52,744 bases of DNA, taken from the NCBI GenBank assembly GCA_029858505.1, contig JAOUEW010000011.1, positions 1 through 52,744 of the forward strand. The letters are read 5' to 3'. A model generated the notes under the pieces. It was not told where the DNA came from and did no database searches. It worked only from the letters and a program-made list of their open reading frames with translations. Shown here piece by piece: positions 1 through 52,744 of this stretch. The position numbers and the translations under genes are program-made. The stretch's first letter is position 1. The number at the start of each line of letters is the position of its first letter. The DNA comes from Deltaproteobacteria bacterium. Its GTDB lineage: Bacteria > SAR324 > JACQKK01.

Positions 1-2
1 TG

Positions 3-134
3 GCCCGGGCACTGAAAGACATGGAACCCTATCCGGGGCTCACCGGAATAACCCGCTTCCGCGCAGATGGCCAAGCCGATAAACGGACGCGGGTGTATTC
101 CATCAAGGGCCAGCGGGTCTCACCGGTATTGTAA
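3..134 (+). CDS. C-terminal end of a periplasmic binding-type protein (partial)
   Basis: The gene enters from the left edge; only the last 43 codons are visible, read in frame 3 and ending with TAA at 132-134. The visible peptide contains YPGLTGITRFRADGQADKRT followed by VYSIKGQRVSPVL. This resembles the end of type 1 periplasmic-binding folds (branched-chain amino-acid receptors and LpoA-type activators), where a GVTG-x-hFDxNGD-x-x-R segment precedes a final beta strand with a lysine-glycine turn. The assignment rests on that short motif alone, so the exact ligand or role cannot be given. Nothing downstream appears co-transcribed with it. Confidence 0.5.
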   Translation, partial: ARALKDMEPYPGLTGITRFRADGQADKRTRVYSIKGQRVSPVL

Positions 135-405
135 CCCCCTGAGAGATTTTTTTTTCACAACCGTATCCATTAGGTTGTTGTTGAAACCAGAGAGCAAGAG
201 CCCCAACAGAGATCGGGCACCTAGGGCGAAAACAACGGCGGGCTTAGGGGAATGATTTTGGGTAGAGAACCAAAAGGACGAAGAGGACTAAATTGTAGAA
301 TTGTTGAGGAATCAGAAGGAGTCAAGCGAAACGGAGGACAACCAGAGCAAAGCGCAGAATCGGGCGGGGCAATCAAACCACAAAAGATAAAAAAACGGTC
401 GCTGC
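135..405. other. Non-coding stretch between the first gene and the tandem repeat
   Basis: No convincing gene is seen. A T9 run at 149-157 follows a weak inverted repeat (TCTCA with TGAGA around 118-144) that could end the upstream gene, but the stem is short. Open frames crossing this stretch run into the tandem repeat and encode only its periodic translation. Confidence 0.4.
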
Positions 406-562
406 AACAAGGGAACAAGGGAACAAGGGAACAAGGGAACAAGGGAACAAGGGAACAAGGGAACAAGGGAACAAGGGAACAAGGGAACAAGGGAACAAGG
501 GAACAAGGGAACAAGGGAACAAGGGAACAAGGGAACAAGGGAACAGGGGAACAGGGGAACAA
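406..562. repeat. 8-bp tandem repeat array, about 19 units
   Basis: The unit AACAAGGG is repeated head to tail about 19 times. The last units change to AACAGGGG before the array ends. Since 8 is not a multiple of 3, all frames stay open and give an artificial 8-residue periodic peptide (GTREQGNK on the plus strand), so the overlapping open frames are not genes. Near-perfect identity among units suggests recent slippage-driven expansion. Confidence 0.93.
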
Positions 563-679
563 ATGAAGCGTTGGACGAACAGCACCCGTTCAAATCCATA
601 CGAAACTACATGCACCAATACGTTTAACATTTACCATTTAATATTTACCATTACTTAACTTTTCCAATTCAAGAGGGAG

Positions 680-751
680 TTGGGGCGCTAGGGATCGAAC
701 CTAGGAATGTCGGAATCAAAATCCGATGCCTTACCACTTGGCGACGCCCCA
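680..751 (-). tRNA. tRNA-Gln (anticodon UUG)
   Basis: Read on the minus strand the gene starts TGGGGCG and the acceptor stem closes with CGCCCCA. The anticodon stem TCGGA/TCCGA encloses the loop TTTTGAT, giving anticodon TTG. The T-arm has GGTTCGATCC. The 3' CCA is not encoded (the next bases are CTC). No clear terminator follows; the A/T-rich stretch at 600-660 contains ATTTACCATT twice. Confidence 0.95.
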
Positions 752-873
752 AGTTGCCACATGTAACCTTGCCACCCCCCACAAAAAAACCGCCAAGGTG
801 GGGAAAACCCGGCAAAAATTACTCATAAAAATGTAGAGTTACCCACTCGTTTTGTCAACCACGTACATCCACC

Positions 874-2382
874 ATGTTCCTTTCTCAACTGGCCGTTCAC
901 CCCATGGTTCGGGAAGCTTGGCTTCTGGAGGAGAACTTCTCCCTTCAGGCGGTCACGGCGGTATCGGGCCAAGCCTCACCAGAAAGGGCCTTCTATGCCC
1001 TGAAGGGATTCCATAGTGATGGCCACGATTACGTGGACCAGGCCCTCCAATTGGGGGCTTCCGTGCTGTTTCTCAGCAACGCCCAGGTTTACCAGCGGCT
1101 GGTCCACCATCCCCCCCAGGGGGTGCGGGGGATTTTCCGGGTGGATGAAGGACGAGCCCCCCTGGGACCCATTGCTGCTGCTGTGTATGGAGAACCCTCC
1201 CGCCGGTTACAGGTGTTGGGGGTCACCGGTACCAACGGAAAGACCACTGTTTCCCACTTAACCGCCCAAATCATGGAAGCCGCGGGCCAGCCCTGGGCGG
1301 TGGTAGGGGGGCTGGGCATGAAACGAGGGCAGGAACGATGGAACAGCGAGCGCACCACCCCAGAAGCCCCCGAAATACAGGCCTTCCTGGCCCATTGCCT
1401 GGCCCAGGGAGACAAAGGGGTAGCCATGGAAGTCAGCTCCATTGGCGTGGAATTAGACCGAACAGCGGGTCTTTGGTTCAAAGCCGCCGCCTACACCAAT
1501 CTGACCCAGGATCACCTGGATTTTCACCACACCATGGCCCGCTATCAGGCCATGAAAGAGCGATTGTTTCTTGAGTATCCCCTGGAAACCGCCGTGCTGA
1601 ACCTGGATGACCCCGTGGCTGCAGCGTTGGTCGCCCCAGCGGCCCACAGACACCGACGGGTCATCACCTTTTCCACGGGGGCCCAGGGAAAACTGGGGGC
1701 CGAACAGGTACGCATGGGGAAAACCGGCATGGCTGGCTGGTTGCGCTACGGGGAAGAGCGGGTTCCGTTCAAATCCAAGTTGCTGGGGCGGCACAATCTT
1801 TCCAACTTGTTGGCGTCCTTAGGGTTGGCCATGGCAGCCGGGTTGGGCTTTGAAGAGGCCGTTCTGGCTTCTACCCATGCAGTCCCCCCGCCAGGAAGGC
1901 TGGAACCGGTGGATTTGGGAACAGAATTTTTAGTGCTGGTTGACTACGCTCACACCCCCGACGCCCTGGAACAGGTCCTGATGGCCGCCAGAAGCGCCTG
2001 CCTGGGCCGCCTGATGGTGTTGTTCGGCTGCGGCGGGGACAGAGACCGGGACAAGCGCCCCCGCATGGGAGAGGCTGCCTATCGTCTGGCTGATATGGTC
2101 ATGCTCACCAGCGACAACCCCCGCGGCGAAGACCCGGAGGCCATTTTGGATCAGATTGAGGGGGGAATCCCCCTCAAGCAGGGAGACCTGGGAAAACGGG
2201 TGTTCCGGGTGCTGGACCGCGGGGAAGCCATTGACCAATGGCTTTCCATGGCCAAACCCGGAGATGTGGTGGTGTTGGCTGGCAAAGGCCATGAAACCAC
2301 CCAGGAAGCCCACGGCCAGAAAACCCCCTTCCACGATGCCACCAAGGCCCTAGAATGGGCCAAGAGGAATAAAGAAAGATAG
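874..2382 (+). CDS. murE: UDP-N-acetylmuramoyl-L-alanyl-D-glutamate:meso-DAP ligase
   Basis: Cytoplasmic Mur ligase that adds meso-diaminopimelate to UDP-MurNAc-Ala-Glu in peptidoglycan synthesis. The 502-residue protein has the Mur ligase N-domain, then the ATP loop GVTGTNGKTT at about residue 114, the central-domain NLTQDHLDFH segment at about 210, and the C-domain DNPRGEDP motif at about 415. DNPR is the meso-DAP specificity signature and separates this enzyme from lysine-adding MurE. GKGHE near the C-terminus is also typical. It stands alone, without the usual dcw neighbours (murF, mraY, ftsI), and is followed by a tRNA cluster on the other strand. Start chosen at the first ATG of the long frame; no strong ribosome site is visible. 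Confidence 0.95.
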   Translation: MFLSQLAVHPMVREAWLLEENFSLQAVTAVSGQASPERAFYALKGFHSDGHDYVDQALQLGASVLFLSNAQVYQRLVHHPPQGVRGIFRVDEGRAPLGPIAAAVYGEPSRRLQVLGVTGTNGKTTVSHLTAQIMEAAGQPWAVVGGLGMKRGQERWNSERTTPEAPEIQAFLAHCLAQGDKGVAMEVSSIGVELDRTAGLWFKAAAYTNLTQDHLDFHHTMARYQAMKERLFLEYPLETAVLNLDDPVAAALVAPAAHRHRRVITFSTGAQGKLGAEQVRMGKTGMAGWLRYGEERVPFKSKLLGRHNLSNLLASLGLAMAAGLGFEEAVLASTHAVPPPGRLEPVDLGTEFLVLVDYAHTPDALEQVLMAARSACLGRLMVLFGCGGDRDRDKRPRMGEAAYRLADMVMLTSDNPRGEDPEAILDQIEGGIPLKQGDLGKRVFRVLDRGEAIDQWLSMAKPGDVVVLAGKGHETTQEAHGQKTPFHDATKALEWAKRNKER

Positions 2383-2658
2383 ACCATCAGAGATTTTTTT
2401 TGAGATCCAATATGGTCTAATGCTTTCAAGTTTTACGCTAAAAACATGGGTTGGGTGGAATATTTTGAGATGTGTGCAGCCTGGGCTTTTGGCTCAACCA
2501 TCGGACGGCATCGCAGGTGGGGGAGCGATTTTTGTGGACGTTAAGGGGGGTAATTTGACCCTATATCAAAAATCTATCAAATCGATCAAAGTCGCGTGGT
2601 TTAATGTGTTTACTGCGACAGTAGTGAATTTTCTGCCGTTGGGGGCAGGAGTAACAAA
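2383..2658. other. Intergenic stretch with an 8-bp inverted repeat
   Basis: TAGACCAT at 2380-2387 (overlapping the murE stop) is matched by ATGGTCTA at 2412-2419, enclosing a T-rich loop. It may help end murE transcription, although the T run lies inside the loop rather than after the stem. An 86-codon frame at 2420-2680 has no recognisable motif and runs into the tRNA-Lys terminator, so I do not call it a gene. Confidence 0.4.
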
Positions 2659-2689
2659 CAAAAAACCCATGCGTTATTAGGCGCATGGG
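2659..2689 (-). terminator. Intrinsic terminator of tRNA-Lys
   Basis: On the minus strand a perfect 8-bp stem CCCATGCG / CGCATGGG with an 8-nt loop is followed directly by a run of six T. It lies 11 bp past the tRNA-Lys 3' end. Confidence 0.85.
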
Positions 2690-2699
2690 ATTGTGGGTA

Positions 2700-2772
2700 T
2701 GAGCCGGCCGGGATTTGAACCCGGGACCCACTGATTAAAAGTCAGTTGCTCTACCAACTGAGCTACCGGCCC
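2700..2772 (-). tRNA. tRNA-Lys (anticodon UUU)
   Basis: Minus strand. The acceptor GGGCCGG pairs with CCGGCTC through one G-U pair. D-arm AGCTCAGTTGGTAGAGC, anticodon loop CTTTTAA (anticodon TTT), T-arm with GGTTCAAATCC. CCA is not encoded. It lies 64 bp downstream of tRNA-Glu on the same strand, each with its own terminator. Confidence 0.96.
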
Positions 2773-2798
2773 GAAGCACTTTCGGTAAAAACCAGCTT

Positions 2799-2832
2799 AA
2801 AAAAAATCCGGATCGATGCGGCATGATCCGGA
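2799..2832 (-). terminator. Intrinsic terminator of tRNA-Glu
   Basis: On the minus strand TCCGGAT pairs with ATCCGGA around a 12-nt loop, followed by T8. It lies just past the tRNA-Glu 3' end at 2837. Confidence 0.85.
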
Positions 2833-2836
2833 AAAG

Positions 2837-2910
2837 CATCCCCAACGGGATTTGAACCCGTGTCGCCGCCTTGAAAGAGCGGTGTCCTAGGCCAGCTAGA
2901 CGATGGGGAC
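2837..2910 (-). tRNA. tRNA-Glu (anticodon UUC)
   Basis: Minus strand. Acceptor GTCCCCA with TGGGGAT (G-U at the first pair), anticodon stem-loop with CTTTCAA (anticodon TTC), T-arm CGGGTTCAAATCCCG, discriminator G. CCA is not encoded. Confidence 0.96.
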
Positions 2911-2993
2911 GTGCTGGGTACGTCAACAAGAAAGGGTAGAGAGGAAGGAGAGGGTTGTCAAGGGTTTCAATTCCCTCCCCGTAAAAAACTTTT

Positions 2994-4223
2994 CTATTTG
3001 ATTTCGATGGCCAACAAGGTGATGTCATCCTCCAAAGCTTCTGGGCGGATTAAAAAAGCCATCAGGTCGTCCAGCAGGGCTGTAATCATTTCCTGCACGG
3101 GGAGCTGCCGATGGAGGGATAGGCTGGAGGAAACCCGCTGCATTCCATAGCTTTCGCCTTCTGGGTTGGTTCCCTCGTACACGCCATCGGTGTAAAAGAA
3201 CACCCGGTCCCCCGGCCCAAGATTCAAGGTACTTGTTTCAAATTGGGCATCGGGGAAGAACCCCAGAAAGGTTGATTGAGGCTCGACCTCAATCACTTTA
3301 TCCTCTCCCTTGCGAAACAAAAACACTGGGGGGTGGCCGCCGCTGGCGTAAGCCATGGTTTTGGCTTCAAAATCGAACAATACGTAAAACACGGTCACAA
3401 ACCCAGACATCAAATAATTTTGCAGCTCACGATTCATTTGAGACAGCAGATGCCCAGGGTCTGGGTTGCGGAAGTAGTTGTTGCGGAAGGATATTTTAGT
3501 CATGGCCGTAATAAACGCCGCGCCTACCCCGTGCCCGCACACATCGGCAATGATAATCCCTAATTTTTTCCCGTCATCCAGTTCCACCACGTCAAAAAAA
3601 TCCCCCCCCACCCGATCCAGGGGAATGTAACGAGCCTCTAAATCAAATCGTGGATTGGAGGGCAGATCATGGGGCAGCAACGCCTGCTGCACGGTGCGGG
3701 CGGCTTCCAAATCCGCGGTCAATTGGTCGTTCCGTGCTTTGAGCAGGGCGTTTTTCAGCACGACTTCTCGCTGCAACCGCCGCAGACGAAGGTGGTTCCG
3801 CACCCGGGCCATCAATTCGTCGAAGTTAAACGGCTTGGTGATGTAGTCATCGGCCCCCAGGTCCAGTCCAGCCACTTTTTTGGCCGTTTGCCCCTCTGCC
3901 GAAATCAGAATCATCGACAGGTCGGACAAGGCGGGGTTTTCCCGAACGGCCTTCAGCAGTTCTAGCCCATTCATGCGGGGCATCATCACATCCGACAGCA
4001 CCAGTTCAATGTCTGGGGTCGTGCGAAGAATGTTCAGGGCTTCCTCGCCATCTGGCGCGGTGAAAATAATGTAGTTTTGCTTTTTCAAGTAAAACTGAAC
4101 TATCCGCAGAATGTCTGGGTCATCATCCACCACCAGCACGGAAGGAGTTTTTACATCCAGGACATCCTGGAAGGTGGTTTCCCCCGAAGATTCGTTTGGA
4201 TGGGTGACCAGCGCACTTTTCAC
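2994..4223 (-). CDS. Response regulator with C-terminal PP2C-type (RsbU/SpoIIE) phosphatase
   Basis: A 409-residue cytoplasmic output protein. REC domain at about residues 27-145: acidic pair D33/D34, phospho-acceptor D78 in LVLSDVMMPRMNG, and Lys in ITKPF. A coiled linker (about 150-190) containing LEAARTVQQALLP is followed by a SpoIIE/RsbU phosphatase with metal-binding GGDFFDV, DVCGHGV and, near the end, EDDITLLAI. Such proteins typically dephosphorylate an anti-sigma-antagonist protein in response to REC phosphorylation; no partner kinase or STAS gene is adjacent. I place the start at GTG 4223 because AGGAG lies 7 nt upstream. An ATG 61 codons earlier would add a low-complexity stretch that does not look coding. 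Confidence 0.9.
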   Translation of the reverse strand: MKSALVTHPNESSGETTFQDVLDVKTPSVLVVDDDPDILRIVQFYLKKQNYIIFTAPDGEEALNILRTTPDIELVLSDVMMPRMNGLELLKAVRENPALSDLSMILISAEGQTAKKVAGLDLGADDYITKPFNFDELMARVRNHLRLRRLQREVVLKNALLKARNDQLTADLEAARTVQQALLPHDLPSNPRFDLEARYIPLDRVGGDFFDVVELDDGKKLGIIIADVCGHGVGAAFITAMTKISFRNNYFRNPDPGHLLSQMNRELQNYLMSGFVTVFYVLFDFEAKTMAYASGGHPPVFLFRKGEDKVIEVEPQSTFLGFFPDAQFETSTLNLGPGDRVFFYTDGVYEGTNPEGESYGMQRVSSSLSLHRQLPVQEMITALLDDLMAFLIRPEALEDDITLLAIEIK

Positions 4224-4463
4224 GTGAAGGCTCCTGTTTTTTGACCCGAGTAGAGAATGTGTCAATTCTAGGCTAGATGTTGGCCATTTTCCAGTTCTTT
4301 TCTGCGGTTCTGTGCCCCAAAGTTTACCCAAACACCCCGGCAGGCCCCCCTTCGAATTGTTGAATTGCCATCCCCCCTTCCATCCCTTAAAATAGAACCC
4401 ATTCATGGCGCCGCCTGAACTGTTTCCATCGGCGCTGGTTTCTTTGGTTTCCCTTTATTCCGG

Positions 4464-5573
4464 ATGCCCCCCATGAGCATGATTCCCATCGCCGATACCC
4501 GCCTGACGCCCCAAGAAATCGAAGCCGCCACCCGGGTTCTGCGCTCGGGGGCCCTGCGTCAGGGGCCGGAATGCGAGGGGTTGGAAAAGGAGTTTTGCGC
4601 CCGGACTGGGGCCCCCCACGGAGTGGTTTCCTCCAACGGCTCCACGGCCCTGCACCTGGCCTACACCACGTTTTTACAGCCGGGAGACGAGGTATTGGTG
4701 CCAGCCTTCACTTTTATCGCCACGGCCAGCATGGTGGCGGTGGCGGGCGGAACCCCCGTGTTCGTGGATGTTCACCGGGAAACGTTTCTAATGGACATGA
4801 CCGACGCCGAACGCAAGATTACCCCCAAAACCAAGGCCATTTCCCCCGTGCACCTGTTCGGCAATGTGTGTGATGTGGACCAGGTGATGTCCTTCGCCGC
4901 CCGGCATAAGCTAAAAGTGGTCTGGGACGCGGCCCAAGCCCACATGGCCCAATGGAAGGGGAAAGACGTGGGGGGGTTCGGAGATTTCGTGGGGTATTCT
5001 TTTTACCCCACCAAAAACATGTTCACCGGCGAGGGAGGCATCACCTTAACCCCCCATGCCGCCGCCGCCCAAGCCATGCGTGATTACCGTTCCCATGGCC
5101 AGACCGGCCCCTACTACCACACCAGCATCGGCCATAATTTTCGCATGACCGACGTTGAAGCGGCCATTGGCCGTGAAATGCTGAAACGGCTGGATGCCAT
5201 GAATGCCGCCCGTCAGCGCAACGCCGCCATTTTAAACGAGACCCTGAACAAACTCCCCGGAATCTCCCCCCAACAACCCACCGCTGGTGCCACCCATGTG
5301 TGGCACCAATACTGCGCGGTGGTAGAGCCGGAGGCCTTCGGCATGAACCGGGATGAATTGGGGGCGAAACTAAAGGAAAAAGGGGTTACCACGGGTGTTC
5401 ACTACCCCCGGGGGTTGCACCAGCAGCCTGCCTTTGAAAAAACTGCCGGGAAACTCTCCCTGCCTGGAACGGAATACCTGGCCCAGCGAATCATTGCCCT
5501 CCCCGTTCACCATGGGCTTTCCGAACAAGAGGCCCAACAGGTGGCCAAAGCGGTGGCGGCCTGTCGGCCATAA
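4464..5573 (+). CDS. DegT/DnrJ/EryC1-family PLP-dependent aminotransferase
   Basis: A 369-residue protein of the sugar aminotransferase fold-type I family (ArnB/PseC/WecE-like). Visible features: SSNGSTALHLA (phosphate-binding loop), VPAFTFIATASMV, WDAAQAH with the pyridine-N-binding Asp155, and YSFYPTKNMFTGEGG with the Schiff-base Lys184. The C-terminus has the usual GVHYPRGLHQQPAF segment that contributes to the dimeric active site. These enzymes transfer an amino group from glutamate to a keto-sugar nucleotide for surface-polysaccharide synthesis. No sugar-pathway neighbours are present, so the substrate is unknown. Two later in-frame ATGs (codons 4 and 6) are possible starts. It converges on the hybrid kinase, with 17 bp between stop codons. 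Confidence 0.88.
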   Translation: MPPMSMIPIADTRLTPQEIEAATRVLRSGALRQGPECEGLEKEFCARTGAPHGVVSSNGSTALHLAYTTFLQPGDEVLVPAFTFIATASMVAVAGGTPVFVDVHRETFLMDMTDAERKITPKTKAISPVHLFGNVCDVDQVMSFAARHKLKVVWDAAQAHMAQWKGKDVGGFGDFVGYSFYPTKNMFTGEGGITLTPHAAAAQAMRDYRSHGQTGPYYHTSIGHNFRMTDVEAAIGREMLKRLDAMNAARQRNAAILNETLNKLPGISPQQPTAGATHVWHQYCAVVEPEAFGMNRDELGAKLKEKGVTTGVHYPRGLHQQPAFEKTAGKLSLPGTEYLAQRIIALPVHHGLSEQEAQQVAKAVAACRP

Positions 5574-5590
5574 CCGTGGGGCTTAGGCGC

Positions 5591-8389
5591 TCAAGGAATC
5601 TGCTGGAAGATTTGCGTTAATTCGTTTTCCTGAAAGGTTTTCGCCAATTCTTGAACCCTGAGGAGAAACCGGCTCGTCTCCGGATCCGGGTGCTTGGTTT
5701 CCAGCCCATGGGCCAACGCCGCCATTTGGTTCAGGTCCCCGATCAGCAAAGCCTTGCGAAATTGTTTCTTTTCCTTCTCCGTAAGAACCTTTCCCACCTG
5801 CGCCAAATCCAAAGGCGTTTGCTCATCCCGCTGATGATCAGCAGCCAGCGTCTCAAACGTAAAGCTCACCTTCAGGCAATCCGCCAATGCTTGGAAAATG
5901 CTTTCCTCCCGGTAGGGCTTGGTCACCACGGCATTGAACCCATGGCTGGTTAAGCGCCTCATGTCTTCGGCCCAGGCGCTGGCGGTGAAGGCAACCACCG
6001 GCAGGTCTTTGATTTCCGGGTTCGCCCGAATGGCCTGAAGCACTTCGATTCCATTTTTAATCGGCATATTGATGTCTAAGAAAATCAGATCGGGCTGAAA
6101 CACGGGAAGATCCCGCAGGGCCTGCTCTCCATGCTCGGATTCTTTGGCCACAAAACCCACGCTATGCAGCAATTGGCTTAAAGCATGGCGGGCCCTCCAG
6201 TCGTCGTCCACCACCAGCACCCGCCACGTGTCCGTTCCCACCAACCCGGTCACTCGTTTTCCACGGATATTCCGGTCCTTAAATTCCGCTTGTACCGGCA
6301 TCAAGGGAATGCTGAAATAAAATTCCGCTCCTTCTCCAGGCCGGCTGATCACTTCCAGTTTTCCGCCCAACCCATCCACGATTCTAGACGAGATGGACAA
6401 CCCTAGCCCCACCCCACCTTCCACGCTGGTGTGGGGTACCTGCTGAAAGGGCTCCATGATTTTTTCTTGGAACTCCAGGGGGATCCCCATGCCGGAGTCT
6501 TTCACGGAAAATCTTCCTTTGCCGTTTTCCATCCGGGCGCTCAATACAATTTCTCCCTGGGTGGTAAATTTGACCGCATTGCCCAGCAGGTTGATCAATA
6601 CCTGACGAAGCTTGCCTTTGTCGCCATGGATAAACATGGGCAGGTTACCGTCAAATTGATGGGTAAACGCCAGCCCCTTTTCCGCGCAGCGTAAAGTAAA
6701 CAGGTCCACCATGCCAGTCAACAATTCCGGCAGGTTAAAGTCCTCTTGTTTTAGTTCAAATTTTCCCGCTTCAATCTTGCTGATATCCAGCACTTCGTTG
6801 ATTAATTCCAACAGATGGTGGCCGCTGTTCGCGATGACCCCAATGTTCTTCCGTTGCTGGGCGGATAGCGAGGCATCCCGCAGCAGCAACTGGGCGAACC
6901 CCAATATTCCGTTCAGCGGAGTACGCAACTCGTGGCTCATGTTCGACAGAAACCGGTCTTTGGCCTTGTTGGCCTCCAGCATTTGCACACGGGTTTCATG
7001 AATTTCGGTCAGGTCGTGAACCACCGCCGTGAAGAACTGCCGGGTACCCCGCCAAACCTCCGACACGGCCAGATAAAGGGGGAAGGTGGTCCCGTCCTTC
7101 CGCAGGGCGGTCACCTCCCGGGCAATGCCGATAATTCGTTTGTGTCCGGTTTTCAGGTAGGCCTCCAAATAGCCATCGTGGCGCCCGCGCTCGGGTTCGG
7201 GCATCAACATTTTTACGTTTTGACCCATGGTCTCCCCCAGGTCATACCCAAACATGCGCTGAGCGGCCTTATTAAACGTTTCAATCGTCCCAGATGCATC
7301 AATGGTAATAATCCCATCCACGGCGTTGCCCAAAATGTTCGCTAGGTAGGCCTGGCTTTCCGCCAACGCCTGCTCCGCTTTCTTTCGGTCGGTCACATCG
7401 AACACGGTAGATTGAATGACTTCCTGGCGGTCCCAAGTAACCTTACGGGAAAATATTTCCACGGTCATGGGAGTGCCATCCTTGCGAAAACTCCTGGCCT
7501 CATAACGAACCATGTTTTGTTCCCCTCGGTACAGCGACTTGGCGGCCTCGTTGACCATATGATAATCCTCTGGGGCAACACGGTCCAAGGCATTGGGCAG
7601 CACCAGCATTTCCAACGCAGACTTAAAACCAAACATGGACACCAAGGCCGGGTTGACGAACAAAATCTTTCCCCGTGAGGTAATCATCATTCCTTGGAGA
7701 GACCCTTCAATCAGGTTTTCCAAGCGATGGCGGCTTTCCCGCAATTCCTCCTCCACCCGTTTCCGGTCGGTAATGTCGGTGGTCACCACTTGCAGGGCGG
7801 GCCTCCCCTCCCATTGAATTTTCATGATCCGGTTTTCTCGCCAGATCATTTTCCCATCCTTGGTGACGGCCTGAAACTCATAGGTGGTGGGGCCTTCCCG
7901 GTCCTCCAGGCAGGCGGCATTGTAAGACACCACCCGCTCTCTTTCATGCAGGGCCATGAGATCGGTCAGAGAAGGCATCTCCATCACCTCTCCCACAGAT
8001 TCAAAACCGTGCATTTGGGCAAAGGCTTGGTTCACAAACAAGGGGCTGTGTCGGCGGTGAATCACAATCCCCAATACCGATCCTTCCACCAGGTCCCGGT
8101 ACCGTCCCTCGGTTTCAAGCAGGGTGCTGTGAATGCGGTCCAATTGCCCCACCCGGCGGCGGAACAAAAATATCACTCCGGTAGTAATCAAAAAGAGAAG
8201 AATCCCAACGACATCCCCCCACCGATCCAAGTTTGCCATCACCCAAGAAGAATACTTCGCCAAGAACACTTCATGAAACCGTTCCACCCCAAAGCCCACC
8301 AAAACAGCTGGGATATACCAACCCAGTTCCCCCACCCAATTGGATAAGCGACTTTTTTGCTGTGCTACTGATGGTAGAGAGCGTTTCAT
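5591..8389 (-). CDS. Membrane hybrid histidine kinase with three PAS domains and a receiver
   Basis: A 932-residue inner-membrane sensor. Two predicted membrane segments lie near residues 23-43 and 57-77 (WGDVVGILLFLITTGVIFLF). Three PAS modules follow, each closing with a PAC-type VTTDITDRKR, TVFDVTDRKK or AVVHDLTEIH. HisKA has the phospho-acceptor His in NMSHELRTPLNGILG. HATPase_c has NLLGNAVKFT, KDSGMGIP and GVGLGLSI. REC begins at WRVLVVDDD, with Asp in LIFLDINMPIKNG and Lys in VTKPY. A C-terminal tail of about 80 residues is unassigned and shows no clear Hpt histidine. Its start codon overlaps the epmB stop (ATGA), so the two are translationally coupled. No dedicated response regulator adjoins it. 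Confidence 0.93.
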   Translation of the reverse strand: MKRSLPSVAQQKSRLSNWVGELGWYIPAVLVGFGVERFHEVFLAKYSSWVMANLDRWGDVVGILLFLITTGVIFLFRRRVGQLDRIHSTLLETEGRYRDLVEGSVLGIVIHRRHSPLFVNQAFAQMHGFESVGEVMEMPSLTDLMALHERERVVSYNAACLEDREGPTTYEFQAVTKDGKMIWRENRIMKIQWEGRPALQVVTTDITDRKRVEEELRESRHRLENLIEGSLQGMMITSRGKILFVNPALVSMFGFKSALEMLVLPNALDRVAPEDYHMVNEAAKSLYRGEQNMVRYEARSFRKDGTPMTVEIFSRKVTWDRQEVIQSTVFDVTDRKKAEQALAESQAYLANILGNAVDGIITIDASGTIETFNKAAQRMFGYDLGETMGQNVKMLMPEPERGRHDGYLEAYLKTGHKRIIGIAREVTALRKDGTTFPLYLAVSEVWRGTRQFFTAVVHDLTEIHETRVQMLEANKAKDRFLSNMSHELRTPLNGILGFAQLLLRDASLSAQQRKNIGVIANSGHHLLELINEVLDISKIEAGKFELKQEDFNLPELLTGMVDLFTLRCAEKGLAFTHQFDGNLPMFIHGDKGKLRQVLINLLGNAVKFTTQGEIVLSARMENGKGRFSVKDSGMGIPLEFQEKIMEPFQQVPHTSVEGGVGLGLSISSRIVDGLGGKLEVISRPGEGAEFYFSIPLMPVQAEFKDRNIRGKRVTGLVGTDTWRVLVVDDDWRARHALSQLLHSVGFVAKESEHGEQALRDLPVFQPDLIFLDINMPIKNGIEVLQAIRANPEIKDLPVVAFTASAWAEDMRRLTSHGFNAVVTKPYREESIFQALADCLKVSFTFETLAADHQRDEQTPLDLAQVGKVLTEKEKKQFRKALLIGDLNQMAALAHGLETKHPDPETSRFLLRVQELAKTFQENELTQIFQQIP

Positions 8390-9381
8390 AGGCTGTGAAA
8401 AACCCGAAGGTCTGAGTTGGATGAAGATAGGTGAGAGAAATCTATTTCACCGGTTGTGAGTGGGCCCTCTAACGGAATCTTACCGCCGCCGCCGGGGATA
8501 TCCACCACGTAGTGCAGCATATCCAATTCAGGGGCCATTTGCCGCAACGTTTGAACCACCCGACGACCTTCCTCCAAAGACAGGCGAAACCTCGCGGTAC
8601 CGGGGATCAAATCGGCGTGATGCAAGTAATAGGGCTGCACACCCAACCGGGTTACCCCAGCGAACAATTCCGCCAGCACCTTGGCATCCACATTCACCCC
8701 CTTCAGCAAAACAGATTGGCTGTACAACCGCACCCCGGCCCTGGCCAACCTCCGCAGGGCCTTGGCCGCGCCCAGAGTGATCTCCCGGGGGTGGTTCACA
8801 TGCACCGCCAAGTGCAAGGCAGGGAACTCTCCTAACATCTTAACCAAATCAGGAGTTATCCTCCGGGGCAGGGCACAGGGCACCCGGCTGTGAATGCGTA
8901 CCCGCCGCACGTGTTTTATCCCAGATAGAACGCTAAGAGTCTGTTGCAACCGGCGGTCGGGCAGCATCAGGGGGTCTCCCCCCGATAGGATGACCTCTTG
9001 AATCGCCGGCCGGGCCGCCACGGCTTCTATCCCAAGGGCCACCGATTCGGCGGAGATGCCCTCTCCCGATCCCCCTTCCAAAGTTTTCCTTTTTCGCATG
9101 CAAAAGCGGCAATACAGGGGGCATGTGTCGCTAACCAGTAGCAGGGCCCGGTCTGGATAGCGCCAAGTCAGGTGGGGGGCGGGGGAGTGGAAAGGGTGAT
9201 CCTCCCGGAAAGGATCGGCATCCAATCCAGGTTCCTGAAGGGATTCTGGCTTTGTTTCCCCAGGGAATTCCTTGTCGGGCAACGCCTGCACCCACAACGG
9301 ATCCCCCGGTTTTTGCAGGAGAGATCGGAAATGGGCCGCCACACGAACCCGGCTGGGGGGCATGGGTTGATCTTTTTTCAT
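8386..9381 (-). CDS. epmB: Radical-SAM lysine 2,3-aminomutase-type protein, EpmB-like
   Basis: A 331-residue radical SAM enzyme of the KamA/EpmB family. The [4Fe-4S] motif is C87-x3-C91-x2-C94 in CPLYCRFCMRKR, followed by VILSGGDPLML (SAM contact) and PYYLHHADLIPGTARFR, typical of lysine 2,3-aminomutases. EpmB converts lysine to (R)-beta-lysine for attachment to elongation factor P by EpmA. The length (331, not about 420) and absence of the long KamA C-terminus favour EpmB over the fermentative aminomutase. Neither efp nor epmA lies in the window. It shares a divergent 89-bp promoter region with carA and overlaps the hybrid kinase by 4 nt. Confidence 0.82.
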   Translation of the reverse strand: MKKDQPMPPSRVRVAAHFRSLLQKPGDPLWVQALPDKEFPGETKPESLQEPGLDADPFREDHPFHSPAPHLTWRYPDRALLLVSDTCPLYCRFCMRKRKTLEGGSGEGISAESVALGIEAVAARPAIQEVILSGGDPLMLPDRRLQQTLSVLSGIKHVRRVRIHSRVPCALPRRITPDLVKMLGEFPALHLAVHVNHPREITLGAAKALRRLARAGVRLYSQSVLLKGVNVDAKVLAELFAGVTRLGVQPYYLHHADLIPGTARFRLSLEEGRRVVQTLRQMAPELDMLHYVVDIPGGGGKIPLEGPLTTGEIDFSHLSSSNSDLRVFHSL

Positions 9382-9470
9382 AAAATGTCTTTTCTCATCC
9401 CTTTCCCGTTTACATCCCCCCGGTCAGAAGATACAGTATCAGCAACATCCTCTCACGTTTTCGGCGAGTC

Positions 9471-10601
9471 ATGAAGGCCCATCTGGTTCTAAGCAATGGC
9501 GCGGTCTTTCCAGGCCGCCTGCGGGGTGCCCGTCAAAGCGCTTCCGGCGAAGTCATTTTCAATACCTCCCTCACCGGCTACCAAGAAATCCTCACCGATC
9601 CGTCCTATAAGGGGCAGATGGTGGTCATGACCTATCCCCACATCGGAAATTACGGCACCAACCCCGGAGATGTCGAGTCCCGACGCCCCTTTGCCCAGGC
9701 CATGGTGGTTCGAGAATTGTGCGGGGCCGCCAGCAACTGGCAATCCACTGAAGACCTGGACGGCTACCTTGCCCGCCATGGGGTCACCGTGTTGGAGGGG
9801 GTAGATACCCGTGCCCTGGTGCTCACCCTGCGCTCCACGGGCAGCCTGCCCGGCCTGATTGCGGCCGAAACCGAAGCCCCCCTGGAAGAATTAAAACGAC
9901 GGGCCGCCAAGCTGCCAACCATGGAAGGCCAAAACTTGGCCAAAGAAGTATCGACCCAGGAAGCCTACCCCTGGTCCAGCGTGGAACAAGACCCCACGGC
10001 CCCCCCCGTGCGCTGGAAGGTCGTGGCCTACGATTTTGGCATCAAGTACGGAATTTTACGGATGATGGCCCGGCAAGGAATAGAGGTGGAAGTGGTGCCG
10101 CACAACACTTCGGCCCAGGAGGTACTGGCCAGAAAGCCCCATGGGGTATTTTTATCCAACGGCCCTGGCGACCCAGAGCCAGTGACGGAAGCCATTCAAG
10201 CGGTCAAGGATTTGGCGGGGAAGGTTCCCCTGTTTGGGATTTGCCTGGGGCACCAAATTCTGGCCCTGGCCCTGGGGGGGAAAACCTACAAACTGAAATT
10301 TGGCCACCACGGGGCCAACCATCCGGTGCAAGATTTATCCACCGGTCGGATTGAAATCACCAGCCAAAACCATGGCTTCGCGGTAGACAGCCATGCCTTG
10401 GGCCAAACATTGGAAGTCACCCACATCAACCTAAACGACAAAACGGTGGAGGGTATCCGCTCTACCATCCATCCAGCGTTTTCAGTGCAGTACCACCCAG
10501 AGGCCAGCCCTGGCCCCCACGATTCAGCCTACCTGTTCCAACGGTTCGTCCAGATGATGGAAGAATTCCATCAGCCACGGGCTGGACGGAAAATCAGTTA
10601 A
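9471..10601 (+). CDS. carA: Carbamoyl-phosphate synthase small (glutaminase) subunit
   Basis: A 376-residue protein that hydrolyses glutamine and channels ammonia to CarB for arginine and pyrimidine synthesis. The N-terminal CPSase_sm domain shows GEVIFNTSLTGYQEILTDPSY and MTYPHIGNYG. The class I glutamine amidotransferase half carries the nucleophile C258 in PLFGICLGHQ and the His/Glu pair in QYHPEASPGPHDS. Length is normal for the family. carB is not adjacent, so the pair is split. The 3' end overlaps the convergent TerB-like gene by 8 bp. Confidence 0.97.
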   Translation: MKAHLVLSNGAVFPGRLRGARQSASGEVIFNTSLTGYQEILTDPSYKGQMVVMTYPHIGNYGTNPGDVESRRPFAQAMVVRELCGAASNWQSTEDLDGYLARHGVTVLEGVDTRALVLTLRSTGSLPGLIAAETEAPLEELKRRAAKLPTMEGQNLAKEVSTQEAYPWSSVEQDPTAPPVRWKVVAYDFGIKYGILRMMARQGIEVEVVPHNTSAQEVLARKPHGVFLSNGPGDPEPVTEAIQAVKDLAGKVPLFGICLGHQILALALGGKTYKLKFGHHGANHPVQDLSTGRIEITSQNHGFAVDSHALGQTLEVTHINLNDKTVEGIRSTIHPAFSVQYHPEASPGPHDSAYLFQRFVQMMEEFHQPRAGRKIS

Positions 10602-11148
10602 CCCGCCCCAATCTTTCTTTCAACCGCTGATTGTATTCCTCCGACACCACGCAAAAGGTGGCGTTGTTCAGCAGGGGAATCTTTTGTTCAGAAAAATAAT
10701 TCAACATTTCCTGAATGGGATGCTCGTACAACGGGTCCGGGCAGGGCAGTTGGGCGCCATAATGCACCGCGTGAACAAACTCCACCAGCAGCGAGAGAAA
10801 CTGTTCTGGAATCCCCAGCTCTTCCGCCACCTCGTGAAACAACATTCTTTCCTCGTCCATCACCACGCCATCGGACATGGCCATCATCATCAAGTCCAAT
10901 AAAAGATTATACGCCAGGGGGGTGCCGCGGATTTTCCTGAACAACTGGTGCATGTTGGGTCGGCCGCTGCGAGCCGCCTGAATCACCCGGTCTCGATAAT
11001 ATCGGGTCAGTTCAAAATCCCGGATTTTTTGCTCCAGGAAGGCCATTTCCCTGTCATCCAGCCGGCCATCGGCCCGGGCCATGGCCGCCACCGCCACCAT
11101 GTAATACGAGCGTACCCGCTGGGGGAAGGCTTCAAGATTCAAAATCAT
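10594..11148 (-). CDS. TerB-like protein
   Basis: A 184-residue soluble, mainly helical protein. The signature AVAAMARADGRLDDREMAFLEQKI (given in part: ADGRLDDREM) matches the acidic helix-loop of TerB/DjlA-N domains, which may bind metal. A second acidic segment, DGVVMDEERMLFHEVAEELGI, repeats the pattern about 65 residues later. No enzymatic function can be assigned. I prefer the ATG at 11148, preceded by TTGGAGC 5 nt away; an ATG 14 codons earlier exists but lacks a ribosome site. The gene is convergent with carA. Confidence 0.65.
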   Translation of the reverse strand: MILNLEAFPQRVRSYYMVAVAAMARADGRLDDREMAFLEQKIRDFELTRYYRDRVIQAARSGRPNMHQLFRKIRGTPLAYNLLLDLMMMAMSDGVVMDEERMLFHEVAEELGIPEQFLSLLVEFVHAVHYGAQLPCPDPLYEHPIQEMLNYFSEQKIPLLNNATFCVVSEEYNQRLKERLGRVN

Positions 11149-11528
11149 GGTTGCTCCAATTCCAAATACAAGTGCCCCCTTCCGGACCACCCGGTGGGAG
11201 GATCAACTTTTTTATCTTGATTTGTTTTTCGGATGTTTGGGTAATTTCTTGAACTTGTAGGAATATTTTTTTATTTGAGGGCATCCACCCCACCATCACA
11301 GCCCCAGACTCTTCGGCATATTCACGACCAATGATGCCGATATAATCAGGGAATATTGTGCGTCCAGACCGATCCTGTTGGTAGATTTTTCAACGATAGG
11401 AACAGAAGAAAGAGAACAGGGAAACAGGGGGGAGGAAAAGAGCGAAAAGCAGACTTGCCCCGGTCGGATGAATAACCGTTTGATTTAGGGGTTCAGTACA
11501 AATTCTTAAACACTTCTGGCCAAACCAT
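11149..11528. other. Intergenic stretch without a recognisable gene
   Basis: About 380 bp, A/T-richer than the flanks, holding the downstream region of prfA and the upstream region of the TerB-like gene. A short purine-rich segment near 11398-11432 (GGAACAGAAG..AGAACAGGG) recalls, but does not match, the 8-bp repeat at 406-562. No tRNA, terminator or clear promoter is seen. Confidence 0.4.
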
Positions 11529-12632
11529 TTATCCGGCTTTTTTACCAGAAACCCCGGCCTTGGTTTCTCCCGCCTTCAACCGTTCGGTTTGGTCGTGGGC
11601 CAACAGCCCCTCAATCATTTCCTCAATGTCCCCCTCCATCACTTTATCCAGCTTGTAGAGGGTTAAATTGATCCGGTGGTCGGTCAGGCGCCCCTGGGGA
11701 AAATTGTAGGTTCGAATCCGCTCGCTGCGGTCGCCGGTTCCAATCATCCCCCGCCGTTGGTCGGCTTCTTTTTTCTGCTGCTCCGCCAGCATTTTTTCGT
11801 AAATGCGGGCCCGCAGCATCTTCAAGGCTTTTTCTTTGTTTTTATGTTGAGACTTTTCATCCTGGCATTGGGCCACCGTGCCCGTGGGCAGGTGGGTCAC
11901 CCGCACGGCGGAGTCGGTGGTGTTCACGCTTTGCCCCCCCGGCCCAGAGGAGCGAAACACGTCAATCCTCAAATCGGAAGGTTGAAAATTCACCTCCACC
12001 TCGGTGGCCTCGGGAAGAACCGCCACCGTGGCGGTGGATGTGTGAATACGCCCTTGATTTTCGGTGGCGGGCACCCTTTGCACCCGGTGCACGCCGCTCT
12101 CGAATTTCATGAGGCGAAACACCTCGTTTCCCTCCAGCGAAGCCACTACCTCTTTAAATCCCCCACTCTCCGACGGGCTGGCCGACAGCAGCTCACTGGT
12201 CCACCCCTTGGTGGCGGCAAAACGGGTGTACATCCGGTATAACTCGGCGGCAAACAAAGACGCTTCATCCCCGCCCGTTCCCGCTCGGATTTCCAACACC
12301 ACGTTGGAGTTGTCGAGGGGGTCTTTGGGCAGCAACAGCAGCTTCACCGTTTGAGAAAGCTCCTCCAACTGGGCTTTCAATTGGGGAATTTCCTGTTGAG
12401 CCATGGCGCGCAACTCCGGGTCTTCCGCCGGGTCCTGGGCCATGGCCGACTGCTGAGTCAATTCCGTTTCCACCTTACGGTAGGCCTGAAAGGCTTCCAT
12501 CAGGGGGGTCAACTGGGCGTGTTCTCGGGATAAATCGCGGAAACGCGTTTGATCCGAAGCCGCACCCGGCTCGGACAGCAGCCGGGTGATTTCTTCGTAT
12601 CGGGCCTGAACATCGTTAAGGCTTGCGTACAT
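11529..12632 (-). CDS. prfA: Peptide chain release factor 1
   Basis: A 367-residue class I release factor recognising UAA and UAG. The anticodon-like tripeptide PAT is present in [14 protein letters not shown], which marks RF1 rather than RF2 (SPF). The catalytic GGQ loop is in [17 protein letters not shown]; its Gln is the substrate of PrmC, encoded at 49617-50516 in this window. [18 protein letters not shown] is the usual domain 2 entry. It follows rpmE by 7 bp and rho by about 300 bp on the same strand, so rho-rpmE-prfA is a likely operon. Confidence 0.97.
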
Positions 12633-12639
12633 GGAGGGG

Positions 12640-12849
12640 TTACTTGCTGTGTTGGGCGTAGCGCTTGCGGAACTTTTCGATGCGCCCGGCGGTGTCCATC
12701 AGCTTGGCCTTGCCGGTGTAGAACGGATGGCAGTTGGAGCAAACCTCCACGGTTCGTTCCCCGCCGATCACCGACAGCACCGTGGTCACATTGCCGCAGG
12801 CGCACTTGAATTTGGTGGCCGATGTTTTGGGATGAATATCGGGTTTCAT
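12640..12849 (-). CDS. rpmE: Large-subunit ribosomal protein bL31, zinc-binding type
   Basis: A 69-residue ribosomal protein starting MKPDIHPKT, the usual bL31 opening. Cysteines at CACGN and in [11 protein letters not shown] form the zinc site of the C+ paralogue. [19 protein letters not shown] is the strongest family signature. The start is ATG 12849 with GGAAAGG 3 nt upstream; the longer frame adds a hydrophobic N-terminus unrelated to bL31. It lies between rho and prfA on the same strand. Confidence 0.96.
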
Positions 12850-12948
12850 AAACCTTTCCAAAAAGAAGAAATAGATGATGCGAGTGATTGAACAAATAGC
12901 ACAACAAATACAATCCACTAGCCGTTACCTGGATAACATTCCATTATC

Positions 12949-14295
12949 CTACATTTTATCCATCATATCAAGAAATTCGGCATTGGACTTAAAGTTGGCC
13001 AGTTTGCTGGACAAAAACTCCATGCTTTCCACCACGTTCAACGGCTGCAATACCCGCCGCAGCACCCAGATGCGATCCAGGTCGTGCTTGGGAATCAGCA
13101 GTTCCTCTTTGCGGGTAGAGGACTTGGAGATATCAATGGCGGGGAAGATGCGTTTTTCCACCAGCTTGCGGTCCAGGGCCAGTTCCATGTTGCCGGTACC
13201 CTTGAATTCCTCAAAAATCACCTCGTCCATGCGGGAACCCGTGTCAATCAACGCGGTGGCGATGATGGACAGGGAGCCGCCTTCCTCCACGTTGCGGGCG
13301 GCACCAAAGAACCGCTTGGGCTTGTGCAGAGCGTTGGAATCCACACCGCCAGAGAGAATTTTACCGCTGGGGGGCACCACGGTGTTGTAGGCCCGGGCCA
13401 GCCTGGTGATGGAGTCGAGCAGAATCACCACGTCGCGTTGGTGCTCGACCAGGCGCTTGGCTTTTTCGATGACCATTTCGGCCACCTGAACGTGCCGGGT
13501 GGCGGGTTCATCAAAGGTAGAGGAAATCACCTCGCCATTCACCGAGCGCTCCATGTCGGTCACTTCCTCGGGGCGCTCGTCAATCAGCAGCACAATCAGC
13601 ACCACATCGGGGTGATTTTTAGAAATGGAATTGGCGATGGACTGCAGAATCATGGTTTTCCCGGTGCGGGGAGGTGCCACGATGAGGCCCCGCTGCCCCA
13701 TGCCAATGGGGGCCACCAAGTCAATAATCCGGGTGGTCAAGTCTTCCTCGGCGCGCTCCAGAAAAAACCGTTGTTCCGCGTAAAGGGGGGTCAGGTTGTC
13801 GAACAAAATTTTATCTTTGCTGGCCTCAGGAGGCTGGAAGTTCAGGTCCTCCACCTTTAGCAGCGCGTAATAACGCTCGCTTTCTTTGGGGGGGCGAATC
13901 TGGCCAGAGACTGTGTCTCCGGTGCGCAGGTTAAACCGCCGAATTTGAGAGGGCGACACGTAGATGTCATCGGGGCCGGGCAGATAGTTGTAATCCGGCG
14001 AACGCAGAAACCCAAACCCGTCCGGCAGGGTCTCCAGCACCCCAGAGCCATAAATGGGGCCGTTCAGCGCCGACTGGGCCTGAAGCAACGCGAAGATCAG
14101 TTCCTGGCGCCGCATGCCGGCGGCATTTTCAATGTTAAAGCCCCTGGCCAGTTTGGTCAGTTCCGGGATGGCCTGCCGTTTCAGTTCGGTCAGGTCCATC
14201 GGCTTCACCGAAGAATTGTTTTTTCGGTTTTGCTGGGCGTTTTCTTGGGCGGTCTCTTCAGACCTAGCGTCATCGGGTTGTGTCTGGGGTTTCAT
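12949..14295 (-). CDS. rho: Transcription termination factor Rho
   Basis: Hexameric RNA helicase-ATPase that ends transcription at unstructured C-rich RNA. A 448-residue product with a polar N-terminal extension of about 30 residues (Gln/Asn-rich), then [20 protein letters not shown] where E. coli Rho begins. The RNA-binding cold-shock domain has [30 protein letters not shown]. Walker A is [11 protein letters not shown], Walker B is [17 protein letters not shown], and the R-loop region [20 protein letters not shown] is intact. Start taken at ATG 14295; the ribosome site is weak, and starting at the later MDLTELK is possible. Confidence 0.96.
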
Positions 14296-14760
14296 GGAGT
14301 GTAAAGAGAGGATGAAAGTGTCCGGGAGAAAACCCCGGCGTGGTGCGGCCCGGAACAATTGGACCGGATGGGTTTACGAAGATTGTGGGTGAGATGCCTG
14401 CCTATGGTCAACCCGGTCTTTGGTTCGTGGGGCAGCTGCGACAATCGCGGTGGAGTAGAAGTGGTCAATCTGCTGCGGGTCTGGCTGCCAGCCTGGGCTG
14501 CGATCCGATGAATTCCTACAAATGGAATCCACGCCTAGGTGAACCGGGGAACATTGGAATCTTGACCGGGATATCCGGATCGGCGGGTAAGGGTGGGTGC
14601 GGCTGAAACGACCCCTTGCTTTAGGGTTACTGCCAAAGCCTTCCGCTGTCAAGCCCCTTCTTTTGGGGGTACTCCCTCCATTCGTTTTCAATTTTTTCTA
14701 TCGCGTTTCCCCCCGTGTTTTCCCCAGGGATTTTCCTGCAAGCATTCTTCTAGGATATCT
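14296..14760. other. Long rho upstream region; no gene recognised
   Basis: About 465 bp between the FtsK-like gene and rho, both on the minus strand. It probably contains the rho promoter and leader; Rho is often autogenously attenuated in its leader (known for E. coli, not shown here). Open frames on both strands (for example 14374-14691 minus) have no recognisable motif and arginine/serine-rich translations typical of non-coding DNA. No terminator is evident. Confidence 0.4.
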
Positions 14761-15612
14761 CTAGGTTTTCTTTGGAGGTTTACCCGGTATCTTCCCCCTG
14801 GGGTGTTCCCGTTTCCATCCAATTTTCCAAGTCTTTTGCCACATAGTTATTAACGCGTTTTTCCACCCAGATTTGCCTTTAAGGGAAACGTGGGGCGCGG
14901 CCCCTAGGTTCCCCAGCCCTGCTGAGGTTTGCTTTGAAAGAACCTGAGGCCGGTGGAGGATCGAATGGGAGAGGGGCAACCCTTCTGGCTTCATGGCCCC
15001 ATGACTCTGTTTGTTGGATTTGAATGTTGTTGCTTTCTCTGGGGCCTGGGTGCGGTTTGGCTTCCCCATGGCCCCCGGAATGCCCAGAAAAACCCCCGCC
15101 CCCCATAATCCCCAAGCCAGGGGAACCAGCAACCAAGCCCCTACTGGAGTAAGCGTTTCAGTCATCCAGCGGGCCCCCGCCCACCCGGCCAACCCTGGCC
15201 CCCAGGCCCCCCGCCAAGACACATCCTCCTCCCAGCCCAGCGCTTGCCCCCACAACCCTAACCAAGTAGAGGTAAACAGGGCCGCCAGTAACGCGGCACC
15301 AAGGGTGTTCCACCCCAAGGGCCGGTCGGTTACTCCCCGCCAAACCAGCAGCAGGGGAAACACCCACACCCCGGCCCCCAACAATTCTAGCAGGGTTCCT
15401 CCGGTCAAAGCCCCACCCAGCCCAAAGGGGTGGGCCACCCCCCGGGGCGAGGCGTACAGATTCAGCAGGGTGGGGTCGGCCTCCCCACCCCCCGCCAGCC
15501 ATGCCCCCACCACCAGGGCTGCCGCCAGCCATGGCCAGCGGGGCAGCCGCTTCAAAGACCGGGGTTTGGCATACTGGTCTGGCAGGTCAGGATTTACCGA
15601 TGGCGGCTGCAT
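14761..15612 (-). CDS. Orphan FtsK-type 4-TM membrane domain protein without motor
   Basis: A 283-residue protein whose first ~190 residues resemble the FtsK N-terminal membrane domain: a first membrane helix (WPWLAAALVVGAWLAGG), a DPTLLNLYASP periplasmic stretch, HPFGLGGALTGGTLLELLG, then further helices (VWVFPLLLVWRG, LGAALLAALFTSTWLGLWG, GAWLLVPLAWGLWGAGVFLG). This NPFGLxGAxLxDLLFxLxG pattern and order are characteristic of FtsK_4TM. The remaining ~95 residues are basic and unrelated to the FtsK linker or motor; there is no Walker motif or gamma domain here or in nearby frames. It may be a stand-alone divisome membrane module or a truncated FtsK. It follows coaD by 96 bp. Confidence 0.6.
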   Translation of the reverse strand: MQPPSVNPDLPDQYAKPRSLKRLPRWPWLAAALVVGAWLAGGGEADPTLLNLYASPRGVAHPFGLGGALTGGTLLELLGAGVWVFPLLLVWRGVTDRPLGWNTLGAALLAALFTSTWLGLWGQALGWEEDVSWRGAWGPGLAGWAGARWMTETLTPVGAWLLVPLAWGLWGAGVFLGIPGAMGKPNRTQAPEKATTFKSNKQSHGAMKPEGLPLSHSILHRPQVLSKQTSAGLGNLGAAPHVSLKGKSGWKNALITMWQKTWKIGWKREHPRGKIPGKPPKKT

Positions 15613-15708
15613 AGGACCGGAATTCCTCTAATTTTTTTTCTTCGTGAAACCAGGCATTGGGAACAATGAGGAAGATTTGCCCCCCGGTGAACAAAAAAAA
15701 TCGAACGA

Positions 15709-16221
15709 TCAAGCGGAATGGCCGCGCTTCAGACTTTCCGCCACTTTTTTGGCCACGTTAGGGTGAACGTATTCGCCAATGTCTTCACCCAGCAGGGCCA
15801 GTTCCCGAATCAGGCTAGAGTTCAGCACCGAAAACCGGGGAGACGTAAACATGGCGATGGTTTCAATGTTGGGGTTGATCCCCCGGTTGCCCATGGACTG
15901 TTCCATTTCCAGTTGCAGGTCGCTCACGTTGCGCAGCCCCCGCAAAATTACCCCCGCGCCAATTTTCTCGGCATAGCGCACCGTGGAACCCTCGTAGAAA
16001 TCCAGCGTCACGTTATCGAGCTTAAAATAGGTCACATACTCGGCCATCATGGCCAGCCGATCCTCCCTGGAAAACAGGGGGGTCTTGGCCGGGTTCACCG
16101 CCAAGGCCCAGGTGATTTTCCCAAAGGTATGGGCCGCCCGCTCCATCACGTCGGCGTGGCCCCAGGTGGGGGGGTTTCCGCTTATGGGGTAGAGCACATG
16201 GTTGGATTTTCGGTTGGGCAT
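15709..16221 (-). CDS. coaD: Phosphopantetheine adenylyltransferase
   Basis: A 170-residue nucleotidyltransferase making dephospho-CoA from 4'-phosphopantetheine and ATP. The N-terminal nucleotide-binding motif is present in slightly unusual form as PISGNPPTWGHADVMERA (TxGH). VILRGLRNVSDLQLEMEQ is the substrate-binding segment, and SSLIRELALLGEDIGEYV matches the ISSTxVRE-type C-terminal motif. Length is normal. It lies 28 bp downstream of the CPBP protease gene on the same strand. The SGNPPTWGH variant differs from the usual GSFDPxTxGH, so a paralogous nucleotidyltransferase is a minor alternative. Confidence 0.85.
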   Translation of the reverse strand: MPNRKSNHVLYPISGNPPTWGHADVMERAAHTFGKITWALAVNPAKTPLFSREDRLAMMAEYVTYFKLDNVTLDFYEGSTVRYAEKIGAGVILRGLRNVSDLQLEMEQSMGNRGINPNIETIAMFTSPRFSVLNSSLIRELALLGEDIGEYVHPNVAKKVAESLKRGHSA

Positions 16222-16249
16222 GGGGCCTCCACAAGAGCCGATGGTTCGA

Positions 16250-17029
16250 TTAAAAAATGAGCGTGAACATGCCCACGAGGTTCATCAGGTTCAACAATAA
16301 ATGAGCCACCAGGGAGGGGATAACACTGCGGGTTTTCCAAACGATAAAGGCAAACCCCAGGCTACCCAAAAGCAGAACGGGCAGCAGCCACAACTGAAAG
16401 GTGTGATAGAAGGCGAACAGGGTGCCGTTCACCACCCAGGCCCACTTGCCCATCCAACCCATGCGGGGCAGCATCCAGGCCCGAAAGTACAGGTCCTCCA
16501 CCAAAATATTCAACGTTAACACATAGGCCATGCCGAACAGCATCCAGTAAGCTCCCTTCAGGGAGTAACCCGGCGACAGGATTTCCGGCGGGGTGGTGGC
16601 CGGGTTCAAACCCTTTAAGAAAAATGGCATGTAATCGGGAATGACAAACCCGATTTGGGCCAACCATCCAGGCAACAACTGCATAATTCCCATCATCACG
16701 GCAATCATTCCCACAATAATCAGCCCCACCAAGCCCCATTGGCGGCCAGACAAAGGATTCAGGCACAACCTGGCCCGCAAAGAGACGCCATGCAACCGGG
16801 CATCTCGCGCCAACACCCACCCCCCAAACAAACCAAAACCCGTTAGGGCCACGCCCGCCACCAAGGGCCAGGCCAACACTGGGGGCATGCCCCCGGTGAC
16901 CAGCCAGGGCAACACGCCATGAAACCCGGCAAAAGCCACCGCGCTGGGGCCAAAAGTGGCAACCAGCAGCCAGGGAACCGACAAGGGAATCGCCCGCTCC
17001 CAAGAAAAGGTGGTTGAAGGTTTTGCCAT
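16250..17029 (-). CDS. CPBP-family intramembrane metalloprotease
   Basis: A 259-residue polytopic membrane protein of the CAAX protease and bacteriocin-processing family. The three conserved motifs are visible late in the chain: EDLYFRAW (EDxxxR form of EExxxR), FAFYH (FxxxH) and HLLLNLMN (HxxxN). About seven hydrophobic segments surround them. Family members are glutamate-type intramembrane proteases or accessory proteins; the substrate is unknown. It lies between pgm and coaD on the same strand and is probably co-transcribed with coaD. Confidence 0.85.
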   Translation of the reverse strand: MAKPSTTFSWERAIPLSVPWLLVATFGPSAVAFAGFHGVLPWLVTGGMPPVLAWPLVAGVALTGFGLFGGWVLARDARLHGVSLRARLCLNPLSGRQWGLVGLIIVGMIAVMMGIMQLLPGWLAQIGFVIPDYMPFFLKGLNPATTPPEILSPGYSLKGAYWMLFGMAYVLTLNILVEDLYFRAWMLPRMGWMGKWAWVVNGTLFAFYHTFQLWLLPVLLLGSLGFAFIVWKTRSVIPSLVAHLLLNLMNLVGMFTLIF

Positions 17030-17132
17030 GGGAATCTCCGTTCATTGGGTGATTTTATTAGGGGGCTTCGCCCCCCATTCCCCCTGTTAAGGGCAATAAC
17101 TGGTGCTATGCGGAAAGTCTTGGCTAGTCTAC

Positions 17133-18944
17133 TCAGCCTTCCACGGCTTTCAGGGCCAACTGTTTGGCCGTTTGGCACAAGGCCTGGGTGGCAGCCTCAC
17201 TTTCGGTGGTTTCGGCATACACCCGAATTTTAGGCTCGGTGCCGCTGGGGCGCATCATGAACCAAGTGCCATCGGTGAAAACAAACTTGTAGCCGTCTTC
17301 GGTGTTCACCTGGGCGATTTCCAGGGTCTTTCCCTGGTGACTCACCGTGCGGCCGGGGGTTAGGTCTTTCAGCGCGTCCAGTTTTTTGCGGGCCTTGTCT
17401 GCCGGAATGGAAATGGGGAAGGTCTGCTGCAACCAATAATGCCGTCCTTGCTGGGCCTCCAATTCTTCCACCAACTGACTGAGGGGTTTTTTGTAGTGCA
17501 GCACAATGCGGATGGCCAGCAACAAAGCCAGGATGCCGTCTTTGTCCAACGAGTGCCCGGCGATGGAAATACCATCGCTCTCCTCGTAGGCCATCAAGGC
17601 CGTATGGTTGGTGAAAAACGGCCGAAAGTACTTGAACCCGGTGGGGGTAATCATCAAGGCCCGATTGTGAGACTGAGCAAACCGTGGCCCCAGGTGACTG
17701 GTTGGAATAGTGGTGGCCATCCCGCCCTCTTGCCCCAGGTCCATCAGGTATTTCATCACCAACGGGGCAAAACGGTTCATTTTAATCCCCCCGCCGTCAT
17801 CGCCCACCAGAGCCCGGTCTGCATCTGGGTCATTGCGCACCGCCACCTTGAACGCCGCCCGCGAGGTTTTCAGCAGCCCCAAGGCGTCGGACAGGGTTTG
17901 CTCGTTTGGTTCGGTGGTTTGCCCGCCAAAATAGGGGTCTTCATCGGTGTGGATCACCTCCATCACCCAGGGCCCCACCCGCTCTTGCAGGCGTTTATAC
18001 ACTGGAGTGGCAGCCCCCCAGGTGGGATCCGCCACAATGGTGATCTGGCCGAACATTCCCCCAATCTCTCGGCATAGATCATCCAGCCGGATGACCGGAT
18101 GGTCCGCCAAGCATTTTAAATACAAGTCGTGAATATCCACCCATTCCAGGTCGGCCAAGCTTTCCCCCACCAGTTCGTCCAGTTCAGCGTAGTCTGGCCA
18201 TTCTTTGGGTGAAATTTCTTGCAGAGCCACGTTGGCCAACTGGGCCAGGGGGCCAGTCAAGTCCGTGCCCGCCAGCCCGCCATCGGCCGGAGAAATTTTA
18301 ATGCCGCCATAACGAAACGGATTGTGACTGGGGGTGAAGTTCACGGCGGCCGCCCACTTCATGTGTGGAACCACCCGAGAAAACTCCGGCGTAGACGCCA
18401 AACCGGCATACAACACTTTCCATCCGGCGTTGAGAAACAAATGGGCGGCATAGGCCGAAAAATCCGAGTTAAACAAACGGTTGTCGTGGCCAATCACCAC
18501 CCCCATGGCCTTCACCCGCTCCAAGTCTGCGGTAAAAAAATGAGCCGCCCGTTCGTGGGGCTCTAGGTGGTCCACCATATGAATAAATGCGGCGATAATG
18601 GCGTGAACATGCACCAGGGTCAAACCCGTCCCGATTTCTCCCCGGTGCCCCGAAGTGCCAAACACCACCTGGGGTACTTCCTTCCCCTGTTCTCCTGGGT
18701 GGCTAAACGCTTTGATTCTCAGCAATTCCTCGCAGGCCCCCTGCAGCAACAAAGCCGAGGTCTCGTTGAAGGGGCCTTTGCCATGCAGTTTGGGAATCAA
18801 CATTTCCAACACCCCAAACACATCCCCTTGCTCCAAGGCTTTCTTGGTTTGGACAGGGTCCAAACCCACTTTAGGCGCTAGGGAAAGAACTTCTTCCCGC
18901 AATTCTTCGATCAAAGCGGCTTTGTCAAACGGATGGTCGGTCAT
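17133..18944 (-). CDS. pgm: Phosphoglucomutase, alpha-D-glucose phosphate-specific
   Basis: A 603-residue cytoplasmic enzyme interconverting glucose 1- and 6-phosphate. VVFGTSGHRGEIGTG is near the N-terminus. The phospho-serine loop is VNFTPSHNPFRYGGIK, the metal-binding loop is VRNDPDADRALVGDD, the sugar-binding loop GxEESDG is AYEESDGISIAGHS, and the phosphate-binding end is MMRPSGTEPKIRVYAE. Length slightly exceeds the usual ~545 because of an N-terminal extension of about 40 residues. Hypothetical gene 18990-20321 lies 45 bp upstream on the same strand. Confidence 0.95.
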   Translation of the reverse strand: MTDHPFDKAALIEELREEVLSLAPKVGLDPVQTKKALEQGDVFGVLEMLIPKLHGKGPFNETSALLLQGACEELLRIKAFSHPGEQGKEVPQVVFGTSGHRGEIGTGLTLVHVHAIIAAFIHMVDHLEPHERAAHFFTADLERVKAMGVVIGHDNRLFNSDFSAYAAHLFLNAGWKVLYAGLASTPEFSRVVPHMKWAAAVNFTPSHNPFRYGGIKISPADGGLAGTDLTGPLAQLANVALQEISPKEWPDYAELDELVGESLADLEWVDIHDLYLKCLADHPVIRLDDLCREIGGMFGQITIVADPTWGAATPVYKRLQERVGPWVMEVIHTDEDPYFGGQTTEPNEQTLSDALGLLKTSRAAFKVAVRNDPDADRALVGDDGGGIKMNRFAPLVMKYLMDLGQEGGMATTIPTSHLGPRFAQSHNRALMITPTGFKYFRPFFTNHTALMAYEESDGISIAGHSLDKDGILALLLAIRIVLHYKKPLSQLVEELEAQQGRHYWLQQTFPISIPADKARKKLDALKDLTPGRTVSHQGKTLEIAQVNTEDGYKFVFTDGTWFMMRPSGTEPKIRVYAETTESEAATQALCQTAKQLALKAVEG

Positions 18945-18989
18945 GAGATATTGGTTCCTAAAAAGAGATGAGCATTCCAGATGGCAAGA

Positions 18990-20321
18990 TTATACAGATG
19001 CTGATCGCATTTGGCTCGCCAGTTGAAAAAGCTGGTTGGTGAATTCGGATTTACGGTTTTCTTCCCAGGCCATCAAACACCCCCGCAATGCCGCCAACCG
19101 CACGCGATCTTGCGCCGATGACCCAAACTGAAAATGGCGCTCCAACTGGCGCAGAGACAAGTAAATATCCGACAGGCCGCCTCCTTCCAGGCTGTACGTC
19201 CCGTTTCTGAACAGACTGGATTTTTTCCAAAACTCCATGGGGTCCAAGGCAAATGAATGAACCGCTTGGTTTCCGCGAATCAGCAGACTACCATGCCCTC
19301 CCTTGGCATGAAATGAAGGTGGTTCAACAACCATATAATGATTTTCCTTGGCCATGGAAATAAATCTTGAAATTTCCACGGCCAAATCGTTCCCAAAGGG
19401 GAATGGCCCGCTGGAACCCTCCAAATTTTTTAACAATTGCTGAAGCTTGGGTTTGAACACACCCCGTCCCTTTTGTGGGCGAATTTCTGGCGTTAAGTTT
19501 AACAATCTTTGCCTGCGGCCATTCTTGGGGCGAAGGGGAAAGCCCTCGGGAGGAAAGATCGACTGCCGTTCCTCCGGTGCCATATCCATCGCCGCCACAA
19601 CGGCATGAACGGCCGAATCAAAGGCCAATAAATCGTTTTCCTCCCAACCCATCATCACGTCATTAAACAAAGGCTCCCACAGCCACGCCTGCCACCGGAT
19701 AAAGGGCATCCAACGCTCCGCCGACAGCACCCTGCGTTCCCGTGAACGCAAAGCGGGCGGAACCGGGGATAGTTCCGGCGTGCCAGGGGCCTTTCTCTCC
19801 GCCTCCGCCATCCAATCCGACAAGAAACGGGAAACTCTGGCCGTATGGGCCATTACCTGATCGCATTGCAGATAAGATCCGCGGTACCCATCGCGCTCCA
19901 AATAGGCCGAGAGCGTCTCTCGGTACTGGGTCATCCGTTCAGAGAACAGGTCGGGGAACCGATGAATGGGTTCTAGATTCAGGCTGGGGTCAATTCGATC
20001 TTCCGGGTTTTCGTTCATTCCCTGGTGAAACATGGGAATGGCGCAGCCATGATTTGTCACAAACGGGGTAAACGATCCCTTTCCCTCCACAATTCCTTGC
20101 CATCGGGTCAGGGCTTCCTCGGCCAGTTGCGTGCGTGGTTGATGGGGGTTGTCCTCCACCACGTCTTGAAGTTGGCCAAGAAGTTTGACCACCCGACGTT
20201 GATCCTTCGCCCATTGGGCCTGCTGGCCCGGTTTCTCCTGCGCATTGGTCGAGGTTTGATCCATATATTTTAGAGCCTGCAAGTGGATATCAGCCCCCAA
20301 AGAGGACCTGGCCAATGGCAT
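18990..20321 (-). CDS. Hypothetical protein, 443 residues
   Basis: I do not recognise the family. The protein is soluble and rich in Arg, Glu, Gln and aromatic residues, with no signal peptide or membrane segment. Segments such as HRFPDLFSERMTQYRETLSAYLERDG, RFLSDWMAEAERK and LRQLERHFQFGSSAQDRVRLAALRGCLMAWEE suggest mostly helical structure. Codon use and length support a real gene. ATG 20321 and ATG 20264 (codon 20) are both possible starts; neither has a clear ribosome site. The frame continues upstream through one TGA into a further 117 open codons. It is 45 bp upstream of pgm on the same strand. Confidence 0.7.
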   Translation of the reverse strand: MPLARSSLGADIHLQALKYMDQTSTNAQEKPGQQAQWAKDQRRVVKLLGQLQDVVEDNPHQPRTQLAEEALTRWQGIVEGKGSFTPFVTNHGCAIPMFHQGMNENPEDRIDPSLNLEPIHRFPDLFSERMTQYRETLSAYLERDGYRGSYLQCDQVMAHTARVSRFLSDWMAEAERKAPGTPELSPVPPALRSRERRVLSAERWMPFIRWQAWLWEPLFNDVMMGWEENDLLAFDSAVHAVVAAMDMAPEERQSIFPPEGFPLRPKNGRRQRLLNLTPEIRPQKGRGVFKPKLQQLLKNLEGSSGPFPFGNDLAVEISRFISMAKENHYMVVEPPSFHAKGGHGSLLIRGNQAVHSFALDPMEFWKKSSLFRNGTYSLEGGGLSDIYLSLRQLERHFQFGSSAQDRVRLAALRGCLMAWEENRKSEFTNQLFQLASQMRSASV

Positions 20322-20330
20322 TGTGAATTT

Positions 20331-20684
20331 TCATGAAAGTTCATGGGTCTTGCCCCGCACGAATCTTCCCACGGCCCCCTTGCGGATGTCCATACAGCTT
20401 GGTTTTTGACCGTCCCCGCCCTCCAGCAAAAATTTCCCTCTTGATTTTATCCCCCTCTCGTGGAAGGTATATGTTTGCGAGACGAAGGAATCGTCCCCCC
20501 TGCTGCAGTCCGGAAAAGGTTCTCTCCAGAGAATCCCGTCATGGAAGACCCCTGGTTGTTTGTTCAAGCCATCTACGAAATCTGAAATCATCACGGTTGT
20601 CATTTCCGGGGGATGGAGAGCTTGGCTCTCCGTTGAACGCGGTCTGTTGATCTGGGTGTTCAAACCAATAATCTGAGCGATCAT
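20331..20684 (-). CDS. Doubtful 117-residue frame in phase with the downstream hypothetical gene
   Basis: An open frame of 117 codons ends in TGA at 20331-20333, just three codons before the ATG of the 443-residue hypothetical protein and in the same reading frame. The translation contains DFVDGLNKQPGVFHDG and KFLLEGGDGQKPSCMDIR, plausible as protein but unrelated to anything I know. It could be a small gene, the 5' part of a gene broken by a stop, or chance. The surrounding DNA is A/T-richer than neighbouring genes. Confidence 0.25.
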   Translation of the reverse strand: MIAQIIGLNTQINRPRSTESQALHPPEMTTVMISDFVDGLNKQPGVFHDGILWREPFPDCSRGDDSFVSQTYTFHERGIKSRGKFLLEGGDGQKPSCMDIRKGAVGRFVRGKTHELS

Positions 20685-20781
20685 CTAACTGTTGAAATGA
20701 AATAATTTATTCATTTTTTTACGAGAGGATATATCATCCTTTCCATTACGTCTTACCCTTATCCCCCGGCCCAAATACCCC

Positions 20782-21357
20782 ATGAGGAAGCCCGAATCTG
20801 ACGGATCGAAAACCGTGGCCAGCATGATCAAGGATGCGATTGAACGCAACGGTTACAAAGACGTAAAGGAGTGCGCGAGAAGCATCAAGGTTCCTTACGA
20901 CCTGTTCAACAAAGTGGTGGGGGGGCATATTCCCAAAGACCCCCAGTTGGTGGATTACGCTAAAAAGCTGAAGATTGACCACCGGGAACTGCTGCTGGCG
21001 GCCTACAAAGAGCGCGCCCCGGATGAAATGAAAAAATATTTTAATTCGGTGGCCCTGCTGGATAACCACCGGGAATCGGTGCGGGAAATTTTGGATATTG
21101 TAGACACCCTCACCGAACCCCAGGTGGAAGAAGTGCTGCTGCTTGCCCGCATGATTCGACAGGCCCCCAGGGAAACCTGCAACAAAGCCACCGCTCTGCT
21201 GGCGCTCTACCAGCAAATGAACCCCGACCTTATGGAGCACTTTAATGCCCTGGTGTTGTTGTCTCTGCGGGGAGAAGACATCAAGGGCCTGAAGAATTTT
21301 AGAAACGCGGTGGGTGACCCCAAACCCCAACGGCCCATGCGCCGGCCCAGGGGTTAA
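20782..21357 (+). CDS. Small regulator-like protein with N-terminal helix-turn-helix
   Basis: A 191-residue protein. Residues 10-70 (VASMIKDAIERNGYKDVKEC, then ARSIKVPYDLFNKVVGGHIP) have the spacing of an XRE/lambda-repressor helix-turn-helix: helix 2 KECARSIKV, turn, recognition helix PYDLFNKVVGG. Residues 80-150 are helical and acidic, perhaps for dimerisation, with TEPQVEEVLLLARMI. The C-terminus is short, basic and proline-rich. It probably binds DNA; the target is unknown. The upstream region (20690-20780) is A/T-rich with TTTTTTACGAG, compatible with a promoter. It borders the tRNA-Ser region. Confidence 0.6.
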   Translation: MRKPESDGSKTVASMIKDAIERNGYKDVKECARSIKVPYDLFNKVVGGHIPKDPQLVDYAKKLKIDHRELLLAAYKERAPDEMKKYFNSVALLDNHRESVREILDIVDTLTEPQVEEVLLLARMIRQAPRETCNKATALLALYQQMNPDLMEHFNALVLLSLRGEDIKGLKNFRNAVGDPKPQRPMRRPRG

Positions 21358-21374
21358 ATCCCCCCTTTCCGCAA

Positions 21375-21403
21375 TTGACAAAACCGTCCGTCTTTCCTAC
21401 CCT
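21375..21403 (+). promoter_or_regulatory. Candidate sigma-70 promoter upstream of the tRNA-Ser genes
   Basis: TTGACA at 21375-21380, 17 bp, then TACCCT at 21398-21403. The -35 is a perfect match and the -10 is weak (TA...T). Transcription from here would run about 180 bp before tRNA-Ser. Confidence 0.3.
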
Positions 21404-21591
21404 GGTTTTTAGTGTTTTCCATTGGGCAGCAGGGCGTTCTCTCCGCCGCATTGGTTTCCCGGAATAACCAAGTGTTCCATGGGCCCCTGCCTGCGGGGAT
21501 GGCCAATGTACCCGTTGCATCTCAGTGTTCAGGCCGCCCAGGGGAACAATCCACTCGGAACACTCAGCAACCAGGGAGAAAATAGAGATTC

Positions 21592-21676
21592 GGAGGGGTG
21601 GGTGAGTGGTTGAAACCGGCGGCCTTGAAAGCCGTTAAGCCTTCGGGCTTCGGGGGTTCGAATCCCTCCCCCTCTG
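21592..21676 (+). tRNA. tRNA-Ser (anticodon UGA)
   Basis: Class II tRNA of 85 nt. Acceptor GGAGGGG pairs with CCCCTCT; the anticodon stem encloses loop CTTGAAA (anticodon TGA); a long variable arm is built on AAGCC/GGCTT with a TTCG loop; T-arm GGGGGTTCGAATCCCTC; discriminator G. CCA is not encoded. Confidence 0.95.
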
Positions 21677-21719
21677 CCCTCTGCACAACATGAAACAGAG
21701 CCCTGCAACCGTAAGAACC

Positions 21720-21808
21720 GGAGAGATGGCTGAGAGGCCGAAAGCGGCACATTGCTAATGTGTTGAGCGGGTTAAACTGCTCCGGGGGTTCGAATCCCCC
21801 TCTCTCCG
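21720..21808 (+). tRNA. tRNA-Ser (anticodon GCU)
   Basis: Class II tRNA of 89 nt. Acceptor GGAGAGA with TCTCTCC; anticodon arm ACATTGCTAATGT with anticodon GCT; long variable arm; T-arm GGGGGTTCGAATCCCCC; discriminator G. It lies 43 bp after tRNA-Ser(UGA) and is probably co-transcribed. Confidence 0.95.
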
Positions 21809-21861
21809 CTATATCAGTAACTTACACCATAAACAGTCAGCATTCAAAGCGCCAGGCAATA

Positions 21862-21920
21862 CTGATACAAGGTGATACAAAGGGGTGTTTGGGGGGCAAA
21901 AGTGATACATAAGTGATACA
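21862..21920. repeat. Four direct repeats of TGATAC just past tRNA-Ser
   Basis: TGATAC occurs at 21863, 21873, 21903 and 21914, usually as GTGATACA. The copies form two close pairs (10 and 11 bp spacing, about one helical turn) 30-40 bp apart. This is compatible with a protein-binding array such as a recombinase arm site or operator, next to a tRNA, a common integration target. No integrase gene is present. Confidence 0.5.
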
Positions 21921-21943
21921 GGATTTCCCCCCTCACCCCGATC

Positions 21944-22177
21944 TCATTCTCCCCTCAATTCATCAGCGGCATTAACAGACGGCACTTCCACTGCCAGGGC
22001 TCGCAACAATTCTTTGCGAAACCGGATGGCGTCCTCTGGGGCGATGATTTTCCCCAGGGTGGAAAGGTGCCCCTTCACCGCGCTGGGCGATTTCATCACC
22101 GCCGGGCGTTGAAGATTGACCAGCCAGCCCGAAGGGATGGGGTTTTGATCAACACGCTTCCACTTCCCGATGATGAA
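21944..22177 (-). pseudogene. Remnant of an unidentified minus-strand gene
   Basis: An open stretch of about 78 codons ends at TGA 21944-21946 and has a stop immediately upstream at 22178. The translation looks like real protein: KWKRVDQNPIPSGWLVNLQR, then PAVMKSPSAVKGHLSTLGK and IIAPEDAIRFRKELLRALAV. The pattern W-x-V-N-x-x-x-P-x-V-MKSP faintly resembles the start of the ATPase region of phage-type DUF3987 primase-helicases, but this is only an impression. There is no good start codon except an internal ATG. I read it as the tail of a gene whose beginning has been lost. Confidence 0.35.
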
Positions 22178-22592
22178 TCAAAAAGAAATCAAACGATTTA
22201 GAGTTCTGTTTATTGCCGCCGCATTGTGGAATTTAACCGGGGCCGTGTTCGGTTATTTCAACACCAGCCATACCTTCAGCGTTATCTTTGGCCGTGAGCT
22301 GACGGATCCGCTGTATTTTGCCATTTATCAAGGCGCGTGGGGGACCACCCTGATGTATTTTTTGGGTTACTTAATCGTTGCCTATAACCCGGTCAGGCAT
22401 TCCGGCATTGTTTTGATCGGTGGTATCGGCAAGGTGGGCTATGCGGTGAAGTTGCTACAATTATACATGGCAGGCATTGCCAGTTCAGCCGCGCTCATTG
22501 TGATTATCGGTGATTTTACCTTTGCTTTTCTATTCTGCTGGTACTTTTACCGATTGATCAAATTAAGAACCCCTCAGCAAACTTTGCTTTGA
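22170..22592 (+). CDS. Small integral membrane protein, unknown function
   Basis: A 140-residue protein with four clear hydrophobic helices: VLFIAAALWNLTGAVFGYF, LYFAIYQGAWGTTLMYFLGY, GIVLIGGIGKVGYAVKLLQL and ALIVIIGDFTFAFLFCWYFY. A positively charged N-terminus (NQKEIKRFR) suggests that end stays in the cytoplasm. No family motif is recognised. Two adjacent ATG codons can start it. Its codon choice is more A/T-rich than neighbouring housekeeping genes, and it lies in a zone with a gene remnant and repeats, so it may have been acquired. Confidence 0.7.
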   Translation: MMNQKEIKRFRVLFIAAALWNLTGAVFGYFNTSHTFSVIFGRELTDPLYFAIYQGAWGTTLMYFLGYLIVAYNPVRHSGIVLIGGIGKVGYAVKLLQLYMAGIASSAALIVIIGDFTFAFLFCWYFYRLIKLRTPQQTLL

Positions 22593-22755
22593 GCCTGTTG
22601 CCGCAAGTGGGCGTAAAGCCAGTAGGTGGGCAGCGGGGAAAGAATATCCTGGTGGCTTTCATGGCGAACATGGATATAGCAACGCACATGCGAAACAACA
22701 CATTCTGCGCCAGACAACCTTGACAAATCCCCGCTGGAATGTGACACTTGGATAT
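22593..22755. other. Intergenic stretch before the first structured RNA
   Basis: No gene is called. On the minus strand one frame reads HVRHESHQDILSPLPTYWLY before a stop near 22590, which could be a fragment of a lost gene, but it lacks a start and a recognisable family. Confidence 0.3.
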
Positions 22756-22832
22756 CCCCGTTGTCCTGGAGAAACAGAACCGACCCAGGCTCACGCGCTT
22801 CAGCGGGCGAGCAACCCGAAGTGGCAACGGGG
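22756..22832 (+). ncRNA. Structured RNA, copy A (three-way junction)
   Basis: A 77-nt stretch folds into a closed three-way junction. P1: 22756-22764 with 22824-22832, including CCCCGTTG/CAACGGGG and one G-U. P2: CCTGG/CCAGG (22765-22769 with 22785-22789), 15-nt loop. P3: CGCTTCAG with CCGAAGTG (22796-22803 with 22816-22823), one A-C mismatch, 12-nt loop. There are no unpaired bases between P1-P2 and P3-P1, and 6 nt (CTCACG) between P2 and P3. P2-loop CCG (22780-22782) can pair with P3-loop CGG (22804-22806). CCTCTTTT follows P1. The architecture matches copy B at 22977. No known class matched from memory. Confidence 0.6.
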
Positions 22833-22939
22833 CCTCTTTTCCCCCTTCATCATTACCGCCATCTCTTTTTCCCTCCCTCCTTCAATCGTACTCCCAGGCA
22901 TACCGGGTTTTTCCCGCACAGACAAAACTCCCCCATTCG

Positions 22940-22970
22940 TTGTCCTTTTTTGCAGGGCCTAGGATATAAT
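22940..22970 (+). promoter_or_regulatory. Promoter of RNA copy B / bluB-cobT
   Basis: A perfect -10 TATAAT lies at 22965-22970, with a weak -35 TTGTCC at 22940-22945 (19-bp spacing). Transcription would start about 7 nt downstream, at G22977, exactly the first base of the P1 helix of RNA copy B. Confidence 0.6.
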
Positions 22971-22976
22971 GACTTT

Positions 22977-23055
22977 GCCATAGGGCTCCGAGGGGATAGT
23001 CCAGCCTCGGGCGCAAGCACATCGGCTGGTGAACGTCCCGATGTGGCCTTATGGC
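22977..23055 (+). ncRNA. Structured RNA, copy B (three-way junction) in the bluB-cobT leader
   Basis: 79 nt. P1: GCCATAGGGC with GCCTTATGGC (22977-22986 / 23046-23055), 10 bp with one G-U. P2: TCCGAGG with CCTCGGG (22987-22993 / 23005-23011), 11-nt loop. P3: CACATCGG with CCGATGTG (23018-23025 / 23038-23045), 12-nt loop. Joints P1-P2 and P3-P1 have no unpaired bases; the P2-P3 joint is 6 nt (CGCAAG), as in copy A. P2-loop CCAG (23001-23004) complements P3-loop CTGG (23026-23029), suggesting parallel hairpins with kissing loops. CCTCTTT follows P1, as in copy A. The fusion gene starts 55 nt downstream; CCTCC at 23071-23075 could mask its GGAG. Confidence 0.65.
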
Positions 23056-23109
23056 CCTCTTTGGAAAACCACCTCCAACCGTTGATTGTTCTCACTGCCG
23101 GAGAATCCC

Positions 23110-24852
23110 GTGACCGACCGATTTGACCCGGCCCAATTGGCTGGCGTGTACCGGGCCATTCATGAACGGCGTGACATTCGATCCTATCGCCCCGACCCCA
23201 TCCCAGACGAGTTGCTGTGGAAGCTGCTGAACGCGGCCCACCACGCGGGCAGCGTGGGCTACATGCAGCCCTGGAATTTTTTGATTGTGCGGGACCCCGC
23301 CCAGCGGCGCAGGGTGTATGAGCACTTTTTGGCGGTGAACCAAAAAGCCGCCGAGGGCTATGACGGAGAGCGGGGGGCCGCTTATCGGTCATTGAAATTA
23401 CAGGGTCTGCTAGATGCCCCCCTGAACCTGTTGATTACCTGTGACACCACCCGCGGAGGTCGGGTGCTGGGGCGGGCCACCATTCCGGAAACCGATGTGT
23501 ATTCCACCTGCTTGGCGGCCCAGAATTTTTGGCTGGCCGCCCGGGCCGAGGGCGTGGGGGTGGGGTGGATGAGCCTGATGGAACCCCAGGTGGTGGCGGA
23601 GATATTTCACCTGCCGGAGGGCGTGCATCCCGTGGTGTACTTCACCGTGGGATACCCGGTGGAATTTCCCCCAGAGCCCATGCTGGAAACGGTGGGTTGG
23701 GGAACCCGGTTGCCCCTGACCGACCTGGTGTTTGAAAACCGCTGGAATCAGGCAGCCCAGCCCCCGGCCACCCAGCCCATCCCCCCTAAGCCCACAGCCC
23801 CCTTAAAAACGACCGGGCCGCTGCAGCCCAACCAAGCGGTTAAGCTGGCCCAGACTCGGCTAGACAACCTGACCAAGCCCCAGGGCAGCCTGGGCCGCCT
23901 GGAAGAACTGGCCTGCCGCCTGGCCGCCATTCAAGGCCTGGAATACCCCACCTGCCAGACCCCCCATGGAATCATTTTTGCCGCGGACCATGGGGTCACC
24001 GCCCAGGGGGTCAGCGCCTATCAACCCCAGGCCACCCACCAGATGGTCTATCAATTTCTGGCCGGGGGGGCCGTGATCAATGAATTGGCCCGGTTGCAGG
24101 GAATGTCCCTGACCATTGTAGACGTGGGGGTGGATCACGATTTTGGCATGGCAACGGGATTGACGCACAGCAAGGTGCGGCGGAGCAGCCGAGACCTAAC
24201 CCAGGAACCCGCCATGACCGAGCAAGAAACCCGGCAGGCCTGGGCCGCGGGCGTGCAGGCCGTAGACAACCTGCCCACGGTGGACTTGCTGGTGCTGGGA
24301 GAAATGGGCATCGGGAACTCCACGGCGGCGGCGGCCCTGGTGGCAGCCCTGCTGGGGTTAAGCCCAGAGCAAGCCGTTGGCCAGGGAACCGGCATTGGAC
24401 CGGAAACCCTGACTCGCAAAGCCAAGGCAGTGGCCACGGCCCTGGCCCGGCACGGCTCCCATCTTCAAGACCCCTGGCAGGCCCTGGTGCGGGTGGGGGG
24501 ATACGACTTGGCCGCCCTGGCTGGGGCCATGACCCAGGCCCACCACCGTCGAATTCCGGTGATGCTGGATGGATTCATTGCCGGGGCGGCGGCCCTGGTG
24601 GCCTGCCGAATAGCCCCCCCCGTGGGAAACTCCCTGCTGGCCGGGCACCGTTCCACAGAACCAGCCCATGGGGCCGTGCTGAAAGCCCTGGGACTGGAGC
24701 CCCTTTTGGACCTTCACCTGCGGCTGGGAGAAGGCTCTGGGGCGGCCCTGGCGGTGGGGCTGGCACGGGCCGCCTGCCAAATTCTCAGCGGCGTGCGTAC
24801 TTATGAAGAAACGGGACTGCCCCGGCCCATTTCGCCAGAGGGAATAAAGTAA
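23110..24852 (+). CDS. BluB-CobT fusion for cobalamin lower-ligand synthesis and activation
   Basis: A 580-residue fusion. Residues 1-212 are BluB, the flavin-destructase that makes 5,6-dimethylbenzimidazole from FMNH2: RRDIRSYRPDPIP, YMQPWNFLIVRD and GVGVGWMSLMEP are visible. Residues 213-240 are a proline-rich linker. Residues 241-580 are CobT, nicotinate-nucleotide:dimethylbenzimidazole phosphoribosyltransferase, with LTKPQGSLGRLEELA, FAADHGVTAQGVSAYQP, GEMGIGNSTAAAAL, GTGIGPETLTRK and LRLGEGSGAALAV. The fused product would make DMB and attach ribose phosphate, giving alpha-ribazole phosphate. GTG 23110 is chosen because GGAG lies 8 nt upstream; a TTG eight codons earlier is less likely. 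No other cob genes are adjacent. Confidence 0.93.
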   Translation: MTDRFDPAQLAGVYRAIHERRDIRSYRPDPIPDELLWKLLNAAHHAGSVGYMQPWNFLIVRDPAQRRRVYEHFLAVNQKAAEGYDGERGAAYRSLKLQGLLDAPLNLLITCDTTRGGRVLGRATIPETDVYSTCLAAQNFWLAARAEGVGVGWMSLMEPQVVAEIFHLPEGVHPVVYFTVGYPVEFPPEPMLETVGWGTRLPLTDLVFENRWNQAAQPPATQPIPPKPTAPLKTTGPLQPNQAVKLAQTRLDNLTKPQGSLGRLEELACRLAAIQGLEYPTCQTPHGIIFAADHGVTAQGVSAYQPQATHQMVYQFLAGGAVINELARLQGMSLTIVDVGVDHDFGMATGLTHSKVRRSSRDLTQEPAMTEQETRQAWAAGVQAVDNLPTVDLLVLGEMGIGNSTAAAALVAALLGLSPEQAVGQGTGIGPETLTRKAKAVATALARHGSHLQDPWQALVRVGGYDLAALAGAMTQAHHRRIPVMLDGFIAGAAALVACRIAPPVGNSLLAGHRSTEPAHGAVLKALGLEPLLDLHLRLGEGSGAALAVGLARAACQILSGVRTYEETGLPRPISPEGIK

Positions 24853-24935
24853 GGAAGTCATTCAGTTCCACCCGTCATAGCTTTCTCCCTCTCCATATCC
24901 TCTTCCCATCTCTTTCAGGGCTTCCCCCTCAACCC

Positions 24936-25748
24936 ATGACCCTCTCCTCCCTCTTTTTATATATGCTGGCTGGGGCTTTGGCTGGCACCTTGGCTGGTTT
25001 AATGGGCCTGGGAGGGGGTTTGTTGTATGTTCCCCTGCTGGTGTGGAACCTGGAACAATTGGGGGTGGAATCCGCCCGGGTTCCGTTCATGGCGGTGTCG
25101 ACCAGCTTGGCGGTGATTGTGTTGTCTCTGCCCAATTCATTGGCGGGCCACTGGAAAAATGGGAACATCCTGCCCCGATTGATCCCCCCCCTGCTGTTGG
25201 GGGGCGTGGCCGGGGCCGCCCTGGCCTCTTTGTGGCTGGCCGGGGTAGAAGCCCGCCCCTTCAAATTGTATCTGGGGGTGTTTCAATGGTTGGTGGCTTG
25301 GCGGATGCTGGCCACCCTGAAAGAATCTCCCCCATCCCGCCCCATGGCCGGTTTTACCTCCCTGATGATGATCGGGTTCGTGTCTGGAGCCAGTTCTGCG
25401 TTCTTTGGGGTGGGGGGCGGGGTTATCGCGGTGGCGTTGATGCATTTCGCCGCCAGGGTGCCCCTCAAGGCCAGCGTGGCCACATCCTCTGTGTACATGA
25501 TGGGGGCCACCACCGCGGCGTTGGGGTCTTACCTGCTGCAATCCCAAACCATGGGGGGCTTCCCTCCCCACAGTTGGGGTGGCGTGTACCTGCCCGCCCT
25601 GATAGCCCTATGGCCCACGGCGTTTTTGTTTAACCGGCTGGGGGCCCAGTTGGCCCACCGGGTGCCCGTATCCCAATTGAAGCAGGCCATTGCCGGGCTG
25701 CTGGTCGTGGTGGGGGCGTGGGGCATCTGGCATGGAATCCAAGTGTAA
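24936..25748 (+). CDS. TauE/SafE (TSUP) family permease
   Basis: A 270-residue inner-membrane transporter with about eight hydrophobic helices. The first repeat opens LAGLMGLGGGLLYVPLLV and the second SGASSAFFGVGGGVIAVALM, the duplicated GxGGG signature of the sulfite exporter/TSUP family. Family members move sulfite, sulfonates or other sulfur-containing anions; the substrate cannot be told here. It is 83 bp downstream of the bluB-cobT fusion on the same strand and may be read through from it. Length is normal. Confidence 0.88.
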   Translation: MTLSSLFLYMLAGALAGTLAGLMGLGGGLLYVPLLVWNLEQLGVESARVPFMAVSTSLAVIVLSLPNSLAGHWKNGNILPRLIPPLLLGGVAGAALASLWLAGVEARPFKLYLGVFQWLVAWRMLATLKESPPSRPMAGFTSLMMIGFVSGASSAFFGVGGGVIAVALMHFAARVPLKASVATSSVYMMGATTAALGSYLLQSQTMGGFPPHSWGGVYLPALIALWPTAFLFNRLGAQLAHRVPVSQLKQAIAGLLVVVGAWGIWHGIQV

Positions 25749-25836
25749 ATTCCTACCCAAACCTCTACATAGCCCCTGTTTTCCCATCTCCCAGGCCATG
25801 CGCCAAGGTAGTTGGCTGCCCTCCCCCTATCATTTT

Positions 25837-26490
<654 letters not shown>

Positions 26491-26545
26491 GCACACGCTG
26501 CCCGACCCCCTGAACCCCCAATCACCCTTCTTTGAGGAATCCAAC

Positions 26546-27889
26546 ATGACAATGAAAAAACCACCCACTCGTTTGGGGCGCCGATGGATGACCCCGGCGG
26601 GTATTACACTGGCGGCCATCTTGGCTCTAACCGTTCAGCCCCTGCAAGCCTTGGCTCAAGGAGCATCCCCGGCGGTGATTGATAAAGCCGACACGGCCTG
26701 GATGATGGTGTCCTCGGCCTTGGTGCTGCTGATGGTTCCCGGCTTGGCGCTGTTTTACGGCGGCATGGTCCGCCACCAAAACGTCCTCTCCACCCTGATG
26801 CACTCCTTCGTGGCCATGGGAATCATCATGATTCAATGGATGGTGTTGGGGTATTCTCTGGCTTTTGGCCAAGACATCGGCGGTTTCGTGGGAGGCTTCA
26901 ATTTTTTCATGCTGAACAACGTTGGCCTGGAACCCAAGGGAACCATTCCTCACTTGGTGTTTATGGTGTTCCAGGGCATGTTCGCCATCATCACCCCGGC
27001 GTTGATTTCTGGGGCCGTGGCGGAGCGGATGAAGTTCTCCACGTATGTGGTGTTCATCACCCTCTGGTCCACCCTGGTGTATGACCCCATTGCCCACTGG
27101 GTTTGGGGAGAGGGCGGCTGGCTGTTGAAGATGGGCGCTTTGGACTTTGCGGGCGGAACGGTGGTGCACCTGAACAGCGGAGTCGCCGCCCTGGTGGCGG
27201 CCCTGATGATTGGTCCCAGGTTGGCGTACCGCAAGGAACGCATTTACCCCAACAATCTGGTGTTAACCTTGCTGGGTGCCGGGCTGCTGTGGTTTGGTTG
27301 GTTTGGTTTCAACGCGGGCAGCGCCCTGGCATCGGGTGAATTGGCCGCCCTGGCTTTTGTCACCACCATGATCGCCACCTCGGCGGCCATGATGAGCTGG
27401 CTGGCCGTCGAATGGCTGTTTCATGGCAAGCCCAGCATGTTGGGCGCGGCTTCTGGCGCCGTGGCGGGGCTGGTGGTCATTACTCCAGCCGCCGGGTTTG
27501 TGTCTCCCACCGGGGCCCTGATGATGGGGCTGATTGGCGGAAGTGTGTGCTACGGGGGGGTGTTGCTGAAAAACAAAGGCCGCTATGATGACTCCCTGGA
27601 CGTGTTTGGCGTGCATGGCATCGGGGGGCTGACTGGCGCCTTGCTCACCGGTGTGTTCGCCACCACCCTGTTCAACAAAGCGGGCGTTCCCGGCCTGCTG
27701 GATGGCAACACGGCCATCATGGGAGTGCAGGCCATGGGCGCCCTGGCGGCGGCGGCTTACTCCATGGTCATGACCGCGGTGATTTTGCTGGCCCTGAAAT
27801 TCACCATGGGCTTGCGGGTGGAAGAGGAAGAAGAGCGCATGGGCCTGGACACCAGCCAGCACGGCGAGCGGGCCTATAACATTCCCTAA
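26546..27889 (+). CDS. amtB: Ammonium transporter (first copy)
   Basis: A 447-residue trimeric membrane channel. An N-terminal signal peptide ends around QALAQGA. Eleven membrane helices follow, starting DTAWMMVSSALVLLMVPGLALFYGG. The twin pore histidines are in GGTVVHLNSGVAALVAA and FGVHGIGGLTGALLTG. The start is ATG 26546, preceded by TTTGAGGAATCC; the longer open frame runs antisense-like through glnB and is not used. P-II binds and blocks AmtB at high nitrogen, consistent with glnB being the upstream partner. A strong terminator follows. Confidence 0.95.
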   Translation: MTMKKPPTRLGRRWMTPAGITLAAILALTVQPLQALAQGASPAVIDKADTAWMMVSSALVLLMVPGLALFYGGMVRHQNVLSTLMHSFVAMGIIMIQWMVLGYSLAFGQDIGGFVGGFNFFMLNNVGLEPKGTIPHLVFMVFQGMFAIITPALISGAVAERMKFSTYVVFITLWSTLVYDPIAHWVWGEGGWLLKMGALDFAGGTVVHLNSGVAALVAALMIGPRLAYRKERIYPNNLVLTLLGAGLLWFGWFGFNAGSALASGELAALAFVTTMIATSAAMMSWLAVEWLFHGKPSMLGAASGAVAGLVVITPAAGFVSPTGALMMGLIGGSVCYGGVLLKNKGRYDDSLDVFGVHGIGGLTGALLTGVFATTLFNKAGVPGLLDGNTAIMGVQAMGALAAAAYSMVMTAVILLALKFTMGLRVEEEEERMGLDTSQHGERAYNIP

Positions 27890-27912
27890 CGGTTCCCTCC
27901 TTTTGAGTTCAC

Positions 27913-27941
27913 CCCCCGGCCGCGGCCGGGGGTTTTTTTTT
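27913..27941 (+). terminator. Intrinsic terminator after amtB copy 1
   Basis: An extremely G/C-rich stem CCCCCGGC / GCCGGGGG with loop CGCG is followed by nine T. It separates the glnB-amtB unit from the second ammonium transporter. Confidence 0.9.
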
Positions 27942-28055
27942 GTTTAAAATTTGGTACTCTTTTTCTCTGGTGTTCTCTTTACGCAGCCTGGGAACGGGTT
28001 GTGCGTGCTCTCTCCCCCAAACTTTCTTACAGTTTCATTTCTCTGGGAGAGAACC

Positions 28056-29411
28056 GTGCCGCGAACCAAGTCTCGTTTTTTAATCCCCCACAAATTCTTC
28101 TTGGCCATTTTGGGGCTAACCGCCGGGGCTCTCCCCGTGTGGGCCCAGGAACTGCCCCCCCAATCCCCTCCCGCACCCACCCTGAACGCCGCCGATACCG
28201 CTTGGTTGTTGACCGCCACCACCCTGGTGTTGTTCATGACCCTGCCTGGGCTGGCCTTGTTTTACGGTGGACTGGTGAGGAAAAAAAACGTGCTGTCGGT
28301 CATCATTCAGTGTTTGGCCATTTCAGCTTTGGCCACGGTGCTATGGCTGGTCGCAGGTTATAGTCTGGCCTTTACCGATGGCGGGGCGGCCAACCCATTC
28401 ATCGGGGGGTTCTCTCGCCTTCTGTTCGCTGGCATGGGGAAACTCTCCCTAACGGGCACTGTGCCCGAAAGCTTGTTCGCTTCGTTCCAAATGACCTTTG
28501 CCATCATCACTCCCGCTCTCATTACCGGGGCCTACGCCGAGCGGATGCGCTTTCCCGCCGTGCTGTGGTTTTCGTGCCTATGGCTGATGGTGGTGTATGT
28601 GCCAGTGGCCCATTGGGTGTGGGGCGGCGGCTGGTTGAACAAGCTGGGTTTGATGGACTTCGCCGGAGGGGTGGTGGTTCATATCACCGCCGGAGTGGCC
28701 TCGCTGGTGGCGGCCCTGATGCTGGGCAAGCGGCGGGGGTTCCCCAAAACCGTGATGGCCCCCCATAACCTGACCCTGGTGGCGGCGGGGGGCGGCATGT
28801 TGTGGGTGGGTTGGTTCGGCTTTAACGGGGGCAGCGCCCTGGCCGCCGACGGCTCGGCCTCCATGGCCTTGCTGGCCACCCATATTTCCGCCGCGGCGGG
28901 GGCCGCCACCTGGATGTTCTACGAATGGCGGCGGTTTGGCATGCCCACGGCCCTGGGTACCCTCACTGGGATGGTGGCGGGGCTGGGCACTATCACGCCA
29001 GCCTCGGGGTTCGTGGGCCCCGGGGGCGCCCTGATCATTGGAGGTCTGGCGGGCGTGGTGTGCTTTCATGCCGTGCAAATCGTTAAACGCACCCTGCATA
29101 TTGATGACGCTCTGGACGTGTTCCCTGTTCACGGTGTGGGGGGAATCATGGGAACCATGCTGACGGGGGTGTTTGCCTCCACCAGCCTGGGGGTGTTTGC
29201 CGGGCAGGGCTTTACCATGGGCACACACACCATGGCAGAACAACTGGCCGTGCAAGCCCTGGGGGTGGTCTCCGTGGCAGCCTACACCGCCGCTGCCACC
29301 TGGGGCATTTTGTGGGCGGTAGGAAAAATCACCCCCCTGCGGGTGCCCCCTGAAATGGAAACCGACGGGTTAGACTTGGGCAGCCATGAAGAACAGGGCT
29401 ACAACCTATAA
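28056..29411 (+). CDS. amtB: Ammonium transporter (second copy)
   Basis: A 451-residue paralogue of the preceding transporter. It has a signal peptide (FFLAILGLTAGALPVWAQ), DTAWLLTATTLVLFMTLPGLALFYGG, and the pore histidines in GGVVVHITAGVASLVAALM and FPVHGVGGIMGTMLTG. GTG 28056 is chosen because GGGAGAG lies a few nt upstream; the longer frame adds an unrelated 35 residues overlapping the leader. The two copies are clearly diverged, so this is an old duplication. The intervening terminator implies separate expression from the P-II-linked copy. Confidence 0.93.
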   Translation: MPRTKSRFLIPHKFFLAILGLTAGALPVWAQELPPQSPPAPTLNAADTAWLLTATTLVLFMTLPGLALFYGGLVRKKNVLSVIIQCLAISALATVLWLVAGYSLAFTDGGAANPFIGGFSRLLFAGMGKLSLTGTVPESLFASFQMTFAIITPALITGAYAERMRFPAVLWFSCLWLMVVYVPVAHWVWGGGWLNKLGLMDFAGGVVVHITAGVASLVAALMLGKRRGFPKTVMAPHNLTLVAAGGGMLWVGWFGFNGGSALAADGSASMALLATHISAAAGAATWMFYEWRRFGMPTALGTLTGMVAGLGTITPASGFVGPGGALIIGGLAGVVCFHAVQIVKRTLHIDDALDVFPVHGVGGIMGTMLTGVFASTSLGVFAGQGFTMGTHTMAEQLAVQALGVVSVAAYTAAATWGILWAVGKITPLRVPPEMETDGLDLGSHEEQGYNL

Positions 29412-29448
29412 CGTTCACCTTCTTACAATCCCACTGGTTTCCCAAATC

Positions 29449-29487
29449 AACAGGGCCTGGATGAAGACACCAGGCCCTGTTTTATTT
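29449..29487 (+). terminator. Intrinsic terminator after amtB copy 2
   Basis: A perfect 12-bp stem AACAGGGCCTGG / CCAGGCCCTGTT with a 9-nt loop is followed by TTATTTA. Confidence 0.92.
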
Positions 29488-29725
29488 ACATCCCATGATT
29501 CAGACCCCCCATCTAGGTCTCAGCCAGCAATAATTTTTGTCCATCGGAGAGCCATCATAAAATGGATTCTTATTTGGCAAAGCCCCTGAAATTCAGTTAC
29601 AGTACACAACACGCCATGACTCTATTGTTTTCACTTATATATTTCGTTAGGTATCATGTTTTAGGTTTGCTTGCCGATACTCATTTATCCTAGCCTACGC
29701 CATCCACACCCACACCAAAGGAACC
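29488..29725. other. A/T-rich upstream region of the sensory cluster
   Basis: About 240 bp, clearly A/T-richer than the flanking genes, holding the presumed promoter for the chemotaxis-like operon. No gene and no clear -35/-10 pair are seen. Confidence 0.4.
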
Positions 29726-30868
29726 ATGCGGATTTTTGTGGTCGACGACGACCCCATGGGATTGAAAGCCATCTCCCTGTTTCTTTCCAAATCTGGCCAC
29801 GATGTGGAGAGCTTCTCCAACGGAATGGACCTGCTTACAAAGTTGGAAAGCAGCCCCCTGCCAGACTTGGTGCTGTCGGATGTGTACATGCCCCGCATGG
29901 ACGGCCTGGAATTGTTAAAGCGGGTGAGGGATAAGTTTCGAGATTTACCGGTGGTCATCATGACCTCCTCCCGGGAATTGGACGTGACCGTGAAAGCCCT
30001 GAATTTGGGGGCGTTTGCCTATCTTTTAAAGCCCCTGGTGATGGAAGAAGTGGGCTGGATGGTGTTAAGGGTGTCCGAGAACAACCGCCTGCGCCAGGAG
30101 CTGGCCCAAGAACAAGAGCGGATGGTTCACTCCCAACGGCTGGCAGAACTGGGGGTGCTGTCGGCGGGCATTGCCCACGAAATCAACAATCCCAACACCT
30201 TTATTCGGGGGAACCTGGACCTGCTGGCCAAAATGTGGGAAAAAATCACCCCCAAGCTAGAAAACAATCACGGGCAAAACGATCCGGGCGTGGATTTGGT
30301 GCGGAAGGAGTTTCCGCTCATATTAAAAGGAATGATCGAAGGCTCGGATCGAATATCCCAGATTGTCCATTCCCTTTCCACCTATACCCGCCACGAAAGC
30401 GAACCCAAGACCAACGAAACCTCCAGCATTGAAAACGTGATGGCGGAGACTTTTTCATTGTTGGCCAGAAAAGTGGATGGAATTCAAACCACTGTGGCGG
30501 GGATAGAGCCCACCATGAGGATACGGCTTCCAGAGGTAAAACTCTTGCAGGTGCTGGTCAACCTGCTGTCTAATGCCCTAGATGCCCTGGCAGGCCGCCC
30601 GGAGCCAATTGTTACCATTCAAGTCAAACGGGAAGGAGCCTCCTTTCTTTCCATTTCCGTTACAGACAATGGGCCGGGATTTTCTCCGCAATCTATGTCA
30701 AAATTGGGAACCCCCTTTTACACCACCAAGGGACCGGGGGAAGGAACCGGGCTGGGGTTGTATATCACCCATCAAATTGTGACCCGGTGCGGAGGGAAAT
30801 TGGTCTTCACCCAGCGAGAAGGTGGAGGGGCCGTGGCCACCGCCACGCTTCCGGCGGTTGAATCATAA
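29726..30868 (+). CDS. Receiver-histidine kinase protein
   Basis: A 380-residue soluble protein with reversed hybrid order. REC at residues 1-120: acidic D7-D9, phospho-acceptor Asp in LVLSDVYMPRMDG, Lys in LLKPL. A short coiled segment (NNRLRQELAQEQERMVHSQR) leads to HisKA with the phospho-acceptor His in LSAGIAHEINNPNTF. HATPase_c has LVNLLSNALDAL, VTDNGPGF and GTGLGLYITHQI. The N-terminal receiver suggests it is controlled by another kinase and then signals to the following response regulator. First gene of a run of five same-strand signalling genes; 15 bp to the next. Confidence 0.92.
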   Translation: MRIFVVDDDPMGLKAISLFLSKSGHDVESFSNGMDLLTKLESSPLPDLVLSDVYMPRMDGLELLKRVRDKFRDLPVVIMTSSRELDVTVKALNLGAFAYLLKPLVMEEVGWMVLRVSENNRLRQELAQEQERMVHSQRLAELGVLSAGIAHEINNPNTFIRGNLDLLAKMWEKITPKLENNHGQNDPGVDLVRKEFPLILKGMIEGSDRISQIVHSLSTYTRHESEPKTNETSSIENVMAETFSLLARKVDGIQTTVAGIEPTMRIRLPEVKLLQVLVNLLSNALDALAGRPEPIVTIQVKREGASFLSISVTDNGPGFSPQSMSKLGTPFYTTKGPGEGTGLGLYITHQIVTRCGGKLVFTQREGGGAVATATLPAVES

Positions 30869-30883
30869 AAAGGAGAATTCCTC

Positions 30884-31273
30884 GTGAAAATTCTACTGGT
30901 AGATGACGAAGTTGAAATTTTAAACATGCTCAAACGGCACCTTGAGTTGGAGGGGTTCCAGGTAGATACCGTCACCGACCCGCTGAAGGCGTTGGATTTG
31001 ATGCATCAAAACCTTTATAATCTGGTTCTTACCGACATCCGAATGCCCTCCATGCTGGGCACCGAGTTGATTCCTCAATTGAAGGAAATCAACCCCCTGG
31101 TCAACGTGGTGATCATGACCGGTTTTTCCAGCATGAGCTATATTGTGGAATGCATTGGGGAAGGGGCCGTGGATTACTTCACCAAGCCTTTTACCCACAT
31201 GGAAAACCTGATGGAAACCCTCCGTCACCTGCGCCAAAAAATCGCACGGTGGCAGGAATCCATGAAACGTTGA
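30884..31273 (+). CDS. Single-domain response regulator
   Basis: A 129-residue REC-only protein. It shows the acidic pair DDEVEI, phospho-acceptor Asp in LVLTDIRMPSMLG, the switch Thr in VVIMTGFSS, and Lys in YFTKPFT. There is no output domain, so it likely acts by protein contact or as a phosphotransfer node between the upstream kinase and the CheA-like protein. The start is GTG 30884 with AAGGAG 8 nt upstream. 15 bp after the REC-kinase and 13 bp before the CheA-like gene. Confidence 0.92.
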   Translation: MKILLVDDEVEILNMLKRHLELEGFQVDTVTDPLKALDLMHQNLYNLVLTDIRMPSMLGTELIPQLKEINPLVNVVIMTGFSSMSYIVECIGEGAVDYFTKPFTHMENLMETLRHLRQKIARWQESMKR

Positions 31274-31286
31274 TCCCCAAGGGCCC

Positions 31287-34200
31287 ATGAACGGAGTCAC
31301 CATCCAGGAAATTCTTCAACGGGTGGCCGCGGAAGCGGCCCTGGTGAAGGAAGGCGATTTGAAGGCCATTGGCCGCATGGTGGCGTTAATTGAAGAAGGC
31401 GGGGGAACCCAGGGACGGTTTTCACCGTTGTTTGAAATACTGGGCCGTTTGGTGATGGCCGATGGTGAAGACGCTTTTCAGCCCCCCTATCAACAGTTGT
31501 TGGCTGAAATTGCCCGCTTGCAGGCGGCGGAAACCGATGCAAGTTCCTTCATGGATGAATCTGTCACCCCCACACCGGAACCCATCCTTGCCGCCCCGGT
31601 GGAGGCCCCCCAGACCAAGTTCACCCCACCGGAAAGCATATCGGCGGGGAATCTCCAAGACACCGCCCCGGAGGGCTCCATGGATTTTGACAGGGATCTC
31701 CTGCTGGAATTCGCCGATGAGGCCATCGGCCACCTGCAATCCATTGAGCTGGATTTGCTGGCCCTGGAGAGCGACCCCGACAGCCGCGCCATCGTGGACC
31801 GCATCTTCCGGCCCTTTCATACCATCAAGGGGGTGGCGGGGTTCTTATCACTGAAGCCCATTCACCAAGTTTGCCATAACCTGGAAAACATGATGGACGA
31901 TGCCCGGAAGGGGCAGCTGCATATTTCCGGAACCGTGGCCGATGTGGTGCTGGAGGGGGTCGATCTCATTAAGCAGATGATTCTGCCGCTGCAAGAAACA
32001 GATAACCCTGAAAAGGAACTGTCTCGGTTTCAAGGCACCGCCGAGACCTTTGTGAACAAGGTCATTCAAGTTCACCAAGGGGCCCGCCACGCCCCAGGAG
32101 AGTCCCCCACGGTCTCCACTGAAACAGCTACCGTGTCGGCTCCAGCCGTTCCTCCACCCGCTCCCGCGCGGGCAGAAGCTCCCAGTAACCCGTTACCGAA
32201 AGACTCAGCTCCGTCCAACCCGGCACCCAGCCATCCCGCGCCCAATGCCTCAGTGCCCAAGGCCGTGGCCCCTGTTCCCGCGCCATCCATGGCCCCGCCA
32301 CCGGCCCGCCAGGCTGGTTTGGAAGAAGACGCCATGCCTTCCTCGGGCAGTTCAGAAACCATTCGGGTGAAAACCAATTTGCTGAACCAATTGATGGACC
32401 TGGCAGGAGAGTTGGTGCTGGGCCGGAACCAATTGATGCAAAAAGTCTCGGCCCTGGGGGCCGATGGCCACTCCCTGTCTTCCGTGGTGCAACACCTGGA
32501 CCGAGTGACCAGCGAGATGCAAGAGGCCGTGATGCAAACACGGATGCAGCCCATCGGCGGGCTGTTTTCACGTTATCACCGGGTGGTGCGGGACCTGGCC
32601 CGCAACCTGGGCAAAGACATTCACCTGAACGTCAGCGGCGAAGGGGTAGAACTGGATAAATCCCTCATCGAAGCCATGATGGACCCCCTGACACACCTGA
32701 TTCGCAACGCTTCTGACCATGGGGTGGAAGCCCCGTCTGTTCGCACCGCCGCCGGCAAACCCGCCCAGGGCACCATTACCCTGGCGGCCTATCAAGAAGG
32801 CGGCAAGGTGCGGGTGAAAGTGGCCGATGACGGCGGGGGAATCAACGCCGAACGCGTGCGCCAAAAAGCCGTGGAAAAAGGCCTGATCACCCCCGAGCAG
32901 GCCCACCGCATGAGCGAAAAAGAAATTTTCCACCTGATCTTCGAACCAGGGTTTTCCACCGCCGACCAGGTGACCGGGGTTTCTGGCCGGGGCGTGGGCA
33001 TGGACGTGGTGCGGATGAACGTGGAAAAAATCGGCGGGGTGATCGAGGTATTGAGCCAACCCGGCCAGGGAACCACCTTCCACCTGGACCTTCCCCTGAC
33101 CCTGGCCATTGTGCCCGCCCTCATTGTGATGACCAGCGGCGAGCGCTTCGCCATTCCCCAGATCAACCTGCTGGAATTGGTGCATTTGGAGGGCGAGGAA
33201 GCCGTGGATTCGATCATGCGGGTGCGGGATTCTGAAGTGTTCCGCCTGCGGGGGGCCATGCTGCCGCTGCTTCGTTTGGGAAACGCCCTGGGCTTAAACA
33301 AACATTCCATCAGCGGCGAAAGCACATCGGTGTACATCGTGGTGCTGGCGGCGGGGAAAACCCAGTTTGGCCTGATGGTGGACGCCATCTATGACACCGA
33401 AGAAATTGTGGTCAAACCCCTGGGCAATTTGCTGACCCACCTGAACGTGTTCGCCGGGGCCACCCTGATGGGAGACGGCCGGCCGGCCTTAATTTTGGAC
33501 GTGGCGGGCCTTGCCCGTGGGGCCGACATGATCATGGAAGACGACCAGCACATGACCACCCAAGAATCGAGAGAAAACCAGCGCGCCGAAACCATGGACG
33601 AACAAGCGGTGCTGCTGTTCAACGTGCATCCCGACGAGCGATTCGCCGTGCCTCTGCCCCTGGTCAGCCGCCTGGAAGAAGTTCACATGTCCAGCATCCG
33701 CAGCGCCATCAAAGGCAAGGTCATGGAATACCGCGGGAAACTACTGCCCCTGGTCTTTTTGGAAGACATGGTTCCCATCCAAAAACCCCTGGCCAACAGG
33801 GAAACCGCCATGGTGCTGGTGTTTGAAATCGAGCGGAACGTGGGATTGGTGGTCACCCGAATTATTGACTCCATCGAAATGGCCGTTCAGTTGGACAGCA
33901 AGTCGTTAACCATGCAGGGCTTCAATGGCATTGCCTTGGTGCAGGGGCACCCCACCGCCTTTGTGGATATTTACCAAGTGGTAGAAATGGCCTACCCCGA
34001 TTGGTTCAAGCAAGACAAAGACGCCCGGCGGGCAAAACTGGCCCCCCAAAACCGGACCATCCTGCTGGCCGAGGATTCCAGCTTTTACCGAACCGTGGAG
34101 CGAAACTACCTGACCCAGGAGGGCTTCCGGGTGATTGACGTGGAAAATGGCCGCTTGGCCCTGGATTACCTGCTCAACAATCAAGGGCAGATTGACTGCT

Positions 34201-34427
34201 TGGTCACCGACATTGAAATGCCCCACATGGACGGCTTTGAACTGACGCGCCGGGTACGGGCCTCTCAAGAACTGGCCGGAATACCCATCATCGCCCTCAC
34301 CTCGCTGGCCCAAGAGGAAGACAAGCAACGGGGGCTGGAGGCCGGGGTCAATGCCTACTTGGTGAAGCTCCACCGGGAGGAACTATTAAGAGAAGTCAAT
34401 CGTTTACTGGTCCATCGGGGATCCTAG
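31287..34427 (+). CDS. CheA-type hybrid histidine kinase (Hpt, kinase core, two CheW-like domains, receiver)
   Basis: A 1046-residue cytoplasmic chemotaxis-type kinase. A Pro/Ala-rich N-terminus is followed by an Hpt domain with phospho-His H178 in FRPFHTIKGVAGFL, a second Pro/Ala linker (about 270-350), the CheA dimerisation helix (VKTNLLNQLMDLAGELVLGR), and HATPase with HLIRNASDHGVE, VADDGGGI and VSGRGVGMDVV. A CheW-like domain (LVHLEGEEAVDSI region) and a second CheW-like domain (FNVHPDERFAVPLPLVSRLE) come next, then a C-terminal REC with Asp in CLVTDIEMPHMDG and Lys in YLVKLH. The KP pair is KL here. It resembles CheA of alternative (Tfp/ACF) pathways rather than classical flagellar CheA. 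Confidence 0.92.
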   Translation: MNGVTIQEILQRVAAEAALVKEGDLKAIGRMVALIEEGGGTQGRFSPLFEILGRLVMADGEDAFQPPYQQLLAEIARLQAAETDASSFMDESVTPTPEPILAAPVEAPQTKFTPPESISAGNLQDTAPEGSMDFDRDLLLEFADEAIGHLQSIELDLLALESDPDSRAIVDRIFRPFHTIKGVAGFLSLKPIHQVCHNLENMMDDARKGQLHISGTVADVVLEGVDLIKQMILPLQETDNPEKELSRFQGTAETFVNKVIQVHQGARHAPGESPTVSTETATVSAPAVPPPAPARAEAPSNPLPKDSAPSNPAPSHPAPNASVPKAVAPVPAPSMAPPPARQAGLEEDAMPSSGSSETIRVKTNLLNQLMDLAGELVLGRNQLMQKVSALGADGHSLSSVVQHLDRVTSEMQEAVMQTRMQPIGGLFSRYHRVVRDLARNLGKDIHLNVSGEGVELDKSLIEAMMDPLTHLIRNASDHGVEAPSVRTAAGKPAQGTITLAAYQEGGKVRVKVADDGGGINAERVRQKAVEKGLITPEQAHRMSEKEIFHLIFEPGFSTADQVTGVSGRGVGMDVVRMNVEKIGGVIEVLSQPGQGTTFHLDLPLTLAIVPALIVMTSGERFAIPQINLLELVHLEGEEAVDSIMRVRDSEVFRLRGAMLPLLRLGNALGLNKHSISGESTSVYIVVLAAGKTQFGLMVDAIYDTEEIVVKPLGNLLTHLNVFAGATLMGDGRPALILDVAGLARGADMIMEDDQHMTTQESRENQRAETMDEQAVLLFNVHPDERFAVPLPLVSRLEEVHMSSIRSAIKGKVMEYRGKLLPLVFLEDMVPIQKPLANRETAMVLVFEIERNVGLVVTRIIDSIEMAVQLDSKSLTMQGFNGIALVQGHPTAFVDIYQVVEMAYPDWFKQDKDARRAKLAPQNRTILLAEDSSFYRTVERNYLTQEGFRVIDVENGRLALDYLLNNQGQIDCLVTDIEMPHMDGFELTRRVRASQELAGIPIIALTSLAQEEDKQRGLEAGVNAYLVKLHREELLREVNRLLVHRGS

Positions 34428-34485
34428 AACCCTTGGGCCGACTGGCTTCACCTAAACGAATCATCCAACCCTACGGAACGGGCCC

Positions 34486-34971
34486 ATGACCAAGGAAGTC
34501 GTCAACGAGAACGAATCGTTCACCCAGCGGGAAATCCGCAAGGGGGCGAAAGCATTGCAATTCGCCACGTTCTACCTAGACAAAGAACTGTTCGGCATCA
34601 ACATTCTTCAGGTGCAAGAAATCTTGATGCACCAGCGGGTGACCCCGGTACCCCTGGCCGATGCCTTCGTGCTGGGCCTGATCAGCATCCGCGGGCAAAT
34701 TGTCACGGCGGTGGACCTGCGCCGCAGGATTGGCATTGCCACCCAGCGCGCCGCCACCAAGGCCTATCACATTGTGGTGAAAAGCCAAGACGCCGTGGCC
34801 AGCCTGGAAGTGGACCGGATTGGAGAAGTGATGGCCATTTCGGCCAAAGACCTAGAGCCACCGCCAGACACTTTAAAAGGCATTGATCCGCGTTTTTTGG
34901 AGGGGATGTACCCGTTGAAGCACGAAATTCTGGCCGTGTTGAACATTGACCAGATCCTGGCGGCCAATTGA
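34486..34971 (+). CDS. cheW: CheW-type coupling protein
   Basis: A 161-residue adaptor linking chemoreceptors to CheA. The CheW beta-barrel motifs are visible: QFATFYLDKELFGINILQVQ, VPLADAFVLGLISIRGQIV and DLRRRIGI, followed by VVKSQDAVASLEVDRIGEVM and ILAVLNIDQIL. Length is typical. It lies 58 bp after the CheA-like gene and 38 bp before the receptor start, completing a signalling array set (receptor, CheW, CheA). Confidence 0.92.
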   Translation: MTKEVVNENESFTQREIRKGAKALQFATFYLDKELFGINILQVQEILMHQRVTPVPLADAFVLGLISIRGQIVTAVDLRRRIGIATQRAATKAYHIVVKSQDAVASLEVDRIGEVMAISAKDLEPPPDTLKGIDPRFLEGMYPLKHEILAVLNIDQILAAN

Positions 34972-35009
34972 CGGACGCCCCCCCAATCAGCGAAAAGAAG
35001 GAGAACGCC

Positions 35010-36665
35010 ATGAATAACATCTTTTCAGATGTTCATTTGGCCCAGGCCGGTGGGGCCGGCATGAAAAAGGAGAACCTCATGAATGACCTTTCACCCGCAA
35101 ACGCCACGCTTGAAATCGAACGTCTCACCGCCGTGCTGGACGGGCTGGGGACGAACGTGCTGGTGGCCGACCGCGACCGTAACCTTATTTACATGAACCC
35201 CCGCTCGCGCCAAACGCTGAACGGGCTGGCCCGCCAAATTTTGGACCAAATGGGCTTGAGCGTGGATGAAATGCAGGGCGGCTCCATTGACCGCTTTCAC
35301 AAAGACCCCAAACGCATCGCCCGCATTTTAGCGGACCCCCGGAATCTCCCCCATACCGCGGTGATTGACCTGGGCGACCGCAAACTGAACCTCAACGTGA
35401 ACGCGGTCATGTCTTCCCACGGTGAGTTCATCGGCACGGTGGTGAACTGGGCCGACATCACCGATAAAATTAGCCTGGAAGAAGAACAGGCCCGCACCAG
35501 CAACATGGTCGACACGGCCAACATCAACATGATGATGGCCGACCGTGATTTAAAACTGGTGTACATGAACCAAGCCTCCAAAGAGACCTTCCGCCAGATT
35601 GAAAAAGTATTGCCGGTGAAAGCCGCTCAGATGGTGGGCAATTCCATCGACATCTTTCACCAGGACCCCCAGCGGGTGCGAAAGCTGCTGAACAACCCGG
35701 CCAACCTGCCCCACCAAGCCGAAATCGAAATCGGCGGAGAGTGGCTGAAGTTGAACATCGTGGCTATTCTGAACAAATCTGGTGAGTATGTGGGGCCCAT
35801 GGCCTCGTGGAACCGCATCACCCAAGAGCGGATCAACCGCCAGCGCGACGAGCAGGTACGCAATGACGTCACCGTCATCGCCAGCGAGGTGGAAAATTCC
35901 TCCCGCCAGATGATTCAGATCGCCAATATTTTGGCGGCCAACACCGAGGAAAACTCCAGCCAAGCCTCCAACGTGTCGTCGGCGGCTGAACAGGTAAGCG
36001 GCAACGTAAGCTCCGTGGCCACGGCGGTGGAAGAAATGAGCGCCACCATCCGGGAGATTGCCAAAACCGTGGGGCAGTCCTCCGAGGTCACCCAACAAGC
36101 CGTGGGGCTTTCTAAAAACGCCGGGAAAATCATCGCCCTGCTGGGAGAGTCTTCCAAAGAAATCGGCAAGGTGACCCAGGTCATTTCCAACATCGCCCAA
36201 CAGACCAACATCCTGGCGCTGAACGCCACCATCGAGGCCGCCCGGGCTGGCGAAGCCGGCAAGGGATTCGCCGTGGTGGCCAACGAGGTGAAGGAACTGG
36301 CCAAAGAAACCTCCAAGGCCACCGAGGACATCACCACCAAAATTGAAGACATCCAACGCAGCGCCAACGAAGCGGTGAACTCCATCGAGGAAATCAACCG
36401 CATCATGAACGAGGTGGACAAACTCTCCACCACGGTTTCCAGCGCGGTGGAAGAACAATCGGTCACCACCAACGAGATCTCCCGCTCCATGAGCGAGGCC
36501 TCCTCCGGGGTGAACGAAATCGTCCGCAACATTACCGGCGTGGCCGATGCCGCCAAAGAAGCCTCGGAAAAGACCGCTCAAACCAAAGAGCAGTCGGAAA
36601 AGCTGGGGAACTTCGCCAAACAACTGGGCGATATCGTCAAGCTGTTCGAGCAGGGGAAGAAATGA
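35010..36665 (+). CDS. Soluble PAS-PAS methyl-accepting chemotaxis protein
   Basis: A 551-residue cytoplasmic receptor with no membrane segment. Two PAS-like modules repeat the same pattern: VLVADRDRNLIYMNPRSRQT ... IDRFHKDPKRIARIL and MMMADRDLKLVYMNQASKET ... IDIFHQDPQRVRKLL. The signalling domain has the highly conserved hairpin tip IAQQTNILALNATIEAARAGEAGKGFAVVANEV (shown in part) and coiled-coil arms. PAS modules suggest sensing of redox, gas or a small cytoplasmic ligand. ATG 35010 is preceded by AAGGAG; a near-copy of the same ribosome site and start (AAGGAGAACCTCATGAATGA) recurs 69 nt later at ATG 35079. Its stop overlaps the next gene (ATGA). Confidence 0.93.
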   Translation: MNNIFSDVHLAQAGGAGMKKENLMNDLSPANATLEIERLTAVLDGLGTNVLVADRDRNLIYMNPRSRQTLNGLARQILDQMGLSVDEMQGGSIDRFHKDPKRIARILADPRNLPHTAVIDLGDRKLNLNVNAVMSSHGEFIGTVVNWADITDKISLEEEQARTSNMVDTANINMMMADRDLKLVYMNQASKETFRQIEKVLPVKAAQMVGNSIDIFHQDPQRVRKLLNNPANLPHQAEIEIGGEWLKLNIVAILNKSGEYVGPMASWNRITQERINRQRDEQVRNDVTVIASEVENSSRQMIQIANILAANTEENSSQASNVSSAAEQVSGNVSSVATAVEEMSATIREIAKTVGQSSEVTQQAVGLSKNAGKIIALLGESSKEIGKVTQVISNIAQQTNILALNATIEAARAGEAGKGFAVVANEVKELAKETSKATEDITTKIEDIQRSANEAVNSIEEINRIMNEVDKLSTTVSSAVEEQSVTTNEISRSMSEASSGVNEIVRNITGVADAAKEASEKTAQTKEQSEKLGNFAKQLGDIVKLFEQGKK

Positions 36666-37321
36666 CCCTTCCCCTGGTGTTCTTCACCGACTTTGTCTGA
36701 CCCTTTTGCTTCATCGCGGAGCAAAGCAGCCTGGTCAAGTTGTTAGCCACATTCGACATGGCGCTGGAATGGCGGGGGTTTGAACTGCACCCGGAAACCC
36801 CGCCGGGAGGCCGCCCCTTGTCGGATTTGTTTCCCCCGGAACGTTTACAGGGGATGGACGAATACCTGAACCGTTTTGCCCAAGGGTTTGGGGTGGCCCC
36901 CTTGAAACCCGCCTCCTGGTTGCCCAACACCCGCCGGGCCCTGGCCCTGGCCGAACTGGCCCGGGAGCATGGCGCCTTGGAGCCCTACCGCCAAGCCGCC
37001 ATGGAAGCCCATTGGCGGCGTGGGCTCAACCTGGAGGATGAGCAGGTGCTGGAAGACTTGGCCCTGGGGGCTGGCCTTCCCGCAGGGTCCGCAGAGGCTT
37101 CCAAAGACGCCCGCTATCTGGACCGGATTGACCAAACCCGCCAGGAAGCCATGGCCATGGGAATCCAATCCATCCCGACCTTTGTGTTTGGCTCCCTGGG
37201 CGTGGTGGGCTGCCACCCCTTCGACACCCTGGCCCAGGCCGCCCGAGAAGCTGGCGCCCAGCCCAAAGCCTCTCCTCCCGCCCCGACATTTCCCCTGGGA
37301 GAAATAAAGGGGGATAACTAA
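36662..37321 (+). CDS. DsbA/FrnE-like oxidoreductase with in-frame UGA, probable selenoprotein
   Basis: A 219-residue thioredoxin-fold protein of the DsbA/FrnE/2-hydroxychromene-carboxylate isomerase family. ATG 36662 overlaps the receptor stop (ATGA). The N-terminus reads MTLPLVFFTDFV-TGA-PFCFIAEQ: the TGA at 36698-36700 sits exactly where family members have the first Cys of CPxC, giving a U-P-F-C redox motif if read as selenocysteine (residue 13). The reading frame stays open and family-like on both sides: EWRGFELHPETPPGG, then QEAMAMGIQSIPTFVFG with the cis-Pro. A hairpin follows the TGA. Ordinary gene calling would start later and lose the active site. Alternative: a point-mutated pseudogene, disfavoured by the second case at 41656. 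Confidence 0.8.
36703..36726 (+). promoter_or_regulatory. Candidate SECIS hairpin of the DsbA-like gene
   Basis: It starts 3 nt after the TGA. CTTT(T)GCT pairs with AGCAAAG, 7 bp with one bulged U, around the loop TCATCGCGG in which two more weak pairs are possible. The bulged U and G-containing loop fit bacterial SECIS elements, but the loop lies only about 10-12 nt after UGA, closer than usual. Confidence 0.45.
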
Positions 37322-37379
37322 ACATATGATCAGAGGAAGCCTGAGAAAGTGCAGATGACGCACGGGGCTGACCCTCCAG

Positions 37380-37449
37380 CACCCCTGCCCTGCGGGCAAC
37401 TCCTCAACGAAGGGGAAGGACAGGCGGCGCAAGCCGCCAGGGAGGGGTG
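37380..37449 (+). other. Possible structured leader upstream of the ABC1 kinase gene
   Basis: CACCCCT-G-CCCTG at 37380-37392 pairs with CAGGG-AGGGGTG at 37438-37449 (12 bp, one bulged G), enclosing a perfect hairpin GCGGC-GCAA-GCCGC (37424-37437, GNRA loop) and a weaker TCCT/AGGA hairpin. No T run follows, so it is not a plain terminator. No known riboswitch matches it by eye. The rest of 37322-37564 shows no gene. Confidence 0.4.
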
Positions 37450-37564
37450 TTTCGGAGAGGGGCCATTCAGCAGTGATCGTGACACTTTAAAACAAAGATC
37501 AAAATGAACCCAACTTAAACAATTTCCCTCTCAATATCATCTAAGGGGCAAGGGGACTATTTCA

Positions 37565-39121
37565 TTGAGCGCGCCGAATCCATCGTTGTTTTCCAGGGGC
37601 TGGGCCATGGTCAAAATGGCCCGGGCAGCGGTAAAGCTTTCTCGCGCCCAAGAACAAACCGTGGCCGACAACGCCGCCCGGTACTTGGCAGAAAGCCTGG
37701 GAGAACTGCGGGGTTTGCCCCAAAAAATGGGGCAAATTCTTTCCATGAGCGCCAGCCCGGAACGCCAACCCTTCCGCCCCCTGCAAGAAGGCCCGGCCCC
37801 CCTGGACCTTGCCGTGGTGGAATCGGTGCTGGAGGCGGAATGGGGCTGCCCCCCCAAACAAATTTTGGCCGAATTGGAGCCCATGGGGCGGGGGGCCTCT
37901 TTGGGGCAAGTGCACCGGGGGCGGCTGGTCTCTGGTGAAACCGTGGCCGTGAAGGTGCAATACCCTGGCATTGCCCAGGCCGTGGAAAATGACCTGCGCA
38001 TGATGGGCTGGCTGATGGCCCCCATGGGCAGCCGTGGCAAGGGGTTCGACATCGCCGGATACAGGCGGGTGGTGACCGAAGACCTGCAAAACGAACTGGA
38101 TTACCTCACCGAAGCCGACAACCAGCACCAGATGGCCATGCTGGGGGGATACCTTCCGGGGTTGATTGTGCCCAGGGTGTTTGGCCAGCATAGCACCCGC
38201 CAGGTCTTGGTCACCGCCTGGGAGGACGGGGTGTCTTTGGAGGAGGCCGCCCAATGGTCCAAAAAAGACCGCAACGAGGCGGGCCGCCTGTTGCTGCGGG
38301 TGGTGTTGGAAACCCTGTTTCGCCATGGGCTGGTGCAGGCAGATCTGCACCCCGGAAACTTCCGGTTTCGCCGGGGCGGCGCCCTGGAACTGGTGGTGTA
38401 CGATTTTGGATGCGTGTGGCGGCCCTCCAAAGACACCCGGTTGACGCTGCTTCGACTCATCGCCCAGGCGGCAGAAAACCCAGACGGCAGCAGTGGAAGC
38501 GGTGACCCCTACCCCCTGTATGTCAAACTGGGATTTGATCCGGCCTACCTGGAACCCATGGCCCACCGGCTGGCCCCCCTTACACGGGTATTGTTTGAGC
38601 CTTTTCTCACCCCAGGAGGATACCCCCTGGCGGTTTGGAACCTGGGGGAACGGGTGGGAGATATTCTGCAAGATGACCGTTGGAACTTCCGGGTAGCCGC
38701 CCCGGCTGATCTCATTTTTGTGATGCGGGTGTTCCACGGCCTCACCCACGCCCTAAACACCCTGGGGGCGGAAGTCCCCTGGAAATTCCTGCTGGATCCT
38801 ATTTTGTTGGATTTTCAAGGGGAAATGGCTGCCCTGCCCCTGCCCGTGCCAGAAGACCCCCAGCGGGGGTATGGCGCCATGGCCCGGTATTTGGTGGCCC
38901 AGGTGAAGGAAGATGGCCAGGTGAAGGTCAAAATCACCAGTCCAGTGCAATCCCTGGATGGCTTGAAAGAAATGCTGGATGAGGACATAATGGTCAAAAT
39001 CCGACAACAGGGAACGGACATTGACGTGCTGATCCGGCAGGCCCGCCAAAATGGGTACCGGCCCCAGCCGATATTTCACCTGACCGATGGCCCCAAAGAA
39101 GTCACCGTGTGGTTGGAATAA
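37565..39121 (+). CDS. ABC1/UbiB-family atypical protein kinase-like protein
   Basis: A 518-residue ADCK/UbiB-type protein. The family-specific KxGQ motif is in GLPQKMGQILSM. The nucleotide loop RGASLGQVHRGRL replaces the usual AAASIGQVH. Then VAVKVQYPG (the ATP-binding Lys), the catalytic-loop equivalent QADLHPGNF, and VVYDFGCVW (DFG-like). Relatives support ubiquinone synthesis or act as ATPases on membrane lipids; no ubi genes are nearby. The start is TTG 37565, 9 nt after AGGGGA; ATG 37607 is an alternative. The C-terminal ~110 residues look like an added domain. Precedes the zinc-finger protein gene by 33 bp. Confidence 0.85.
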   Translation: MSAPNPSLFSRGWAMVKMARAAVKLSRAQEQTVADNAARYLAESLGELRGLPQKMGQILSMSASPERQPFRPLQEGPAPLDLAVVESVLEAEWGCPPKQILAELEPMGRGASLGQVHRGRLVSGETVAVKVQYPGIAQAVENDLRMMGWLMAPMGSRGKGFDIAGYRRVVTEDLQNELDYLTEADNQHQMAMLGGYLPGLIVPRVFGQHSTRQVLVTAWEDGVSLEEAAQWSKKDRNEAGRLLLRVVLETLFRHGLVQADLHPGNFRFRRGGALELVVYDFGCVWRPSKDTRLTLLRLIAQAAENPDGSSGSGDPYPLYVKLGFDPAYLEPMAHRLAPLTRVLFEPFLTPGGYPLAVWNLGERVGDILQDDRWNFRVAAPADLIFVMRVFHGLTHALNTLGAEVPWKFLLDPILLDFQGEMAALPLPVPEDPQRGYGAMARYLVAQVKEDGQVKVKITSPVQSLDGLKEMLDEDIMVKIRQQGTDIDVLIRQARQNGYRPQPIFHLTDGPKEVTVWLE

Positions 39122-39154
39122 GTGGGAACACCCTTTTCACAGGAGAAATCGGGT

Positions 39155-39997
39155 ATGAGCCGGGAACAGGACGCGATTCTGGCCGCTCTGCGCGAGATGA
39201 ACTACAACCTGGGTCTGAGGAACGAAGTCAGCCGGGAAATGATGGACCTGCTGGATGACCCCCAAGGGAAAGAGCACCTGGATTTCCGGGGGGTTTTTCT
39301 GTCTCAAACCATGGCCCGGCTAGACGACCGTCGAGACACCACCCATCCGGCCCGCCCGCTGTCGCTAGAGGATGGTCTCGCCCTGGCCTCTCAAGTGCCC
39401 GCCCTGCGTTGCGACCGCTGCATGGGCATCGGTATGTCGGTTGATGGTGACGGCATTTGCGTACACTGCGAGGGCACCGGGATCGACCTATCCAAACGGG
39501 CCAAATCCAGTTTTCTGGATTGGACCCAAAAGAAAGCCGTCGGGCAATCGTCACCTTCTCCCCAGGCCGCGTCCATCTCCCCTGTCGCTCAGCGGGAAAC
39601 CCCCGATGCCTTCCATCTGAAGCCCGCCGCCCGGTCTCCCTTTGGCAGCCTGGGTCCTCGCGAGCCTGCTGTTGCTCCCTCTGCCCCGCCCTCTGTCACA
39701 CCCTCTTCGCCAGCCGCGCCGCCCGCGTCTTCTCTTTCCGCCCTGGGGCAGGCCTTCGCCCGACAAACGCCGGTAGCATCCCAGCCCAAGCCGCCCGTTC
39801 AACCGGGGCCATCGGTACTACCGTTGAAATCGGCGCAAGCGGCCCCAACGGCGGCCATCATCCGCCCTCCTGTCACCCAACCCGCCCCCAGCATTGCTTT
39901 GGCCGAAAAACTTGATTCACTGCCACCAGCTCAAGAGGCGGAACCCGTCTCCCCACCCAGGCGCTGGTTCGGCTTGTTCGCAGGGAAACACAAATAG
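39155..39997 (+). CDS. DnaJ-type zinc-finger protein with long Pro/Ala-rich tail
   Basis: A 280-residue protein of unknown role. Residues 1-75 are helical and charged. Two CxxCxGxG-type knuckles follow (CDRCMGIGMSVDGDGICVHC and CEGTGI), the zinc-finger signature of DnaJ and related chaperones; there is no J domain. Residues ~120-265 are a low-complexity Pro/Ala/Ser linker, and a short C-terminus RRWFGLFAGKHK is basic and hydrophobic, possibly a docking tail. The start ATG 39155 has AGGAG upstream, replacing a longer frame. It is 33 bp after the ABC1 gene and 8 bp before a small membrane protein gene, suggesting one operon. Confidence 0.7.
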   Translation: MSREQDAILAALREMNYNLGLRNEVSREMMDLLDDPQGKEHLDFRGVFLSQTMARLDDRRDTTHPARPLSLEDGLALASQVPALRCDRCMGIGMSVDGDGICVHCEGTGIDLSKRAKSSFLDWTQKKAVGQSSPSPQAASISPVAQRETPDAFHLKPAARSPFGSLGPREPAVAPSAPPSVTPSSPAAPPASSLSALGQAFARQTPVASQPKPPVQPGPSVLPLKSAQAAPTAAIIRPPVTQPAPSIALAEKLDSLPPAQEAEPVSPPRRWFGLFAGKHK

Positions 39998-40005
39998 GAG
40001 TTCCC

Positions 40006-40398
40006 GTGATCTTGTTCATTCAACTGGGCATGACAGCCGCCACCGTTTTGTTCGCCGTGGGTTTATGGCACCGCCACCGCAACAATGCGTTGCACCGCAA
40101 ACTGATGGCCACCGGAATGGGGGTGTTCTTGAGTACCGCGGTGGGGTTGGTGGCCTGGGTGAATTTGGCCGGGGCCACCTATGCACCCGCCCCCTGGCTG
40201 GTGGAACTGGCCGGGGGAGAACCCCAGGCCCGGCGGGTGCTGACCGCCCACCGGGGGCTGGCCACGCTGGCGTTTATTTGGATGGCCCTCACTGCCCATG
40301 CCGGGGCCAAGCGGCTGCCCCGCCACAAACAAATGGCACCCTGGGCTGTGGTGCTGTGGCTGGCCGCTTATGGGTCGGGGCTGGTGATTTTCCAGTAA
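40006..40398 (+). CDS. Small four-helix membrane protein, DUF420-like
   Basis: A 130-residue protein with four hydrophobic helices (LFIQLGMTAATVLFAVGL, MGVFLSTAVGLVAWVNLAG, GLATLAFIWMALTAHAG, WAVVLWLAAYGSGLVIF). N-x-ALHRKLM after helix 1, TAHRGLA and TAHAGAKRLPRHKQMAPWAV place histidines near the membrane surface, as in DUF420/cytochrome-b-like small proteins. Function unknown. GTG start with TAGGAG 5 nt upstream. Likely co-transcribed with the preceding two genes. Confidence 0.65.
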   Translation: MILFIQLGMTAATVLFAVGLWHRHRNNALHRKLMATGMGVFLSTAVGLVAWVNLAGATYAPAPWLVELAGGEPQARRVLTAHRGLATLAFIWMALTAHAGAKRLPRHKQMAPWAVVLWLAAYGSGLVIFQ

Positions 40399-40407
40399 TC
40401 CGATGGT

Positions 40408-41355
40408 TTACTTCCCTTCTTCTTTTCGCCAGGGTTCCTCACCCTCCGCATATCCTTCCGGGTCCTGGTATTCTGCCGGTTTGAAAGCCCCTTCCAAGGC
40501 CCGGTTGATCTTGCCGAACAGGCCCATCAAAATCCCCATGTCTCGCTTGTCGGGATCGATTCTCCGGAACAAATGCCGCACCATGGCGGGAATGGGCCGG
40601 GGGGTCCCATGCCCCAGGAACCGGCTGCGGACCCCGGCTTCGGTCACCAATTTGTCCAGTTGGGAAAACTCCCCCTGGGTGGGCATCACCCGTGGCTCTG
40701 TAAAGTGAGGGTGAGTGGTGGAATGCTCCACCGCGGCGCCCCCCAGGGCCCGGGTGATTTCGTACAGAGCCAACAGCACAGACTGCGACAAGTTGAAGGA
40801 GGGATTGGCCCCCCGAGATGGAATGCGCACCAGCCAGCGGCAGGCGTTCAGATGGCGGCGTTCCAGGCCGTGGTCCTCCGGCCCGAACAGCAGGGCATAT
40901 TGGGGGCCAGGGTTGTCCGTCGTTTGGCTGGCACTAGGCTCTCCCCCTTCTTTGGCCCCCGCTTTAGCCTCCTCTTTGTCCTCAACTGCTGTCAAATTCT
41001 CTGCCAAATTCTCTGCCAAATTCTTTGCCAAATTCTCCGCTACTTGGTCCACCCATTCCGGCAGGGTCAGGTGACGGGGGCGGTCGGCCCCCTCCCTGGC
41101 AGAAAACCCCACCACCTGGGTCATGGGGGCCAGGGCCGAATCCAGATCGTCGTGCATGTTGGCCCCGGCCAGCACGTCGGTGGCCCAGCAGGCTGCGGTT
41201 TCGGCAATGTCGGGCTTGTAGTTTTGGGGCGACACCAAATGCAGGTTCGCAAAGCCAAAATTGCTCATGGCCCTGGCCACCGCCCCAATGTTCAGGCTAT
41301 TCCCCGGCTCCACCAGCACAATGTGAAAATGGTTCTGAAAAATCGAACGGGCCAT
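40408..41355 (-). CDS. SPOUT-family RNA methyltransferase, TrmJ-like
   Basis: A 315-residue SpoU-type methylase. Motif 1 is HIVLVEPGNSLNIGAVARAM, motif 2 YALLFGPEDHGLERRHLNAC, and motif 3 IPSRGANPSFNLSQSVLLALYE. TrmJ methylates the 2'-OH of tRNA residue 32; the order and C-terminal helical extension (EFSQLDKLVTEAG region) match TrmJ better than TrmL. A charged insertion of about 45 residues (VAENLAKNLAENLAENLTAV, then EDKEEAKAGAKEGG) sits between motifs 1 and 2 and is encoded partly by a 12-bp tandem repeat. It is convergent with the small membrane protein gene. Confidence 0.88.
   Translation of the reverse strand: MARSIFQNHFHIVLVEPGNSLNIGAVARAMSNFGFANLHLVSPQNYKPDIAETAACWATDVLAGANMHDDLDSALAPMTQVVGFSAREGADRPRHLTLPEWVDQVAENLAKNLAENLAENLTAVEDKEEAKAGAKEGGEPSASQTTDNPGPQYALLFGPEDHGLERRHLNACRWLVRIPSRGANPSFNLSQSVLLALYEITRALGGAAVEHSTTHPHFTEPRVMPTQGEFSQLDKLVTEAGVRSRFLGHGTPRPIPAMVRHLFRRIDPDKRDMGILMGLFGKINRALEGAFKPAEYQDPEGYAEGEEPWRKEEGK
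40993..41040. repeat. 12-bp tandem repeat within the TrmJ-like gene
   Basis: Four head-to-tail units of CAAATTCTCTGC (the third has TTTGC, the fourth TCCGC). In frame they encode a repeated Ala-Glu/Lys-Asn-Leu tetrapeptide. The unit is a multiple of 3, so expansion keeps the reading frame. Confidence 0.9.
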
Positions 41356-41454
41356 AGAATATAATGATTAAAAGAATGAGGGGGGATTAGGGGAAGAGAG
41401 TAGAGATTCAGAATATGGGAAAGGGACGAGAAGGGGGTTTGGAGTTCCCTCGTT

Positions 41455-41694
41455 TCAGTCGTTGTCCGACAACAATAGCTCCAACTGCCGTTGGTCAAAC
41501 CCCACCACAATGTCGTTGCCGATCACATACACCGGGGTGGTGAACACCTTCATCCGCCTTAAGTCTGCCAAAGCCGAACTGTCGGTGGTAATATCTCGTT
41601 CGGTAAACGAAAACCCTCGCCGGGAAAGCCACGCTTTCCCCTCATCGCAGAACATTCAGCCAGGCTGTGAATACACGGTGACTTGGGGCGGCAC
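41455..41694 (-). CDS. Glutaredoxin-like protein with in-frame UGA, probable selenoprotein
   Basis: A 79-residue glutaredoxin/NrdH-type protein. From GTG 41694 the frame reads MPPQVTVYSQPG-TGA-MFCDEGKAWLSRRGF. The TGA (41656-41658) occupies the first Cys of the CxxC active site, so the motif becomes U-M-F-C with Sec13. FTTPVYVIGNDIVVGFD supplies the cis-Pro TTPV and GF motifs that bind glutathione, and the length is right for a small glutaredoxin. Calling from the downstream ATG would lose the first strand and active site. A strong SECIS-like hairpin follows. The ribosome site is weak. It is in line with purB upstream (63 bp) and the TrmJ-like gene downstream. Confidence 0.82.
41622..41640 (-). 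promoter_or_regulatory. Candidate SECIS hairpin of the glutaredoxin-like gene
   Basis: On the minus strand GGGAAAG pairs perfectly with CTTTCCC around the 5-nt loop CGTGG. The loop begins 22 nt after the UGA and has G in its first two positions, both within the known range for bacterial SECIS elements. Confidence 0.65.
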
Positions 41695-41757
41695 GGGCGT
41701 TCTCGTGGAGGGGAAGCCCGCAACCGCGGGCCATGCTTTCAGGATACCACGATGGGA

Positions 41758-43188
41758 CTACAAAATACCCTCCGGGCGGTAGGCTGCCGCCTGGGGATGC
41801 TTTTGGGTGAGTTCCTGGACCTGGGCCAGAAAGGCATCCACTTGGGCCGGGGCATCGCCCAGGAACTGTTCGGGGCGGGCCAGCACAGCCTCGCAGGCGG
41901 CCTGGTCCAGGGGAAAGGCCGGGTCGGCCCCCAACCTGGCGGCCAGGTTGTTCTCCGCCAAGCGCCCCTCCCGCAGGGCCCTGGCAACCTCCACGGCGTG
42001 GTTTTTAATGATCTCGTGGGCGGATTCACGGCCCGCCCCCTGCTTCACGGCTTCCATCATCAGGGTAGTGGTGGCCAGGAAAGGCAGCTGCCGCCGCACC
42101 TCGGCGGCGATGGACGCCTCGAACACTTCCATTTCCTCCATCACCGTCAAGAAGGTTTCCAGGCTGCCGTCGGCGGCGTACATGGCCCCCGGCAGGGCCA
42201 CCCGCCGCACCACCGAGCAAGATACGTCTCCCTCGTTCCATTGATCGCCCGCCAGCCGCTCCGTCATGGCCAGAAACCCCGCCAGCACCGCGTGAAAGCC
42301 GTTGATCCGCTCGCAGTTGCGGGCATTCATTTTGTGGGGCATGGCCGAAGAACCCACCTGCCCCTTTTTGAAGCCCTCGCTCACCAGTTCGTGGCCGGTC
42401 ATCAGCCGAATGTTCCGGGCCACGTTCGACAGCCCCGCCGACAGTTGATACACCACCGACACCGCCTCGAAGTCTAAACTTCTGGGGTACACCTGCCCCA
42501 CGTTGTCCAACACCCGGTTGAACCCCAGTTCACGGGCCACCACCTGTTCCAGCTTCCGGGCGGCTTCTCCCGAACCCAGCAGGGTGTGCTGGTCCAGCCG
42601 GGTGCCCACGGCGCCCTTCAGGCCCCGCAAGGGGTAACGCTCCAGCGAAGCCGCCAGCCGCTCCAGCCCCAGCAGAATTTCTTGCCCCCCCATGGCCAGC
42701 CGCTTGCCCAGGGTGGTGGGCTGGGCCGGCACATGGTGGGTGCGCCCCACCAGCAGGGTGGCCCGGTGCTCCTGGGCCCGGCGGGCCAGGGCCCCCAGGG
42801 CCGACACGGTTTTGTCCCGCAGCAGGGCCAACGACCGCCGCACCTGCAGCATCTCCACGTTGTCGGTCAGATCCCGGCTGGTCATGCCCTTGTGAAGGTG
42901 TTCGTACCCCGCCAGGGCGTTGAAGGCCTCGATGCGGGCCTTCACGTCGTGGCGCAGTTCCCGTTCCCGGCGGTCCATGTCGGCCAGGTCCACCCGGTTC
43001 TTCACCTTCTCGTAGGCCTGGATGGCCTCCACCGGAATGTTCACCCCCAGCTCCCGCTGGCCCTTCATCAGGGCAATCCACAACTCACGCTCCAGCACCA
43101 CCCGCCCCGCGGGGCTCCAAATGGCCAGCATGGGGGCGCTGGCGTAGCGGTGGGCCAGCACGTCGGGAATCATCGGTCGCTCAGCCAT
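41758..43188 (-). CDS. purB: Adenylosuccinate lyase
   Basis: A 476-residue homotetrameric lyase acting twice in purine synthesis (SAICAR to AICAR and adenylosuccinate to AMP). Signatures: HKGMTSRDLTDNVEMLQVRR, VGRTHHVPAQPTTLGKRL with the general-acid His, and the fumarase-superfamily loop VGSSAMPHKMNARNCERING with the catalytic Ser. Length and domain order are normal. The MITE-like element lies upstream, just past its start. It precedes the glutaredoxin-like gene on the same strand. Confidence 0.96.
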   Translation of the reverse strand: MAERPMIPDVLAHRYASAPMLAIWSPAGRVVLERELWIALMKGQRELGVNIPVEAIQAYEKVKNRVDLADMDRRERELRHDVKARIEAFNALAGYEHLHKGMTSRDLTDNVEMLQVRRSLALLRDKTVSALGALARRAQEHRATLLVGRTHHVPAQPTTLGKRLAMGGQEILLGLERLAASLERYPLRGLKGAVGTRLDQHTLLGSGEAARKLEQVVARELGFNRVLDNVGQVYPRSLDFEAVSVVYQLSAGLSNVARNIRLMTGHELVSEGFKKGQVGSSAMPHKMNARNCERINGFHAVLAGFLAMTERLAGDQWNEGDVSCSVVRRVALPGAMYAADGSLETFLTVMEEMEVFEASIAAEVRRQLPFLATTTLMMEAVKQGAGRESAHEIIKNHAVEVARALREGRLAENNLAARLGADPAFPLDQAACEAVLARPEQFLGDAPAQVDAFLAQVQELTQKHPQAAAYRPEGIL

Positions 43189-43241
43189 GGGTATAATCTC
43201 TATTGGTTTTGAGGATCGCCAATCGTTTTACTTGATATTCT

Positions 43242-43315
43242 GAGACCTCTGCATCACCTATTATTTCCCATCCCCCCCCTTTTTACGGCAAAAACCCTGG
43301 TTATGCAGATGTCTC
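43242..43315. mobile_element. MITE-like palindromic element, copy 2 (inverted relative to copy 1)
   Basis: A 74-bp element between hisF and purB. Ends: GAGACCTCTGCATCAC on the left and GTTATGCAGATGTCTC on the right, an imperfect inverted repeat. Its reverse complement aligns along its whole length with 25837-25907, including GAGACxTCTGCATAAC, GGGTxTTTGCCGT and the G-run plus GGGAAA core. It may affect the purB promoter or the end of hisF. Confidence 0.75.
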
Positions 43316-43350
43316 GTTCTATCCTTTATGGAGGGGTCCGGTTGGAACGG

Positions 43351-44103
43351 TCATCTTACCGGCACCCCACGCTCTCTTAAATATTCCTTCACCTGACTCA
43401 CGGTGTAAGTGCCGTAGTGAAACACCGAAGCCGCCAGGACGGCATCGGCCTTGCCGATGGTCAACGCCTGATGGAAATGCTCCAAGGTTCCCCCGCCGCC
43501 GGAGGCAATGACCGGAATGCTGAGGGCCCCGCTGATGCGGGAGGTAATTTCCAAATCAAATCCGGTCTTCTGGCCGTCTTGGTCCATGCTGGTGAGCAAA
43601 ATTTCACCGGCGCCCCGCTCTTGCACTTCTTTGGCCCAGGTTTCGGCGTTGAGCCCGGCAGGTTTTCTCCCCCCGTGGGTGTACACCCCCCAGTGGTCTC
43701 CCTCCCGCTTCACGTCCATGGCCACCACAATGCACTGGGAGCCAAACCGCTTGGCCCCTTGAGAGATGAGATCGGGGTTTTGAATGGCGGCGGTGTTGAT
43801 GGAGATTTTGTCGGCCCCGGCGGTGACGATGCGGTGGATGTCGTCCAGGGTAGAAATCCCCCCCCCAATGGTGAAGGGGATGAACAGCTCACGAGCCAGC
43901 CGGGCGGAGAGGTCCAGGGTCAGCTTGCGGTTCTCGTGGCTGGCGGTGATGTCGAGAAACACCAGTTCGTCGGCAGACTGTTCGTTGTAGCGGCGTGCCA
44001 GTTCCACCGGGTCTCCGGCGTCCTTCAGCCCCGTGAAGCTCACCCCCTTCACCACCCGCCCGTCTTTAATGTCCAGGCATGGAATAATCCGCTTGGTCAG
44101 CAC
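43351..44103 (-). CDS. hisF: Imidazole glycerol phosphate synthase, cyclase subunit
   Basis: A 250-residue (beta/alpha)8 barrel. It forms imidazole glycerol phosphate and AICAR using ammonia from HisH. Catalytic Asp11 is in [17 protein letters not shown] and the second Asp in [13 protein letters not shown]. Phosphate loops [10 protein letters not shown] and [11 protein letters not shown] are intact. GTG 44103 overlaps the hisA 3' end by 7 bp, so hisA-hisF are translationally coupled. hisH is not adjacent. Confidence 0.97.
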
Positions 44104-44816
44104 GCCAGGGCCTCCCGCAAGTTCACTTTGCCTTCATAAATGGCCTTCCCCACAATGGCGCTGTCTACCCCGGCGGATTTTAGCCCCGCCAGCGCCAATA
44201 GGTCTTGGGGGTTCGACACCCCCCCCGAGGCCGTGACCGCCAGCCCGGTGGCCCGGGCAAAGGCCTCGATGGCCTGCAGATTGGGCCCGTTCATCATGCC
44301 ATCCCGGGCGATGTCGGTGAAAATCACCCGCTGGATGCCCTTGGCCTTCCAGCCCAGGGCAAATTCCACGGCGTCTTGCTGGGTTTCTTCCACCCAGCCC
44401 GACACGGCCACCTTCCCCTGTTTGGCGTCGATACCCAGGTAGATTTTTTCTCCGCCATGGGCGGCCAGGGCTTGCTCTAACACGGCGGGCTGGCGCACCG
44501 CCATGGTGCCCACGATCACATGGTTGATGCCCAGGGCCAACATTCCAGAAATATCCTCCAGAGTGCGAATGCCCCCCCCCAACTCGATGGGGTGGTGAAA
44601 CACCTCCCGCACCCGGCGGATGACCTCTAGGTTGGCGGTGCGGCCCTGAAAGGCGCCGTCTAGGTCCACCAGGTGGAGTTTTTGGGCCCCTTCCTCTTGG
44701 AATTTCCGGGCCACCGCCGCCGGGTCGGTGTCATACACGGTTTCCCGGCCAGCCTCTCCCTGGGTTAGCCGCACACAGCGGCCTTGTTTCAAATCAATGG
44801 CGGGAATAATCAACAT
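44097..44816 (-). CDS. hisA: ProFAR isomerase (1-(5-phosphoribosyl)-5-[(5-phosphoribosylamino)methylideneamino]imidazole-4-carboxamide isomerase)
   Basis: A 239-residue barrel enzyme of histidine synthesis. [20 protein letters not shown] has the general-base Asp8; [26 protein letters not shown] and [15 protein letters not shown] carry the phosphate-binding and general-acid residues. ATG 44816 is used; a much longer open frame on this strand runs antisense through purM and is not coding. Divergent from purM with 141 bp between start codons. Confidence 0.97.
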
Positions 44817-44957
44817 GAAGGGTGTGGAAAAAAGGTTTTCGATTGGGGTTCCGTTTTCAGAGAAACAAGAATAGGTTACCCTGAATTGAACCGGATGGGC
44901 TAGAGGACACCCCCCAGCTTTCCATCCCCCACAAACCACCCCAACCCGAAGACCTCC

Positions 44958-46154
44958 ATGGGAAAACACCATGCCCCCCCCGATGCTTCCCGCTATGCCC
45001 AGCGGGGGGTTTCCGCTGGCAAAGAGGAGGTTCACGCCGCCGTGGCCCAGGAAGACCCAGGGTTGTATCCGGGGGCCTTTTGCAAAATTGTGCCGGATCA
45101 CCTGAGCGGCGACCCCCAGGCCTGCCTGGCCATGCACGCCGATGGGGCGGGCACCAAGGCCTCCCTGGCCTACATTCAATGGCGAGAAACGGGGGATCTG
45201 TCGGTGTTCCGGGGCCTTGCCCAGGATGCCCTGGTAATGAACCTGGACGACCTGCTGTGCGTGGGGGCCCAGGGTCCCTTCATGCTGTCGAACACCATTG
45301 GCCGCAACAAGGGGCTGGTGCCGGGAGAAGTCATTGCCGAAATCTTGGCGGGGTACCGCCAGCAGGCCCAGCAGCTGGCCCAGTGGGGGGTTGAATTGAT
45401 TCCCACCGGTGGAGAGACCGCCGACCTGGGAGACTTGGTGCGCACCCTGCTGGTGGATTCCACCCTGGTCTGCCGAATGAAGCGAAACGAAGTGGTGGAC
45501 AACCAGGGGGTGCAGCCGGGGGATGTCATTCTTGGCGTTGGCTCGGCAGGGCAGGCCGCCTGGGAGAGCGCCTACAACAGCGGCATTGGCTCCAACGGCC
45601 TTACCGCCGCCCGCCACGACCTGCTGAAACACCCCTACCATCACCAATACCCGGAAAGCGCCGACCCGGCCCTGCCCCATTCCCTGGCCTACACCGGCCC
45701 CTTTCGGCTGGAGGACCCCCTGGCGGGTTCCCCCCTCACCGTGGGGCAGGCACTGCTTTCTCCCACCCGCACCCATGCCCCCCTGCTGGTGCCCTTGCTG
45801 CGCCAACACCGGGGCCTCATCGGGGCCCTGGTGCATTGCACGGGTGGCGGGCAAACCAAAACCCTGCGGGCCGGGCAAGGCATGACCTATGTGAAGGACA
45901 ACCTGTTCCCCCCGCCACCAGTATTCGCCGAAATCCAACGGGTTACCCAAACCCCCTGGCGGGAGATGTATCAGGTGTTCAACATGGGCCACCGCATGGA
46001 AATCATTGGGCGGCCCGCCCTGGTGCCCCTGGTGCAGGCCCTGGCCCAACCCCTGGGGCTGGAGGTGCGGGTGGTGGGGGCTTGCCACAAGGGTGGACCT
46101 GCCAACCAAGTGGTGCTGCACACCCCAGGCGGGGTAGAAACCTATCCGGGGTAA
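44958..46154 (+). CDS. purM: AIR synthase (phosphoribosylformylglycinamidine cyclo-ligase), Bacteroidetes-type PurM
   Basis: A 398-residue PurM-family enzyme converting FGAM to AIR. It has the unusual long form seen in Bacteroidetes: YAQRGVSAGKEEVHAAVAQE, PGAFCKIVPDHLSGD, HADGAGTKASLAYIQWRETG and DLSVFRGLAQDALVMNLDDL, then TGGETADLGDLVRT, GSNGLTAARHD, LSPTRTHAPLL, VHCTGGGQTK and MYQVFNMGHRME. This differs clearly from the ~345-residue proteobacterial PurM, so the gene may have been transferred. The last segment, GACHKGGPANQV, is variable. 2 bp before the alkD-like gene. Confidence 0.9.
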   Translation: MGKHHAPPDASRYAQRGVSAGKEEVHAAVAQEDPGLYPGAFCKIVPDHLSGDPQACLAMHADGAGTKASLAYIQWRETGDLSVFRGLAQDALVMNLDDLLCVGAQGPFMLSNTIGRNKGLVPGEVIAEILAGYRQQAQQLAQWGVELIPTGGETADLGDLVRTLLVDSTLVCRMKRNEVVDNQGVQPGDVILGVGSAGQAAWESAYNSGIGSNGLTAARHDLLKHPYHHQYPESADPALPHSLAYTGPFRLEDPLAGSPLTVGQALLSPTRTHAPLLVPLLRQHRGLIGALVHCTGGGQTKTLRAGQGMTYVKDNLFPPPPVFAEIQRVTQTPWREMYQVFNMGHRMEIIGRPALVPLVQALAQPLGLEVRVVGACHKGGPANQVVLHTPGGVETYPG

Positions 46155-46156
46155 CG

Positions 46157-46990
46157 ATGGCTCCGCTCAAACCCCTGCGGGCCGAACTGGCCGCCCTGGC
46201 CAACCCCGCAAAAGCCCAGGTGCTGCAAGGGTTCTTCAAAACCGGCCCCGGCCAATACGGCCAGGGAGATGTGTTCTTGGGGGTGGTCATGCCAGAACTG
46301 CGGCGGCTGGCCCGGGCTCATTCCAAACTCCCCCGCCAAGACATTTCGGTTCTTTTGGCCTCGCCCGTTCACGAGGAGCGAATGCTGGGGCTGTTGTTGA
46401 TCATGGGAAATTACCAGCGGGGAGACACGGCGGAACAGAAAGATTGGTACGAATTCTATGTCCATCACCTGGAGCAGGTGAACAACTGGGACCTGGTGGA
46501 CGTGACCTGCTCCCATGTGGTGGGCCATTATTTGTTCCACCAGGCTAAGTCACCCAAGCAACCAAACCACCAGCCCAACCAACCCACCCGTTCCCGTCCG
46601 ATTTCCTCTCTTTCATCGCCCGAGCATGGTGAATCCCCCATCCCTGGTGAGCTTGAACCGTTGGAAGAATGGGCCGGTTCTCCCAACCTGTGGATCCGCC
46701 GGGTGGCTATGGTCTCCACCCATTACTTCATCCGTCAGGGAGAATTAACCCCCACCTTCCACATCGCCCAGCGGCTGCTGAACGACCCCCACGACCTCAT
46801 CCACAAAGCGGTGGGATGGATGCTGCGCGAGGCAGGCAAGCGCGATCAACCCGCCTTGGAGGCCTTCCTGTCGCCACGCTATGCCACCATGCCCCGCACC
46901 ATGCTGCGCTACGCCATTGAAAAGTTTTCAGAGAAAAAACGGCAGGCGTATTTGAAGGGAAAATCTAGTAAGGCAAAGATCTCGTCGTGA
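46157..46990 (+). CDS. AlkD-like DNA alkylation repair protein with internal linker insertion
   Basis: A 277-residue HEAT-repeat protein of the AlkC/AlkD family (DNA alkylation repair, PF08713). GVVMPELRRLARAHSKLPRQ, HEERMLGLLLIMGNYQRGD, EQVNNWDLVDVTCSHVVG, SPNLWIRRVAMVSTHYFIRQ and DLIHKAVGWMLREAGKRD are typical; NNWDLVD contains the conserved Trp-Asp used by the glycosylase. Between helices at residues ~133-170 sits a Pro/Gln/Ser-rich insertion (KSPKQPNHQPNQPTRSRPIS) absent from most members, likely a surface loop. ATG 46157 lies 2 bp after the purM stop. Confidence 0.88.
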   Translation: MAPLKPLRAELAALANPAKAQVLQGFFKTGPGQYGQGDVFLGVVMPELRRLARAHSKLPRQDISVLLASPVHEERMLGLLLIMGNYQRGDTAEQKDWYEFYVHHLEQVNNWDLVDVTCSHVVGHYLFHQAKSPKQPNHQPNQPTRSRPISSLSSPEHGESPIPGELEPLEEWAGSPNLWIRRVAMVSTHYFIRQGELTPTFHIAQRLLNDPHDLIHKAVGWMLREAGKRDQPALEAFLSPRYATMPRTMLRYAIEKFSEKKRQAYLKGKSSKAKISS

Positions 46991-47115
46991 TTCTATGAGG
47001 TTGTTGTGGCAATTCGGTAACGTTTCAATCAGGGTGCTTCTGCTGGCCGGGGGTTACTCTCTACCCGCCCACGCACCCTCGGAACAAATGGTTCTGCCAT
47101 GGGCCTAACCCGATA

Positions 47116-48402
47116 TTAATCCCTGGGGGAGGCTAGAAACTTCTTCAGGTTGACCCGTTGCTCTTCCCGGGTGGCCATCACCCGCACCACCACTTCTCCC
47201 TTGGCCAGTTCATCGGGCATCAGCAGCACGGCCCGCTGGGCATGGGTTTCCTCGGCCCGCTGCAGGGCCTTCTTCAACCGCCGCAGAGAGGCATCCATGT
47301 CCACGCTCAGGCCCTGCTCTCGCAAGGCTTGGGCAATTTCCAACCCCTGATGGATTTCCGTCTCGGAAAAGGGAATCACCACGAAATCCATGGCGGGATT
47401 GAGTTTGGGCACAAGCCCCAAGTCTTCCAACAATTCCAGAATCACCACATCCCCAAAACCAAACCCCACCGCGGGCACCGGGTCTCCCCCCAGGTGAGCC
47501 AACAGAGAGTCATAGCGCCCGCCGCCAGCCAGGGTGCGCAGCTGCCCCCGGGCGTCTTTTAACTCAAACACCGTGCCGGTGTAGTAAGACAGCCCCCGCA
47601 CCACGGTAATATCAAACGTTAGAAAAGTCCCCAGCCCCATCCTTCCCAGCAGCCCCATCAAGTCTTCCAGTTCCTTCACCCCCTGCGCTGTTCCCCCGTT
47701 TTGGGCCAGCCGTGCTTTCACCTGCTCCAAACTGGTCATCCCCAAGAATTCGTTCAGGTGCCCCAACTGGACCCCGGTCAGGCCCTGTTCGGCCAGCATA
47801 CTTTCCAAATGCTCTGGAGAAATTTTGTCTCGTTTGTCCATCACCACCAGCACCCCCTGGCGGCGGTCTTCCGGCACGTTTAGGCTGGACAGGATGGACT
47901 CCAACAGGCGGCGGTCGTTCAGGTGCAGGCGCACATGGCTGTGGTCCAGACCCATGGCCCGAATGGCCGTCAGCAAGGCGGAGATTAACTCAATCTCCGC
48001 CGCGTTCAGCGGCTGCCCCACCACATCCATGTTCCATTGGTAGTGCTCGCGCTTGCGGCCCCTGGTCATGCGTTCGTAGCGGAAACACTGGGGAATGCTG
48101 GTCCACTTTATGGGAAACGACAGGGCTTTCTGCCGGGCCATCACCATCCGGGCCAAAGAAGGCGTGAGTTCCGGGCGCAGGGCCAAACGGCGGCCCCCCT
48201 TGTCTTCAAAATGATAGAGCTGCCCGGTGATTTCATCCCCTGCCTTGCGAATGTAAAGCTCTTCGCTTTCCAGCACGCAGGCATCGAACTCCTCAAATCC
48301 GTAAGTACGGGCGGTACTTCGCCATATGCCGAACAACCAGTTCCTGAGGCGCATGTCTTCAGGGTAAAAATCTCGGGTTCCCTTAACGGGTTGGGTATCC
48401 AT
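47116..48402 (-). CDS. hisS: Histidyl-tRNA synthetase
   Basis: A 428-residue class II synthetase. Motif 1 begins near VKGTRDFYPEDMRLRNWLF; motif 2 is QCFRYERMTRGRKREHYQWN with the ATP-binding Arg; His-specific signatures are VRGLSYYTGTVFEL and AGGGRYDSLL; motif 3 is VPAVGFGFGDVVILELL. The anticodon-binding domain occupies the last ~95 residues. ATG 48402 is preceded by CAAGAG; the longer frame adds a hydrophobic non-homologous leader. Convergent with the alkD-like gene. Confidence 0.96.
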   Translation of the reverse strand: MDTQPVKGTRDFYPEDMRLRNWLFGIWRSTARTYGFEEFDACVLESEELYIRKAGDEITGQLYHFEDKGGRRLALRPELTPSLARMVMARQKALSFPIKWTSIPQCFRYERMTRGRKREHYQWNMDVVGQPLNAAEIELISALLTAIRAMGLDHSHVRLHLNDRRLLESILSSLNVPEDRRQGVLVVMDKRDKISPEHLESMLAEQGLTGVQLGHLNEFLGMTSLEQVKARLAQNGGTAQGVKELEDLMGLLGRMGLGTFLTFDITVVRGLSYYTGTVFELKDARGQLRTLAGGGRYDSLLAHLGGDPVPAVGFGFGDVVILELLEDLGLVPKLNPAMDFVVIPFSETEIHQGLEIAQALREQGLSVDMDASLRRLKKALQRAEETHAQRAVLLMPDELAKGEVVVRVMATREEQRVNLKKFLASPRD

Positions 48403-48568
48403 AAAACTCTTGAAAAGAGAAAAGAAATGAAAGATAGGTACAAACCGGCTCACCCAAAAGGTACCGCCCTTCCACCCCAGGGGCAAGGGGGCCATAGACA
48501 GGTGACTTTTTAGGATAGATTTGTTATTGATGGGGGATTGTTCAACTCACCCATTCCAGACGAGAGCC

Positions 48569-48946
48569 ATGACCGGAATGACCATGGACGCGCAATGGAA
48601 AGAGCGCTGGACCAAACGCCTGAACGACATGCTGTTGGACCTGGAGGGGGAGGCCCACCAAACCATTGATGGCATGCGAGAGGGCGCGGGGCAGTTCCCC
48701 GACCCCACCGACCGGGCCACCCTGGAGACCGACCGCAACCTGACCCTACGCATACGAGATCGAGAACGAAAACTTCGGGACAAAGTGGAGGAAGCCCTGG
48801 CCCGGGTGCAAGACGGAACGTTTGGATTGTGCGAAACCTGTGGAGACCCCATCAACGAAACCCGGCTGGAAGCCCGGCCCGTTACCACCCTGTGCATCAA
48901 CTGCAAAACCGCCCAGGAAGAAGCCGAATCCCGGCACAACAAATAG
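48569..48946 (+). CDS. DksA/TraR-family C4 zinc-finger protein
   Basis: A 125-residue transcription factor that binds the RNA polymerase secondary channel. The N-terminal coiled-coil leads to a tip with DPTDRATLE (DksA has the essential DxxDxA motif here). The zinc finger is GLCETCGDPINETRLEARPV then TTLCINCK (CxxC...CxxC). Length (125 vs 151 in E. coli DksA) places it with shorter DksA-like members. ATG 48569 or the nearby 48578 may start it. 18 bp before dcd, probably co-transcribed. Confidence 0.9.
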   Translation: MTGMTMDAQWKERWTKRLNDMLLDLEGEAHQTIDGMREGAGQFPDPTDRATLETDRNLTLRIRDRERKLRDKVEEALARVQDGTFGLCETCGDPINETRLEARPVTTLCINCKTAQEEAESRHNK

Positions 48947-48964
48947 CCCCGAAAGCCCCTCCGC

Positions 48965-49498
48965 ATGATCCTATCCGACAAGACCATCCGGGAATTGCTG
49001 AAGTCCGGAAAGCTGGTCATGGACCCTATCGAGGATCATCAGATCCAGCCTGCTTCCATCGACCTGCGCCTGGGAACCCACTTTCTCCGGGTAGACGACC
49101 ATGCCATGGATACTATCCGCATGGATGAACCCATCCATTACATCGAGATGGAGCAGGAAGAAATCGTCATCCCTCCGTTTTCTTTTTTGCTGGCTACCTC
49201 CATGGAATACATGAAGCTCCCCCACAACGTCACGGCCTTTGTGGAGGGGCGCAGCTCCATCGGGCGGATTGGCCTGTTTGTGGAAAACGCCGGGTGGGTA
49301 GACCCCGGCTTTGAAGGCAACCTGACCCTGGAACTCTACAACGCCAACCGGTTGCCCATCCGCCTGCAGTCTGGCCGACGGGTGTGCCAACTGGTGTTTG
49401 CCCAAATGGACACCACCCCCTCCACTCCCTATCAGGGAAAATACCAAGGCCAATCCAAGGCCGTGGGCAGCCGCATCTTTCAAGACAAAGACAAGTAA
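48965..49498 (+). CDS. dcd: dCTP deaminase
   Basis: A 177-residue trimeric enzyme of the dUTPase superfamily making dUTP from dCTP. IQPASIDLRLG and FVEGRSSIGRIGLFVENAGW are the nucleotide and catalytic motifs (the Glu of LTLELYNAN deaminates). The VENAGWVDPGFEGNLTLE version (shown in part) and the ~177-residue length resemble Bacillus-type or bifunctional dCTP deaminase/dUTPases rather than the 193-residue E. coli type with TAHRIDPGW. Whether it also hydrolyses dUTP cannot be told. Downstream of the DksA-like gene. Confidence 0.94.
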   Translation: MILSDKTIRELLKSGKLVMDPIEDHQIQPASIDLRLGTHFLRVDDHAMDTIRMDEPIHYIEMEQEEIVIPPFSFLLATSMEYMKLPHNVTAFVEGRSSIGRIGLFVENAGWVDPGFEGNLTLELYNANRLPIRLQSGRRVCQLVFAQMDTTPSTPYQGKYQGQSKAVGSRIFQDKDK

Positions 49499-49537
49499 CC
49501 TTTGGGTTTACTTGCCCTTCCCCATAACCAGAATGAT

Positions 49538-49571
49538 TGGATAGGCTCAGGGTCTTTCATTGGCCTATCCA
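49538..49571. terminator. Possible bidirectional terminator hairpin between dcd and prmC
   Basis: TGGATAGGC pairs with GCCTATCCA (9 bp) around a 16-nt loop between two convergent genes. There is no strong T run on either side, so termination is uncertain. Confidence 0.4.
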
Positions 49572-49616
49572 TGGGGCGGATCATCCAGCTCAATTCCAAG
49601 TGTTGGATTGATCTGA

Positions 49617-50516
49617 TCACACACGAATAGTGGTGACCACCCGGTCCCGTTTGGCCAAGTCTTGCCGCACTCCCAACACCTTCAATTCTGGATGGGCAGA
49701 AAAAATCCCAGCCACTTCCTGGGCTTGATCGGCGCCGATTTCTACTGCCAGCCCTCCTTGGGGGGCCAAGTGCCGGGCCGACCAGTCGGCCAAATACCGG
49801 TAGAACGCCAAGCCGTCCTGCCCGCCATCCAGCGCCAGGGCGGGTTCATGCACGGATACCTCTGGCTCCAATCCAGGAATCACTGAGGAGGGGATGTAGG
49901 GAGGGTTGCTCACCACCAAATGGGGCTGGAATGCGGAGGCCACAGACTCCAACCGGTCCCCCCTGGCCAACCATAACCGATTCCGTCTCTGGGCCAGCAC
50001 TTCTAAAAAACGCTCCCGGTTCCCCGCCGCGATGAAAAGGGCCTGGGCAGACCGGTCCAGGGAAAGGATGTCCAAGTCCTCCATTTCATGGGCCAGGGCC
50101 AAAGGCACCGCCCCAGAACCAGACCCAAGTTCCACCACCCGCAACCGAACGGCTGACCCCAGGGCTTCCCGTGTTTTCTTCAACACCGCCAAGGCTTCTT
50201 CAACCAATATTTCGGTTTCTGGCCGAGGGATGAGACACCCCGGCCCTACCTTCAGGGTAAAGGCCCAAAACCCCGTTTCTCCGGTAAGGTATGCCAGGGG
50301 TTCCCGCGCTGCCCGGCGGCGCACCAAGTCTTTAAAGCGTTCCCGTTCTTGGGGGCCGGTGGGTTTGTCGAAGTTCAAATACAATTCAATGCGCTTGCAG
50401 CCCAGGGCGTGGGCCAGCAGCACTTCGGCGTCTAATCGGGGAGTGGGTAACTGCTTGGAGGTAAAATACTGGTGGCTCCAGTCCAGCAGGGACTTGACGG
50501 TCCAGGTGGAGTCCAT
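49617..50516 (-). CDS. prmC: Release-factor glutamine N5-methyltransferase
   Basis: A 299-residue SAM-dependent enzyme methylating the Gln of the GGQ motif in RF1 and RF2. SAM loop VVELGSGSGAVPLALAHEM and the catalytic VVSNPPYIPSSV (NPPY) are present. The N-terminal helical domain (LLDWSHQYFTSKQLPTPRLD) is typical. The family usually sits next to prfA; here prfA is about 37 kb away. 7 bp after the CheY-like gene, apparently co-transcribed. Confidence 0.94.
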   Translation of the reverse strand: MDSTWTVKSLLDWSHQYFTSKQLPTPRLDAEVLLAHALGCKRIELYLNFDKPTGPQERERFKDLVRRRAAREPLAYLTGETGFWAFTLKVGPGCLIPRPETEILVEEALAVLKKTREALGSAVRLRVVELGSGSGAVPLALAHEMEDLDILSLDRSAQALFIAAGNRERFLEVLAQRRNRLWLARGDRLESVASAFQPHLVVSNPPYIPSSVIPGLEPEVSVHEPALALDGGQDGLAFYRYLADWSARHLAPQGGLAVEIGADQAQEVAGIFSAHPELKVLGVRQDLAKRDRVVTTIRV

Positions 50517-50523
50517 AGGCGGG

Positions 50524-50919
50524 TTAGGAAGCCCGATTCTGAAGGACTTCCTGCAATTTTTCGATAACGGTGTTCACGCTGAAGGGTTTGATAATATATC
50601 CGTCAATGCCATGTTTTCCGGCGGTCATAATGGAGCTTTTCGTGTCTGCCGCGGTGATCATCATCACTGGAATGGTTTTCAGGGGAGCATCGGCGGAACG
50701 AATTTTGTCCAGCAGTTCCAGCCCCGTTAAACCGGGCATGGCCCAGTCGGTCAGCACCAAATCCACCCCACCTTTTTGCACCATTTCCCAGGCGTTTTCT
50801 CCATCGTCCGCCTCCTGAATTTCCTGAAACCCAATTTTTTTCAAGATATTCACCAACACCTTGCGGAGATTCAAGTTGTCTTCCGCTACCAGGATTTTCA
50901 GGTTTTTATCAATATTCAT
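50524..50919 (-). CDS. CheY-like single-domain response regulator
   Basis: A 131-residue REC protein. Acidic pair in LVAEDNLNLR, phospho-acceptor Asp in LVLTDWAMPGLTG, switch Thr in VMMITAADT, and Lys in YIIKPFS. It is closest to chemotaxis CheY in pattern (DWAMP). No kinase is adjacent; the CheA-like protein at 31287 is a possible partner, but that is inference. 7 bp upstream of prmC. Confidence 0.9.
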   Translation of the reverse strand: MNIDKNLKILVAEDNLNLRKVLVNILKKIGFQEIQEADDGENAWEMVQKGGVDLVLTDWAMPGLTGLELLDKIRSADAPLKTIPVMMITAADTKSSIMTAGKHGIDGYIIKPFSVNTVIEKLQEVLQNRAS

Positions 50920-51085
50920 GGGGATTCCTTATGGATGTTTTTCGTACACCCCATCATGCCGGAACCTGGGATGACCGGTCAACCCTTTGTTTTTTCAATT
51001 TTTTGGCCTTTAGGCACAGCGACACTCCCCACCTTCCCCCGCCTTTTGACCCCTCGTAAAACAACGGATAAATTCAAGAATATGT

Positions 51086-51385
51086 TCAACCGAACTTGTA
51101 ATGTTTCCGCACGTTTTTCTGGATATGCCAAATGCAACGCATTCCTTGGGGGAAGGTCACCAGGTCTCCCGCGCCAAAACTCACCGGGCTGCCGCCTTCC
51201 GGGGTTACCGTCACCTCTCCTTCCAGGAAAAAACATACTTCCTGCTCATCATAAAACCAAGGAAAGGTAGAAGCCTCTTTTTCCCAAATGGGCCAGTGAT
51301 GCACCCCCAAGCTTTGCAGGTTTTCTGGCTTGGGGTGCTTGACGACTTGAATAGAGCTCATGATGGTTTTTGGGCTAAAGGTCAT
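51086..51385 (-). CDS. Small cupin (Cupin_3 / EutQ-like)
   Basis: A 99-residue single cupin barrel. WPIWEKEASTFPWFYDEQEV, CFFLEGEVTVTPEGGSPVSF and GAGDLVTFPQGMRCIWHIQK form the two cupin motifs; the ending RKHYKF is typical of Cupin_3 (DUF861). Metal-binding histidines are largely replaced, as in many DUF861 proteins. ATG 51385 has AAGG upstream; ATG 51361 is also possible. Function unknown. Divergent from mdh. Confidence 0.8.
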   Translation of the reverse strand: MTFSPKTIMSSIQVVKHPKPENLQSLGVHHWPIWEKEASTFPWFYDEQEVCFFLEGEVTVTPEGGSPVSFGAGDLVTFPQGMRCIWHIQKNVRKHYKFG

Positions 51386-51537
51386 TGGAGCCTTAAGATT
51401 GAAAGCCGTATGATACAGTCGGCTGGGCTTCCTGGCTCCGGGCTGGTTCATTTTATCGGAAACATGCGAAGATAAGTCAACCGCTTTGTTTTCATTTTAT
51501 TTACTTATCCCCCAACCCTCCTCTTTCGGAGAATTCC

Positions 51538-52518
51538 ATGAAACCCCCCATAAAGATTGCCGTCACTGGCGCGGCCGGACAACTTACCTATGCGCTGCTT
51601 TTCCGCTTGGCTACTGGTGAAACCTTTGGCGCGGACCAACCGGTGGAATTGAATCTGTTGGAAATCCCCGCTGCCATGAAGGGCCTGCAGGGGGTGGCCA
51701 TGGAACTGGAAGACTGCGCCTTTCCCTTGTTGACCAAACTGAATTTATACGATGACCCGGCAAAATGTTTTGACGGAATTCAATGGGCTTTGCTGGTGGG
51801 GGCCCGACCCCGCTCAAAAGGCATGGAGCGTAAAGACCTGCTGACCGCCAATGGAGAGATTTTCGTGGGACAAGGGAAGGCCCTGGAAAAGGCCCACAAG
51901 GATCTTAACGTACTGGTGGTGGGGAACCCGGCCAACACCAACTGTCTGATTGCCATGAACCACGCCAAAGGCATTCCCCCCGAACGTTTTGCCGCCATGA
52001 CCCGGCTGGACCACAACCGCGCGGCAGCACAGCTGGCAGCCAAAGCTGACCGCCCGGTCACCGACGTGACCCACATGGCCATCTGGGGGAACCATTCCTC
52101 CACCCAATATCCCGATTTCGTTCACGCCAAAATTGGAGGAAAGCCGGTTACCCAAGTGATTTCGGACCGGGCTTGGCTGGAGGGAGACTTTATTTCTACC
52201 GTGCAAAAGCGTGGGGCGGCGATAATTGACGCCCGGGGATTCTCTTCAGCCGCCAGCGCCGCCAATGCCGTGATTGACCACATCCACGCTTGGAGCCGCC
52301 CCACCCCTAAGGACGACTGGTTCAGCGCGGCCGTGGTCTCCGATGGCAGTTACGGGGTAGAGAAAGGGTTGGTCTCTTCGTTCCCCCTCCGCACAGACGG
52401 GAAAACATGGCAGATTGTGCAGGGTGTGGAGATTGACGCCTTCTCCCGACAAAAGATTGACCTGTCGGTGAAGGAGCTTCAAGAAGAACGGGATGCCGTG
52501 AAGCATTTGATGAAATAA
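51538..52518 (+). CDS. mdh: Malate dehydrogenase, cytosolic-type
   Basis: A 326-residue NAD-dependent dehydrogenase interconverting malate and oxaloacetate. [19 protein letters not shown] is the NAD-binding loop; [18 protein letters not shown] carries the substrate-binding Arg residues; [14 protein letters not shown] and [14 protein letters not shown] follow; the catalytic His is in [14 protein letters not shown]. This is the type typical of eukaryotic cytosol, Thermus and many Gram-negatives. GGAG precedes the ATG by 6 nt. Confidence 0.96.
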
Positions 52519-52555
52519 ACACCGGTCCCTTACTTTCTAACCGTTTCCCTCCAAC

Positions 52556-52589
52556 AAAAAAGCCGGTGCCCTTGGGCACCGGCTTTTTA
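52556..52589. terminator. Bidirectional terminator of mdh and the rRNA operon
   Basis: AAAAAA-GCCGGTGCC-CTTG-GGCACCGGC-TTTTT: a perfect 9-bp G/C-rich stem with A and T runs on the two sides, able to end mdh (plus) and the 5S transcript (minus). Confidence 0.93.
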
Positions 52590-52652
52590 TTTGATTTTCT
52601 TGTTACTCTTCTCTACTTCTCTTTCCTGTTTTTATTATTTCCACGGGATTGG

Positions 52653-52744
52653 GATTCCGGCGACGACCCGCTCTCCCGCCGGGAAGCCCGGCAGTACCAT
52701 AGGCGCGAAGAGGCTTAACTTCTGTATTCGGAATGGGAACAGGT
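52653..52744 (-). rRNA. rrf: 5S ribosomal RNA, 3' part (runs off the window)
   Basis: Read on the minus strand: CCTGTTCCCATTCCGAATAC, GAAGTTAAGCCTCTTCGCG, CCTATGGTACTGCCGGGC and GAGAGCGGGTCGTCGCC. These are the conserved loops B/C, GAAGUUAAG and the loop E/D segments of 5S rRNA. The 5' end lies past the right edge; the exact 3' end is approximate. Confidence 0.92.

Follow-up and report, generated by a model that had tools for sequence, protein, structure and literature searches.

An FrnE/DsbA-type thioredoxin-fold oxidoreductase gene of a SAR324 bacterium in which an in-frame UGA at the first active-site position very probably encodes selenocysteine

DsbA-like selenoproteins with a UxxC motif (COG2761, PF01323) were described in 2005 from the Sargasso Sea data set (PMC1088965), and DsbA-like selenoprotein form 1 is present in current selenoprotein lists (PMC13188914). 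The replacement of the first Cys of a CxxC motif by selenocysteine (Sec), to which a preliminary description of the present locus had appealed as an established pattern, has in DsbA-like proteins been on record since that time. The gene reported here lies in the window, i.e. the whole stretch of 52,744 nucleotides that was analysed (contig JAOUEW010000011.1 of assembly GCA_029858505.1), and is of this already known kind, to which it adds a member, perhaps from a separate and little-sampled branch. In common with form 1, its product falls in PF01323, with a predicted Sec where CxxC has its first Cys. By contrast, its motif is UPFC with one extra residue after it, and in trees it joins the Cys-containing CPFC/CPYC proteins. 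The best matches in both sequence and structure are Deinococcus radiodurans FrnE (5cnw, 5cp1) and SCO1869 (3gl5), which share ~25% identity with the window protein and carry, aligned with its U13, the first Cys of their active sites.

The gene (36662-37321, forward strand, as are all of its elements given below) comprises 219 codons including Sec13, followed by TAA. Between ATG 36662 and TAA 37319-37321, the sole in-frame stop is the TGA at 36698-36700, which corresponds to residue 13 of MTLPLVFFTDFVUPFCF and to the first Cys position of a CPFC motif. The preliminary description had considered the frame to be family-like on both sides of this TGA, and the profile and alignment results agree: the read-through protein scores 97.5 bits against PF01323 (DSBA; cut-off 25.6), and its residues 7-213 align with Deinococcus FrnE, with U13 exactly on the first active-site Cys. 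In the alignments, U13 stands opposite the first catalytic Cys of the Cys-type homologues. The codon of Cys16, the resolving residue of UPFC (36707-36709), corresponds to an invariant column in alignments A1, A2 and A4, and the codon of cis-Pro172 of the thioredoxin fold (IPTF, 37175-37177) is likewise invariant in the alignments. The AlphaFold2 model of the protein (mean pLDDT 92.7) matches FrnE 5cnw (TMq 0.76) and SCO1869 3gl5, and has a DsbA fold with an inserted helical domain and the CxxC position at the N-terminus of helix 1, residue 13 standing directly before helix 14-30. The N-terminus enters the first strand directly, leaving no room for a signal peptide, and the protein therefore looks cytosolic. 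Deinococcus FrnE also has a second, C-terminal Cys motif; this is missing from the window protein, which contains only Cys16 and Cys184. The product would be a cytosolic thiol/disulfide oxidoreductase or reductase, with Sec13 as the attacking nucleophile of the UPFC redox motif and Cys16 as the residue that resolves.

The genome encodes selA (469.9 bits), selB (352.7 bits), selC (63.8 bits, above the Rfam cut-off, and called by ARAGORN as tRNA-Sec with anticodon TCA, i.e. UCA) and selD (362.3 bits), and is thus equipped to read UGA as Sec. The selD gene has its own in-frame TGA, followed by a hairpin with a perfect stem, CCGAUA-GGUC-UAUCGG, whose loop lies at +21. For the FrnE/DsbA-type gene, the nearest relative found is L138 in genome G201, of another phylum, which is 49% identical, groups with the window protein with tree support of 100/99, and carries TGA at the corresponding codon, as does L140 (genome G137, of a different small phylum), which is 32% identical. 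These two, both of tiny other phyla, are the only relatives found in the UPFC branch, and no further members were found in viral contigs, in plasmids, in the tiny phyla to which G201 and G137 belong, or in a second domain sample; the scan of named-genome contigs used patterns of the UPWC branch (discussed below), which window-like sequences would escape. Between the window gene and L138, codon choice after the TGA is conserved beyond the protein level. Codons 14-26, the 13 codons after the TGA, have 92% DNA identity, compared with 56% for the rest of the gene downstream, and the first 36 bases after the TGA contain two differences. At residues shared by the two proteins, the same codon is used in 10/12 cases in codons 14-26 and in 34/82 cases elsewhere (Fisher p = 0.007).

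Taken with the sel genes and the conservation of both the TGA and the DNA after it, the suggestion that UGA 36698 of this gene is read as Sec at the first active-site position very probably holds. A different origin for the TGA is a recent nonsense mutation, TGC to TGA, in a Cys-type FrnE gene whose frame beyond that point has not yet decayed. A single step from TGC or TGT indeed gives TGA, and the SECIS candidate in the window is weaker than that of L138; such a pseudogene is nevertheless very improbable, given the complete Sec machinery in the genome, the presence of TGA at the same codon in two other phyla, and the excess of codon conservation directly 3' of it. In addition, of the 63 single-base changes that would create a stop in this gene, just one gives TGA at codon 13, and neither L138 nor L140 has other disabling mutations. 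It is still harder to credit that the TGA is the true stop of a short leader and that translation starts internally at TTG 36740. That frame does appear in the list of open reading frames; its 193-aa truncated product would be without the first beta strand and the entire active site, and the family alignments start ahead of the TGA.

Reading of the UGA as Sec would involve decoding by a ribosome carrying SelB and tRNA-Sec, guided by a SelB-bound hairpin in the mRNA. Published criteria for bacterial SECIS (bSECIS) elements are a loop of 3-9 nt, a G in the first two loop bases, a distance of 16-37 nt from the UGA, and an MFE <= -7.5. The probable SECIS in the window is the hairpin GCAGCCU-GGUC-AAGUUGU (36726-36743), with its loop at 36733-36736, 32 nt after the UGA. 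Its counterpart in L138, GCAGCCU-GGUC-AGGCUGC, has the same loop at the same place (+32) on a perfect 7-bp stem, and agrees with all four published criteria. Relative to L138, the window stem keeps four pairs, changes two from G-C to G.U, and has one C/A mismatch; its loop and distance conform to the bSECIS rules, and the isolated helix, at ~-3.3 kcal/mol, is weaker than the limit of -7.5. A GGUC loop with at least 6/7 stem pairs in the allowed range arises in 0.9% of synonymous recodings, and the same GGUC-loop motif follows 0.13% of background codons in ten window ORFs. In the fold of the full 63 nt, the hairpin lying upstream outcompetes the GGUC hairpin (GGUC pair probability 0.01). Only if pairing of the first 15 nt is prevented, as it would be by a ribosome at the UGA, do the five outer GGUC pairs form with a probability of 0.8-0.9. 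The selD gene of the same genome likewise has a GGUC-loop hairpin downstream of its in-frame UGA, differing in the loop position of +21, in the perfect stem, and in the protein encoded. In L140, the ACCUGGA loop of a 7-bp hairpin, whose stem is interrupted by a 1x1 internal loop, lies at +25.

The preliminary description had pointed instead to a bulged hairpin next to the TGA. This hairpin is present (UUUGCUUC-AUCGC-GGAGCAAA, 36705-36725), and at -8.5 kcal/mol it is the most stable local one; a partial stem UGCUUC/GGAGCA is possible in the window and L138 alike, and L140 can form a similar stem. It is not unusual, however, with z = -1.28 against dinucleotide shuffles and with 11% of synonymous recodings folding equally well, and the free-energy test is uninformative by itself, since 31% of synonymous recodings match even selD. 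The AUCGC loop lies 12 nt from the UGA, outside the published 16-37 nt, and lacks a G in either of its first two positions; moreover, the preferred pairing shifts register in L138, and the hairpin would sit mostly beneath the ribosome. Recoding of the UGA with this adjacent hairpin as SECIS is therefore unlikely, and the element guiding Sec insertion is probably the GGUC hairpin further downstream.

The gene follows an ORF for a PAS-PAS-MCP chemoreceptor on the same strand (34968-36665; PAS domains, and PF00015 at 119.6 bits), itself preceded by CheA-type and CheW genes. The stop codon of the receptor and ATG 36662 share bases (AAATGA), and the junction contains a perfect 9-bp hairpin, CAGGGGAAG-AAAUGACC-CUUCCCCUG (36651-36676), whose loop holds the AUG and whose stem includes a G-rich ribosome-binding stretch (z = -3.04 for the folding of 36640-36690). 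Such a hairpin ties up the start codon and the ribosome-binding stretch, in keeping with a translational coupling to the receptor gene by which translation of the selenoprotein would probably start. The tie to the chemoreceptor proposed in the preliminary description is thus plausible in the genome of the window; it does not extend to the two nearest relatives, where the chemotaxis neighbourhood is not seen, the L138 gene sitting behind a SoxA/TsdA-type cytochrome c gene and the L140 gene lying away from chemotaxis genes. A functional link between the redox enzyme and the receptor is a matter of speculation. Other parts of the window include a 588-aa ORF (23086-24852) that fuses a BluB-like nitroreductase domain to a CobT-type DBI_PRT phosphoribosyltransferase, joining in a single chain two steps of cobalamin synthesis that concern the lower ligand, and a tandem repeat of the 8-bp unit AACAAGGG, which runs for 19.6 copies at 406-562 with 98% matches and is open on both strands. 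Elsewhere in the genome, an identical formate-dehydrogenase-like match occurs at identical coordinates (38044-39054) on two contigs (G000:C6 and C11; L051 and L052), reflecting either an assembly duplication or a real repeat.

Homologues at E <= 1e-10 occur in 23 genomes of the phylum of the window. Those other than the window gene have an in-frame TGA at the same site, within UPWCYL or similar motifs (UPFCYL in L027), and most have in common a hairpin whose loop lies at +20, for example CUCAGUAC-CGGGC-GUAUUGAG. Among named genomes, TGA is found in 38 of the best 80 loci, all of the UPWC branch and spanning several phyla, including Thermodesulfobacteriota, Myxococcota, Pseudomonadota, Acidobacteriota and Chloroflexota. 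The conserved TGA of the phylum relatives (L010-L035) was rejected as direct proof of Sec in the window protein, as the tree places the latter outside their branch. No UPWC Sec-DsbA was seen in the genome of the window, which has the UPFC form instead; the UPWC kind is carried by 22 other genomes of the phylum. Several Cys forms (L066:2256-2858, L129:6001-6603, L084 and L102) are nested within the UPWC Sec branch in the tree and are likely Sec-to-Cys reversions.

In free trees, the window protein lies outside the UPWC branch and with the CPFC/CPYC Cys forms (100/99 and 100/100 splits), suggesting that Sec may have arisen twice, and the most economical reading of these trees is that Sec replaced Cys in two separate events, each with a SECIS element of a different kind. 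The UPFC proteins would then be a second, independently evolved Sec branch of the FrnE/DsbA family, scattered in rare phyla, with a SECIS of its own 25-32 nt downstream, unrelated to the UPWC SECIS at +20 (the loop in the window being at +32); in the genome of the window, this form seems to replace the UPWC form of the phylum and to be tied to a chemotaxis operon. We hold the chances of this reading to be about even. A single Cys-to-Sec event for the whole family, with the window gene descending from the widespread UPWC DsbA-like Sec branch and its SECIS remodelled, has a lesser but real claim: a clade uniting all Sec forms is not firmly rejected in the AU test (p = 0.07, and p = 0.34 when only the window protein and L138 are moved, without L140), but this descent is at odds with both the splits joining the window protein to the Cys forms and the different hairpin that the UPWC forms have in common.

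Standard annotation would call the UPFC gene a pseudogene or truncate its product, and no model specific for the UPFC protein was found in NCBIfam. The window gene and L138 provide a homologue pair with a conserved UGA and an unusual SECIS distance, which is useful for testing SECIS mobility. If the UPFC branch is separate in origin, it would show clearly that Cys has been replaced by Sec more than once within one fold.

Follow-up and report, generated by a model that had tools for sequence, protein, structure and literature searches.

Selenocysteine (Sec)-containing glutaredoxins with a UxxC active site were described in 2005 from ten Sargasso Sea sequences, according to the passages on this family in PMC1088965, and the corresponding entries of later catalogues list them among the experimentally verified selenoprotein families (PMC1794560, PMC9312934, PMC13188914). 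The glutaredoxin cGrx1 from Clostridium (Alkaliphilus) oremlandii, which is natively a selenoprotein and has the active site U(or C)PxC, was proposed to reduce MsrA (PMC7642778). In the family passages of PMC1088965, PMC1794560 and PMC9312934, no member from the lineage studied here was found.

The gene analysed here lies in a 52,744-nt stretch of DNA (hereafter the window), with which contig 3 of a 2.79 Mb, 97% complete genome begins. It occupies positions 41455..41694 (240 nt, 79 aa), the coordinates correctly given in an earlier sequence-only reading, and lies on the minus strand. Read from 41694 to 41455, the frame comprises a GTG start, 11 codons, an in-frame UGA at 41658-41656, 66 codons and a UGA stop at 41457-41455; no strong ribosome-binding site was found before the GTG. 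Translation through the first UGA yields VPPQVTVYSQPGUMFCDEGKAWLSRRGFSFTERDITTDSSALADLRRMKVFTTPVYVIGNDIVVGFDQRQLELLLSDND. The Pfam Glutaredoxin domain PF00462 matches this read-through protein (E=2.7e-10; 40.7 bits, above the curated cut-off of 22.9) and runs across the UGA, confirming the glutaredoxin active-site context VTVYSQPG-U-MFC that had been proposed for it. In the resulting UxxC motif, UMFC, the UGA (41656..41658, minus strand) encodes position 1, and the codon of the resolving cysteine (41647..41649, minus strand) is invariant in our alignment A1, as are T49-P50 of the T-P loop. A genome-wide search with PF00462 returned three places including this gene, the other two being without a stop.

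The gene lies between two neighbours encoded on the same strand. Upstream is purB, encoding adenylosuccinate lyase (41758..43188, minus strand; TIGR00928, 375.8 bits), and downstream is a gene for a SpoU/TrmJ-type RNA methyltransferase (40408..41355, minus strand; PF00588, E=2.1e-22; TIGR00050 below its cut-off). An orthologue in another genome (G003), 48% identical to the window protein, has an ATG start preceded by an AAGGAG site, and purB lies directly upstream of it as in the window, the two purB products being 73% identical; the methyltransferase gene is absent from the G003 locus. Between purB and the Sec gene, the G003 locus (L128, G003:C166) carries a stem rich in C and G with a run of T behind it, a candidate terminator or attenuator; at the corresponding site the window has GCCCGC-GGTT-GCGGGC.

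The single-sequence search of genome and viral contig collections found no relative, and an alignment-based search returned 43 loci encoding relatives with a pattern that demands a Cys codon and is blind to Sec forms. With the read-through protein as query, the four closest relatives, from other genera of the same family, each proved to contain exactly one internal TGA, at the same codon. These four are all the single-domain relatives found in the taxonomic family besides the window gene, which brings the count of members with UGA at this codon to 5/5 with the window gene included. The same codon is UGA in all five glutaredoxin-DinB_2 fusions (~250 aa, five genomes), within PGUSSC or PAUTSC. 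These fusion loci, L110 (G001:C155), L109 (G005:C78), L108 (G008:C334), L111 (G020:C4) and L112 (G002:C379), have UxxC and a common SECIS register. The word DinB is absent from the 2026 selenoproteome review PMC13188914, and the glutaredoxin-DinB_2 fusion may be a selenoprotein architecture not described before. When 37 short rows were placed in a tree, Sec took three changes on the best tree, with a bootstrap range of 2-5 and the window gene in no starred clade; a tree of such short proteins does not separate a single Sec origin from several.

In all homologues aligned, the UGA occupies the position of the catalytic cysteine. Downstream of the UGA, the window gene and its G003 orthologue differ with a dN of 0.65 and a dS of 1.77 (dN/dS ~0.37), and dN/dS in other Sec pairs ranges from 0.12 to 0.43 over the same part. 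The conserved UGA and this purifying selection downstream of it therefore leave practically no room for decay or sequencing error.

The UGA is followed, at 41622..41640 on the minus strand, by the hairpin GGGAAAG-CGUGG-CUUUCCC (-10.9 kcal/mol). Its geometry is exactly as first reported, with a perfect 7-bp stem, a 5-nt loop and 22 nt from the UGA to the loop. It matches the bacterial SECIS (bSECIS) model quoted in PMC13188914, falling within every limit of that model (loop of 3-9 nt, stem of 4-16 bp, G in loop positions 1-2, 16-37 nt from the UGA, MFE <= -7.5), and its loop, C-G-U-G-G, conforms to the pattern N1-G-[G/U]-N-N2 published for such loops (N1/N2 = C-G). The sequence-only reading had called it a strong SECIS-like hairpin, which needs one correction: taken by itself it is weak evidence, and it convinces only through its covariation across genomes. 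In this GC-rich window, a hairpin of equal or greater length was found under the same rules at 4.8% of randomly chosen positions and for 4.4% of all its TGA trinucleotides, and the folding of the 52-nt stretch exceeds that of its shuffles by just 1.25 s.d. The hairpin alone was thus rejected as proof of Sec, given that 4-5% of window positions equal it.

The comparison across genera settles what one hairpin cannot. Seven Sec genes share the register (the window gene, its G003 orthologue and the five DinB fusions) and align without gaps after the UGA. With this alignment as sole input, RNAalifold returned a consensus fold that is exactly the window hairpin. Pairing was observed in 85.7% of cells versus 42.9-57.1% in slid versions of the alignment, and six cells were changed on both sides versus 1.7 in shuffles. 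None of 500 shuffles matched the observed pairing or covariation score, a count that is not to be taken as a probability for seven sequences that are few and related. In 7/7 genes, pair 20-36 is G-C, U-A or C-G; it links the second base of one codon to a Ser codon's wobble base. Comparison with Cys homologues, already suggested in the sequence-only reading, showed that the SECIS hairpin is absent from them, with a mean of 2.8/7 positions paired in the same register among 37 sequences. This register is missing from the single-domain genes of three genomes (G001, G002 and G008), whose possible stems of 5-6 bp, with longer loops, are no better than chance.

The genome also encodes the machinery for Sec incorporation, namely tRNA-Sec (63.8 bits, anticodon tca), SelB (352.7 bits), SelA (469.9 bits) and SelD (362.3 bits). 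The organism had been predicted to use selenoproteins, a prediction to be abandoned if this machinery were absent, and all four components are present. The selD gene (L079, G000:C2:215-1141) carries one in-frame TGA, so that selenophosphate synthetase is probably a selenoprotein itself. SelA scored above its cut-off in 45 of the 58 genomes of the relatives set, and Sec use is therefore general in the lineage. The second UGA-for-Cys gene noticed in the window is also real: a DsbA-like selenoprotein gene at 36662-37321 on the plus strand, with a DSBA domain (Pfam E=1.1e-27 when read through) and a UGA at 36698-36700 in a UPFC motif. All nine relatives inspected have UGA at the same codon, in the context FSDY[IV]-U-PWC or similar. 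A search of the first 70 nt under the strict bSECIS rules found no hairpin; a stem begins directly after the UGA.

Three other explanations of the in-frame UGA were weighed. If one genome is taken alone, an in-frame stop resembles decay, and the window gene has no ATG start, so that a pseudogene or an assembly error might be suspected, in which a Cys codon TGC or TGT became TGA and the fragments do not form one protein. This is highly improbable in view of the TGA that four other genera and five fusions keep at this codon, the selection acting downstream, the presence of the Sec machinery and the conserved RNA pairing. With the UGA kept in four relatives that were assembled independently and in five fusions, sequencing error and decay, which the sequence-only reading had called unlikely, are untenable. 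Decoding of UGA by SelB is generally inefficient, which lends some plausibility to a regulated stop, whereby the gene would mostly yield a 12-residue peptide and the full-length Sec product only in selenium-replete cells; conservation of the downstream protein shows selection on the full-length form, and this reading is likewise highly improbable. A changed genetic code in this genome, with UGA read as another amino acid such as Trp, can draw on the in-frame UGA and nothing further. It is the most improbable of the three, as alignment of all homologues puts the UGA at the catalytic Cys, a second UGA terminates the same gene, and tRNA-Sec, SelB, SelA and SelD are all encoded.

The gene structure, the Sec machinery, the conserved UGA, the purifying selection, the RNA covariation and the predicted fold described below thus point to a functional selenoprotein, with a probability that we put at about 96%: a small single-domain glutaredoxin of the YruB/NrdH-like branch in which Sec replaces the nucleophilic cysteine of a UxxC site. 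Standard gene callers halt at the UGA and so miss this protein and its relatives or report them as fragments, an annotation that is corrected here.

An AlphaFold2 model, computed with Cys in place of Sec, adopts a glutaredoxin fold (pLDDT 96.3, pTM 0.85), in which residue 9 lies just ahead of helix 1 and Pro50 just ahead of the third strand. The best folds retrieved by Foldseek were cGrx1, BC3987 and NrdH, with an rmsd of 0.8 Å and a TM score of 0.90 for cGrx1 (7c10). During translation, SelB would bind the hairpin, 22 nt past the UGA, and bring Sec-tRNA-Sec, and synthesis would pass the first UGA to end at the second. From the precedent of cGrx1, we infer that Sec9 (counted within the 75-aa domain), where helix 1 begins, would attack disulfides or selenosulfides of a partner and that Cys12 would resolve the intermediate, the oxidised U-C pair then being reduced again.

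Regarding the reducing side, a search of the genome for glutathione synthetase PF02955 found none, and other types of the enzyme could escape it. For this reason, GSH by itself is probably not the reductant, the absence of a PF02955 match being mild counter-evidence to GSH as the sole reductant. MsrA, the partner proposed for cGrx1, is not supported here: no PF01625 was found in the genome, and other types could likewise escape this search. The lack of a detectable MsrA or glutathione synthetase raises the question of the substrate of this selenoredoxin and of its reductant. Elsewhere in the genome (L002, G000:C4:721886-722062), one 507-aa open frame encodes both a glutaredoxin (CPYC) and a thioredoxin reductase (CATC), and relatives have 404-449-aa open frames with a glutaredoxin match. 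As a speculation, a thioredoxin-reductase-type enzyme such as the product of this frame is a candidate for the reducing side.

Several curated models were tried on the protein. The NrdH-redoxin model TIGR02194 (44-45 bits, cut-off 85.75), the YruB-family model TIGR02196 (58 bits, cut-off 88.55) and the NCBIfam Uxx-star model NF041212 (49.3-50.2 bits, cut-off 66 bits) were all rejected. The protein nevertheless resembles the Uxx-star families (NF041212, NF041114, NF041211, NF047338), whose cut-offs it does not reach, in its glutaredoxin-like character and the site of its Sec, whereas the listing for UXX-star family 1 gives UxxT, without the resolving cysteine (PMC13188914), in contrast to the UxxC of the window gene. 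It is also similar to NrdH-redoxin and YruB-type glutaredoxins, with NrdH structures among its best folds, and differs from them by Sec in place of Cys. The gene may belong to a lineage-specific set of UxxC redoxins, single-domain and DinB-fused with one SECIS register in common, which would score below all curated NCBIfam models and occur in bacteria with no detected glutathione synthetase or MsrA. Such a set would be a selenoredoxin subfamily apart, with a reductant and a target specific to it, rather than GSH-dependent glutaredoxins, a tentative proposal to which we give slightly less than even odds.

Among solved structures, cGrx1 (PDB 7c10, 7c12, 7c13) is the best sequence match (profile E=5.5e-22; 37% identity), and the predicted fold of the window protein is close to its Cys form. 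Unlike cGrx1, however, the window protein has UMFC rather than UPxC, and its genome has neither a detected MsrA (PF01625) nor a detected glutathione synthetase (PF02955). With the bacterial Sec-glutaredoxin family (PF00462/COG0695), it shares the PF00462 domain, the UxxC site and a bacterial SECIS downstream. The gene is thus a new, well-supported member of a kind known since 2005, and adds to the catalogue a Sec-glutaredoxin from a lineage that generally uses Sec.
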